Part shown: positions 1-43,114 of the stretch, piece by piece
Layout of the letters: every line of letters starts with the position of its first letter
Numbering within the stretch: the stretch's first letter is position 1
Source of the DNA: Bacillota bacterium
GTDB taxonomy: Bacteria > Sysuimicrobiota > Sysuimicrobiia > Sysuimicrobiales > Segetimicrobiaceae
Reading direction: 5' to 3'
NCBI GenBank assembly: GCA_021324975.1
Contig: JAJPIA010000017.1
Coordinates: 1-43,114, forward strand
DNA length: 43,114 nt
Translations under genes and position numbers: made by a program
Notes under the pieces: generated by a model
What the model saw: only the letters and a program-made list of their open reading frames with translations
Told to the model about the DNA's origin: nothing
Database searches by the model: none

Positions 1-1188
1 CCCAAGACCGCCTCGCCGTGGATCTCCTGGCTGTCCGCGATCAAGGAGACCAAGGTCGTGGATCCGCTCACCGTGCAGATGAACCTGGACGCCCCGTATC
101 CCGACCTCCTGGGATCGTTCGCCGGGTTGCGGGCGTCCGGGATCATGCCGAAAGGGTTTGCGGAGCGGGAGAATCTCAAGATCAAAGCGATCGGCACGGG
201 GCCCTTTAAGCTCGTGGAGTACGTGCCGCAGGATCACATCACATACGTCCGGAACGGCGACTACTGGAACCAACCCCTGCCGTACCTCGACGGGATGACG
301 TTCAAGGTCCTCACCGAGGAAAATGCCCGCCTCGCCGCGCTCCGAGCCGGCCAAATCCAGTACGCCGCGCTGAGCGCGCAGGGCGCCGCGCAGCTGCAAA
401 ACGCTGCCGGGATCACCGTCCTAAAGGCGCCGAACGCCTGGGTCTCGCTGCACTACATCAACGTGAGCAAGAAGCCGCTCGACGACGCGCGCGTGCGGCG
501 CGCGCTGCGCATGGCCGTGGACACGGGCGAGGTGATCCAAAAGGCCGCCTACGGCGCGGCGGTGCCCTCCGGACCGATCCCCACGGGGTACGGCGATTGG
601 TCCCTCGACCCGAGGACGCTGCCGTACCTCAAGGCCGACGTGGACGGTGCCAGGAAGCTGCTCGCCGAGGCCGGGTATCCGAACGGCGGCTTTACGGTGG
701 AGATGAGCTGCTCCCCGCAGTATCCCGAATTCGTGGCGAGCACGCTCGTCGTCCAGGAATCGCTCCGCCGCTTGAACGTTACGGCGAACGTCGTGCAGAT
801 GGAGTGGGGCGCGTTTGTGGCGGCGCACAACCGCGAGCTGCAGACGGGCGGGAAGGAGGGGGGGGTCATCTTCGCGTCGGCCAACACGTTCCGGCCCGGG
901 CCCGACGGCTACATCTACCCGTACTTCGCCACGAAGGGCACGCTCAACGACGGCGGCTACCGCAACCCGAAGCTCGATCCGCTGATGACGGAGGCCCGAG
1001 CGATCTCGAACCACGATCAGCGGCGCAGCCTCTACGTGCAGATCCAGCGCACCCTGCTCGAGGAGTCGCCGAACTGGTGGTGGTACGCCAAGTACAACAT
1101 CGAGGCGCTGTCCACCAAGCTGCAGGGCTACGCGCAGTCGTTTACGGGGCGCCGGATCTTCCTCAAGACCGCCTGGCTCGGCGCCTGA
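1..1188 (+). CDS. ABC transporter substrate-binding protein, family 5 (5' end missing)
   Basis: This is the C-terminal part, about 395 residues, of an extracellular solute-binding protein of the peptide/nickel/opine family (SBP_bac_5). The frame is open to the first base, so the lipoprotein or signal region lies outside the window. The visible part has the family's ordered elements: an IGTGPFKLVEY block near residue 64 of the fragment, a YWN/LPYLDGMTF block, a DARVRRALRMAVD helix and a KLLAEAGYPNGGF block, with an aromatic-rich C-terminus. It delivers peptides or similar oligomeric solutes to the membrane permeases encoded next, which start 48 bases after its stop. The substrate cannot be read from sequence; the neighbouring creatininase-family gene suggests an amide-containing compound, which is inference only. 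Confidence 0.93.
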   Translation, partial: PKTASPWISWLSAIKETKVVDPLTVQMNLDAPYPDLLGSFAGLRASGIMPKGFAERENLKIKAIGTGPFKLVEYVPQDHITYVRNGDYWNQPLPYLDGMTFKVLTEENARLAALRAGQIQYAALSAQGAAQLQNAAGITVLKAPNAWVSLHYINVSKKPLDDARVRRALRMAVDTGEVIQKAAYGAAVPSGPIPTGYGDWSLDPRTLPYLKADVDGARKLLAEAGYPNGGFTVEMSCSPQYPEFVASTLVVQESLRRLNVTANVVQMEWGAFVAAHNRELQTGGKEGGVIFASANTFRPGPDGYIYPYFATKGTLNDGGYRNPKLDPLMTEARAISNHDQRRSLYVQIQRTLLEESPNWWWYAKYNIEALSTKLQGYAQSFTGRRIFLKTAWLGA

Positions 1189-1236
1189 GCGGCGGTCTGT
1201 GGCCGGGGCCGCGCGCCCCGGCCACATCCTACCGGC

Positions 1237-2184
1237 GTGCGATACCTGCTCCGGCGCGGGCTGTGGACCGTCGCGGCATTGCTCGGCGTCTCGGTCGTCA
1301 TCTTTCTCCTTGTCCATCTCATTCCGGGCACCATCGTCGATATCTTGGGCGGCGGCGAAGGCCAGCTCAGCCCCGAGCAACGCGCCGCGGTGATGCACCA
1401 GTTCGGGCTCGACCGGCCGCTGCCGGTCCAGTACGCGTATTGGCTCGGCAGCATCGCGCAGGGCAATTTCGGATGGTCGTTCCGATCGGGGCAGCCGGTG
1501 GGGCAGCTGCTGGTGTCCCGGCTCCCGATCACGATGGAGCTGGCGGTGCTGTCGGTGGCCGGCGTCGCCGGCGTGGGGATTCCACTTGGGATCCTCGCGA
1601 GCGTCTCCGGCAGCCTGCGGGTCAAGACCGCCGTGCAGGTCATCGGGCTCCTCGGCCTGTCACTGCCCAATTTCTGGATCGCGGTCCTGCTGATCATCGC
1701 CGCGTCCTATCTGTTTCACTGGCTGCCGGCGCTGATCTACGTGCCGCCGTGGACGCAGCCCTGGGTCAATCTGCAGCAGATGTTCCTGCCGGTCCTCTCG
1801 CTCGCGCTTGGCCTCGCGGCGGTCGTCGTCCGCATGACACGTTCCTCGATGCTGGAGGTCCTCGGCCAGGAGTACGTGAAGGTGGCCCAGGCCAAAGGCG
1901 TGACGCGTGCGGGCGTCCTGCTGCGTCACGCGCTCCGCAACGCGCTGATCCCCATCATCACGGTGTTGGGTCTGCAGATGGGATACCTCCTCGGCGGCGT
2001 CGTGATCACGGAGCAGATCTTCGGCCTGCCGGGATTGGGGTGGATGCTCCTCAACGGTGTCTATCAACGGGACTACCCGGTCGTGCAGGCGACGGTGATG
2101 CTCTTCGCCCTGACGTTCATCGTGGTGAACCTGGCCGTGGATCTCGTCTATACGTATCTCGATCCAAGGATCCGGTATGGTTGA
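1237..2184 (+). CDS. ABC transporter permease, DppB-type
   Basis: This is an inner-membrane permease of the dipeptide/oligopeptide/nickel class, 315 residues, the usual DppB length. It starts with GTG (MRYLLRRGLW). The first membrane helix spans roughly residues 9-30 and is followed by the periplasmic loop typical of the B subunit, which ends in the LDRPLPVQYAYWL block. The cytoplasmic EAA loop that contacts the ATPase is visible around residues 208-230 (EYVKVAQAKGV, then ALRNALIPIITVLG). It lies between the binding protein and a DppC-type permease and overlaps the latter by 8 bases, so the two permeases are probably translationally coupled. No ATP-binding subunit follows. Confidence 0.94.
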   Translation: MRYLLRRGLWTVAALLGVSVVIFLLVHLIPGTIVDILGGGEGQLSPEQRAAVMHQFGLDRPLPVQYAYWLGSIAQGNFGWSFRSGQPVGQLLVSRLPITMELAVLSVAGVAGVGIPLGILASVSGSLRVKTAVQVIGLLGLSLPNFWIAVLLIIAASYLFHWLPALIYVPPWTQPWVNLQQMFLPVLSLALGLAAVVVRMTRSSMLEVLGQEYVKVAQAKGVTRAGVLLRHALRNALIPIITVLGLQMGYLLGGVVITEQIFGLPGLGWMLLNGVYQRDYPVVQATVMLFALTFIVVNLAVDLVYTYLDPRIRYG

Positions 2185-3067
2185 AGGTCACGCCGGCGCC
2201 CGCGCCGCCGTGGCGTGGCTCGACGCCAGCGGGGGCCGGGTTCGCTGGTGGCGCGCGCTGCGCCGCACGCCCCCGGCGATGATCGGCGCCGCGGTGGTCG
2301 GCGGCGTCGTCATTGTCGCGGCGGCCGCCCCGCTGCTGGCGTGGAACAATCCCGTGGCGCAGATCGCGAAACCGCTATTGGCGCCCGGGGGACCGTATCT
2401 CGCCGGCACCGACCAGCTGGGCCGCGACGAGCTCAGCCGGCTCGTCTTCGGCACCCGCGTATCGCTCTACGTCGGCGTCCTGGCGGTGCTCGTCGCCCTG
2501 GCGCTCGGCGGTACGGCGGGGTTGCTCGCGGGCTTCTACGGGGGCTGGCTCGACAACGTGACGATGCGCGCGATGGACGTGCTCTTTGCGCTGCCCGCGC
2601 TGGTGCTGGCCATCGCGATCACCGCCGTCCTCGGGCCCAGCCTCACCAATGTCATGCTGGCGATCGGAATCGTGTACGCGCCGACGTTTGCGAGGGTGGC
2701 CCGCGGTCCGACCTTGACCGTCGCGCAGCTTCCGTACATCGAGGCGGCGCGGGCGGTCGGGGTCTCGACGCCCGCGATCATGCTGCGGCATGTCGTGCCG
2801 AACATCTCCGCGCCGCTGCTCGTGCAGACGACCGTGTCCCTGTCCACGGCGATCCTCACCGAAGCCGCGCTGAGCTTCCTCGGCCTGGGGACCCAGCCGC
2901 CGACCCCATCGTGGGGCCTCATGCTGAGCGACGCCCGGCAGTACATGCTGATCGATCCCTGGATCGCCGTCCTGCCGGGATGCGCCATCGCGATCACCGT
3001 GCTCGGATTCAACCTGCTCGGCGACGGCCTGCGCGACCTGCTCGATCCGCGCCTACGGCTGCTGTAA
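2177..3067 (+). CDS. ABC transporter permease, DppC-type
   Basis: This is the second membrane subunit of the peptide-type importer, 296 residues. A helix at about 33-55 follows the N-terminal cytoplasmic segment. The characteristic C-subunit periplasmic block GTDQLGRDELSRLVFG is at about residues 76-91, and the EAA loop (YIEAARAVGVSTPAIMLRHVVPN) is near 187-209. It ends in DPRLRLL, the common DppC tail. The start overlaps the end of the upstream permease. The DppD/DppF-like ATPases that normally follow are absent: the next gene is on the opposite strand. The ATPases may be encoded before the binding protein or elsewhere, which this window cannot show. Confidence 0.94.
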   Translation: MVEGHAGARAAVAWLDASGGRVRWWRALRRTPPAMIGAAVVGGVVIVAAAAPLLAWNNPVAQIAKPLLAPGGPYLAGTDQLGRDELSRLVFGTRVSLYVGVLAVLVALALGGTAGLLAGFYGGWLDNVTMRAMDVLFALPALVLAIAITAVLGPSLTNVMLAIGIVYAPTFARVARGPTLTVAQLPYIEAARAVGVSTPAIMLRHVVPNISAPLLVQTTVSLSTAILTEAALSFLGLGTQPPTPSWGLMLSDARQYMLIDPWIAVLPGCAIAITVLGFNLLGDGLRDLLDPRLRLL

Positions 3068-3094
3068 GAACGTCCCCGGACGGGAGCGCCGTTT

Positions 3095-3973
3095 CTACCA
3101 GCCGAACGGCAGCGCAAACGTCGGCGCTTCGGCATGATGGTCCCGCCGTGGCGGGGCCGGCCGGTTTCGCAGCCAGCGGACCATCGCGATCATCTGCGTC
3201 ACGGCGTGCTCGAAGACACGGCGCCCCTTGTCCGGCGTAGCCTTGTGCGCTTCCCCGATCACCCCGGTCTCCGTGTATGCGGACGTCCACTCGATGAGCG
3301 TGGCGGGGCCGGTCGCCGCGGTCAGATCCGTGGAGTGCCACTCATGCTCACCGGGGAGCTGCATGTACTCCGGCAGCCGCCCCTCGATCAGCCCCTCGCG
3401 CACGTGTGGGCGGTCCACGTGCAGGTACATCGACGTCTCGAGCTCGCAGGCGTGCGCACAGCCGCCGGGGACGACCGAGGTGCGGAGCTCCTTGTTCCAG
3501 AACGCGCCGACCAGCTGCCACCAACTGAGGGTCACGCACAGCGCGTCGGTCTGAAGGATCGTCTGCCGGCCGGCTTCCTCCACGAGCGGATGGTTCGAGC
3601 CGTGCCCGTTCAGGATGACGAGACGCTTGAAGCCGTGGTAGGCGACGGAGCGCGTGATGTCGAGCAGAAAGCGGACGAACGTTGAGGGCTCGATGTTGAT
3701 CGTGCCCGGGAAGTCCATGACGTGGTGACAGTAGCCGTACGCGACGGGCGGCAGTATCAGCATCTCCTCCGGCGCCCGACGGGCGGCCTCGTAGGCGACG
3801 GCGGAGCTCAGTTTCGCGTCCACGTCGAGCGGCAAATGCGGGGCGTGCTGCTCGGTTGAGCCGACGGGCAACACGACGACCTTCTTCAGGGCAACGGCCT
3901 CGTTGATCTCGGGCCAGGTTAGGAGCTCGTATCGGTACTCCTGCGCCACGGTCTCACGGACGTTCGTGGGCAT
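3095..3973 (-). CDS. Creatininase-family amidohydrolase
   Basis: The protein, about 292 residues, belongs to the creatininase/creatinine amidohydrolase family, metal-dependent enzymes that open cyclic or linear amides (creatininase, MftE-like peptidases, FAPy deformylase-like proteins). The family motif GSTEQHAPHLPLDVD near residue 38 supplies Glu, His and Asp metal ligands, NGHGSN near 122 supplies the second His, and CELETS near 176 supplies the last acidic ligand. An AGGAGG site abuts the first of two adjacent ATG codons; spacing favours the second (3973), although 3976 is possible. It converges on the permease operon with a 27-base gap. Its substrate may be the solute imported by that system (inference). 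It could instead act on a peptide; the family is functionally broad. Confidence 0.92.
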   Translation of the reverse strand: MPTNVRETVAQEYRYELLTWPEINEAVALKKVVVLPVGSTEQHAPHLPLDVDAKLSSAVAYEAARRAPEEMLILPPVAYGYCHHVMDFPGTINIEPSTFVRFLLDITRSVAYHGFKRLVILNGHGSNHPLVEEAGRQTILQTDALCVTLSWWQLVGAFWNKELRTSVVPGGCAHACELETSMYLHVDRPHVREGLIEGRLPEYMQLPGEHEWHSTDLTAATGPATLIEWTSAYTETGVIGEAHKATPDKGRRVFEHAVTQMIAMVRWLRNRPAPPRRDHHAEAPTFALPFGW

Positions 3974-4218
3974 CATCTCCTCCTGTGCACGGGCGCTGTG
4001 GTCCCGCGGTTGATGGCCTGGCGGCGTTCTGGTTTCGCGCGACGGCGGACGAGCCCTTCGATTGCCGTGTGTGGCCCCACCTCGTCGATGGCCTGTGTGG
4101 ACTCAAGCGCCGCCGGGCGCGGGTAAAACTATGGTGCGTTTCACGAGCCCATAAACAGCCAGGCGTGCCGGAATATTGCCTGAGCGCTCCGAAACGCACA
4201 AGTTGTGGCCCCTGTAGC

Positions 4219-4252
4219 GTCTCGAGACTCCTGTCTCACGGATGCGTGAGAC
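4219..4252. repeat. Paired inverted repeats in the adenylate kinase leader
   Basis: A perfect 10-base palindrome, GTCTCGAGAC, occupies 4219-4228. Four bases later, GTCTCAC (4233-4239) is repeated inverted as GTGAGAC (4246-4252) around a 6-base loop. Both elements share GTCTC/GAGAC half-sites and lie just upstream of the ribosome binding site of the next gene. They could form leader hairpins or be an operator. The intergenic segment 3974-4270 holds nothing else I recognise. Confidence 0.5.
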
Positions 4253-4270
4253 CACAATCGGAGGCGAACG

Positions 4271-5005
4271 ATGACCGAGTTCCAGACTCGTGGGGTGTCC
4301 GCGGGCGCCGGGAGCGGCCCCGCCGCCCGGCGCGCCGGGATCGGCCTCGTGTTTTTGGGACCTCCAGGCGCCGGCAAGGGCACACTCGCCAAGACGCTCC
4401 AGGCGCGCGCGGGTCTCCGCCACATCTCGCCCGGCGACATCCTGCGCCAGGCCGTCCGCGATCACACGGAATACGGCCGGCGGGCGCTCACATTTATGCG
4501 GACCGGTGACTTGGTTCCCGACGAGATCGTCGATGCGATGATGCAGGCCGCACTCGCGCAGGCCGAGGACGGCTCCGGATGGGTCCTCGACGGGTACCCT
4601 CGGACCACGGCGCAGGCCGACCTGCTCGATGGCTTCCTCGCGTCCCGCCTCGGTACGCTCAGCGCCGTCGTGCACTTCGAGATCGGCGAAGACATTTTGT
4701 TGCGGCGTCTCACGGGACGCCGGCTGTGCCCGATCTGCGGCGCTATCTATCACGTAGACTATCGGCCGCCGCGGTCGGCGGGGCGTTGCGACCTCGACGG
4801 CGCCGAGCTCGTGGCGCGGCGAGACGACGCACCCGACACGGCCCTGCACCGATTTCGCGTGTTTCACGCGCAGACAGCGCCATTGATCGATCACTACCGG
4901 TGCCGCGGGCTGTTGCTGACCGTCAACGCCGAGCAGTCCACAGAGGATCTCTATGACGTCATTTGGGAGGCCGTGCGACCTCCGCGGGCCACACCGTTGC
5001 CGTAG
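4271..5005 (+). CDS. adk: Adenylate kinase
   Basis: It catalyses the reversible conversion of ATP and AMP to two ADP. The P-loop GPPGAGKG is at residues 30-37, the AMP-binding DGYPRT block near 107 and a long LID domain near 150-185. The LID carries a Cys153-x2-Cys156 ... Cys173-x2-Asp176 set, the structural zinc site seen in many Gram-positive and thermophile enzymes with Asp as fourth ligand. At 244 residues it is longer than the usual 210-220 because of a roughly 23-residue N-terminal extension before the first strand. The ATG is preceded by GGAGG at 8 bases, which supports this start. It is a stand-alone gene, not inside a ribosomal-protein operon, so it may be a second adenylate kinase. 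Confidence 0.93.
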   Translation: MTEFQTRGVSAGAGSGPAARRAGIGLVFLGPPGAGKGTLAKTLQARAGLRHISPGDILRQAVRDHTEYGRRALTFMRTGDLVPDEIVDAMMQAALAQAEDGSGWVLDGYPRTTAQADLLDGFLASRLGTLSAVVHFEIGEDILLRRLTGRRLCPICGAIYHVDYRPPRSAGRCDLDGAELVARRDDAPDTALHRFRVFHAQTAPLIDHYRCRGLLLTVNAEQSTEDLYDVIWEAVRPPRATPLP

Positions 5006-5108
5006 CGGCCGCGCCGCCTCGCGGTTCCAGCCTGGCGTACAAGCCGCCCATGAAATCCAGGACGACTCCCGCGAGGCTGATGACGGCCGGCAGGTGATGG
5101 TTGATCAC
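5006..5108 (-). pseudogene. Possible remnant of a small membrane protein
   Basis: On the minus strand a GTG at 5108 opens a hydrophobic stretch that reads like the first helix of a membrane protein (AVISLAGVVLDFMGGLY). It then runs into unrelated sequence across the adenylate kinase terminus. No ribosome binding site is obvious. The similarity to small multi-pass membrane proteins is from memory and weak. Confidence 0.22.
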
Positions 5109-5165
5109 GGAGCGCGCGGTGCCGGTTCGGTTCGCCTGCGGGCGGCGCGGTCCGTCACGCCCGCC

Positions 5166-5185
5166 CCCGCGCACGAGGGCGCGGG
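5166..5185. terminator. GC-rich hairpin between convergent genes
   Basis: CCCGCGC (5166-5172) and GCGCGGG (5179-5185) form a perfect 7-pair stem with a 6-base loop, midway between the converging adenylate kinase and methyltransferase genes. There is no clear T-run on either side, so a terminator role is only suggested by position. Confidence 0.35.
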
Positions 5186-5232
5186 TTGGGTGTCACGGCG
5201 TCGGTGCGCCGTCGAGCCGCGAAGGCCTGCCG

Positions 5233-5955
5233 TCACCGCGGCACCCGCGTGCACGTGTACGCCGCGTAGATCTGGGAGTCACTGTACTCTTTGGCTTGGA
5301 CGGCGAAGCCCGCGCGCTCGAGCATGTCCTCGAGCAGCCACGTAAACGTGCTGTGCTCCTCGCGGACATGCGTTTCCAGTTCCGCACGCGTCCACCCGAC
5401 GCCGGGATGCGCCGACGCCCGACTCAGCCAGCGCTCGATCACCCGGGCGGTTTCGAACGGGCTGCAAGAGTACATCAGGTCGCGAAGCCAAAACACGCCG
5501 CCCGGGCGGAGCATGCCCGCAACCCGTGTCAGCGCGATCGCCTTCCAAAAGTCCGGGAGATGGTGCAGCGCGTGACGCGAGAAGACGAAGTCGGCCGAGT
5601 CGCCCTGATGCGCGTAGCTGAGAAATCCGGCCCGGACGGCCTCGAGGTTGGCGAGGCCCCGGTCCTCGGCGAGGGCGCTCAGCGCGTCAATCATCGACGG
5701 GGACACATCCACCGCCACCACGCGGCGGCAGAACGGCGCGGCGGCCAGCGCGAACGCACCGGTGCCGCACCCCAGGTCGACAAGGGTGCTGGAGCGATCC
5801 AGGCCCAACGCCCGGAACCGCGCGACGTCCGGGGCCGGGTCATAGCCCGCCTTGCGTTCGTAGGCGGCGACGTACTCGGCGTCGAGATGCTCGGCTCCGG
5901 CGTGGCGGAGTTCGTCGAACCGCCAGCCGGTCGTAGCCAGGGGATCAGTCGTCAC
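5233..5955 (-). CDS. Class I SAM-dependent methyltransferase
   Basis: This is a methyltransferase of about 240 residues with the Rossmann motif I VDLGCGTGAFALAAA, an acidic motif II (VVAVDVSPSMI), and a downstream FSRHALHHLPD block typical of the Methyltransf_11/25 type (UbiE-like and many natural-product methyltransferases). The C-terminus keeps a WTRAELETHVREEHST helix and a final strand block. The open frame extends further upstream, but the GTG at 5955 is preceded by GGAGG at suitable spacing and the protein then begins at the expected distance from motif I. The substrate is unknown. It reads away from the small genes upstream, with an 89-base gap. Confidence 0.88.
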   Translation of the reverse strand: MTTDPLATTGWRFDELRHAGAEHLDAEYVAAYERKAGYDPAPDVARFRALGLDRSSTLVDLGCGTGAFALAAAPFCRRVVAVDVSPSMIDALSALAEDRGLANLEAVRAGFLSYAHQGDSADFVFSRHALHHLPDFWKAIALTRVAGMLRPGGVFWLRDLMYSCSPFETARVIERWLSRASAHPGVGWTRAELETHVREEHSTFTWLLEDMLERAGFAVQAKEYSDSQIYAAYTCTRVPR

Positions 5956-6044
5956 GCCTCCACCTCCGCGCTCAGCCTCCGAACGAGGCGCGCGACCGCG
6001 CCAGCCGGGAGGGAAGCAGTCGGTCGCTTCCCTCCCGGTTCGCC

Positions 6045-6254
6045 TTACGGACTTGGCTCTCTTGCCGTGGTGACGGTAGCCTGTCGCGCTGCCTCCCGCG
6101 ATCCGCGCTGCCATCGGGCAAGAGTCCTCCACAGACCTCGGCGTCCGCGGGGCGGCTCCTTGAAGAGCGCCTCGCGGCGGATCCGCTCGGCTTCCTGCAA
6201 GAGTTCATGCTGACGCAGCTTGCCGAGTGCGGTGATCATCAGTGTATGCAGCAT
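6045..6254 (-). CDS. Small basic hypothetical protein (69 aa)
   Basis: A 69-residue product begins MLHTLMITALGKLRQHELLQ, an amphipathic helical start, and continues with an Arg/Glu-rich helix and a basic tail. GGAGGG at 6263-6268 is well placed (8 bases) for the ATG at 6254; another ATG at 6260 is too close. I do not recognise the family. It could be a small regulatory or membrane-surface peptide. The start codon overlaps the end of another short frame (6205-6387), which suggests translational coupling if both are real. Confidence 0.5.
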   Translation of the reverse strand: MLHTLMITALGKLRQHELLQEAERIRREALFKEPPRGRRGLWRTLARWQRGSREAARQATVTTAREPSP

Positions 6255-6387
6255 CGCCATCACCCTCCGATCGTAGCCAGCGCTTCCATTGAGTGCCTCG
6301 GCCGATTCCACTCTCGTGCGGGTGCGTCGTCCCGACGCCGTGAGCAGATCCCGCGAGTGCGATGAATTGCGGACTGGTCCGTCCCAT
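6205..6387 (-). CDS. Short ORF with good ribosome binding site (60 aa), unrecognised
   Basis: This short frame begins MGRTSPQFIALAGSAHGVGT and has a strong GGGAGG site six bases before its ATG at 6387. It has no recognised domain and is not strongly hydrophobic. It overlaps the start of the next small gene (6254) in another frame and lies downstream of a consensus-like promoter at 6657-6685. It may be a leader peptide that couples translation of the next ORF, or a non-functional remnant. Confidence 0.3.
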   Translation of the reverse strand: MGRTSPQFIALAGSAHGVGTTHPHESGIGRGTQWKRWLRSEGDGDAAYTDDHRTRQAASA

Positions 6388-6479
6388 GCGCCACCTCCCT
6401 GGTGTTGTGGTACCTGTTGCTGCAGAAGCTGCACGTCGCCGGCCACGAGCCACGGTCGGGCGCACCGCTCGTAGGCGGC

Positions 6480-6512
6480 GAAAGAAACCGGCCGCGGGTT
6501 TCACCCGCGGCC
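6480..6512 (-). terminator. Strong hairpin followed by a T-rich run on the minus strand
   Basis: GGCCGCGGGT (6490-6499) and ACCCGCGGCC (6503-6512) form a perfect 10-pair stem with a 3-base loop. On the minus strand it is followed by GGTTTCTTTC, as in an intrinsic terminator. It would end transcripts from the hydrolase at 6721-7962, or act as an attenuator for the small ORFs at 6045-6387, because the promoter at 6657-6685 lies upstream of it. Confidence 0.6.
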
Positions 6513-6546
6513 GCCGATAGACTGCTTATGGGGAAGCGACTACAGA

Positions 6547-6565
6547 GGGTGGGCGGGTGGGCGGG
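6547..6565 (+). other. Candidate G-quadruplex (five GGG tracts with single-base loops)
   Basis: Five consecutive GGG tracts are separated by single bases (T, C, T, C) on the plus strand. This is a very stable quadruplex pattern on paper. It lies in the 333-base segment without recognised genes between the small ORFs and the hydrolase, on the strand opposite to the local transcription. Confidence 0.6.
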
Positions 6566-6656
6566 TGACGCGAAGCGCGCGTGCCCGGCATCTGGTCATG
6601 CGTACAGGACTCACAGGGTCACCCCAGCGTAGTGATCGATATCGGAGCGCACCGTC

Positions 6657-6685
6657 ACTATGTCATGCGCACGCGATCCTGTCAA
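6657..6685 (-). promoter_or_regulatory. Sigma-70-type promoter, minus strand
   Basis: A perfect -35 hexamer TTGACA (6680-6685 on the minus strand) is separated by exactly 17 bases from CATAGT (6657-6662), which matches four of six -10 positions. Transcription would start near 6650 and run through the hairpin at 6490-6512 into the small ORFs. Confidence 0.55.
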
Positions 6686-6720
6686 GCGAGGCATGATCCA
6701 CGCCGGCGTCCCGGCGTATG

Positions 6721-7962
6721 TTAGACGACTATTCCGGCGAGCGCAAGCGCGGTGTCCAGCAGGACTGTTGCGCCCCTCACGCAATCCTCAGGCGCCGTCC
6801 ATTCCTGCTCGTTGTGGCTGAGCCCGCCCGCGCTCGGGACAAAAATCATGCCTGCGGGAAACCGGTCCGCCACGTATTTCGCATCGTGGCCGGCGCCGGC
6901 CCAGAGGCGCTTCGTCGTGTAGCCCCGGCGAGAGGCGGCGGACGCCACGGCCTCCACGACCCGCTCGGCGAACGGCGTTGCCGGGCTGCGCCAGAACTCT
7001 GCACGGCGGACGGTGACGCCGTCGAGGTCCGCTACCTGCCGGCAGGCTTGGTCCGCTGCGCGCAGAGCGGCGTCGAGCCCGTCGCCGCGCGGCGACCGGA
7101 CATCGAGCGACATCTCGACGGCGCCGGGGACAACGTTGATGGTGTTTGGCGAGACCTGCAACCGGCCCACAGTCAGGCGGACCCTCTCGAGGGCTTGGGC
7201 CGCGTCGCGCAGCAGCAGCACGAGGCGCGCGGCGGCGACGAGCGCATCCCGACGATCGGCCATGGGCGTCGGGCCGGCATGGGCCGCTCGGCCGGTGACC
7301 TCCACCCGGTTCCAGGAGATGCCTTCGATTCCCTCGACCACGCCGATTTGCGCGCCCGCGCGCTCGAGCACCGGCCCTTGCTCCACGTGCAGTTCCACGT
7401 ATGCGGCGCATTGCGCCAGGCGATCGCCGGCGCCGCCGCGGTACCCGATGCGCTCGAGTTCGTCGCCGAACGTCCGTCCCGTGGAGTCTCGCGCGGCGTA
7501 CGCCGCCTCCAACGGCAGGGCGCCGACGATGACGCCGCTCGCCAGCATCGCCGGCTGGAAGCGCGCGCCCTCTTCATTGCTCCAGTTGACGACCTCGAGC
7601 GGAGCCCGTGTGCGGATCCCCGTGTCATTGAGCGCGTGCACGACCTCAAGCGCGCCGAGCACGCCGAGCGCACCGTCGAACCGGCCGCCGGTCGGCACGG
7701 TGTCGAGGTGCGACCCGATCACCACCGGCGGCGCGTCGGGATCGGCGCCGTCCCGTCGACCGTACATGTTGCCGAGGTCGTCGACGCGCACGCGGAGGCC
7801 GACCGCCCCGAACCACTCGCTGAGTAGATCCCGGGCGGCGCGGTCTTCGTCGGTCAGCGCGAGCCGGCGGACGCCGCCGCCCGGTGTCTTGCCGATCTCG
7901 GCCATCGCCATGAGACGCAGCCAGAATCGGTCGGCATCGATCGGGATGGGGAGGGGTGTCAT
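6721..7962 (-). CDS. M20-family Zn-dependent hydrolase (N-carbamoyl-L-amino acid hydrolase / allantoate amidohydrolase type)
   Basis: This 413-residue enzyme belongs to the hydantoinase/carbamoylase subgroup of M20 peptidases, which cleave N-carbamoyl amino acids, ureidoglycine or allantoate. Metal-binding residues are visible: His85 in GSHLDTVPTGG, Asp96 in GRFDGALG, Glu130-Glu131 in SNEEGARF, His192 in ELHVEQGP and His383 in SHNEQEW. The IGKTPGGGVRRLALT opening is typical of the group. The frame begins 20 codons earlier (GTG at 8022), but the ATG at 7962 fits the family N-terminus. A TATAAT sequence lies about a dozen bases before this ATG, so the mRNA may have a very short leader. It points to purine/ureide or carbamoyl-amino-acid nitrogen use. 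Confidence 0.92.
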   Translation of the reverse strand: MTPLPIPIDADRFWLRLMAMAEIGKTPGGGVRRLALTDEDRAARDLLSEWFGAVGLRVRVDDLGNMYGRRDGADPDAPPVVIGSHLDTVPTGGRFDGALGVLGALEVVHALNDTGIRTRAPLEVVNWSNEEGARFQPAMLASGVIVGALPLEAAYAARDSTGRTFGDELERIGYRGGAGDRLAQCAAYVELHVEQGPVLERAGAQIGVVEGIEGISWNRVEVTGRAAHAGPTPMADRRDALVAAARLVLLLRDAAQALERVRLTVGRLQVSPNTINVVPGAVEMSLDVRSPRGDGLDAALRAADQACRQVADLDGVTVRRAEFWRSPATPFAERVVEAVASAASRRGYTTKRLWAGAGHDAKYVADRFPAGMIFVPSAGGLSHNEQEWTAPEDCVRGATVLLDTALALAGIVV

Positions 7963-8118
7963 AGCGTTATCCCAATTATAGTCGTCACTCCGGTCAAACA
8001 CGCGTCGCCGCCAGACGAACACGGAGGGTTTCCCCCGGGCGCCGGCGTAGGGTCCCGCGATCTTCGCCCGTCCCCTTGATCAGCGCGACCGCGAAGACTA
8101 CCGTACAGGAGGGAGCCC

Positions 8119-8541
8119 ATGATTCGCAAGGCGAGAGCGGTGTGGCGCGGCACCGGTCGTGCCGGCCACGGCAGTCTGTCAACCGATTCCGGGGTCCTTA
8201 CCGAGACCCCGTATTCGTTCCGGACCCGTTTCGAGAATGAGAAGGGCACCAACCCTGAGGAGCTGATTGCGGCCGCCCACGCGGGCTGCTTCACGATGGC
8301 ACTGGCCTTCCAGCTGCAGGGCGCCGGGTACACGCCGACGGAGCTCAGCACCGAAGCGGCGGTGACGCTCGAGCCGGAAGGAGCCGGCTTCCGCATCAGC
8401 CGGTCGGCTCTCACGCTCCGCGCCGTGGTGCCGAATCTCGACGAGGGCACGTTCGAGCGGCTGGCGGGCGATGCGGAGAAGAACTGCCCGGTCTCTAAAG
8501 TCCTCAACGCGGAGATTACGCTGGACGCCAAACTCGGGTGA
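8119..8541 (+). CDS. OsmC-family peroxiredoxin
   Basis: This 140-residue protein reduces organic hydroperoxides through two cysteines. Cys57 lies in AHAGCFTMA and Cys123 in NCPVSKVL, the expected pair, with TNPEELIAAAHAG before the first. Length and motif order match OsmC rather than the longer YhfA-like proteins. The ATG follows GGAGGGAGCCC, a strong ribosome binding site. It is divergent from the M20 hydrolase, with a 156-base shared upstream region, and is followed 72 bases later by an amine oxidase. That flavoenzyme produces hydrogen peroxide as it oxidises amines, which may explain the neighbourhood (inference). Confidence 0.93.
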   Translation: MIRKARAVWRGTGRAGHGSLSTDSGVLTETPYSFRTRFENEKGTNPEELIAAAHAGCFTMALAFQLQGAGYTPTELSTEAAVTLEPEGAGFRISRSALTLRAVVPNLDEGTFERLAGDAEKNCPVSKVLNAEITLDAKLG

Positions 8542-8613
8542 GGCGCGTCATCGCGTTGGGGAGCCCCGCGTGATGACTTCGCCGCCGGCGGCGGGCAGCG
8601 GGCGCTGAACGCC

Positions 8614-9951
8614 GTGCGTGTGCACGCTGATGTCATCGTAGTCGGCGCTGGCGCGGCGGGGCTGGCGGCGGCGCGAAGCCTCGCCGGTCGGAGACTCCGG
8701 GTAATTGTGCTCGAGGCGCGCGACCGCGTAGGGGGTCGGGTATGGTCGGCCCCGGTGGCGCGGTCTGGGACGCCCGCCGAATTGGGCGCGGAGTTCATTC
8801 ACGGCCGGGCCGAGCTGACACGGCGGGTGCTCCGCGATGCAGGATTGCGCGCCGTGGACACGGGCGGTGAGGCGTGGACCCATTCCCAAGGCCTGCTGCG
8901 GCCTGCCGAGCGGGACTTCATGCTCGCGGCCAGCCTCTTCGACGACGCTCGGGCGCTCAGCGTTGACCAGAGCGTCGACCAGTTCCTGCGGCGGCGCGAA
9001 CGTGACCCGGCGGTGCGTCAGGCGGCGACGGCGGCGCGCGCGTTCGTCGAGGGATTCGATGCCGCCGACCCGGCCATCGCGAGCGTGCGCGCGATCGCGG
9101 ACGAGTGGCGTTCGGGAGTCGATTTTGCAACCGCGCGGCCGGTCGGCGGGTACCGGCCGGTGTTCGAGTACCTCCGCGATGCCTGTGTCGCCGCCGGCGT
9201 GAAGCTATGCTTGTCGACTCTCGTGCGCCGCATCGCGTGGCGCCGCGGCGCCGTCACCGCTGCGGTGAGTTCCGGCGGCGGCTCTCGGACCGTCCAGGCA
9301 CGTGCCGCGATCCTGACGCTTCCTGTCGGCGTGTTGCGCCGCCACGGCGACGAGACCGCGGTGGTGTTCGACCCTGGACTCCCGCCGGTAAAGAGAGAGG
9401 CGCTTCGGTCCATCGAGATGGGCCATGTGGTCAAAGTCGTCTTGTGGTTCCGGAGGGCATTTTGGGAGCGCGTACAGGACGGGCGCTTCCGCGACGCCGG
9501 GTTCTTTCGCTTCGAAGGACACCCCTTCCCGACCTATTGGACACAGATGCCCCTGCGCAGCAGGCTTGTAGTGGCGTGGGCCGGCGGTCCCAAGGCGGAC
9601 GCGCTCAGCGGGCTGGCGGAGACGGATCGCATCGGACGCGCGCTCGCGGGCTTTGGCACGCTGCTCAACGAGCCTGAGCTCGCGCACGAGGAGTTCGAGG
9701 GCGGGCGCACACACGATTGGAGCCGCGATCCATTCACGCGGGGTGCGTACAGCTACGTTGCCGTCGGGGGCACGCGCGCGCGGGAGACGCTTGCCGCTTC
9801 GGTCGACGGTACGCTCTTCTTCGCGGGTGAAGCCACAGCGACGGATGGTCAGAGCGGCACGGTGAATGGCGCGCTGGATACCGGCGAGCGCGCCGCCGTG
9901 GAAGCGGCGGCATCCCTGGAAGCCGGGGCTTCTCAAGGGCACGATGGCTGA
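8614..9951 (+). CDS. Flavin monoamine oxidase-family protein
   Basis: This is a 445-residue FAD-dependent oxidase of the amine oxidase family (monoamine/polyamine oxidase, tryptophan 2-monooxygenase group). The dinucleotide-binding fold VGAGAAGLAAARSL is at residues 10-23, followed by an EARDRVGGRVW block and GAEFIHG, which contact FAD. The C-terminal FFAGEATATDGQSGTVNGA block is the second FAD signature. It deaminates amines to aldehydes, releasing ammonia and peroxide; the substrate is unknown. The start is GTG at 8614, with a possible second GTG six bases later. No strong Shine-Dalgarno site is seen. It overlaps the next gene by 8 bases. Confidence 0.9.
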   Translation: MRVHADVIVVGAGAAGLAAARSLAGRRLRVIVLEARDRVGGRVWSAPVARSGTPAELGAEFIHGRAELTRRVLRDAGLRAVDTGGEAWTHSQGLLRPAERDFMLAASLFDDARALSVDQSVDQFLRRRERDPAVRQAATAARAFVEGFDAADPAIASVRAIADEWRSGVDFATARPVGGYRPVFEYLRDACVAAGVKLCLSTLVRRIAWRRGAVTAAVSSGGGSRTVQARAAILTLPVGVLRRHGDETAVVFDPGLPPVKREALRSIEMGHVVKVVLWFRRAFWERVQDGRFRDAGFFRFEGHPFPTYWTQMPLRSRLVVAWAGGPKADALSGLAETDRIGRALAGFGTLLNEPELAHEEFEGGRTHDWSRDPFTRGAYSYVAVGGTRARETLAASVDGTLFFAGEATATDGQSGTVNGALDTGERAAVEAAASLEAGASQGHDG

Positions 9952-10468
9952 AAGCGCGTCACCGGCCCTCAGCGCTTGGTCAAACTTCTATGTCATGACC
10001 GGCTCGTCGGCGGCAGCGCTGACCGGGTTGATGTTCGTCGTGATCAGCTTGGTGACCGGGCGAACGCGTCCCAGCACCCATGACGGCATCGCGACGTTCA
10101 GTACGCCGACGGTCATGCACTTCGCCGCTGCGCTGATGGTGTCGGCCATTCTCGTCATGCCGTGGCGCTCGGTGACGCCCGCCGGTGTGGTGACGGCGTT
10201 CATCGGCCTCTGCGGTGTTACCTACATCGTGCGCGTCATGCGCCGGACGAGACGGCTCACCGAGTACACCGCAGACCTGGAGGACTGGATATGGTACACG
10301 ATTCTTCCTCTCGTGGCGTACGGGGCGCTCTCCGCGGCTGCGATGGCGCTCCCGACCGCGCCGGGACCGGCGCTCTTCACACTCGCCGGGGCGGTGCTGT
10401 TGTTGATGTTCATCGGCATTCGGAACGCATGGGATGTCGTGACGTACGTCACTGTCGTGCGCCGGTAG
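9944..10468 (+). CDS. Multi-pass membrane protein of unknown function (174 aa)
   Basis: The product starts MAESASPALSAWSNFYVMTG and has about five hydrophobic segments (near residues 17-40, 57-75, 79-95, 118-140 and 145-162). I recognise no enzymatic motif; similar small membrane proteins are usually left unnamed. The frame could start earlier, but the ATG at 9944 sits inside an ATGGCTGA overlap with the amine oxidase stop, the usual form of translational coupling. That coupling suggests a shared role, for example membrane association or transport linked to the oxidase, but nothing in the sequence proves it. Confidence 0.7.
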   Translation: MAESASPALSAWSNFYVMTGSSAAALTGLMFVVISLVTGRTRPSTHDGIATFSTPTVMHFAAALMVSAILVMPWRSVTPAGVVTAFIGLCGVTYIVRVMRRTRRLTEYTADLEDWIWYTILPLVAYGALSAAAMALPTAPGPALFTLAGAVLLLMFIGIRNAWDVVTYVTVVRR

Positions 10469-10499
10469 ACGCGCGCCTCGGAGCCTCACGCGTTACCTG

Positions 10500-10508
10500 T
10501 GCTATACT
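10500..10508 (+). promoter_or_regulatory. Extended -10 element upstream of tRNA-Arg
   Basis: TGCTATACT is an extended -10 (TG-N-TATACT), matching five of six core positions. It lies 72 bases before the tRNA gene. No good -35 is seen at 17 bases, which is tolerable for extended -10 promoters. Confidence 0.45.
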
Positions 10509-10580
10509 GCGTCTGGACTCGCGCGGCGGGTCTGCGCGGGGACGTTGGAACGAAGCATGTAGTTTCGCGGAGTTTCATGT

Positions 10581-10656
10581 GCGCCCGTAGCTCAGAGGAT
10601 AGAGCGGCTGCCTTCGAAGCAGCGGGTCGGGGGTTCGAATCCCTCCGGGCGCGCCA
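10581..10656 (+). tRNA. tRNA-Arg(UCG)
   Basis: A complete 76-base cloverleaf can be drawn. The acceptor GCGCCCG pairs with CGGGCGC, the D-arm is GCTC...GAGC, the anticodon stem GCTGC/GCAGC holds the loop CTTCGAA with anticodon TCG, and the T-arm contains GTTCGAAT with one G-U pair. CCA is encoded. The anticodon reads CGA arginine codons. Gene fragments including an integrase-like piece start about 150 bases downstream, as expected if this tRNA was an integration site. Confidence 0.97.
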
Positions 10657-10806
10657 GACCAATCAGGACGAGGGTTTCCGCTCCAATCTTCCACAGGATT
10701 TCCACCGAATTCCCCTGAGAAAGCAGACGTCCACCCGTGGGCTGATGCTCAGGCATCGTTTCTGCTGAGCAAACAAGTCGCAAACGCAAGTCCCGCACGA
10801 TTCTAG

Positions 10807-10917
10807 ATCTACCGCGCCAATTTGACCCGGTTCCAGCGCGCGGCCGGCATCACGACACTGGCCGACGTGACGCCGCTCGCGCTGCAGCGTCATCTCACCG
10901 GCTTGCGCGCCACGTGC
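10807..10917 (+). pseudogene. Remnant of a tyrosine recombinase N-terminal (core-binding) domain
   Basis: A 37-residue stretch after a TAG stop reads YRANLTRFQRAAGITTLADV followed by a TPLALQRHLTGLRA helix. This pattern (aromatic-rich helix, glycine turn, L-x-D-V-T, then a second helix) is the SAM-like core-binding domain of XerC/XerD-type and phage integrases. The catalytic domain is gone; the next sequence belongs to another gene family. Identification rests on pattern only. Its place just downstream of a tRNA gene strengthens the reading as a decayed integrative element. Confidence 0.5.
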
Positions 10918-10919
10918 CC

Positions 10920-11042
10920 GCAGCGGGCCGGGTCTCGAAGTTGCTCGCTGCGTCGCTGGGGCTGAAGGTGCTCGTCACCAGCCGTGAGCCGTTGAATCTC
11001 CGCTTGGAGCACCGGTTGGGCGACGAATGCGACAGGTGCTGA
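10920..11042 (+). pseudogene. Fragment of an AfsR/LuxR-type regulatory ATPase
   Basis: In a different frame from the preceding fragment, about 40 codons read LLAASLGLKVLVTSREPLNL followed by RLEHRLGDE and a stop. The LVTSREPL-x-L-x-x-EH motif is the sensor-like block of the large NB-ARC-related ATPases found in AfsR-, LuxR- and adenylate cyclase-type regulators. The Walker motifs and flanking domains are missing, so this is a relic of a gene that would normally be many hundreds of codons long. Confidence 0.6.
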
Positions 11043-11488
11043 CCGCGGGCCGGGGAGGATCCGTGTCAACCCGTTCGGGCCCGCGCGGTGCGGGACCACA
11101 GAACGGGGATTGGGGCGCGCGCCGAGAATTCGGCGGCACGGGACGGGCGACGCCGCTACGCGACCGTGCCGCGCACCTGCTTCCGCGTGCGCCGCCCGTG
11201 CTGTGTGCCCCGCTTTTGGCGGCCGGGCGTGCAATCGACGCGACGAACCCTCACGCGGTCCTCGCTCTCTATGCCGCGTCGTATCTCGCGGGCGGCACGG
11301 GCAGCGCGCTCGTCGCCTGGCAGGCGATCCGCGGGGGTCGGGTCGACGTTAATGCGCTGATGCTCCTGGCTGCGGTCGGGGCCGCGTATCTCGGTTCCTG
11401 GACCGATGGGGCGGTGCTGCTCATCCTCTTTTCGACCAGCAATGCGCTCGAATTCTACGTGATGGGGCGTACGCGCCACCGGCTGTGA
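11027..11488 (+). pseudogene. Truncated heavy-metal P-type ATPase (P1B)
   Basis: The frame encodes 153 residues, of which about the last 75 match the first membrane segments of ZntA/CadA-like heavy-metal ATPases: ALYAASYLAGG, then VDVNALMLLAAVGAAYLG, then the DGAVLLILFSTSNALEFY block and an RTR motif. A full pump needs about 600-700 residues including the CPC/DKTG motifs; here a stop follows the RTRHRL end. The first 50 residues look like read-through of non-coding sequence. No product with pump activity is possible. It belongs to the chain of gene fragments downstream of tRNA-Arg. Confidence 0.75.
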
Positions 11489-11527
11489 AAGCCGGATAGC
11501 ATGGCGTGCTGCTGGCGCGTGGACGTC

Positions 11528-11566
11528 GATGCGAGGGAGGGCATCCCGAAGGCCCTCCCTCGCGTC
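11528..11566. terminator. 15-pair inverted repeat, probable transcription terminator or stabiliser
   Basis: A 12-pair perfect stem (11531-11542 with 11552-11563) extends to 15 pairs with one G-T, around a 9-base loop. It lies directly after the truncated P-type ATPase. No T-run follows on either strand, so termination would be atypical. Confidence 0.45.
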
Positions 11567-11645
11567 AGTGCGCGGACGGGCCGACGCGGACCCCGGACGA
11601 CCAGATCAGCCCGTTGCCCCATCGCCAAATCAGGCCGTCCACCGA
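11565..11645 (-). pseudogene. Short remnant with tryptophan-rich GLIW repeats
   Basis: On the minus strand the segment reads DGLIWRWGNGLIWSSGVRVG and ends at a stop three bases before the hairpin. Tandem GLIW/GIIW units occur at the C-termini of some subtilisin-family (S8) proteases of Chloroflexi-type bacteria as I remember them, so this may be the tail of such a gene. No upstream protease sequence is present. Very tentative. Confidence 0.22.
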
Positions 11646-11721
11646 TAGTCCGCGAGCGTGCCAGCGTATAGCGTGAGAGGGTACGATATCGAGCGAAGCG
11701 CGCCCAAGGGAGGTTGCATCA

Positions 11722-12321
11722 ATGCGTAGGCAGAGCGAGCACACCGTGCAAGTCGATGAGCCGCCGATCGCGAGGTTCTTGTTCGCGGACACCCGCATGG
11801 CATGGCTGTGGCTGATCGTGCGTCTCTACGCCGGGTACATGTGGCTCACCGAGGGGTGGGACAAGCTTCACAGTGCCGTGTGGACGGGGCCCAGCGCCGG
11901 CGTGGCGCTTACGGGGTTCGTTACCGGAGCGCTGAAAAAGACGGGCGGCGTGCACCCCGACGTCTCAGGATGGTATGCGAGCTTCCTCCACGCGGTCGTG
12001 CTGCCGCACGCAGCGGCGTGGAGCTACGCCGTCGCTGCGGGCGAACTCCTCGTCGGCCTGGGGTTGATCGTAGGTCTGTTCACGGGGATTGCGGCGTTCT
12101 TCGGCGGGCTCATGAACGCGAGCTATCTGCTCGCCGGTACGGTAAGCGTCAACCCCATATTCTTCATCCTCGCGACGTGGCTCGTCCTGGCGTGGCGCAT
12201 CGCCGGCTACTATGGCGTGGACCGGTGGGTTCTTCCCGCGGTCGGGGTGCCGGGACGCGCCGGCAGGTTGTTCGAGCGGCATGCGGCGATCGCCACGACC
12301 GTGCAGGCTCCCTCGCAGTGA
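11722..12321 (+). CDS. DoxX-family membrane protein
   Basis: This 199-residue protein has four predicted helices in the DoxX/DoxD arrangement. The first, after a polar N-terminus of about 25 residues, reads MAWLWLIVRLYAGYMWLTEG, the usual DoxX opening. The second and third (near 100-145) contain GELLVGLGLIVGLFTGIAAF, and the last holds an NPIFFILATWLVLAWRIAGY stretch. DoxX-family proteins include the small subunit of archaeal thiosulfate:quinone oxidoreductase and mycobacterial DoxX linked to redox stress; the role here is not fixed by sequence. GGGAGG nine bases before the ATG supports the start. No partner subunit is adjacent. Confidence 0.88.
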   Translation: MRRQSEHTVQVDEPPIARFLFADTRMAWLWLIVRLYAGYMWLTEGWDKLHSAVWTGPSAGVALTGFVTGALKKTGGVHPDVSGWYASFLHAVVLPHAAAWSYAVAAGELLVGLGLIVGLFTGIAAFFGGLMNASYLLAGTVSVNPIFFILATWLVLAWRIAGYYGVDRWVLPAVGVPGRAGRLFERHAAIATTVQAPSQ

Positions 12322-12777
12322 TTCACCCGTCCACGTCTCACGGGGCCCGGCTGAAGCAGCCGCCGAACCCGCCGCGCCGTCGTTCACCGCTGCGTGCGGG
12401 CGGTCGACCCCGGTGCTCCATGATCGCCAAGGGATGGGGGAGAAACGGATGAAATCTCAAACACCATGTGAGCGTCGGACGTACGTCCAGCCGAACGCGA
12501 CGGCACAATCGCGGTGACATGCATGGAGCGGCGGATTCGTCCCGGCGCGGCGCTTGCCGCCGGGGCGGCGCTCGGCAATCCACACGAGGAGCATCAGCGT
12601 GTCACGTCGCCGTGGTCGCCGCGGCGTGCTGCCGTCGGGACAATAGGCGCGCCCAACCGACCGACGAGCCGTCACCGCGCCGCGATGGTCGCCACGTTGT
12701 GCCATCTTCAGCGCACCGGTTCGCTAAGGCCATCGGGAACCCGGGGGGGCATCCTAGCGCACGCGGCCCGCCGACGC
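12322..12777. other. 456-base segment without a recognised gene
   Basis: Short open frames exist on both strands, but none has a family-like pattern combined with a ribosome binding site. One minus-strand frame near 12470-12600 reads ERRPGGKRRAGTNPPLHA, which I cannot place. The segment separates the converging DoxX and GNAT/ligase genes and may contain decayed sequence. Confidence 0.4.
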
Positions 12778-15495
12778 TCAGGCGCGGCGCTTCAGGTGGG
12801 ACGGCGGCTCGACCGCCGCGACGCGGATGCGGGCATCCACGATCGTAGCCCCGCGCGGAGCGGCAATGATCGGGTTGCAGTCGAGCTCGATGATCTGGGG
12901 GAGGTCGTCGGCTAGCGCGCCGACGCGGACTAACGTGTCGACGAGCGCCGCGAGATCGGCAGCGGGCCGGCCGCGGTAGCCGGTCAGCAGCGGGAACGTC
13001 TTGAGGCTGCGGATCATCTCCTCGGCGTCTTCTCGGGAGAGCGGCGTGAGTCTCACGGCGACGTCGTGGGTCAGCTCCACCGCGGTGCCGCCCGCACCGC
13101 ATGCGACGAGCGCCCCGAAGTGGGGATCCTGGACGACGCCCAAAATCATCTCGGGGCCGGGTTCGACCATCGCCTGCACGAGGTAGCCTGCAGGCGCGTG
13201 CCCAGAGGCGGCCAGGCGATCCCGCATCTCGCCCGCGGCGTCCCGGACGGCCTGAGCCCCTCTGAGGTGGAGCCGCACCCCTCCGACATCCGTCTTGTGG
13301 AGGACATCCGCGCTCACCGCCTTGAGCGCCACTTCTCCGCCGAGCTCATCGGCGGCTCGGCCCGCATCCTCGGGGGTCGACACGACCCGCTGCGGCGCCA
13401 GCGGGAGGCCGTAGCAGCCGAGAATGTCGCCCGTTTCCTCTGGGCCGAGCCACCCGCCGCCCCGGCGCAGCGCGTCGGCCACCACCGCGGCCGCCCGCGC
13501 GCGGCGGATGTCCGGTAGCGGTGTGATGCGCTCGGGCGGCCGCGCCCGCCACGCCCCGTAGCGCGCGGCCTGCGCGAGGGCGATGGCCGCCGACTCTGGA
13601 AAGGAGAACGACGGGATGCGCAGCGTGGGCGTACTGAGCTCCTCCGGCACCCCGTGCGCCGACATGAAGACCGTCAATATCGGCTTTGCCCCCGCGAGCC
13701 GCTGCGCCGCGGCGATGATCGCGCGGGCCACGTCTTCAGCCTGGGTGACGAGCGGGGGGACCCAGATCGCGACGACGGCGTCGACGTCCGGGTCGTCGGC
13801 GACGGCCTCGATGGTCTTCCGGTACGCATCGGCTGGCGCGGATGCGATCATATCCACCGGATTGCGGACGCTGGCCTCGGGCGGCAGGAACGCCCGGAGG
13901 CGCTCCTGCGCCGCGGGCGACAACTCCGGCACGACGAGCCCTTGCGCCTCGCAGGCATCGGCACACAAGATGCCGGGGCCGCCTCCGTTCGTCACGATCG
14001 CGACACCGCGTCCCCGGGGCACCGGCTGGTTCGCCAGGAGTGCGGCGACGTCGAAGAGTTCTTCGAGCGTATCCGTCCGGATCACGCCCGCCTGGCGGAA
14101 GAGCGCGTCCACGGTCACGTCGGAGGCCGCCACGAGCGCGCCGGTATGCGAGGACGTTGCGCGCACGCCCGCGAGGGATCGCCCGCTTTTGACCGCGACG
14201 ATCGGTTTCGTCCGGGCAACGCGGCGGGCGATCTGCGAAAATCGCCGCGGGTTGCCGAACGACTCCAGGTAGAACAGGATCACGTCGGTATTGGGATCGG
14301 ACTCCCAGTAATTCAGCAGGTCATTGCCCGAGATGTCGGCCTTATTGCCGATTGAGACGAACGTCGAGAGTCCGAGCCGAATCCGGTTTGCGTATTCGAT
14401 AATCGCGAGTCCCAGGCCGCCGCTCTGGGAGGAGAACGCTACCCGGCCCGCAGGCGGCGTGCGGGGCACAAAGGTCGCGTTCAGCCGGACGCTGGGATCG
14501 GTGTTGATGATCCCCATGCAGTTGGGGCCGATGAGGCGCATGCCGGTCTCCCGGCAGACGCGCAGCAGCTCGGTCTGGCGCGCGCGGCCATCGTCGCCCG
14601 TCTCGCCAAACCCAGCCGAGATGACGACGAGCGCGCGAACCCCTTTCCGGCCGCAGGCCTCGGCCACGCCCGCGACCTCCGAGGCCGGGACCGCGATAAC
14701 CGCCAGATCCACCGGATCCGGGACGTCCTCGATCGTGTGATAGGCCCGTTGGCCTTGGACATCGTCCGCGAGGGCGTTCACGGGATAGGCGGGAACCCGG
14801 AGCCCATACGCTCGGATGTTATGGAAGATCTCCCCGCCGATCGTCCCCAGCCGGCGCGACGCGCCGATCACCGCCACGCCGCGCGGAGCCAAGAAGGCTC
14901 GCAGCGCCTGCTCCGCCGCGATTTGATCGCGGCGGTAGAAACGGTCCAAGGCGTCCTGCGTGAGCCCAGTGGGAAACGTGACCGAGAGCTCTGATCCCGT
15001 GAAGCGGACGTTGATCGGGAAGCCGGCCTCTCGGAAGACCGACAGCATCTGATCGTTGTGGGGCAGGACGAGGGCTTCGAAGACGCCGATTCCATGCGCA
15101 GCGGCGATCTCGGAGAGGTGACCCAGAAGGATCGTTCCGAGGCCGCGCCCCTGGTACCCGTCGGCAATCGCGAACGACGCTTCCGCAGCATCGTGCGTTC
15201 CCGCGTTGTACGCCGCGTGGCCGACGATACGCGCATCCGAACCGGCGACGGCCACCAGGCCGAAGTTGCGGTCGTAATCCACCTCGACTGCGCGGCGACT
15301 ATACGCCGCGATCGCATCGTCTGACGCGGTGCCGAAGAAGCGAAGGACCCGCGACTCCGGCGAGAGCGCAAGGTAGAACGCCGTGAGGCGGGGTTCGTCG
15401 TCGGGACTGATCGGGCGAATCCGGATTGCAGTGCCGTCGCGGAGCACGGCATCGGTTTCGCGTTCGGCAGGATAGGCAGCGCGCGGTCGGCTCAT
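12778..15495 (-). CDS. GNAT acetyltransferase fused to ADP-forming acyl-CoA ligase (Pat-like)
   Basis: This 905-residue protein combines an N-terminal GNAT domain (about 20-170; acetyl-CoA loop QGRGLGT at 115-121), a CoA-binding domain (about 200-295, AVIGASRR), a succinyl-CoA-ligase-like domain (about 300-500, GPNCMGIIN) and a C-terminal ATP-grasp domain (about 690-905, ALKAVSADVLHKTDVGGV). This is the architecture of Pat-type protein lysine acetyltransferases, with GNAT first as in actinobacterial relatives. The phosphohistidine position of ADP-forming ligases is kept (His450 in SSHTGA), so the ligase half may be active. The ATG at 15495 begins 31 bases after the response-regulator stop; a TTG at 15537 would give 14 more residues. 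Co-transcription with the regulator is likely. Confidence 0.92.
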   Translation of the reverse strand: MSRPRAAYPAERETDAVLRDGTAIRIRPISPDDEPRLTAFYLALSPESRVLRFFGTASDDAIAAYSRRAVEVDYDRNFGLVAVAGSDARIVGHAAYNAGTHDAAEASFAIADGYQGRGLGTILLGHLSEIAAAHGIGVFEALVLPHNDQMLSVFREAGFPINVRFTGSELSVTFPTGLTQDALDRFYRRDQIAAEQALRAFLAPRGVAVIGASRRLGTIGGEIFHNIRAYGLRVPAYPVNALADDVQGQRAYHTIEDVPDPVDLAVIAVPASEVAGVAEACGRKGVRALVVISAGFGETGDDGRARQTELLRVCRETGMRLIGPNCMGIINTDPSVRLNATFVPRTPPAGRVAFSSQSGGLGLAIIEYANRIRLGLSTFVSIGNKADISGNDLLNYWESDPNTDVILFYLESFGNPRRFSQIARRVARTKPIVAVKSGRSLAGVRATSSHTGALVAASDVTVDALFRQAGVIRTDTLEELFDVAALLANQPVPRGRGVAIVTNGGGPGILCADACEAQGLVVPELSPAAQERLRAFLPPEASVRNPVDMIASAPADAYRKTIEAVADDPDVDAVVAIWVPPLVTQAEDVARAIIAAAQRLAGAKPILTVFMSAHGVPEELSTPTLRIPSFSFPESAAIALAQAARYGAWRARPPERITPLPDIRRARAAAVVADALRRGGGWLGPEETGDILGCYGLPLAPQRVVSTPEDAGRAADELGGEVALKAVSADVLHKTDVGGVRLHLRGAQAVRDAAGEMRDRLAASGHAPAGYLVQAMVEPGPEMILGVVQDPHFGALVACGAGGTAVELTHDVAVRLTPLSREDAEEMIRSLKTFPLLTGYRGRPAADLAALVDTLVRVGALADDLPQIIELDCNPIIAAPRGATIVDARIRVAAVEPPSHLKRRA

Positions 15496-15526
15496 GATCG
15501 GCTCGGATGACGGTGCGCCACGCGTG

Positions 15527-16195
15527 CTACGCTTCAATCAGGCCCTTGCGGATCGCATACCGCACAAGCTGTGTGCGGTCGTGCAGCCCGAGCTTTTCCA
15601 TGATATGGGCGCGGTGGGTCTGGACGGTCTTGACGCTGATGAACAGGCGCTCCGCGATGTCCTGGTTGGACGCCCCTTCGGCGACGAGCGTCAGAATCTG
15701 TTTTTCGCGCTCGGTCAGCCCGTCGTACGCTTCCCGGCCTTCGCCGTCCTCCAGGCGCTTGAGGTAGTCGGCCACGACCGCCTTGGCGACCGCGGGGTAG
15801 AGAAACGCTTCTCCCCGACGAGCTGCCCGGATCGCCTGCACGAGATCCGTCGCGGCGGCGCGCTTGAGCACGTAGCCGGACGCGCCGGCCTTGAGGAGCT
15901 GAAACACATATATATCGTCCGCGTGCATCGTCAGCGCGAGGGCGTGGGTGTTCGGCAGCGCGTCCTTGATTTGACGGGTGGCCTCGACGCCGTTAAGGCG
16001 GGGCATGCTGATGTCAATGACCGCCACGTCGGGCTTGAGCCGCCGCGCCAGCTCGACCGCCTCCACACCGTCCTCGGCCTCACCCACGACCTCAATGTCC
16101 GGCTCAGCGGACAGGATCAACCTCACGCCCTCGCGGACAATCGCGTGATCGTCCGCGAGCAGGACACGAATTTTGGCATTGTTAGACCCCGTCAT
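15527..16195 (-). CDS. NarL/FixJ-family response regulator (REC + LuxR HTH)
   Basis: This is a DNA-binding response regulator of about 222 residues. The receiver domain begins IRVLLADDHAIVREG, with the acidic pair at residues 15-16, the phospho-acceptor Asp61 in VIDISMPRLNG, and the conserved Lys in GYVLKRAA. The C-terminal LuxR-type helix-turn-helix runs from GLTEREKQILTLVAEG through SVKTVQTHRAHIMEKLGL. The frame extends 34 codons further up, but ATG 16195 gives the normal N-terminus; no convincing ribosome binding site distinguishes the choices. The GNAT/ligase gene follows at 31 bases. The likely partner is the GAF histidine kinase at 17445-18641, of the matching HisKA_3 class and transcribed in the opposite direction. 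Confidence 0.92.
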   Translation of the reverse strand: MTGSNNAKIRVLLADDHAIVREGVRLILSAEPDIEVVGEAEDGVEAVELARRLKPDVAVIDISMPRLNGVEATRQIKDALPNTHALALTMHADDIYVFQLLKAGASGYVLKRAAATDLVQAIRAARRGEAFLYPAVAKAVVADYLKRLEDGEGREAYDGLTEREKQILTLVAEGASNQDIAERLFISVKTVQTHRAHIMEKLGLHDRTQLVRYAIRKGLIEA

Positions 16196-16452
16196 AGTCG
16201 TGGCGGGACGTTTCGGTTCGGGTGCGGTCATGGCCTGCTCGTGCGGGCGCTTGGACGTGTGGTGCTGTGCACACATAGTATTGAGGATACGTCGCACGTG
16301 AGCGTCCCGCGATCAGGTCAAGACCTGATAGCGGCGGTCTGCGGCCAGCACGCAGAACCGATCCACGAAGCCAAGACATGTGGCGTCACCGGGGTCTAAG
16401 GAGTTCTCCTCCTTATCAGCCCACCAGCGTACCCGTCTCGTTGGACCGCTGG

Positions 16453-16647
16453 TCACCGCCCGGCCTGCGCCCCCCTCGCGGTCTCCTCGCGCTCCTCATT
16501 CAGGGCGGGATTCATGCCGGTGCCGTGGCAAAGCGGACACAAGATGAATCCACCGGTTCGCCCGCTGATGGCCCCGAGCCCTTTGCAGCCGGGGCACTCG
16601 TGCTTGTCATCGACCAGACGTCCTTTCCACTGCCGCGCGTATACCAT
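16453..16647 (-). CDS. Small zinc-binding protein with two CxxCxGxG motifs (64 aa)
   Basis: The 64-residue product contains CPGCKGLG (residues 18-25) and CPLCHGTG (37-44), a pair of CxxCxGxG repeats like half of the DnaJ zinc-finger module. No J-domain is nearby. GGAGAG precedes the ATG at a good distance, and the composition differs from random reverse-strand frames. Such mini-proteins probably bind one zinc ion; function unknown. It lies in a minus-strand run upstream of the response regulator, with a 257-base gap, so co-regulation is possible but not shown. Confidence 0.75.
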   Translation of the reverse strand: MVYARQWKGRLVDDKHECPGCKGLGAISGRTGGFILCPLCHGTGMNPALNEEREETARGAQAGR

Positions 16648-16885
16648 GTCCGCTCTCCGTCACTTCATGCCGACGTTGCCACCCCAAGCTCCCGCTGTTT
16701 TGCCGGGCTGGTCTCTCACCAACGATATCGCGGCACGATCCGTGCCGGTATCGGACGGCGGCCTGATGTGCCGACGCTCGCGGTGCCCTCGCCGGAGAGG
16801 GTGGAGCCGCGGGAGGACGGACGGAAGATGGGTAGGTCCGCCGGTGACTCGCTCTTTCCGAAGCGGGGGCACGCATGAAACACCC

Positions 16886-17188
16886 CTATGACTCACTACC
16901 CTCCCAATTGTTGCGGGCATGACGCAGGAGGGTCTCGCTGATCAATAGGCTAATGCGTGCCGGGATACCATGAGAGACCGCAAGGACGTGCTCCAGTTCC
17001 GCGGCGCTCAGTACGACCCAGCTTCGTTCCCGGAAATCACGGGTTTCGAGGTCTTGCTCAGGCCAGTACGTCACGTGCGTTAAGCGATCGGGATCCCATG
17101 ATCCAGATGAAGGTAATCCTTGGAAACGCAGACGCCCATCTTTCGCCGTGGCGAGCAGGAATGTTTTGGGTTTGTTCGTGTCGCCCAT
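16886..17188 (-). CDS. Hypothetical protein (100 aa)
   Basis: The product begins MGDTNKPKTFLLATAKDGRL, is soluble, and has a central WPEQDLETRDFRERSWVVLS segment and an amphipathic C-terminal helix containing SLLISETLLRHARNNW. GGGAAGG precedes the ATG at proper spacing. I recognise no family. It heads the minus-strand run that continues with the zinc mini-protein and response regulator, and faces the histidine kinase gene across a 256-base divergent region (17189-17444) in which I see no clear promoter. Confidence 0.55.
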   Translation of the reverse strand: MGDTNKPKTFLLATAKDGRLRFQGLPSSGSWDPDRLTHVTYWPEQDLETRDFRERSWVVLSAAELEHVLAVSHGIPARISLLISETLLRHARNNWEGSES

Positions 17189-17444
17189 TAGCCTTCCCGG
17201 TTCTCGTCAGGAGACACCGCGTGCCAGCGTTGCCGCGAGTGTAGGCTGGCTGGGCCATCATTGGTATCGGGTGAAGGCCCGATGTCGCGGTACCGGTGGC
17301 GCCCATGGGCGTCTCCCGGGGTAAAGGCCCGTGACCCGAATCGACACGCCCGGAGGAGCCACGCGCCCCGCCGGCTAACTCTTCGACTAGGTCGTTGCAA
17401 CCGCACGTGCGAGTTTGCCGCGATAGACGAGCTCGGGTGCAGGC

Positions 17445-18641
17445 ATGCCGCTGGAAAATCGAACCGGAGTCCTTCGAGCGGTCTCGCGAGCCTTGAATCA
17501 ATCCTTTACGCTTCGTGAAGCGTTGGACGGCGCACTGCCCAGGATCGTTGAGCTCGCCGCGGCCGACGCCGGATGGATTTTCCTCTACGACGCGATGTCT
17601 GACACGTTCTCGTTCGCCGCCGATTTCAATCTCCCACCGGCACTGGCGGTGTCGGGGAAGCGCCGGATGACCACGGAGTGCCGGTGCCAGCAGATGCTGC
17701 GGGAAGGCCGCCTGACCCAGGCGGTCAACCTGATCGAATGCCTCAGGCTCGAACAGGCGCTGCCGCAGGCTCCAGAGCGTCACCGGCACGCCTCAATTCC
17801 CTTGCGATCGCAGACGGAGGTCCCCGTCGGCATCCTCAACCTGCTCCTGCCTCCTGGACGCGTGCTCCAGCAGCGCGACCTGGACGTGCTCGAGTCGCTT
17901 GGCCATGACGTGTCGGTGGCCATCCAGCGGGCCCGACTGTATGAAGCGGTCCGCGACAAAGAGGCCACCACGCGCGATCTGATGCAGCGCCTCCTGACCG
18001 CGCAGGAGGAGGAGCGTCGGCGCATCGCCCAGGATCTCCATGACCACGCCGGGCAGACGTTGACAGCGCTCATCATCCAACTGGCGCACCTGTCAGGGCA
18101 CGTGCACCAGATGGACAAGCGGGCGATCCCGGCGGAGCTTGAGCGGCTCCGGGCGGTGGCAGAGCGCAGCCTCGACGAGCTGCACAAACTGGTCTATGAT
18201 CTGCGGCCGCTGATCTTGGACGATCACGGGCTTGGGGCGGCGCTGCGCTCGTACGTCGAGACGCACCTCGAACCCACGGGCCTTGCGGTCAGTCTCAAGG
18301 TCATCGGGCCGGACGAGCGGTTACCCAGGGACGTGGAGACCGCGGCGTACCGAATCATCCAGGAGGCCGTGACGAACACCCTTCGGTACGCCGAGGCGAA
18401 ACAGATCGAGATCCGCGTGGATCGCCGCGAAGACTGGTTGATCGTCATGGTGCGTGACGACGGTAGGGGCTTCGTCCCCGAGGACACGGAGCCGAAAAAG
18501 AGCCTCGGGTTGCAGGGCATGCGCGAGCGGGCCCAGCTCGTAGACGGGCACCTACAGGTTCTCTCTGTCCTTGGAGTCGGGACGACGATCCTCGCTCGCC
18601 TGCCGCTCCACGGACGCTCACCGCGCTTCCATGCGGACTGA
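17445..18641 (+). CDS. GAF-domain sensor histidine kinase (NarX/NreB-like, HisKA_3)
   Basis: This is a soluble 398-residue kinase with no membrane segment. A GAF domain spans about residues 5-165, a coiled-coil/dimerisation helix with the phospho-acceptor His199 in AQDLHDHAGQTL spans about 180-260, and a HATPase_c domain follows with the N-box QEAVTNTLRYA, the DDGRGF block near 338 and GLQGMRERA near 355. The GAF domain carries three cysteines, Cys79-x-Cys81 and Cys99, which might bind a metal cluster or respond to thiol redox state (inference). An in-frame TAG just upstream confirms the ATG region; the Shine-Dalgarno is weak. The cognate regulator is probably at 15527-16195. The NirK-like gene begins 218 bases downstream on the same strand. 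Confidence 0.92.
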   Translation: MPLENRTGVLRAVSRALNQSFTLREALDGALPRIVELAAADAGWIFLYDAMSDTFSFAADFNLPPALAVSGKRRMTTECRCQQMLREGRLTQAVNLIECLRLEQALPQAPERHRHASIPLRSQTEVPVGILNLLLPPGRVLQQRDLDVLESLGHDVSVAIQRARLYEAVRDKEATTRDLMQRLLTAQEEERRRIAQDLHDHAGQTLTALIIQLAHLSGHVHQMDKRAIPAELERLRAVAERSLDELHKLVYDLRPLILDDHGLGAALRSYVETHLEPTGLAVSLKVIGPDERLPRDVETAAYRIIQEAVTNTLRYAEAKQIEIRVDRREDWLIVMVRDDGRGFVPEDTEPKKSLGLQGMRERAQLVDGHLQVLSVLGVGTTILARLPLHGRSPRFHAD

Positions 18642-18859
18642 GCGTACCGCCCCGAGCCTCCCAACAAACTCAGGGTCTGTTAGCGACTTGCCCCGCCGGA
18701 CGTGCCGCTGTCAAATTTAGCGTCGAAAATGGTTGCAGATCCCGACCCGATTGTTTGAGATCAAATACACTCTCAACCCGATGGTCCAAAACGACCGCCG
18801 GCCCGTAATTTGGTGAAGAGGCTGCGCGATGTGACGGGAGTCTTGGGGGTGTGATCGGG

Positions 18860-19801
18860 ATGAGCGCACGGCGCCACAACAAGCGATACCTTGTGTACGC
18901 TTTGACGAGTGCGGTCGTGTTGGGGTTGCTCGCTCTTCCAGCTGCGGCTCAGAATGGAAGCCCAGCGCGTGATCCCGTGCTCCCACCGGCCGGCCTTCAA
19001 CACGTGAAACAACTCACGATCATCGCCGAGAATCAGACGATCCAGATCGCCCCGGGTGTCAAGGTTCCGCTGTGGACGTTCAACGGCACGATTCCAGGAC
19101 CGATCATTCACGTCCGTCAGGGCGATGAGGTGCAGGTGACATTCGTCAACAAGACGCCGATCCAACATTCGATGGACTTCCACGCTGCGACGACGCCGTG
19201 GAATGTGTGGTATCAACCAGTGAACCCCGGAAAGTCGCTCAAGTTCTCGTTCGTGGCGAAGTACCCGGGCGCGTTCATGTATCACTGCGGCACGCCGCCG
19301 GCGTTCATGCACATCTCGAGCGGCATGTATGGGATCATTGTCGTAGACCCCGTGACACCCTTGCCGCCCGCCAAGGAGTTTGCGCTCGTCGAGAGCGAGT
19401 TCTACGTCACGGCAAGCGCGAGTGATACGTACCAGCCGGATGCTCAGAAAGTCTTGGACGTGCGCCCCGACTACGTCGTCTTCAACGGCATCGCGAACCA
19501 GTATCAGGATCACCCGCTTATCGTCCGTGCCGGCGATCGCATGCGACTCTACGTCGTCAACGCGGGGCCGACGCTCTTCTCGGCGTTTCACGTGATCGGC
19601 TGGATTTTCGACAGGGTGTATATCGACGGTAACCCGTCGAATATGCTCCAGGGGATTCAGACATATCAGATTCCCCCAGGAGGTGGCGCGACGTTCGAGT
19701 TGACCATCACGCAACCCGGCCTGTACCCGTTCGTCACTCACGCATTCGCGTACACCGGCAAGGGCGCAATCGGGCTCATCAAGGTGCTACCCGCGAAGTA
19801 G
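18860..19801 (+). CDS. Two-domain multicopper oxidase, NirK-like (possible copper nitrite reductase)
   Basis: This exported protein of about 313 residues has a signal peptide (basic start, hydrophobic core to about residue 30, AAA-QNG cleavage) and two cupredoxin domains. It retains the full ligand pattern of copper nitrite reductase: type 1 site His103, Cys143, His151, Met156; type 2 site His108, His142 and probably His294; catalytic Asp106 and His244 with Ile246. The Cys-x7-His-x4-Met loop is one residue shorter than the Cys-x8-His loop of the classical enzyme. ATG 18860 has GGGGG ten bases upstream; a GTG at 18851 is possible. It probably reduces nitrite to NO in the periplasm or acts as another cuproprotein. 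The GAF kinase upstream and YtkA-like protein downstream fit a redox or copper role. Confidence 0.85.
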   Translation: MSARRHNKRYLVYALTSAVVLGLLALPAAAQNGSPARDPVLPPAGLQHVKQLTIIAENQTIQIAPGVKVPLWTFNGTIPGPIIHVRQGDEVQVTFVNKTPIQHSMDFHAATTPWNVWYQPVNPGKSLKFSFVAKYPGAFMYHCGTPPAFMHISSGMYGIIVVDPVTPLPPAKEFALVESEFYVTASASDTYQPDAQKVLDVRPDYVVFNGIANQYQDHPLIVRAGDRMRLYVVNAGPTLFSAFHVIGWIFDRVYIDGNPSNMLQGIQTYQIPPGGGATFELTITQPGLYPFVTHAFAYTGKGAIGLIKVLPAK

Positions 19802-19866
19802 GATGACGACCTGACGTGGGGCACCAGCCGGTTGGACGTGGCCACAGTAGAAGGATGCGATCGCGC

Positions 19867-20337
19867 ATGATCACGTCCATCATCTGCCGGTCAAAATGCA
19901 GAACGTCGCTGGTGGCGGCCGCGGTGATCGCCGTTCTCCTGGGTGCGATCCTGATTGTAGGACGATTCGCAACGGCGAATACAGCACCGTCAGGAACGGC
20001 GCACACAGTCAAAATCAAGGGGATGCCCACCCAATACGCGGTTGATTTGCCGCAGCACCGGCAACTCCACCTCTACCTCGACCCTGATGCCCCGGGTTTT
20101 AATGGGATCCACGTGACATTCTTCGATGCGCATGGCCATGAACTCCCAATCGCCGGTGCGTTCGTCATGACGGTTCATGGACGCGCTGGCACGGCCGTGG
20201 TGCTCACGGCGCTTCAGGAAGGTCCCGGTCACTTTTACACGGACTTCAACTTCGGGCGTGGTCCATGGAGACTTGAGATCAGCGCGACGGATCGGCAGGG
20301 TCATGCGTTATGGGCACGGGTTGATGTTGACTTGTGA
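19867..20337 (+). CDS. Membrane-anchored YtkA/CopC-like protein
   Basis: The 156-residue product has one N-terminal hydrophobic helix (TSLVAAAVIAVLLGAILIVG, about residues 13-32), then a beta-rich extracytoplasmic domain of about 115 residues. The end, containing GPGHFYTDFNFGRGPWRLEI, matches the YtkA-like fold often found beside copper-handling proteins (CopC/CopD, FixH-type). His residues are spread through the domain, but no clear copper motif can be named. An in-frame ATG at 19855 is also possible; AGAAGG abuts it and is 12 bases from 19867. It follows the NirK-like gene by 65 bases on the same strand, so it may help deliver or sense copper for it (inference). Confidence 0.65.
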   Translation: MITSIICRSKCRTSLVAAAVIAVLLGAILIVGRFATANTAPSGTAHTVKIKGMPTQYAVDLPQHRQLHLYLDPDAPGFNGIHVTFFDAHGHELPIAGAFVMTVHGRAGTAVVLTALQEGPGHFYTDFNFGRGPWRLEISATDRQGHALWARVDVDL

Positions 20338-20382
20338 CAGCTGCCTAGAGCGATCCTGCCGCGGTGTGAGTCACCGCCGTGA

Positions 20383-20940
20383 TTCCCGACGCTGTTCGAG
20401 CGCCTCGTCAACGCGTTCGCGTGCCAGCAGCTTTCGCCCGCGATTGGCATCATTTTGCTCAACCGGCTGGCGGAACGCTATGGGGTAGTGCTCGAGAGCG
20501 ACGATGGCGACGCCCGCGTCTTTCCCGAGCCCGGCGATCTCGCGGCCGCACACCCGGCGTCCCTCCGGCGTCCCGGGTTCAGCCGGCACAAGGCTGACGC
20601 CATCCTAGGTTTGGCCCGGGCGGTGACCGCGGGCGGTGTCAAGCTCAAGCGAAATCAGCGCTCTCGATGATGCCGCTGCCGTTGCGCGCCTGAAAGAGCT
20701 GCGCGCGGGTTGGCGCTGGTCGGCAGAGTACGTGCTGCTGCGGGGCCTGGGCCGTGTCCACACGTTCCCCGTCGACGACGTCGGGGCGCGAAACAACCTT
20801 GCCAGATGGCTGGCCCTGTGCCAACCGCCCGATCCCGCGGGAGTGGCGCCCACGCTGGCCCGCTGGTCTCCCTACGCCGGCCTGACGGAGCCCTTATACG
20901 ACCGAGCGAAGTTGCAAGGTCGCCCCGCGGCTCGGGCGAG
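20383..20940 (+). pseudogene. Broken DNA-3-methyladenine glycosylase (AlkA-like)
   Basis: Consecutive frames rebuild most of an AlkA/HhH-GPD glycosylase. Frame one carries FERLVNAFACQQLSPAIG and SRHKADAILGLARAV up to about 20640. After a frameshift, the next frame carries EYVLLRGLGRVHTFPVDD with the presumed catalytic Asp, then a NNLARWLAL block and a degenerate WSPY tail. A TGA stands directly before the first recognisable codons, so the N-terminus is lost, and the helix-hairpin-helix glycine loop is altered (ELRAGWRWSAEY instead of an L-x-G-I-G-x-W-T-A pattern). The gene would have removed alkylated purines; it can no longer make an intact enzyme. The fragment stops close to the converging Uma2 gene. 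Confidence 0.78.
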
Positions 20941-20950
20941 ATGCTGGTGC

Positions 20951-21499
20951 TTACGTGAAGAGGGTGGTCACCGGGGCTTCGACGTCGGGGAACAACGGGC
21001 ACGATAGCTGATCGCCGCGTCGCAGGGTCATCTGCTCCTCGTATGCTTCCCCCTTCCAAGCAAAGACGCGGATCGTCTGGGCGTCGGGATCGACGGCCCA
21101 GTACCACTTGACCCCGTGTCGAGCGTACTGGCGGAGTTTCACGCCGAGGTCCCGGTCCCGAGTGCTCTCCGACAGCACCTCGATGATAAGATCCGGCGCG
21201 CCTTCAATCTTCTCGTCCGTGACGATGTGGAGCCGTTCTTTGACGATGAACAACAGGTCGGGCTGAACCGCGGCTTCGGTCGCATGCAGCACTACGTCGG
21301 TCGGCGCGACGTAGGTGTGTCCGTATCCTGCCTGTTCCGCCCTGCCGAGGAAGAGGTCAAGTTTGTGCACGATCCTCTGATGGCGCGTGCTCGGCGCGGG
21401 GGTCACCGCGAGCCTCCCTTCGAGGATCTCGTACCGGTTGCCGTCGTCGGGCAGCTGCCGAAGGTGCTCGTAGCTCAGAACCGGCTCGATTCGGGCCAT
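20951..21499 (-). CDS. Uma2-family putative endonuclease
   Basis: This 182-residue protein belongs to the Uma2 (DUF820) family, with a PD-(D/E)XK nuclease-like fold. The opening YEHLRQLPDDGNRYEILEGR is the usual signature. VQPDLLFI and APDLIIEVLSEST supply the acidic residues, and RDRDLGVKLRQYARHGVKWY carries the Lys and family-specific helix. Uma2 genes are spread by transfer and often multiply in Cyanobacteria and Chloroflexi; cellular function is poorly known. It is intact while both neighbours (AlkA-like and GAF-GGDEF) are broken, so it may have arrived with the event that disrupted them. The ATG is preceded by a modest GGCGGTGA site. Confidence 0.9.
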   Translation of the reverse strand: MARIEPVLSYEHLRQLPDDGNRYEILEGRLAVTPAPSTRHQRIVHKLDLFLGRAEQAGYGHTYVAPTDVVLHATEAAVQPDLLFIVKERLHIVTDEKIEGAPDLIIEVLSESTRDRDLGVKLRQYARHGVKWYWAVDPDAQTIRVFAWKGEAYEEQMTLRRGDQLSCPLFPDVEAPVTTLFT

Positions 21500-22053
21500 G
21501 TGTCACCGCCAGTCTATATAACCACGAGAGATTCGTGTTCACTCGTTATTATACCGAGTCCGCCACGCGACGGCGTGTTAACCAGGATCTTGATCGCGCG
21601 CGCCCGGATCTGGGGAGCGCACCCTGTGACCATCATGGCGCCTCGGCAACGGGGACAGAACAAATTGAGCGTTTGACGGGTCAACGCGAGCGCGCCAAGC
21701 GCGCTGATCGTGGCGAGCGGCGCGGTGGTCATGACGTTATCCCCAGACTCCGCCATACAGGTGGTGGAACTGGCACGACAACTACGGCGCCGAGGCCTCG
21801 CCTGACCAGACGTGGATCGACATGATAACTGGCCCTTACGAAGCCGCCCGAAAGCGCGTTCCGGCGGTGTTGGCCGGCGTGGGCGGGATCGCAATCTACC
21901 AGCTCGTCTTTCGACGGGCTCCGCTGGAGATGGCCGCGCTCAGCATCGGGCAGCGCGGCGTTTCCACGCTGCTTGCGGGCACGGCGTGGAGTGCCGTCCT
22001 TACCGGCTCCATCGTATTGACACGTCCCATCCCCGTGGCGCAAGGGGGCGTAC
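21500..22053. other. Segment with unrecognised open frame, no assigned gene
   Basis: A plus-strand frame open from about 21740 to 22091 includes RWWNWHDNYGAEASPDQTWI and, after an ATG at 21822, a hydrophobic stretch (VPAVLAGVGGIAIYQLVF). I cannot assign it to a family and see no ribosome binding site. It may be another relic, since recognisable broken genes lie on both sides. The minus strand holds the Uma2 promoter region and a short frame with CPRCRGAMM that I do not consider a gene. Confidence 0.35.
21548..21553 (-). promoter_or_regulatory. Consensus -10 (TATAAT) upstream of the Uma2 gene
   Basis: On the minus strand TATAAT lies 48 bases before the Uma2 start codon. No clear -35 is present at 16-18 bases. 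Its AT-rich context (21536-21556) stands out from the GC-rich surroundings. Confidence 0.4.
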
Positions 22054-22559
22054 TCCTCCTCGGCACCGATCGAAGCAGCGCAGTTGCGTGACGCGGTCGG
22101 GGACCTGCTCCGGGCGCCGAATTTGGACGAACTACTGAAGCACCTGGTGAGCCGCATCGTTCGAATCGCAAAGCCGGACCTGTCGTGGATTGTCCTGAGT
22201 GGGACGGACGGCCTGCCGCACGTGGCCGCGGTGCAGGGGCTTCAGTCGGACGTGCTGGAGCGCATCTGGGCTGGGAACGGCAATGAGGGCCTGGGTTGGA
22301 CCCTGGCGGCGCGTCAGACGGAATGTATCGACGACTATCGGACTCATCCCCGGTGGATATCGCCGAGCGCATCCGGCACGCGCTCGAATCCACGTCGCCC
22401 ATTTTCAACGGCCGCCGCGCGATGATTACGGCGAGTCTCGGCGTGGCGACGTTCCCCGACGATGGGGACAGCGCCGACGGCGTGCTCCATACCGCGGATC
22501 AGCGGATGTACGAGGCCAAGCAAGCGGGCGGAAACTCAGTCATCTCGGCAAGCGCCTGA
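22054..22559 (+). pseudogene. Collapsed GAF-GGDEF signalling gene (diguanylate cyclase remnant)
   Basis: The first part, frame ending 22425, reads RDAVGDLLRAPNLDELLKHL and continues as a GAF domain up to ECIDDYRTHPRW near 22350. From there a second frame continues with VDIAERIRHALES, then ITASLGVATFPDDGDSADGV and DQRMYEAKQAGGNSV, the C-terminal half of a GGDEF domain. The GG(D/E)EF active-site loop, the first half of the cyclase domain and the end of the GAF domain are missing, and the two pieces are in different frames. An internal deletion therefore joined the two ends. No cyclic-di-GMP synthesis is possible from this locus. Confidence 0.8.
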
Positions 22560-22901
22560 CGGCCATGGACGTGGGTGCGCGCCGGGACCCTGGTCTGGCG
22601 GCTACGGTGCGCCACACCGGTCCGCTGCTATCGCGTGACCTTTTTGCCTGTTAACCTAATCATCCGGCGGTACCGCCATGTTGCGTCCCAGCAGCATACG
22701 CAGGATACTAATTCCGGTGGCGACGCGGAGGGTCGGTCGTTTCACATGGCGGGCTCCGTCTACTCGCTGACGCCGGAGTCTCCTCCTCCCGTCGCCACCT
22801 GTGCGTGCCCTCCGGCACCTGGTCCCAGTGCTCTGCGCTGCGGCCGCACGAAGGCCCGGAGCGCTTCCCCCACCGTGAGCGGTTGCTCCGGGAACGCATG
22901 A
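22560..22901. other. 342-base segment without a recognised gene
   Basis: Only short open frames are present. A minus-strand frame near 22670-22750 gives RPTLRVATGISILRMLLG, unidentified. The segment sits between two broken genes and is best read as decaying DNA. Confidence 0.35.
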
Positions 22902-23295
22902 TACGTTCATCCGCGAGAGCGCGCCGTCCTCGACAGGTCCGACGTCGACGTGGTCAGCGTGTGCGACCGGCGGCACGGTGATCGTCACGGAGGGTGACAT
23001 GGTTGTGTGGGAGCTCAAGGACGAAAGGGGAGAGACCGGACCGTACGGCGCCAAGCGAAGTTTCCATGACGCGAGCCGGACGGTTCCGGCCCGAGCGGAA
23101 TCCGGGTCCGGCCCGAAAACGGCCGGCCACCGTGCTCAGTACGCTGATTTGCTGGACGCTATTGCGACCGGCCGCGATCCCGTGATCAATGGCGAAGACG
23201 CGCGCAAACCGCTCGAGATCATCGTGGCGGCCTACCAGTCGGCTCGCTCGGGCCGCGAGGTGGCCCTGCCGCTCGCGGGAAGGCACGGGGAGTAA
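22902..23295 (+). pseudogene. Gfo/Idh/MocA oxidoreductase with internal deletion
   Basis: Two pieces of an NAD(P)-dependent sugar/inositol dehydrogenase-type gene are joined. The first reads AVLDRSDVDVVSVCDRR, the end of the Rossmann-fold segment just before the catalytic region. It is followed within a few codons, in another frame, by GGTVIVTEGDMVVWELKD and the C-terminal signature QYADLLDAIATGRDPVINGE ... SARSGREVALPL. About two thirds of the roughly 350-residue protein is lost, including the catalytic Lys region. A TGA at 22899-22901 precedes the first piece. The remnant ends 48 bases before an intact TPP-dependent enzyme gene; whether the two once formed an operon cannot be told. Confidence 0.8.
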
Positions 23296-23343
23296 GGGAT
23301 GGCCTGTGTCCGACGGGCCGCGCGGCAGTAGGGGAGGCAGCGG

Positions 23344-25026
23344 GTGACGACGACCGCATCTGCGTTGGTGGCCACGCTCGCGGCGCACGGCGCGGATCAC
23401 CTGTTTGGGCTGCCCGGATCTACCGAAGCGAGCCTGCTGGACGCGCTCCGGCGCGATGGGCGCGTCCGCTACGTGATGGCGCTCCACGAGAGCATCGCCG
23501 TCGCCATGGCCGACGGCTACGCGCGGGCGAGTCGAGGTGTCGGTGTCGCGAGCCTGCACACGTCGGTGGGCGCGATGAACGGCCTCAGTCAAGTCTATAA
23601 CGCCTGGCGCGACGCCTCGCCCGTCGTCGTGATCACGGGCCACAAGGAGCGGATGATCCTCGCGCAAGATGGGTTTTGCGCGTTTGCCGACCTGCCGGCC
23701 CTCTTCGCTGCCTGCACAAAGTGGACATGGCAGAGCCTCTCATCCGCCGCGGTGGCACAGGATCTCCGGCGTGCGTTGCATGTATCCGCTACATCGCCGC
23801 CCGGACCCGTGTTTCTGTCCGTCCCCGAGGACATGCTCGGGGAGTCCACCGGGGGGACGGCAGTGGACGCCGGCGCCGGAGCTCGAATGGCGCCGGGCAA
23901 ATCCGAGAGCGGGAGGCCCGGGCCACCGGGGCGGCGGCCTGATCGCGCCGCGACACTCGCCGCGGCGCGTCTCTTGCTTCAAGCACACCGGCCTGTGCTG
24001 CTCCTTGGGAATGACGCGTCGGGGGCGCCGCGGGAGGCGCGAATGCTCGCCGAGGCGCTCGCGCTGCCCGTGGTGATCCCCGATGTCACCGAACTCTCGA
24101 CGCTTCCATTCCCTGCGGACGATCCTAACTACGTCGGCCTTTACGAGCAGGAGCCGGCGGTGCTCGAGGGATGTGATGTGCTTGCCGCGATCGGATGTCG
24201 GGTCTTCTTTCCGTTCTCGGGCGCGCACAGTCCGCGACTACCGCCGGGCGCCCAATTGATTCACGCGCACCCGGATCCGCGCCAGGTGGGTTGGCAGATC
24301 CTTCCGACCGTGGGGATGCCGGCCGACGCCGGTCCCGCGCTACGCGATCTCGCGGACGCCACAGCGGAACTCGGCGGTCTTGATCCACAGCGGAGAGAGG
24401 AGCGACGCGTGCGGGTGGCGAGTCTCCGGCGCGCGTGGGAAGATCGGCTCCGCGCCGAACGCGAAACGCGGTGGGGCGGCGTCCCGATCTCGCTTCCCCG
24501 CCTTGCGGCCGAGTTGGGCCGCGTCGCTCCGCGCGGGACCGTGTTTGTGGACGAGGCCGTCCGGTCGTCCCCCGCGATGCTCAAACATCTGCCCCTGCCG
24601 CCGGAGGCCGCATGGTACCACACGAGCGGGGGCGCGCTTGGGTGGGGCGTTCCGGCGGCCGTCGGGATGCGGCTCGCCGCGGGCAGACACCCCGTTGTGG
24701 CGATCGTTGGCGACGGCGCGTTTCACTTCAGCGCGCAGTCGCTCTGGACGGCCGCCCGCGAGGACGCGCCGGTCGTCGTGGTCGTGTTGGACAACGCCGG
24801 ATATCTTGCCGTCCGCCGAGCGATCGAACGCTATCTTGGAACGCCGGTCGAACCGACCGCCTATCCCGGTGTCGCCATCGCCGAGTTGGACCACTGCGCG
24901 GTCGCGCGCGGATACGGCGCCGGGGCCACCCGCATCGCCCATCCCGACGAGATCGCACCTGCGCTCAAGGCAGCCGTCGCGTCAAACCGGTCTGAAGTCG
25001 TAGTGGTCCCTGTCGAGGATGTGTGA
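23344..25026 (+). CDS. Thiamine-diphosphate-dependent decarboxylase/synthase (benzoylformate decarboxylase-like)
   Basis: This 560-residue enzyme belongs to the ThDP superfamily that includes acetolactate synthase, benzoylformate decarboxylase and oxalyl-CoA decarboxylase. The N-terminal Pyr domain has the catalytic Glu49 in ALHESIAVAMADGYAR. The middle domain covers about 205-340. The C-terminal PP domain carries the ThDP/Mg motif GDG at 456-458 with the paired Asn484 (VVVLDNAGY). The pattern of a small hydrophobic first domain and a VGDGAFHFSAQSLWTAARED motif is closer to benzoylformate decarboxylase than to acetolactate synthase, but the substrate is not proven. GGGGAGG lies five bases before the GTG start. 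Confidence 0.88.
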   Translation: MTTTASALVATLAAHGADHLFGLPGSTEASLLDALRRDGRVRYVMALHESIAVAMADGYARASRGVGVASLHTSVGAMNGLSQVYNAWRDASPVVVITGHKERMILAQDGFCAFADLPALFAACTKWTWQSLSSAAVAQDLRRALHVSATSPPGPVFLSVPEDMLGESTGGTAVDAGAGARMAPGKSESGRPGPPGRRPDRAATLAAARLLLQAHRPVLLLGNDASGAPREARMLAEALALPVVIPDVTELSTLPFPADDPNYVGLYEQEPAVLEGCDVLAAIGCRVFFPFSGAHSPRLPPGAQLIHAHPDPRQVGWQILPTVGMPADAGPALRDLADATAELGGLDPQRREERRVRVASLRRAWEDRLRAERETRWGGVPISLPRLAAELGRVAPRGTVFVDEAVRSSPAMLKHLPLPPEAAWYHTSGGALGWGVPAAVGMRLAAGRHPVVAIVGDGAFHFSAQSLWTAAREDAPVVVVVLDNAGYLAVRRAIERYLGTPVEPTAYPGVAIAELDHCAVARGYGAGATRIAHPDEIAPALKAAVASNRSEVVVVPVEDV

Positions 25027-25112
25027 GCGCGACCTCCCCAGTCTCGTTGTGTCCGGCCGCGCGGCGTGCACCTCGACCTCGAACGCGGGCTCCCAAGTTT
25101 CGCGGCCGATCC

Positions 25113-25895
25113 TCACTGGCAGGGGCGCCGGAGCGCGGACGCGGCCACTCCGAACGCGGCGCCCGGCTCCCAGCCTATTTTCGTTGTGACGCCAATGACC
25201 TCTCCCGCGCTGTTCACGATCGGCGCTCCGCTGTCTCCCGGCAGGACGGGCTGCGAGAGGGATAGTCGGAGCATGGGCGCACCGTCCTGCGAGTCGAAGC
25301 TCTGCGCCACAAGACCACGGACAACATGCAATCGAAGTGGGCCGGAGACGCGGCCGTATCCGGGCACAGTTACGCGGCCCATAGGAGCGGCCCCCTCGGC
25401 CACGGACATCGCGGGGATTGCCGGTAGTGGGCCTCGGTGCATGGGGAACGTGAGGTCCGGATTGCCACGCAGAAAGACAAACCTGTCGGCCGGCCCGTCC
25501 CAGGGCTTGAGACGAATTTCGGCAACATCGCGATAGAAGGTGGAATCGTACCGCGGCGAGTTGTCACCAAGCGGATAGGCGCAAACCAGGTCGGCACGGT
25601 AGGCTTCACCGCCCCACAAGCCAATCAGAACGTATCGACCCGGCTCTCGCAGGTAACGCCACACGACGTGGCTGGCCGTAATGGCACGGCCGTCTGAGCC
25701 GATGAACCAGGCGGTCCCGTAATATACCATGGCGTAGCCTTTCTGCGGATCGGCCACGCTTACGAGGAGGACGCTGGTCCACGTATCTCGAGCCTGCGGA
25801 TTGGTTTGCGCACCAATCGGCTCGTTCGTCGTGGCGACGGCGAGTGCCACGATTAGGACCGCGCAACCGGCGAGTAACCTACGGCAACTTCTCAA
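25113..25895 (-). CDS. Trypsin-like serine protease, exported
   Basis: This chymotrypsin-fold protease of about 260 residues has the complete triad His76 (TASHVV), Asp123 (RDVAEIRL) and Ser222 (PGDSGAPIV), numbered from the TTG at 25895. The N-terminus has a basic start and a hydrophobic helix (LLAGCAVLIVALAVATT), a signal peptide or anchor. The frame extends back to 26030 but that would place 45 unlikely residues before the signal; TTG 25895 overlaps the end of the preceding gene by 17 bases, which suggests coupling. No PDZ domain follows, so it is not a full HtrA/DegP. Its target is unknown. It may be processed outside the membrane. Confidence 0.8.
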   Translation of the reverse strand: MRSCRRLLAGCAVLIVALAVATTNEPIGAQTNPQARDTWTSVLLVSVADPQKGYAMVYYGTAWFIGSDGRAITASHVVWRYLREPGRYVLIGLWGGEAYRADLVCAYPLGDNSPRYDSTFYRDVAEIRLKPWDGPADRFVFLRGNPDLTFPMHRGPLPAIPAMSVAEGAAPMGRVTVPGYGRVSGPLRLHVVRGLVAQSFDSQDGAPMLRLSLSQPVLPGDSGAPIVNSAGEVIGVTTKIGWEPGAAFGVAASALRRPCQ

Positions 25896-26403
25896 CGGGC
25901 ACGACCCGGCTTTCCCTAGCCGGCGGAGCCTGGTCGCTACCGACGCGGCCGACCACGATCTCGGCGACAAAGTAGTTTTCGCCCCGGACCGGTGCGCCGG
26001 CCAGGCGGCGGCGCGTCGCCAACTGGCCAACGTGGGTCAGCGCATCGGCAATCGGCCCCTGGAAGAGCCGCTCGGCCGGCGCCTGCAGCGGCGCTCCCGA
26101 CGCGAGATAGGCGTCCAGCGCGCCGAGGGCCGCGAAAAAGCGCTCAACCTGTCTGTCCCAATCGCCGGTCGAATTGTGCCACTGCTCGACCCCCTGCGCC
26201 ATGGACAGGGCCCATTCCATGAGATCGCCCAAGTGCGCGGCGATGCGTGCCGGCGTCATAGCGGTCGGCTCATTCAGCTGGAAGTCGCCAAATCCGGGCG
26301 GCGCGTCCCGCATTGCCTTGGCCGCGCGATAGGCCAGCGCGGCAAGACAGTGGCGCAGCGGGATGCCGGCGCCGGCCTCGTGGCTCGTCGCAGGATCGCC
26401 CAT
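25879..26403 (-). CDS. DinB-like four-helix protein
   Basis: The 174-residue product has a DinB-type arrangement: ARIAAHLGDLMEWALSMAQG with the first metal-binding His, DWDRQVERFFAALGALDAYL as the next helix, and PIADALTHVGQLATRRRLAG with the second His. The NYFVAEIVVGRVG tail is common in this subgroup. DinB-like proteins often act as thiol- or metal-dependent transferases or are of unknown function. ATG 26403 follows a GGGCGG-like site; a longer frame up to 26487 is less plausible. Its 3' end overlaps the protease start, so the two genes are probably co-transcribed. Confidence 0.72.
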   Translation of the reverse strand: MGDPATSHEAGAGIPLRHCLAALAYRAAKAMRDAPPGFGDFQLNEPTAMTPARIAAHLGDLMEWALSMAQGVEQWHNSTGDWDRQVERFFAALGALDAYLASGAPLQAPAERLFQGPIADALTHVGQLATRRRLAGAPVRGENYFVAEIVVGRVGSDQAPPARESRVVPVEKLP

Positions 26404-26504
26404 ATCCGCCCGATCACCCCCGGGGCATGGTTGGCCTGCAGGCTGGGTTGGGGCGGCAGGCCACGTACGACGAGTACCATTCGACAAGCACCTGCCAAAT
26501 GTCC

Positions 26505-26720
26505 TCAGGGGAACCCGCTTGGCACCCAGCCCCCGCTTGATCGCCCGACCGGTGTCTGTTGGGAATGGCCGTTGGGCTTTTCGTCGGAGATCACGACGAC
26601 GTACGCAATCGGGGTGGCCGTGGCGGCTGCGTCAGGAGCGGCGGGTGTCGCCGCCGTAGTCACGTAAGCCGCCAGGGCAACCGTCAGGGCGAGGAGCGCG
26701 CGCATCGCGGCGTTTCGCAT
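26505..26720 (-). CDS. Possible small secreted peptide or broken exported protein (71 aa)
   Basis: The frame begins MRNAAMRALLALTVALAAYV, a good signal-peptide pattern with an alanine-rich cleavage region, then continues for about 40 residues (TPIAYVVVISDEKPNGHSQQ) without a recognisable fold. No Shine-Dalgarno is visible. It lies upstream of the DinB-like and protease genes on the same strand and divergent from GH5. It could be the 5' end of a damaged larger gene. Confidence 0.35.
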   Translation of the reverse strand: MRNAAMRALLALTVALAAYVTTAATPAAPDAAATATPIAYVVVISDEKPNGHSQQTPVGRSSGGWVPSGFP

Positions 26721-26749
26721 GGGAAGACTATACCAACGTGCGGTTGTGG

Positions 26750-26771
26750 AGGTGTTAACGAGGTGTTAACG
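26750..26771. repeat. Two tandem 11-base repeats, candidate operator
   Basis: AGGTGTTAACG occurs twice without spacing (26750-26760 and 26761-26771). Each copy contains the palindrome GTTAAC. The repeats lie 23 bases upstream of the GH5 start and in the divergent region with the 71-residue frame. An 11-base period puts both copies on nearly the same face of the helix, as for cooperative protein binding. Confidence 0.5.
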
Positions 26772-26794
26772 CAGGACACATTGATCCCAGGTTC

Positions 26795-27925
26795 ATGACG
26801 AGTACGGTGCCGCGTTCCCTCCGCACCGCGCTTGCGTTGGTCCTCATCCTCATGAGTGCCACATGGGTCGGGCCCGCGGCCCGCACTTTGGCCCAGGAAC
26901 CGAGCGCCGGCATAGAAGAGTTCCCCGCGACCCCGAGCGATCACCCGCCGGGCGCGTCGCCCGCCGTCTGGGCGGCCGCCGCGGCCATGGGCCGCGGCGT
27001 TAACTTCGGCAACATGCTGGAGGCGCCGGAGGAGGGGGCGTGGGGTCTGGTCGTGCGCGATGAGTTCATCGATGCCGTCGCTGCGGCGGGCTTTACGACC
27101 GTGCGTTTGCCCGTGCGCTGGAGCAACCATGCAGCGGCGGCGGCGCCGTTCACCATCGACGCGGGGTTTTTGGACCGCGTCACGTCGGTGGTCGACAAGC
27201 TCCTCGCCAGGGACCTCTACGTTGTGCTGAACATGCATCACTACCATCAACTCGATGGCGACCCGCTCGACGGCGGGGAGTTCGCGGTCGACGACGCGGT
27301 CGTAGACGTGCGGTTTCTGACGCTTTGGCGGCAGATCGCCGAGCATTTCCGCGACGAACCCGGCCGTCTGCTGTTCGAACTCTACAATGAACCTCACCGC
27401 CGGCTGACGGCGGCGAGGTGGAACGATCTTGCCGCGCGGGCGCTCGGCGTCATCCGGGAGGCCAACCCCGATCGCATCGTGGTCATCGGCCCCGTGAATT
27501 GGAACCAGGCAACGGCCCTATCGTCTCTTCGCCTGCCCGATGACGCGGACCTGATCGCGACGATCCACGACTACCGGCCCTTCGACTTTACTCATCAGGG
27601 AGCCGACTGGGTGCGCCCGATCCCGCCGGTGGGCGTGACCTGCTGCGACGCCGGCCAGCGAGCCGCGGCGGCGGCACCGCTCACCGCGGCGAAGGCATGG
27701 GCGGACGTCGCCGGTTATCCGGTCTTTCTCGGGGAATTTGGCGCCTACAGCAAGGCGGACATGCCATCACGAGTTACGTACACGCGGTTCGTGCGCGAAC
27801 AGGCGGAAGCCCGAGGCTTCCCGTGGGCCTACTGGGAACTGGCCGCCGGCTTCGGCGTCTACGACCCGGTGGCGCACACGTGGCGCGTCCCGCTCGAGGA
27901 CGCCCTGCTTGGTCGCGACCCGTAG
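26795..27925 (+). CDS. Glycoside hydrolase family 5 (cellulase-like), exported
   Basis: This 376-residue enzyme has a signal peptide (hydrophobic core about residues 11-28, cleavage near ARTLAQ) and a single GH5 catalytic domain. The acid/base Glu199 lies in FELYNEPH and the nucleophile Glu314 in FLGEFGAY, with GRGVNFGNMLEAP near 67 and the conserved His pair HDY near 258. GH5 enzymes cleave beta-1,4-glucans, mannans and related polysaccharides; the substrate cannot be assigned here. No carbohydrate-binding module is fused. Two tandem repeats just upstream may control it. It stands alone, without transporter or other glycosidases nearby. Confidence 0.93.
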   Translation: MTSTVPRSLRTALALVLILMSATWVGPAARTLAQEPSAGIEEFPATPSDHPPGASPAVWAAAAAMGRGVNFGNMLEAPEEGAWGLVVRDEFIDAVAAAGFTTVRLPVRWSNHAAAAAPFTIDAGFLDRVTSVVDKLLARDLYVVLNMHHYHQLDGDPLDGGEFAVDDAVVDVRFLTLWRQIAEHFRDEPGRLLFELYNEPHRRLTAARWNDLAARALGVIREANPDRIVVIGPVNWNQATALSSLRLPDDADLIATIHDYRPFDFTHQGADWVRPIPPVGVTCCDAGQRAAAAAPLTAAKAWADVAGYPVFLGEFGAYSKADMPSRVTYTRFVREQAEARGFPWAYWELAAGFGVYDPVAHTWRVPLEDALLGRDP

Positions 27926-27964
27926 CAGCGGCGCCGCCGAACGTGCCGGTCCCGCTGTCCGCGT

Positions 27965-28228
27965 CTATGCCCGAAGCAGCTTGAATGCCTGCTTCCAGTT
28001 GCCCGACGTCTGCACCGCAAGGATCCAGACGAGGCACATCGCTTCGAGATAGTGCGCGGCCGTGATTCGAATTTCCCCTGTCTCAACGATCAGGGCGCCA
28101 CCGGTCCGCGTGACGGTGCAGCCGGCGGCGCGGTGTCGGATAATGTAAGCAACGGGACGTAGCGCTCGGCGCAAGCATCCGGGGACACAATCGGTTGGCC
28201 CGACCGCGGGGGTGGCACATGGCAGCAC
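27965..28228 (-). CDS. Small hypothetical protein (about 65-87 aa)
   Basis: The C-terminal 55 residues have a protein-like pattern (VETGEIRITAAHYLEAMCLV, then an ILAVQTSGNWKQAFKLL helix). The upstream part of the frame, beginning at ATG 28228 inside the Rieske gene start, looks less like coding sequence. No ribosome binding site fixes the start; a TTG near 28160 is another option. I cannot name the family. It fills the 293-base gap between GH5 and the Rieske gene. Confidence 0.38.
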   Translation of the reverse strand: MLPCATPAVGPTDCVPGCLRRALRPVAYIIRHRAAGCTVTRTGGALIVETGEIRITAAHYLEAMCLVWILAVQTSGNWKQAFKLLRA

Positions 28229-29964
28229 CGAGGTTCGTGCGTGCGGCGGCAGCCGCCGATGTCCGGGCGCGTGGCCGGCTGGCGATCAATGTCAACGGAC
28301 ACTCGCTCGTGCTCTTTGCCGACGGCGAGCGGGTGCGGGCGGTCGACAACCGGTGTCCGCACATGGGGTTTCCGCTCGATCGCGGCACCGTCCATGACGG
28401 CATCTTGACGTGCCACTGGCACCACGCCCGCTTTGATTTGTTGAGCGGCGGCACCCTCGACCAGTTCGCCGGCGATGTGCGTGTGTTCCCCACCGAGGTC
28501 CGGGATGGCGACGTCTGGGTAGATCTCGCACTCCACGAGGATCCCCTCGATTACCATCGCGCGCGGCTTCGCGACGGCTTGGAGCGCAATATCCCGCTGG
28601 TCATCGCCAAGGCCGCCGTGGCACTTGTCTCGAGCGATGAGAGCGCGGCGGACCCGTTTCGCGCCGGGCTGGAGTTCGGCGCGCGTTACCGGGAGGCCGG
28701 GTGGGGGCAGGGCCTCACGATCCACACCTGTATGATGAACCTCATGCCGTACCTCTATCCCGACGACCGGCCCCGGGCCATCTACCATGGCCTGGCAGCG
28801 GTGGCGCGCGATTGCCAGGGGAGGGCGCCGCGATTCCAGCTGCGGCCGCTGTCGGGGAACTCCTCAGACCCTGGAATGATCCACCGGTGGTTCCGGCGGT
28901 CTGTTGAGGTCCGCGACGCGGAAGGTGCCGAGCGCTGCATCGTATCCGCGGTCCGAGGAGGGGCCGATGGCCGCGCGGCGGCCGACCTGCTGTTTGCGGC
29001 CGCGACCGATCACCGGTACATTGCAACGGGGCACGCGCTCGACTTCACGAACAAGGCGCTCGAGGCCCTGGATCTGGCCGGCTGGGAGCACGCAGAAGCC
29101 GTGTTGGCCAGTCTGGCTTCAGGCTATGCCGAGGCCGAGCGGATGGAGGAATCGAACGAGTGGCGACACCCGGTGGACCTGATCAGGATCCTGGACGGCG
29201 CATTCGCGGAGCTGCCCACCGTGCTGGAAGCCGGGCGCGCACGAGCCGCCGCGTGGGACGGTCGGGCCGAGCTCGTGCCGGTATTGCTCGGAGACGATCC
29301 GGCCGGGATCACGCGGGCGCTCCTGGACGCGTTGCGTGACGGCGCCCGTCCCGCCGATCTGGCCGGCACCGTGGCCTACGCCGCCGCGCTGCGCATCGCG
29401 CGCTTCCCGCAGACAAATGAGTTCGGCGACTGGGACACGGCGCTCCACACCTTCACGTTTGCGAACGCCGTCCACCAGGGATTACGGCGCGTGGACTCGC
29501 CCGAGCTGCTCCGCGGTGTGTTTGATGCGGCGATGAGCGTCTATCTCGACCGCTTTCTCAATGTCCCGGCGGCGCGCTTGCCGCATTCCGAGGGAACCGG
29601 CCTTGCGGTAGAGCGGCTCCTACCGGAGTTGCTCGATGTGCTCGACCGGCAGCAACAGGTGCAGGAAGCCGGCCGGCTCGTTGATGCCTACATGGCCGGA
29701 GGAGGAATGGTCGCGTCGTTGCTCTCCACGCTCGGCCGCGCGCTACTTCGAGAGGATCGCAACTTTCATACGATCCAGATGCTGGAGGCGGCCGCCCGGC
29801 AGGGCCAGTACTTGACGGGGACCCCCGAAGGGACCCACGTGCTCGTGGCGGCGGCGAGATATCTGGCGGCCCATGCACCGACGGTGCGAGCGGAAGGGCA
29901 AACGTTCCAGATCGCCCATCGTCTATTTCGCGGGGAACGGCTATTCGAGGACGCCGATAGCTAG
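28219..29964 (+). CDS. Rieske [2Fe-2S] protein with long uncharacterised C-terminal region
   Basis: The 581-residue protein begins with a Rieske ferredoxin-like domain (about residues 5-105). The cluster ligands are all present: Cys46-x-His48 in NRCPHMGFPL and Cys65-x2-His68 in TCHWHHARFD. The remaining 470 residues are mostly helical, with His- and Arg-rich motifs (LTIHTCMMNLMPYL, AIYHGLAAVA, LHTFTFANAVHQGL) but no Rieske-oxygenase 2-His-1-Asp motif I can identify. The repeated His residues in helices recall the questin-oxidase-like (DUF4243) family; this is a tentative resemblance. No signal peptide, so it is probably cytoplasmic. GGGGGT precedes the ATG at 28219. No reductase or oxygenase partner is adjacent. 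Confidence 0.85.
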   Translation: MAAPRFVRAAAAADVRARGRLAINVNGHSLVLFADGERVRAVDNRCPHMGFPLDRGTVHDGILTCHWHHARFDLLSGGTLDQFAGDVRVFPTEVRDGDVWVDLALHEDPLDYHRARLRDGLERNIPLVIAKAAVALVSSDESAADPFRAGLEFGARYREAGWGQGLTIHTCMMNLMPYLYPDDRPRAIYHGLAAVARDCQGRAPRFQLRPLSGNSSDPGMIHRWFRRSVEVRDAEGAERCIVSAVRGGADGRAAADLLFAAATDHRYIATGHALDFTNKALEALDLAGWEHAEAVLASLASGYAEAERMEESNEWRHPVDLIRILDGAFAELPTVLEAGRARAAAWDGRAELVPVLLGDDPAGITRALLDALRDGARPADLAGTVAYAAALRIARFPQTNEFGDWDTALHTFTFANAVHQGLRRVDSPELLRGVFDAAMSVYLDRFLNVPAARLPHSEGTGLAVERLLPELLDVLDRQQQVQEAGRLVDAYMAGGGMVASLLSTLGRALLREDRNFHTIQMLEAAARQGQYLTGTPEGTHVLVAAARYLAAHAPTVRAEGQTFQIAHRLFRGERLFEDADS

Positions 29965-30272
29965 GCCTCGAGCGGCTTTGTGAAGCGGTCTCTGGCGGCC
30001 TCCACGCTCGGGAACACTTCGAACTTCTCGTTCTCGAGCAGCGAAAGCACAAAGAAAATGCGCCGCACGACGGCCGCGGCGGAGGGGACGACGACGGCAA
30101 ATTGGGTCTGGTTACACCGGCAGTGACGATAGGCTTGCAGTACCGAGCTGATCCCCGGGCTGTCGATGCAGAGCGCTTTCGACAGGTCAATAATGAGCGG
30201 GGCGTCGCTGCTCGACGCGCGGTCGATGACCGCCTGGAAGAAATGGACGTTGGCCAGATCGATCGAGATCCG
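29961..30272 (-). pseudogene. STAS-domain protein lacking its start
   Basis: About 103 codons on the minus strand read as most of a STAS domain: SIDLANVHFFQAVIDRASSS, then APLIIDLSKALCIDSPGISS, a VVVPSAAAVVRRIFFVLSLL helix and a VFPSVEAARDRF end. A TAA (30273-30275) lies immediately upstream in frame, and there is no ATG, GTG or TTG before the conserved core, so the N-terminal strand and start are missing. STAS proteins act as anti-sigma factor antagonists or sensor output modules. The fragment abuts a PAS-like fragment in another frame. Its stop overlaps the Rieske stop on the other strand. Confidence 0.7.
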
Positions 30273-30346
30273 TTACCATGCCGTCGCGGTCGAGTCGGTC
30301 GGCCATCGTCTGTCGCACGGCCGGATCGACGTACAAGTCTTTCGTC
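30273..30346 (-). pseudogene. PAS-like fragment joined to the broken STAS gene
   Basis: The minus strand reads KDLYVDPAVRQTMADRLDRD followed by GMVTDL, the helix and following strand typical of the middle of a PAS domain in sensor kinases and GGDEF proteins. The rest of the PAS domain is not found in frame. Together with the STAS piece this suggests a signalling gene that has lost internal sequence. Confidence 0.5.
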
Positions 30347-30641
30347 CGCGACCGGCCGCTGATAACTGCCGGCGATGTTCCATAGAGCCTCGTCGGGGCG
30401 ACGCTCGGCGGTCTCATCCGCGTCGGGCACGGCGCCATGGACACCCGAGTCTTCCACCATAGCCCTCCCCCGTAGCAACAGCGGTCGGCTGGTCTCCGAT
30501 ATGATGCCCGTCTCGCCCTGCGCTGAGACGCGCTCTTTTGGGTGCGCGTCACCGGCGGGTGCGCTCCAGGAGCTCTCCGGGCGGTGAACGGGATCGAGCG
30601 GGATGCCGGCAGGGCGTGACGGCCCGAAGGCGTGAGCCGGG
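30347..30641. other. 295-base segment with no recognised gene
   Basis: Only shadow frames are seen. The segment may hold the decayed 5' part of the PAS/STAS locus on the minus strand. I see no clear promoter, terminator or repeat. Confidence 0.4.
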
Positions 30642-31847
30642 TCAGCCGGCGCGCGCCGCACGGTCGAGGTGCAGGGCGACGCGGGCGTAGATGCGCGCCG
30701 CCGCGAGTAGCTCGTCCACGGCAACACGCTCGTCGTCCGCATGCGCCTGCGCCAGGTCCGCCGGCCCACAGATGACGGCCGCCGTCCCAGCCTCGTGCAG
30801 GATCGCCGCGTCGGTGAAGGCATCGAAGTGAACGCGCCGCGCCGGCCCACCGGTGACCCCGGCGATGGCGGACCCGACGGCGCGGGCCAGCGGATGATCC
30901 GGCGCGATCCAGATCGGTGGATGCGCGACGCGCTCGAACTCGGCGTCGCGCACGACCTCCGCGGCGTCGCGGCCGATGGTCTCGTCGACGATCGCCACGA
31001 GATCGGCTTTGATCCGTTCGGGGCTGTCGCCGGACACCCAGCGCTTGTCGAACGTAAACGTACAGCGATCCGGCACCGTATTGCGGCTCACGCCGCCGTC
31101 GATCGTTCCGATGTTGAACGACGCGCGCCCGAGGTCCGCCGAGTCCTGACCGCGCCACCGCTCGGGTAACCGCGACTCGAGCCCGACAAGGAGGTGCGCC
31201 GCCCGCAAAATGGCGCTGATTCCCCGCTCCGGCGTGGCGCCGTGTGCCGTACGGCCCCGAACGGTGATCACGTAGCGGTCCACGCCTTTGTGCCCGAGGC
31301 ACAAGCCGAGCCCCGTCGGCTCTCCCACGACCGCAAACGACGCGGGCGGGCCGTCCATGCACAGCGCCGCGGTGCCGTCGTTGCCGCTCTCTTCGGCGAC
31401 CACCGCGGCCAGGACGATCGACCGGTGCGGACGCACGCCGCACCGCCGCAGGGCCGCCATGGCGGACGCCATTGCCGCCACGGCGCCTTTCATGTCTCCC
31501 GCGCCCCGGCCCCACAGCGCGCCGTCGTGCACCTCGCCGCCGAACGGCGGATACCGCATGGAACCGGAGGGCGGCACCGTATCGAGGTGCCCGTTCAGCA
31601 TGAGGACCGGCAGGCCAGGCCCGGCACCGGGCAGCACGGCCAGCACGTTGCGCCGGCCGGCCATGACCTCCGGCATGGTGACCTCAAGACCCTCTCGGGA
31701 CAGAAAGTCTGCGAGCGCACGCCCGACCTCGGTCTCCCACCCGCACTCCGGACCGTGGCTGGGGATGGCGACGAGGCGCCGGGCGAGGGCAAGGATTTCG
31801 TCGGGGTGGAGCGCCTCGTCCACCCGCATCACGATCTCGTCGTTCAT
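30642..31847 (-). CDS. M20-family deacylase/desuccinylase (ArgE/DapE-like)
   Basis: This is a 401-residue zinc-dependent amidohydrolase. The ligands are His87 (NGHLDTVPP), Asp118 (GRGAGDMKG), the catalytic and bridging Glu152-Glu153 (AEESGNDG), Glu176 (VGEPTG) and the C-terminal His in AQAHADDE. Motif spacing matches the acetylornithine deacetylase/succinyl-diaminopimelate desuccinylase group; whether it serves arginine or lysine synthesis or a catabolic route is open, since no biosynthetic genes surround it. An in-frame stop lies six codons upstream of the ATG; the nearest GGGAGG is 19 bases away, so the start codon is not strongly supported. It is divergent from the flavoprotein at 32115. 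Confidence 0.92.
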   Translation of the reverse strand: MNDEIVMRVDEALHPDEILALARRLVAIPSHGPECGWETEVGRALADFLSREGLEVTMPEVMAGRRNVLAVLPGAGPGLPVLMLNGHLDTVPPSGSMRYPPFGGEVHDGALWGRGAGDMKGAVAAMASAMAALRRCGVRPHRSIVLAAVVAEESGNDGTAALCMDGPPASFAVVGEPTGLGLCLGHKGVDRYVITVRGRTAHGATPERGISAILRAAHLLVGLESRLPERWRGQDSADLGRASFNIGTIDGGVSRNTVPDRCTFTFDKRWVSGDSPERIKADLVAIVDETIGRDAAEVVRDAEFERVAHPPIWIAPDHPLARAVGSAIAGVTGGPARRVHFDAFTDAAILHEAGTAAVICGPADLAQAHADDERVAVDELLAAARIYARVALHLDRAARAG

Positions 31848-32114
31848 GTTCGCGGCGTGTCTCTATCCTCCCGGTGTCGGTGAGCCGCACGGTCCCGCGG
31901 GCCCGCGGGCCGTACAGACCGCAACGAACGTCTGCTGCGCCTGTTCGGTGCGCCGCCCTGGCCTCCCTGTCGTTGGTTAGGCTCCGTTCGTCTGCGCATG
32001 GCGCCGCCGTGCCCGGTGTACCTCGCGGCGAGGCAGGAGAGCGCACCGAATTCGATAGAAGGACAGCCGGGAGAGCGAACGGGAGGTATAGGCCACATAG
32101 GAAAGCCACATCGA

Positions 32115-33527
32115 TTGGACACCGCGTACGACGTCATCGTGGTCGGTGGCGGTCATGCCGCCTTGAGCGCGGCGATCACTGCGCGACAGGCGGGGCAGCA
32201 CGTGATCGTGCTGGAACGTGCCCCGCGCCATCTGCGCGGAGGGAACAGCCGCCACACGCGCAACGTCCGCTGCGCCCACGGTCCCGGCGACGCCTACATG
32301 ACCGGGGAATACCGGCCGGATGAGTATCTCGAGGATCTTCGTCAGGTGGGCGGCGGCCGTGTGAACGGCGAGCTGGCGCGCTTTGTCGTTCGCGAGTCTG
32401 AGACGCTGCCCGCATGGATGACCGAGCAGGGCGTGGCCTGGCAGCCCGCGCTGCGCGGTACCTTGTCGCTCGGGCGCACTAACCGGTTCTTTCTCGGCGG
32501 CGGGAAGGCCCTCATCAACGCCTACTACGAAACCTGCCGGCGCCTCGGAGTCGACGTGCGGTACGAGGCAAGCGTGGAGCAGATCCTCGTGAGCGGGGAC
32601 CGCACCGACGGGGTCGTGGTGCAGTGCGGCGAGAGCCGGGCGGTGCTGCGCGCCCGAGCCGTCGTCATCGCATCGGGCGGCTTCGAAGCCAACTTGGAGT
32701 GGCTGGGGCGGTACTGGGGGGACGCGGCGACGAACTTCGCCGTCAGGGGGACCCCTTATAACGACGGGCGCGTGCTCGCCGCCTTGCTCGAGCTCGGGGC
32801 AATGCGGGTGGGAGACCCCAAGGGGTTTCACGCGATCGCCGTCGACGCGCGTGCGCCGAAGTACGATGGGGGCATCGCGACGCGGCTGGACTCTATTCCG
32901 TTCGGTATCGTGGTGAACCGGTCCGGCGAGCGGTTTGCCGACGAGGGGGAGGACCTCTGGCCGAAGCGCTACGCGACGTGGGGCGCACGCGTCGCCGCAC
33001 AGCCTGGGCAGGTCGCGTTCAGCATCGTGGATGCCAACGGGATCGGCGGCTTCCTCCCGCCGCTCTTCCCGCCGGTTCAAGCCGGGACGATTGAGGCCCT
33101 GGCCGAACTCCTCCACGTCCCCGCGGCCGCGCTGGCCGCCACCGTGGAGGCCTACAACGGGGCGTCCGCGGGCAACACGGTCGTTCGCCGCGAGGTGCTC
33201 GACGGTGTCGCGACGCGCGACCTGCAGCCGCCGAAATCCAACTGGGCGCGGCCGGTCGACCGGCCGCCGTTCTACGCTTTTCCGTTGCGGCCGGGCATCA
33301 CGTTTACGTACATGGGGGTGGGCGTGGACGAGCGTGCCCGGATCGTGGACCGGCGCGGGCGCCCGTTCGCGAACCTGTTCGCGGCGGGCGAGATCATGTC
33401 GGGCAATATCCTGGAGTCGGGCTACCTGGGAGGGTTCGGCATGACCCTCGGGGGCGTGTTCGGGCGACTGGCGGGCAGCGAAGCGGCGGCGCAGGCCGGC
33501 CGCCAACCATACGCCCGCGCATTTTAG
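32115..33527 (+). CDS. FAD-dependent dehydrogenase, TcuA-like
   Basis: This 470-residue flavoprotein belongs to the FAD_binding_2 (fumarate reductase/succinate dehydrogenase flavoprotein) family. The FAD-binding GGGHAALSAA is near residue 11. The RGGNSRHTRNVRCAHG block near 60 is characteristic of FAD-dependent tricarballylate dehydrogenase (TcuA) and relatives, and the GEIMSGNILESGYLGGFGMT block closes the FAD fold. TcuA oxidises tricarballylate to cis-aconitate; the actual substrate here is unproven because tcuB and tcuC are not adjacent. The frame extends to 31998, but the conserved N-terminus begins at TTG 32115. The molybdopterin subunit follows after only 7 bases. Confidence 0.85.
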   Translation: MDTAYDVIVVGGGHAALSAAITARQAGQHVIVLERAPRHLRGGNSRHTRNVRCAHGPGDAYMTGEYRPDEYLEDLRQVGGGRVNGELARFVVRESETLPAWMTEQGVAWQPALRGTLSLGRTNRFFLGGGKALINAYYETCRRLGVDVRYEASVEQILVSGDRTDGVVVQCGESRAVLRARAVVIASGGFEANLEWLGRYWGDAATNFAVRGTPYNDGRVLAALLELGAMRVGDPKGFHAIAVDARAPKYDGGIATRLDSIPFGIVVNRSGERFADEGEDLWPKRYATWGARVAAQPGQVAFSIVDANGIGGFLPPLFPPVQAGTIEALAELLHVPAAALAATVEAYNGASAGNTVVRREVLDGVATRDLQPPKSNWARPVDRPPFYAFPLRPGITFTYMGVGVDERARIVDRRGRPFANLFAAGEIMSGNILESGYLGGFGMTLGGVFGRLAGSEAAAQAGRQPYARAF

Positions 33528-33534
33528 TTGAAGC

Positions 33535-35847
33535 ATGATGGTCGGGTCACCGATGCCGTATATCGGCTCTCCCCTGCGGCGGCGTGAGGACCGGCGCCTC
33601 CTCCTCGGCGCCGGGACCTTTGTCGACGATCTCAGACTTCCCGGCATGTTGCACATGGCGGTCGTTCGGTCGCCGCACGCGCACGCGCGCATTCGGACGA
33701 TCGATTCAAGGGACGCTGCCATGACGCCCGGGGTCGTGACCGTGGTCACCGGGCGCGAGCTGCCGTCGCCGATCCCGCGGCTGCCGGCGGCGGCGATGTT
33801 CCCCGGTGTGCAGGCGGCGCTGCATCCACTCCTGGCCGACGAGACGGTGCGGTACGCCGGCGAGCCCGTGGCGGCCGTCCTTGCCGCGGATCGTTACACG
33901 GCCCGGGACGCGGCCGAGCGCGTGCGCGTCGAGTACGAGACGCTCCCGCCGGTCGTCGACTTGGCCCGGGCGCTCGACCCCGCCGCGTCTGTGATCCACG
34001 CGGCGGCCGGCTCGAACACGATCTTTACGGTCGAGACGAGCGGGGGAGATCCGGAGGCCGCGTTCAGGCGCGCCGACGTGGTTGTTGCCCTGGAGTTGCG
34101 GCAGCCTCGGCTGGCGCCCGCACCGCTCGAGTGCCGGGGGATCCTGGCTTCTTACGACGCCGCCCGGGATCGTTTGGAGGTCTGGCTGTCGACGCAAATC
34201 CCGCACGAGGCGCGTCAGAAGATCGCGGAATTTCTCGGCGTGGCCGCGGACCGCGTCCGGGTCGTCGCCCCCGATGTCGGCGGCGGCTTTGGCGCCAAGG
34301 GCGCCGTCTACCCCGACGAGATGCTGGTCGCGTATCTCGCATGGCGGCTGCGGCGGCCGGTGAAGTGGGTCGAGGATCGCCTCGAGAACTTTCGGGCGAT
34401 GATGCACGGGCGCGGCCAGCAGGCGTCGCTTCGCGCGGCGGTCGCGCGCGACGGCACGGTGCTGGCAGTGGACGGCGACATTCTCGCGGACCTGGGCGGG
34501 TACTGCCTGTCCGATACGGCCGGGATCCCGGCGCTCACGCTGCGCGTCGCGTTGGGCGCGTACCGCGTTCAGCACGTGCGGCTGCGGCTTCGGGGCGTGG
34601 CCACGACGCAGACGCCGACGGGGCCGTATCGCGGCGCGGGTCGGCCGGAGGGCGCGTACTACATCGAGCGTCTCATGGATGCCGTCGCGGCGCGCCTCGG
34701 CGTCGATCCCGTGGAGCTCCGCCGCCGGAACTTCCTCGAGGTCTTTCCACACCGGAGTCCGACCGGGCTAGTCTACGACTCCGGCAACTACGGTCCCGCG
34801 CTCGACCGCGCCTTGGAGCGCGTCGGGTACGCGTGGTGGCGGGATGAACAGGCCCGACGGCGCCGGTCGGGTGAGCCGCCGATTGGCATCGGGATCTCCA
34901 CGTGGATCGAGATCGCGGGCGGCGGCGATCTCTGGGAGGATGCCACGGTCACGCTCGAGCCGTCCGGGGCCGTGACGGTGCTGACCGGTACGTCGCCGCA
35001 CGGGCAGGGACACGAGACGGCGTTTAGCCAGGTGGCGGCGGATGCCCTCGGCGTCGACCCCGAGCAGGTCACCGTGCTGCATGGGGACACCGACGTGGTC
35101 CCCGCGGGCATCGGCACGTTTGCGAGCCGGTCGCTCGCCATCGGCGGGTCCGCGGTGGCGGAGGCCGCCGAAGCCGTACGTCGGGACGTCATCGCCGTGG
35201 CGTCCCGGCTGCTCGAGGCCGCGCCCGACGATCTCGCGATCGACCACGGCCGCGTGGCCGTTCGCGGCGCGCCGGGGCGCGCGCTGACGCTCGGGCAGGT
35301 GGCGCGGGCTGCGCACCCTGACGACGCCCGGGGGATCTCCGCGGCCGTTCGCTTCGAGGCTACGGGCACCATGGTCCCGTCCGGCGCGCACGTCGCCGTC
35401 GTCGAGATCGATCCGGACACCGGCGTGATGACGATCCTCAAATACGTCGCCGTCGACGATTGCGGGCGGGTCGTGAACCCGCTCCTCGTTGAGGGACAGG
35501 TCCACGGAAGCCTCGCGCAGGGCATCGGGCAGGCGGTGCTGGAGTGCGTCGCCTGCGACGCGACGGGCCAGCCGCTGGTCAGCTCGCTGCTCGACTACGC
35601 GATGCCGACTGCCTCGCAGATCCCCCGGGTGGAGACGGACCGGCTGGAGACGCGGTCCCCGGTCAATCCGCTCGGCAGCAAAGGCATCGGAGAATCGGGT
35701 ACCACGGGCGCGCCGCCCGCGATCGTAAACGCGGTCCTGGATGCGCTCCGCCCCTCGGGGGACGCGGTCTTGGACATGCCCGTCACACCGGAAGTGCTGT
35801 GGCGAGTCCTCCGCCGGCGGGGCACGCCCGCGCCGCCCCCACCGTAG
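33535..35847 (+). CDS. Molybdopterin-binding large subunit, xanthine dehydrogenase family
   Basis: The 770-residue protein is a complete catalytic large subunit of the molybdenum hydroxylase family (xanthine dehydrogenase, aldehyde and CO dehydrogenases). The opening IGSPLRRREDRRLLLGAG, the VGGGFGAKG loop, GPYRGAGRPEGAYYIER and the KGIGESGTTGAPPA loop with catalytic Glu720 are present. The AYRCSFR loop diagnostic of form I CO dehydrogenase is absent, so it is a form II/other hydroxylase. The FAD (medium) and [2Fe-2S] (small) subunits are not beside it. Translation may start at ATG 33535 or 33553. It is co-oriented with the TcuA-like flavoprotein, which might serve as electron partner (speculative). 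Confidence 0.92.
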   Translation: MMVGSPMPYIGSPLRRREDRRLLLGAGTFVDDLRLPGMLHMAVVRSPHAHARIRTIDSRDAAMTPGVVTVVTGRELPSPIPRLPAAAMFPGVQAALHPLLADETVRYAGEPVAAVLAADRYTARDAAERVRVEYETLPPVVDLARALDPAASVIHAAAGSNTIFTVETSGGDPEAAFRRADVVVALELRQPRLAPAPLECRGILASYDAARDRLEVWLSTQIPHEARQKIAEFLGVAADRVRVVAPDVGGGFGAKGAVYPDEMLVAYLAWRLRRPVKWVEDRLENFRAMMHGRGQQASLRAAVARDGTVLAVDGDILADLGGYCLSDTAGIPALTLRVALGAYRVQHVRLRLRGVATTQTPTGPYRGAGRPEGAYYIERLMDAVAARLGVDPVELRRRNFLEVFPHRSPTGLVYDSGNYGPALDRALERVGYAWWRDEQARRRRSGEPPIGIGISTWIEIAGGGDLWEDATVTLEPSGAVTVLTGTSPHGQGHETAFSQVAADALGVDPEQVTVLHGDTDVVPAGIGTFASRSLAIGGSAVAEAAEAVRRDVIAVASRLLEAAPDDLAIDHGRVAVRGAPGRALTLGQVARAAHPDDARGISAAVRFEATGTMVPSGAHVAVVEIDPDTGVMTILKYVAVDDCGRVVNPLLVEGQVHGSLAQGIGQAVLECVACDATGQPLVSSLLDYAMPTASQIPRVETDRLETRSPVNPLGSKGIGESGTTGAPPAIVNAVLDALRPSGDAVLDMPVTPEVLWRVLRRRGTPAPPPP

Positions 35848-35879
35848 CGCGATTCGGCGGTCGCCGACCCATCATTCGG

Positions 35880-36632
35880 TCACAGCGGCGCGTGGCAGCG
35901 CCCGCATATCGCCTCCCCCCGGGGGCGCCCCGCGCGGATCCGGTTCTTTTGGCCGCACGCCCGGCAGGCCAGGATGAGATCGCTATCCGGCTCGCCGGGT
36001 GCGGCCGCCGCGTCGGCGCGCGGGTCTGGGCGATAGCGGTAGCTGTTGAGCGCCGCCGCCGTCGTCGTGCTGACGTCCTGGAACAGCCCGGCGCACCACA
36101 GCGCTTCCATCGGTCCCGGCCGGTCCCCGTGGCCGAGCACGCGCCGGGCGATCGCATTCCCGAGGTCAACGCCGAGGGGGCCGGAGTCCGGTGCGGCATT
36201 CCGGAGGAACGGCTCGTACTCGGCGCCCCGCTCGCGCACGAGATCCGCGAACGACCGGTACTGACGCCAGTCGACCGTTCGCTTGAACGCCGTGTAGCGG
36301 GGGCCGTCAAGCGCGGTTGGGAGGCGCTGTGCGAGCCCCTCCCGGCCCTCGGTCCACAGGCAGAACGAGAAGACGGAGGAGGCGTCCATGACCGCGCGGC
36401 GCTGGCTGTCGGCCAACGCGGTCACCAGCGGATGGCGCCACGCGTTGTGCGCGACCGCAAAGACGGTAAACGCAAACAGCTCGAGCCGCAGCACGTTGAG
36501 ACCCAGCCGCTGCGCCGCCTCCAGTTTGGTATCGTAGTTCCGGCCCGTGAGCGCCGCGAACGATAGCGCCAATTCCAACGGCCGCAGGTGCTGCACGGCT
36601 CCTTTGCGCCCTCGGCCGAAAAACTGTTCCAT
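35880..36632 (-). CDS. Hypothetical protein with C-terminal zinc ribbon
   Basis: The 250-residue protein is mainly helical and unrecognised up to about residue 215 (e.g. LELALSFAALTGRNYDTKLE, RRAVMDASSVFSFCLW). It ends in a CRACGQKNRI ... CGRCHAPL zinc ribbon of the kind found at the start of thioredoxin 2 and in other redox or nucleic-acid proteins. The ATG at 36632 follows GGAGG at a good distance; the longer frame to 36836 is not needed. It converges on the molybdenum subunit with 32 bases between stops and is divergent from the TlpA-like gene. Confidence 0.7.
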   Translation of the reverse strand: MEQFFGRGRKGAVQHLRPLELALSFAALTGRNYDTKLEAAQRLGLNVLRLELFAFTVFAVAHNAWRHPLVTALADSQRRAVMDASSVFSFCLWTEGREGLAQRLPTALDGPRYTAFKRTVDWRQYRSFADLVRERGAEYEPFLRNAAPDSGPLGVDLGNAIARRVLGHGDRPGPMEALWCAGLFQDVSTTTAAALNSYRYRPDPRADAAAAPGEPDSDLILACRACGQKNRIRAGRPRGEAICGRCHAPL

Positions 36633-36844
36633 TTCCGCCTCCGCCCGCGCTGCTCCTACACAAGTTGGCCGCGTGCGGCGACACTCCTTGCGCATCGCCG
36701 CCTTTGCGGCATGGCCGGAGCGGCCCCACACACGGCACCCGGTCCGTGGCGCGCCGCGCCGCATCCACACATCCGTGTTACAGTCTGTGGTGTACCATGA
36801 TGGTGACGGGTATACTGTCGGTACAGTCGGAGGCAATCACGCGC

Positions 36845-37348
36845 GTGAAACGACCGCCAGTCGTCATCGCTCGGGTACTGGCCATGGCCATCGCGGCCGC
36901 GGCAACCGTGTCCGTGCCGCCCGTGCAGGCGGCGCGGCGGCCCGCGCCCCCGTTTACCTTGACGCTGCTCGACGGCAAGACCCTCAGGCTCGCCGACCTC
37001 AAGGGGTCCTCCGTGATTCTGTTGTTTTGGGCGCCGTGGTGTCCGACCTGCAACGCGGAGGCGGCGTCCTGGGAGCGCGAGTACCGCGAGTGGCAGGGCA
37101 AAGGCGTCTCCCTCGTCGGAATCGGCCTGCTCGACAACCGCGCCGCGGTGGAACGCTTCATGCGGCAGTACCACCTGACGTTCCCGACGGGCTACGATGC
37201 GGACGGTAGCATCGCGAAGGCGTACGGATTCACGGTGCAGCCGTTCTGGGCCTGGATCGCACCGGACGGCACGCTGCTCCGGGCCGCATATGGACCGGCG
37301 GACGGAGAGGAGCTCGACGCCGCGTTCCATACTCTCTCCGGACGATGA
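36845..37348 (+). CDS. TlpA-family thiol-disulfide oxidoreductase
   Basis: This is a 167-residue exported thioredoxin-fold protein. A basic start and hydrophobic core (about 8-24) precede the domain; the active site is Cys66-Pro-Thr-Cys69 in APWCPTCN, with the cis-Pro loop region near VQPFWAWI. It is of the TlpA/ResA redoxin type that keeps extracytoplasmic cysteines reduced, for example during cytochrome c assembly. GTG 36845 has GGAGG at 11 bases; earlier ATG codons at 36797 or upstream would lengthen the signal region. The CcdA gene follows after 31 bases. The pair forms a standard electron route from cytoplasmic thioredoxin through the membrane to periplasmic substrates. Confidence 0.88.
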   Translation: MKRPPVVIARVLAMAIAAAATVSVPPVQAARRPAPPFTLTLLDGKTLRLADLKGSSVILLFWAPWCPTCNAEAASWEREYREWQGKGVSLVGIGLLDNRAAVERFMRQYHLTFPTGYDADGSIAKAYGFTVQPFWAWIAPDGTLLRAAYGPADGEELDAAFHTLSGR

Positions 37349-37379
37349 AGCACCGCGCGCTGACCCCTCAGATCTCGGG

Positions 37380-38102
37380 ATGCCGCCGCTGAACCTGCCC
37401 GTGGCGTTTGCCGCCGGTGTGCTCGGTTTCTTTTCCCCCTGCATCCTGCCGTTGATCCCGGGGTACCTGTCCTTCGTCGCGGGTGTGTCGCTCGCCGACT
37501 TGGAGGGGAGCGGCGGGACCCGGCTCCGCATCCTTGGCGCGACGGCCGTGTTCGTGCTGGGATTCTCCGTGATCTTTACCGCGCTCGGAGCGTCGGCGTC
37601 CCTTGCCGGCGGATTTGTCTTGGCGAACCGGGAGCTCCTCAGCCGCGCCGGCGGAGCGATCGTGATCCTCTTCGGGCTCGTCGTGCTGGGCGTCGTGTCC
37701 GCGCCCGGCCTCGCGCGGGAGCACCGGATACTCATGACACGGCGCCCCACCGGATGGCTCGGGATCCTGCTGGTCGGGATGGCGTTCGGCTTTGCTTGGA
37801 CGCCGTGCGTGGGACCGATCCTCGGCGCAATCCTCACGCTGGCGGCGACCACGGCGCGCGCGGACCGCGGCGCCGTGCTGTTGTTCACGTACTCGCTCGG
37901 CCTCGGCCTCCCGTTTCTCGCCGCCGCGGCCGGTCTGTCCGGTGTGTCGCGCGCGTTTAGCGCCGCCCGGCGGTACGCGCGGCCCATCGAGGTTGCGGGC
38001 GGCCTCCTGCTCGTCGTGATGGGAACCGCGCTGCTCTTCGATTGGGTGTACCGGCTCAACAGCTGGATCCTTCAGATCGTGCCGCTGCGGCCCATCTTGT
38101 AG
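37380..38102 (+). CDS. ccdA: Cytochrome c biogenesis protein CcdA-like (DsbD membrane domain)
   Basis: This 240-residue protein has six helices. The two redox cysteines are Cys21 in GFFSPCILPLIPGYLSF and Cys143 in FAWTPCVGPILGA, the CcdA/DsbD-core signature. It carries reducing equivalents from cytoplasmic thioredoxin across the membrane to a partner such as the TlpA-like protein directly upstream. ATG 37380 lacks an obvious Shine-Dalgarno, so the true start may be a few codons upstream or depend on translation of the preceding gene. A rho-independent terminator begins 12 bases after its stop, so the two-gene unit ends here. Confidence 0.92.
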   Translation: MPPLNLPVAFAAGVLGFFSPCILPLIPGYLSFVAGVSLADLEGSGGTRLRILGATAVFVLGFSVIFTALGASASLAGGFVLANRELLSRAGGAIVILFGLVVLGVVSAPGLAREHRILMTRRPTGWLGILLVGMAFGFAWTPCVGPILGAILTLAATTARADRGAVLLFTYSLGLGLPFLAAAAGLSGVSRAFSAARRYARPIEVAGGLLLVVMGTALLFDWVYRLNSWILQIVPLRPIL

Positions 38103-38113
38103 GAGGCGCGGCC

Positions 38114-38133
38114 CGGCCGGGTCCGGCCGTTTT
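38114..38133 (+). terminator. Rho-independent terminator after ccdA
   Basis: CGGCCG (38114-38119) and CGGCCG (38124-38129) pair around a GGTC loop and are followed by TTTT. It ends the TlpA-CcdA unit and isolates the cold-shock gene promoter. Confidence 0.7.
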
Positions 38134-38137
38134 GTGC

Positions 38138-38166
38138 TTTACTTCGGGGACGTTCTATGTCATACT
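38138..38166 (+). promoter_or_regulatory. Promoter of the cold-shock gene
   Basis: TTTACT (38138-38143) and CATACT (38161-38166) are separated by 17 bases; each matches four of six consensus positions. The start point would be near 38173, giving a leader of about 55 bases before the ATG. Confidence 0.5.
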
Positions 38167-38227
38167 AATGCGGCATCAGCAGGCTGCAAAGTCGGTTGGT
38201 AGCACTGAGCACAGAAGGTGAGAAGGT

Positions 38228-38434
38228 ATGGCAGTAGGTACGGTGAAGTGGTTTAGCTCCGAGAAGGGTTACGGCTTTATCACCCCCGACAGTGGCGGCA
38301 AGGATTTGTTCGTGCACTTCAGCGCAATCCAGGCTGACGGCTACAAGTCGTTGAACGAGGGCGACAAGGTCGAGTACGAGGAATCAGAGGGTCGCAAGGG
38401 GCCGCAGGCAGCGAACGTGCGCCTCATGCGCTAA
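38228..38434 (+). CDS. Cold-shock protein, CspA family
   Basis: This 68-residue protein is a single OB-fold nucleic-acid chaperone. RNP1-like KGYGFITPD (residues 13-21) and RNP2-like DLFVHFSAI (26-34) are intact. It binds single-stranded RNA or DNA and helps keep mRNA unstructured, in the cold or constitutively. A repeated AGAAGGTGAGAAGGT sequence before the ATG gives one or two Shine-Dalgarno sites. It has its own promoter and terminator, so it is monocistronic. Its less GC-rich codon choice contrasts with its neighbours, as expected for a highly expressed gene. Confidence 0.97.
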
Positions 38435-38462
38435 ACCGCGACATTTCGGAGACGGGTTATGC

Positions 38463-38490
38463 CGGGGACGGCCGCAAGGCCGTCCCCGTT
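38463..38490 (+). terminator. Rho-independent terminator after the cold-shock gene
   Basis: An 11-pair perfect stem (38463-38473 with 38478-38488) with a GCAA tetraloop is followed by TTGTGTT. The stem begins 28 bases after the cold-shock stop codon. Confidence 0.8.
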
Positions 38491-38612
38491 GTGTTGGACG
38501 GCGCGGCGCGAGCGGCAGGAGTTCTGCGGAGGCGGCCCAAAGAGTGGGCAACGGATCCGCATGTGCGGTTTCCCTCGTAACTTCCTGGATCGTCCTCGGC
38601 GGAGGTGATGCC

Positions 38613-40247
38613 ATGCCGCATGAGACGTACGCGACTCGCTTTGGACTGCGTCCGATCGCGTACGGGCGGCGCGGCATGGTCGCGACCGCGAACCCGCTTG
38701 CCACGCTGGCAGGCGTACGGATGCTTGCGGAGGGGGGCAACGCCGCCGACGCCGCGGTCGCCGCCGCCGCGGCGATCGGCGTGGTCGAACCGTATATGTC
38801 GGGGCTGACCGGCTGCGGCACGCTGGTGCTGACGCCGCCCCGTGAGGTGCCGCGCGTGCTCGTGTTCCTGGGCCGCGCCCCTGGGGCGGCGACCCTCGAG
38901 CGGCTCGGGAGCGCGCCCCCGGACACCGGGCCGCTCGCGCCCGCGGTGCCCGGCAACCTTGCCGGGTGGGCGCGCCTGCTCGCGGACCACGGCACAATGC
39001 CGCTGGCCCGGGTGCTGGAGCCGGCGATCGAATACGCCGAGCACGGTGTCCCGTTCACACCGTTCGACCACATGGAGTTCGAGGAGTTGGCGGGGCGGCT
39101 CGCGCCGGAGGGTGCCGCCGCGTATCTCCACGATGGGCGCATCCCGGCGGTCGGCGCGCTCCTGCGCCAACCGGATCTCGCGGCCACGCTGCGCGCGATC
39201 GGGACCGAGGGCCCCGGCTATCTATACGATGGTCCACTCGGCGCGCGCATCGCGGCGCATCTCGGTGACCACGGCGGCCTCATGACCCGAGAGGACCTCC
39301 GCGCGTACCCTGGGCGGTTGCGCTGGGAGGCGGCGCTCGAGGCGACCTACCGCGGCATCACCGTGTACGCGCCCCCGCCGCCGACGAGCGCGGTGCAGGT
39401 GCTGGAGACGCTCAGCGTGCTCGACCGTTTCGAGCTCGGTGCGACCACGCACCTCGGGCCGGAGCACATCGGCCTCGTCGCGGAGGCCGCGCGCTTGGCG
39501 CGGGTCGATACCGACCGCTACGTGGGCGACCCCGACCACGTGCCCCTCGCCGTGGAGCGCGTGCTGGCCGGCGGTCACATCGACGACCTCAGCGCGGAGG
39601 TCCGGCGGCGGCTCGCGGCCGCGGCCTCCGGCGCCGGTCGTGTGGCGGCCGGCGGCGGATGGCCGGGCGCATCGACGACGCATTTGGCCGCCGCGGACGC
39701 GACGGGGCTCGCGGTCAACATCACCCACAGCTTAGGGAGCGGATTCGGCAGCGGCGTGGTCGTGCCCGGCACGGGGGTCTGCCTCAACAACGCGCAGCGC
39801 TGGTTTGCCACGACGCCGGGCCACCCGAACGCGATCGCGCCCGGGAAGCGGCATGAGTGGCCGATCGCGCCGGTGCACCTGTTCCGCGAGGGGCGGTTGT
39901 GGGGCACCGTGGGCACGCCGGGGTCCTACGGCATCCTCGTCACGACCGTCCAGGTGCTCGTCAACCTCATCGACTTCGGGCTCAATCTCCAGGACGCGAT
40001 CGCGGCCCCGCGGTTTCGGTGGGCGGACGACGTCGGCGACACGTTGCCGGCCGAACGGCTGCGCATGGAGGCGCGCATCCCCGACGCGACCCGGAACGCG
40101 ATGGCCGCGCGGGGCTATACGGTGGAAATGCTCGGCGCGTGGTCGATGCGCGTCGGGGGCGTCCAGGGCATCGTCGTCGATCCGGCAACGGGATGGCTCG
40201 CGGGCGCGGCGGATCCGCGCCGCAACGGCTACGCCATCGGCTGGTAG
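38613..40247 (+). CDS. Gamma-glutamyltransferase-family protein
   Basis: This 544-residue member of the Ntn-hydrolase GGT family is made as one chain and cleaved before the nucleophilic Thr355 (ASTTHLAAAD). The AEGGNAADAAVAAA block near 39-52 is typical. The usual glycine-rich GGGGFML loop is replaced by GLTGCGTLVL, and the D-x-R-E-x-AP block reads LGRAPGAA, with Arg88 as likely carboxylate ligand; GTPGS replaces GTPGG. It is therefore a diverged homologue whose substrate may not be glutathione. The ATG has a strong GGAGGTGAT site, and no signal peptide is visible. The next gene starts 10 bases downstream. Confidence 0.9.
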   Translation: MPHETYATRFGLRPIAYGRRGMVATANPLATLAGVRMLAEGGNAADAAVAAAAAIGVVEPYMSGLTGCGTLVLTPPREVPRVLVFLGRAPGAATLERLGSAPPDTGPLAPAVPGNLAGWARLLADHGTMPLARVLEPAIEYAEHGVPFTPFDHMEFEELAGRLAPEGAAAYLHDGRIPAVGALLRQPDLAATLRAIGTEGPGYLYDGPLGARIAAHLGDHGGLMTREDLRAYPGRLRWEAALEATYRGITVYAPPPPTSAVQVLETLSVLDRFELGATTHLGPEHIGLVAEAARLARVDTDRYVGDPDHVPLAVERVLAGGHIDDLSAEVRRRLAAAASGAGRVAAGGGWPGASTTHLAAADATGLAVNITHSLGSGFGSGVVVPGTGVCLNNAQRWFATTPGHPNAIAPGKRHEWPIAPVHLFREGRLWGTVGTPGSYGILVTTVQVLVNLIDFGLNLQDAIAAPRFRWADDVGDTLPAERLRMEARIPDATRNAMAARGYTVEMLGAWSMRVGGVQGIVVDPATGWLAGAADPRRNGYAIGW

Positions 40248-40257
40248 GAGGAGATCG

Positions 40258-41319
40258 ATGCACTTCACCGTGGTGGGATCCGGCGCCATCGGGGGCACGA
40301 TCGGCGCGCACCTGCGGCGGGCGGAGCACGAGGTGCTCTTCGTCGACAACGTCACCGAGCACGTCGAGGCCATCACGCGCGGGGGGCTCGTGATCGAGGG
40401 GGCGGAGGAGTTCCGCGTTCGCGCGCCCGCGGTCACCCCGGACGGCCTCGCGGCGGCCCTCGCCGGCCGGCCGCCGGAAGCGGTGCTGCTGGCCGTCAAG
40501 GCGCAGCACACCGCGGCCGCGCTGGAGTCCGTGGCACCGCTCCTCGGCCCCGAGAGCTACGTGGTGTCGATGCAGAACGGCCTCAACGAGCGGGTCATCG
40601 CCGCGCGGATCGGCGCGGACCGCACGGTGGGCGCGTTCGTCAATTTCGGCGCCGACTACCAGGCGCCGGGCCGCATCATGTACGGCAGCGCGGGCGCGCT
40701 CTATCTGGGCGAGCTGGACGGGAGGATGACGCCGCGCCTCGAGCGGCTCGGCGACGTCATGCGGGAGGCGTTTTTGAAGAACACGACGCTGACCGGGAAC
40801 ATCTGGGGTTATTTGTGGGGCAAGCTCGGATATGCGGCGCAGCTGTTTGCGTCGGCAACCGTGGACGACACGATGGCAAACGTGCTCTCGGCGCCGGAGA
40901 ACCTCGCGCTGATGGCCAACCTCGCGGCCGAGGTCGTCCGCACCGCCGAGGCCGAGGGCGTGGAGAGCGAGGGGTTCGACGGCTACGAGCCCGGTCCCAT
41001 GCGGTTCGCGAACCCGCGCGACTGGGATGGGATCCGCGCAAGCCTCGACCGCCTGGCCACGTTCAACCGCCGGTCGCTGAAGCAAAAGAGCGGGATCTGG
41101 CGCGACCTCGTGGTCCGGCGCCGGCCGACCGAGGTGGACCATCAGCTCGGCCCGGTGGTCGAGATCGCGCGCACCCACGGGTTCGAGCTGCCGCTCGCGG
41201 CGCGCCTCATCGAGATGATCCACGAGCTGGAGACGGGCCGCCGCGTCATGGCGCCGCAGAATCTCGCCGAGTTGCGCCGCCTCAACGAGAACGTCTACCC
41301 CAAGGAGGTTCCCCCGTGA
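40258..41319 (+). CDS. Ketopantoate reductase-like dehydrogenase (ApbA/PanE family)
   Basis: This 353-residue NAD(P)H-dependent reductase has the dinucleotide motif GSGAIGG at residues 7-13, the conserved QNGLNE block at 106-111 and the family's catalytic Lys189 in YLWGKLGYAA. It is longer than classical PanE (about 300 residues), mainly in the C-terminal helical domain. Family members reduce 2-keto acids or 2-ketopantoate; the operon context argues for a catabolic 2-keto or 2-hydroxy acid rather than pantothenate synthesis (inference). GGAGGAG precedes the ATG. It overlaps the M20 gene by 4 bases (GTGA), so the genes are translationally coupled. Confidence 0.88.
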   Translation: MHFTVVGSGAIGGTIGAHLRRAEHEVLFVDNVTEHVEAITRGGLVIEGAEEFRVRAPAVTPDGLAAALAGRPPEAVLLAVKAQHTAAALESVAPLLGPESYVVSMQNGLNERVIAARIGADRTVGAFVNFGADYQAPGRIMYGSAGALYLGELDGRMTPRLERLGDVMREAFLKNTTLTGNIWGYLWGKLGYAAQLFASATVDDTMANVLSAPENLALMANLAAEVVRTAEAEGVESEGFDGYEPGPMRFANPRDWDGIRASLDRLATFNRRSLKQKSGIWRDLVVRRRPTEVDHQLGPVVEIARTHGFELPLAARLIEMIHELETGRRVMAPQNLAELRRLNENVYPKEVPP

Positions 41320-42449
41320 GCCGGTTTCGCGGATTCGCCGACCAACACCTGAGCGATCTGCTCGCGGACCTCAAAGCGTTCGTGGAGCTCGAGTCGCCCA
41401 CGACCGACAAGGCGGCGGTCGATCGCGCCGGCCGGTACCTGGCGGGCCGGTTCGCCGACGCCGCGCGCGCGGACATCGTCTGGCACCGTCAAGAGCGCTG
41501 GGGGGATCACTTCGAGGCGCGCGTAGGGCGCGGCCGGCGGCGCGTCCTCCTCGTCGGCCACTTCGACACGGTCTGGCCCGTCGGGACGCTGGAGCGGCTG
41601 CCGTGCCGCATCGACGGCGATCGGATGACGGGGCCGGGATGTTTCGACATGAAGTACGGGGACATCCAGGCGGTGTGGGCGCTTCGGGCCCTAGTAGAGA
41701 GCGGCGCGGCGGAGGACAAGACGTTTGTGTTCCTGGCCAACACCGAGGAGGAAGTCGGGAGCCCGACGTCCCGGCCGCTCATCGAGCGCCTCGCCCGGGA
41801 ATCCGAATGCGCGCTCATCCTCGAGCCGTCCGTCGGACCGGAGGGCGCGGTGAAGTTGTGGCGCAAGGGCGTGGGCATGTACCGGATGCACGTCCAGGGC
41901 GTGGCGAGCCACGCCGGCGCGGACCCGGAGCGGGGCCGCAGCGCCGTGCTCGAGCTTGCGCACCAGGTCATCGATCTGCACGCGCTCAACGATCCGGAGC
42001 GGGGCACCACGGTCAACGTCGGGGTGGTGCGCGGAGGCACGCGATCGAACGTGGTCGCGGCGTCCGCGGAGGCGGAGATCGACCTGCGGGTCCGGACGAT
42101 GGACGAGGCGCGGCGTACCGACGAGCGCGTCAAGGCCCGTCCCACGTTCGTGACGGGCGTGACTACCCGGATCACGGGCGGCCTCAACCGCCCGCCGATG
42201 GAAGAGACGCCCGCGTCCCGGCGGCTCTATGACCTGGCGCGGCGTCTGGCGGCGGACGAGGGCGTCGATCTGCCGGCCACGGGCACCGGCGGCGGCAGCG
42301 ACGGCAACTTTACGGCCGCCGCGGGCGTCCCGACGTTCGACGGCCTCGGCGCCATTGGCGACGGCGGCCACGCGGACCACGAGCACATCATCGTGTCCGC
42401 GATCGCGCCGCGGCTGGCTTGGTTCACACGTCTTCTGGCCGAGCTCTAG
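41316..42449 (+). CDS. M20-family peptidase, glutamate carboxypeptidase (CPG2)-like
   Basis: This 377-residue zinc peptidase has His82 in GHFDTVWPVGTL, Asp111 in GPGCFDMKYG, the catalytic Glu145-Glu146 in NTEEEVGSP and Glu170 in ILEPSVG, and closes with GDGGHADHEHI. GHFDTVWP-x-G-T-L and GPGCFDMK are typical of carboxypeptidase G2-like enzymes that release C-terminal glutamate from folates or N-acyl amino acids. The open frame extends far upstream in the PanE gene, but GTG 41316 with AAGGAGG nearby is clearly the start. With the GGT-like protein it suggests stepwise removal of glutamyl or amide-linked groups from one compound (inference). Confidence 0.9.
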   Translation: MSRFRGFADQHLSDLLADLKAFVELESPTTDKAAVDRAGRYLAGRFADAARADIVWHRQERWGDHFEARVGRGRRRVLLVGHFDTVWPVGTLERLPCRIDGDRMTGPGCFDMKYGDIQAVWALRALVESGAAEDKTFVFLANTEEEVGSPTSRPLIERLARESECALILEPSVGPEGAVKLWRKGVGMYRMHVQGVASHAGADPERGRSAVLELAHQVIDLHALNDPERGTTVNVGVVRGGTRSNVVAASAEAEIDLRVRTMDEARRTDERVKARPTFVTGVTTRITGGLNRPPMEETPASRRLYDLARRLAADEGVDLPATGTGGGSDGNFTAAAGVPTFDGLGAIGDGGHADHEHIIVSAIAPRLAWFTRLLAEL

Positions 42450-42615
42450 CGCATCAGCGCATTACTTCGGCAAGGACTGGTCCCGTGCGGACCTGCCCTC
42501 CGCTCCGGGGCCTACGGCGTGAGCCAGAACGCCCCGACGCCGGCCCACTGCAGCCTTCGGCCTGCTGGCATCGCAAGCAAACCGGCACACGCACGTAGGT
42601 ATATCGCGAGACAGG

Positions 42616-42996
42616 CTACGGCACGTATCCGATCATCTCGATCTCCACGCGCAGTTCGGGGCGCGCGAGCGCCGCGACCTGGACGGTGCTGCGCGCGGGG
42701 AGATCTCCCTGAAACGCGCTCCGGTACACCTCGTTCATCGCCCCGAACTCCGCGATATCGGTGAGGAATACCGTTACCTTGAGGACGCGCCCGAGACCGG
42801 AGCCGGCCGCCTCGAGCACGGCCCGGCAGTTGTCGATGCAGTTGCGCGTCTGGGCGCGAATGTCCTCGGGAACCTTGCCTGCCGGGTCCGCGCCCACCTG
42901 CCCGGAGGTAAAGACGAGCCGGTCGAGCCGGATCCCCGGCGAGTAGGGTGACGTCGGACGCGGACGGTCGGACGGGAATACGGCCTGGCGTTCCAT
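42616..42996 (-). CDS. RidA-family protein (YjgF/YER057c/UK114)
   Basis: This 126-residue protein is of the reactive intermediate deaminase family. RidA hydrolyses enamine/imine intermediates from PLP enzymes and amine oxidases. Arg102 (ARSTVQVAAL) and Glu120 (RVEIEMIGY), the carboxylate-binding Arg and the base in RidA-type enzymes, are present, as is the opening SPYSPGIRLDRLVFTSGQVG. It converges on the M20 peptidase with a 166-base gap. A TTGACA hexamer lies at 43034-43039 (minus strand), but no convincing -10 follows. A function in clean-up of imines from the neighbouring amide catabolism is plausible. Confidence 0.92.
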   Translation of the reverse strand: MERQAVFPSDRPRPTSPYSPGIRLDRLVFTSGQVGADPAGKVPEDIRAQTRNCIDNCRAVLEAAGSGLGRVLKVTVFLTDIAEFGAMNEVYRSAFQGDLPARSTVQVAALARPELRVEIEMIGYVP

Positions 42997-43114
42997 GCGA
43001 GTCGATGGCCCCCTTATCTGTAGAGGGCCCCCGTGTCAAGAGGCGAGAGACCCCCGAAGTTACGAGCACAGCAGTCCTTGCCAGTTGCAGCCGGGACATG
43101 GTGCGGACGAAACC

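Follow-up and report, generated by a model that had tools for sequence, protein, structure and literature searches.

A divergent copper nitrite reductase predicted beside a GAF-domain sensor kinase in a Sysuimicrobiota genome

The locus and the encoded protein

The window, as the whole 43,114-nucleotide stretch analysed here is termed, corresponds to contig C48 in a bin of 4.43 Mb whose contamination stands at 4.75%. On the basis of phmmer, ligand alignment and tree, the open reading frame at 18860-19801 of the forward strand is assigned to a NirK-type copper nitrite reductase with two cupredoxin domains. The product comprises 313 amino acids counted from the ATG, to which an alternative in-frame GTG at 18851 would add three. 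Read from the translation, residues 1-30 (18860-18949, forward strand) form a predicted Sec signal peptide, which ends in LLALPAAA immediately before QNG, and this hydrophobic N-terminus, together with the AAA-Q junction, suggests that the protein is probably exported across the membrane. Upstream, a 398-residue soluble sensor kinase with GAF, HisKA_3 and HATPase_c domains (17445-18641, forward strand; Pfam) was correctly recognised in the original prediction, which had omitted a NarL-type response regulator containing Response_reg and GerE domains (15527-16297, reverse strand), the likely partner of the kinase.

Two smaller features flank the NirK gene. An FNR/NNR-like palindrome, TTGTT-TGAG-ATCAA, one mismatch from TTGAT-N4-ATCAA, lies at 18751-18764 of the forward strand, about 95 bases 5' of the start codon, and is the sole such site in the window, where 0.17 would be expected. 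No such box was found upstream of the NirK paralogue or the orthologues, and it was therefore dropped as a conserved promoter element and is retained as a weak lead only. Downstream, 53 bases after NirK, the forward strand encodes a small protein (19855-20337) whose hydrophobic N-terminus contains a single membrane or signal segment. The presence of a protein here is as originally predicted, although the name given to it, YtkA-like, is without any Pfam or NCBIfam match. Its relatives include the C-terminal portion of a CopC-CopD fusion that adjoins NirK in another genome of the family (G003), and one might guess that it handles copper.

The NirK product matches Geobacillus NirK far beyond chance (phmmer E value of 4e-64 across residues 48-310). 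The type 1 copper ligands (His103, Cys143, His151 and Met156), the type 2 ligands (His108, His142 and His294) and the catalytic Asp106 and His244, along with Ile246, all stand at the positions originally assigned to them and fall in the same alignment columns as their NirK counterparts in four solved structures (3wi9, 1kbv, 2dv6 and 6the), Ile246 being replaced by Val in 3wi9. All ten of these positions are conserved without exception in 8/8 family members, namely the window protein, a second copy in the same bin and six orthologues. The position equivalent to Gln267 of the Geobacillus enzyme GtNIR is likewise Gln, and position 248 is Trp in members of the window clade, where the solved NirK references carry Glu or Thr. 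An AF2 monomer model built from two sequences had a pLDDT of 54 and was set aside as poor; its best Foldseek matches were Geobacillus NirKs at a TM score of only about 0.4.

The loop that joins two of the type 1 ligands, Cys143-GTPPAFM-His151 (19286-19312, forward strand; translation and alignments), has the Cys-x7-His spacing reported in the original prediction, which had considered it shortened. The spacing is as reported but is not unusual, for it occurs in every Clade II or Geobacillus-type NirK compared, including the solved enzymes of Geobacillus (HCGTKPVLQH), AniA (HCAVAPVGMH), Hyphomicrobium (HCATPSVPTH) and 6the (HCATPMVAEH). Throughout the alignment, all NirKs outside Clade I possess seven intervening residues, save a side branch with Ser in place of Asp, which has nine; longer loops are present in both of the Clade I sequences aligned (n = 2), one of x8 and one of x9. 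PMC4770552 assigns the class I enzymes to Clade I and the diverse remainder, including the Firmicutes and class II enzymes, to Clade II, for which it reports deletions in the linker and tower loops. As x7 is the standard outside Clade I, loop length is ruled out as a sign of novelty, and the Cys-x7-His loop is a misleading cue that does not mark an odd enzyme.

The side branch is itself a NirK-like clade in which Ser replaces the catalytic Asp and the loop is Cys-x9-His; it was encountered at three loci (L018, L019 and L020, in G028, G022 and G034, respectively) and on the Thermus TF21 plasmid (L077, 3947-5323), where the gene lies beside nirS and its product has Gln at the position of the Met ligand.

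Placement among copper nitrite reductases

A maximum-likelihood tree of 48 rows, including NirKs of several types and two-domain oxidases bearing an HCH motif, united the window protein, the second copy and the six orthologues in a single clade with support of 100/100. The stem of this clade is long (0.74), and the rows for Geobacillus, Thermus-like, Clade II and Clade I sequences all fall outside it. By sequence, it is a distant, deep branch outside both classical NirK groups. The earlier description of the protein as a divergent nitrite reductase accords with this result, given the full ligand set in all eight members, their position on the NirK side of the tree and Geobacillus NirK as the closest solved relative.

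TIGR02376, the NCBI equivalog model for NirK, has a cut-off of 296.3 bits, below which fall both the window protein (199.6 bits) and a 272-residue stretch of the GtNIR-type Geobacillus enzyme (194.3 bits). Because the proven Geobacillus NirK also scores below the cut-off, the low score of the window protein does not decide for or against its function. Two genomes of the family (L042 and L043, in G007 and G009) also contain a second, different NirK that groups with the Haloferax enzyme; the one copy of it tested passes the cut-off. Surveys of nirK that apply this threshold would miss the window clade, as they would even the proven Geobacillus enzyme, and the number of nitric oxide and N2O producers in this little-studied lineage may be underestimated. 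The novelty is mild, consisting of a distant NirK branch that goes unrecognised as nitrite reductase in standard annotation.

The second locus and the neighbouring regulators

Another contig of the bin, C83, carries reshuffled copies of blocks from the window, which encode DoxX-like and acyl-CoA-synthetase-like proteins as well as the response regulator, kinase and NirK (90%, 84% and 78%, respectively). The corresponding window segment, 11165-20291, contains conserved blocks that are 68-90% identical by blastn to those on C83, which also holds a quinol nitric oxide reductase. This segment has a GC content of 0.657, compared with 0.682 and 0.691 in its flanks, and is preceded by a tRNA-Arg (TCG) gene at 10581-10656. 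Integration of an island at this tRNA was considered and set aside, as a search of the window for a repeat of the tRNA end found none. The tetranucleotide correlation between C83 and the window is 0.964, a value that contigs of the same genus reach similarly, so that composition does not tell C83 from a same-genus contaminant.

The quinol nitric oxide reductase of C83 (779 residues; E value of 1.5e-161 to qNOR structures) is encoded about 9 kb from the 78% NirK copy. Also on this contig are two S/N-oxide reductases of the TorA/BisC family, a TorD-like chaperone, cytochrome b, a Rieske protein and a CRP-type regulator. In a related genome, G005, the gene order is response regulator, qNorB, NirK, FeS-assembly protein, hemerythrin/DUF2249 and cupin, and a CRP-type regulator lies a few kb farther on. 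Across the family, a qNorB domain was detected in three of 12 genomes, all three of which also possess the window-type NirK. Of the seven genomes that carry this NirK, four gave no match in the search, which was confined to qNorB among the NO reductases. The original prediction had stated that the window contains no other denitrification gene; none was seen among the window proteins checked, but the bin as a whole holds both qNorB and a second NirK. Complete denitrification was rejected for the lack of any NosZ match above cut-off in the family genomes and of any NarG match above cut-off in those carrying the window-type NirK, G002 alone having one. In several genomes, a recurring membrane protein of 450-493 residues is encoded close to the kinase or to the window-type NirK (L059 15926-17278, L036 5986-7467, L038 12880-14277, L039 10289-11677 and L072 8663-10066); one member has a weak COX1 match, and no relative was found in the PDB.

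The best NCBIfam matches of the kinase are MctS and UhpB, both below cut-off, and its nearest solved structures in the PDB are DesK, VraS and DevS. Its GAF domain contains a Cys-x-Cys-x17-Cys motif (Cys79, Cys81 and Cys99; 17679-17741, forward strand) that is invariant in nine homologues and is possibly a sensor site for an Fe-S cluster or another metal. In Staphylococcus aureus AirS, a Cys-X7-Cys-X-Cys-X17-Cys motif binds a [2Fe-2S] cluster that reacts with NO (PMC4601167). The Cys-X-Cys-X17-Cys part is common to AirS and the kinase (9/9 homologues), whereas Gly or Glu replaces the first AirS Cys in the kinase homologues, making the kinase similar in kind to AirS but not AirS itself. It also differs from the NreABC system, in which a PAS domain with four Cys is accompanied by a separate GAF nitrate sensor, NreA, since Pfam detects a GAF but no PAS domain in the kinase.

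It is tempting, though we hold it only tentatively, to regard the kinase and the NarL-type regulator as an AirS/NreB-like Fe-S or NO/O2 sensor pair that directly controls nirK, a proposal compatible with the other readings discussed here. Kinase, regulator and NirK lie close together at both loci of the bin, the regulator has an orthologue adjoining qNorB and NirK in G005 (81%) and one about 8 kb away in G006, and the invariant cysteines, with their NO-reactive counterpart in AirS, point the same way. However, kinases with 59-79% conservation occur in two genus mates (G001 and G002) that are devoid of window-type NirK, that of G002 lying near an S/N-oxide reductase, TorD and a cytochrome c; no promoter motif common to the loci was found and the kinase lacks the first AirS Cys. 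The distribution of the kinase therefore implies a regulon that is likely broader, probably anaerobic respiration at large. The kinase may control NirK, as suggested, but the support is weak: kinase and NirK are paired again at the paralogous locus, yet a role as dedicated NirK regulator is weakened by the genus mates that have the kinase without window-type NirK. A bolder and improbable variant is that the clade represents an additional NirK lineage, overlooked by cut-off annotation and coupled to the GAF kinase, whose Cys-x-Cys-x17-Cys site would bind an Fe-S cluster and sense NO made by the enzyme; if true, nitrite reduction and its own regulator would be joined in direct feedback.

Proposed function and comparison with known enzymes

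Homology marks the window protein as a conventional, if divergent, copper nitrite reductase and predicts its catalysis, fold, trimeric state, copper content and electron flow. We consider it very likely that it acts as an exported, Geobacillus-type (Clade II-like) enzyme that converts nitrite to NO. A one-electron donor would reduce the type 1 copper held by His103, Cys143, His151 and Met156, and the electron would then travel via the Cys143-His142 bridge to a type 2 copper at His108, His142 and His294, expected at the subunit interface of the trimer. There, nitrite would be reduced to NO with protons supplied by Asp106 and His244. Clearance of the NO would probably fall to the quinol nitric oxide reductase of the other contig of the bin, the two enzymes together providing a short route from nitrite to N2O.

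An unlikely alternative is that the protein is a NirK by structure with a different main role, for example the oxidation of hydroxylamine to NO or the delivery of an NO signal to the neighbouring kinase. The long stem of the clade and the family-specific Trp248 imply that substrate preference could differ from that of the solved NirKs, and the second NirK of G007 and G009 that the window-type protein may not be the main nitrite reductase in those genomes, while qNorB is missing from some genomes. In addition, the NirK of N. viennensis is reported to generate NO from both nitrite and hydroxylamine (PMC6308003). Against this, the catalytic residues of nitrite reductases are all kept, and qNorB is linked to NirK at two loci. 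The possibility that the protein is instead a two-domain multicopper oxidase (a laccase or metallo-oxidase) is very remote and was rejected on ligands and tree: although the two-cupredoxin fold is common to both, Pfam Cu-oxidase models match the protein and NCBI-annotated plasmid homologues bear the name multicopper oxidase domain-containing protein, the HCH oxidases carry His, YHCH and His where it has Asp106, YHCG (Gly144) and Ile246, so that the ligands of the trinuclear cluster are absent, and the tree separates those oxidases from the NirK side with support of 100/98. The placement among laccase-like oxidases that the original prediction had named as grounds for refutation was thus not borne out.

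The HCH-bearing two-domain oxidases, which adjoin metal transporters on plasmids and in genomes of the same order (Rhodococcus pBD2, Sutcliffiella and others), share the two cupredoxins and the Cys-x7-His loop but differ in their trinuclear ligands. Class I NirKs, represented by S. meliloti and Phaeobacter plasmid examples, have the same ten ligand and catalytic-site residues, yet are only 27-30% identical and are distinguished by Cys-x8-His or Cys-x9-His loops and an RPHLIG motif. A NirK-like protein of Pseudomonas aeruginosa resistance plasmids (pPUV-13 and pBT2436) is 43% identical, with the full NirK ligand set and Cys-x7-His, but occupies a long separate branch and is surrounded by transposases and resistance genes. 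Its gene, on these multidrug-resistance plasmids (L034 8001-8837; L063 5965-6828), is flanked by a transposase gene on one side and ant(4')-IIb on the other and is annotated only as a multicopper oxidase domain-containing protein. The class II enzymes (AniA, 1kbv, and the core domains of the Hyphomicrobium, 2dv6, and Bradyrhizobium, 6the, proteins) share Cys-x7-His, the ten residues and the FHVI motif that surrounds the catalytic His, but are 34-40% identical and form well-supported groups of their own, separate from the window clade. Geobacillus NirK (GtNIR/GkNIR; 3wi9, 3wkq and 3x1e) does not group specifically with the window clade in the tree and has Thr, after the catalytic His motif, where the window family has Trp248. 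This enzyme, of which GtNIR is a well-studied nitrite reductase with an Asp/His proton-relay scheme (PMC12221283), is 43.5% identical to the window protein over 255 aligned columns and has in common with it the Cys-x7-His loop, the copper ligands, the Asp/His pair and the Gln at position 267.
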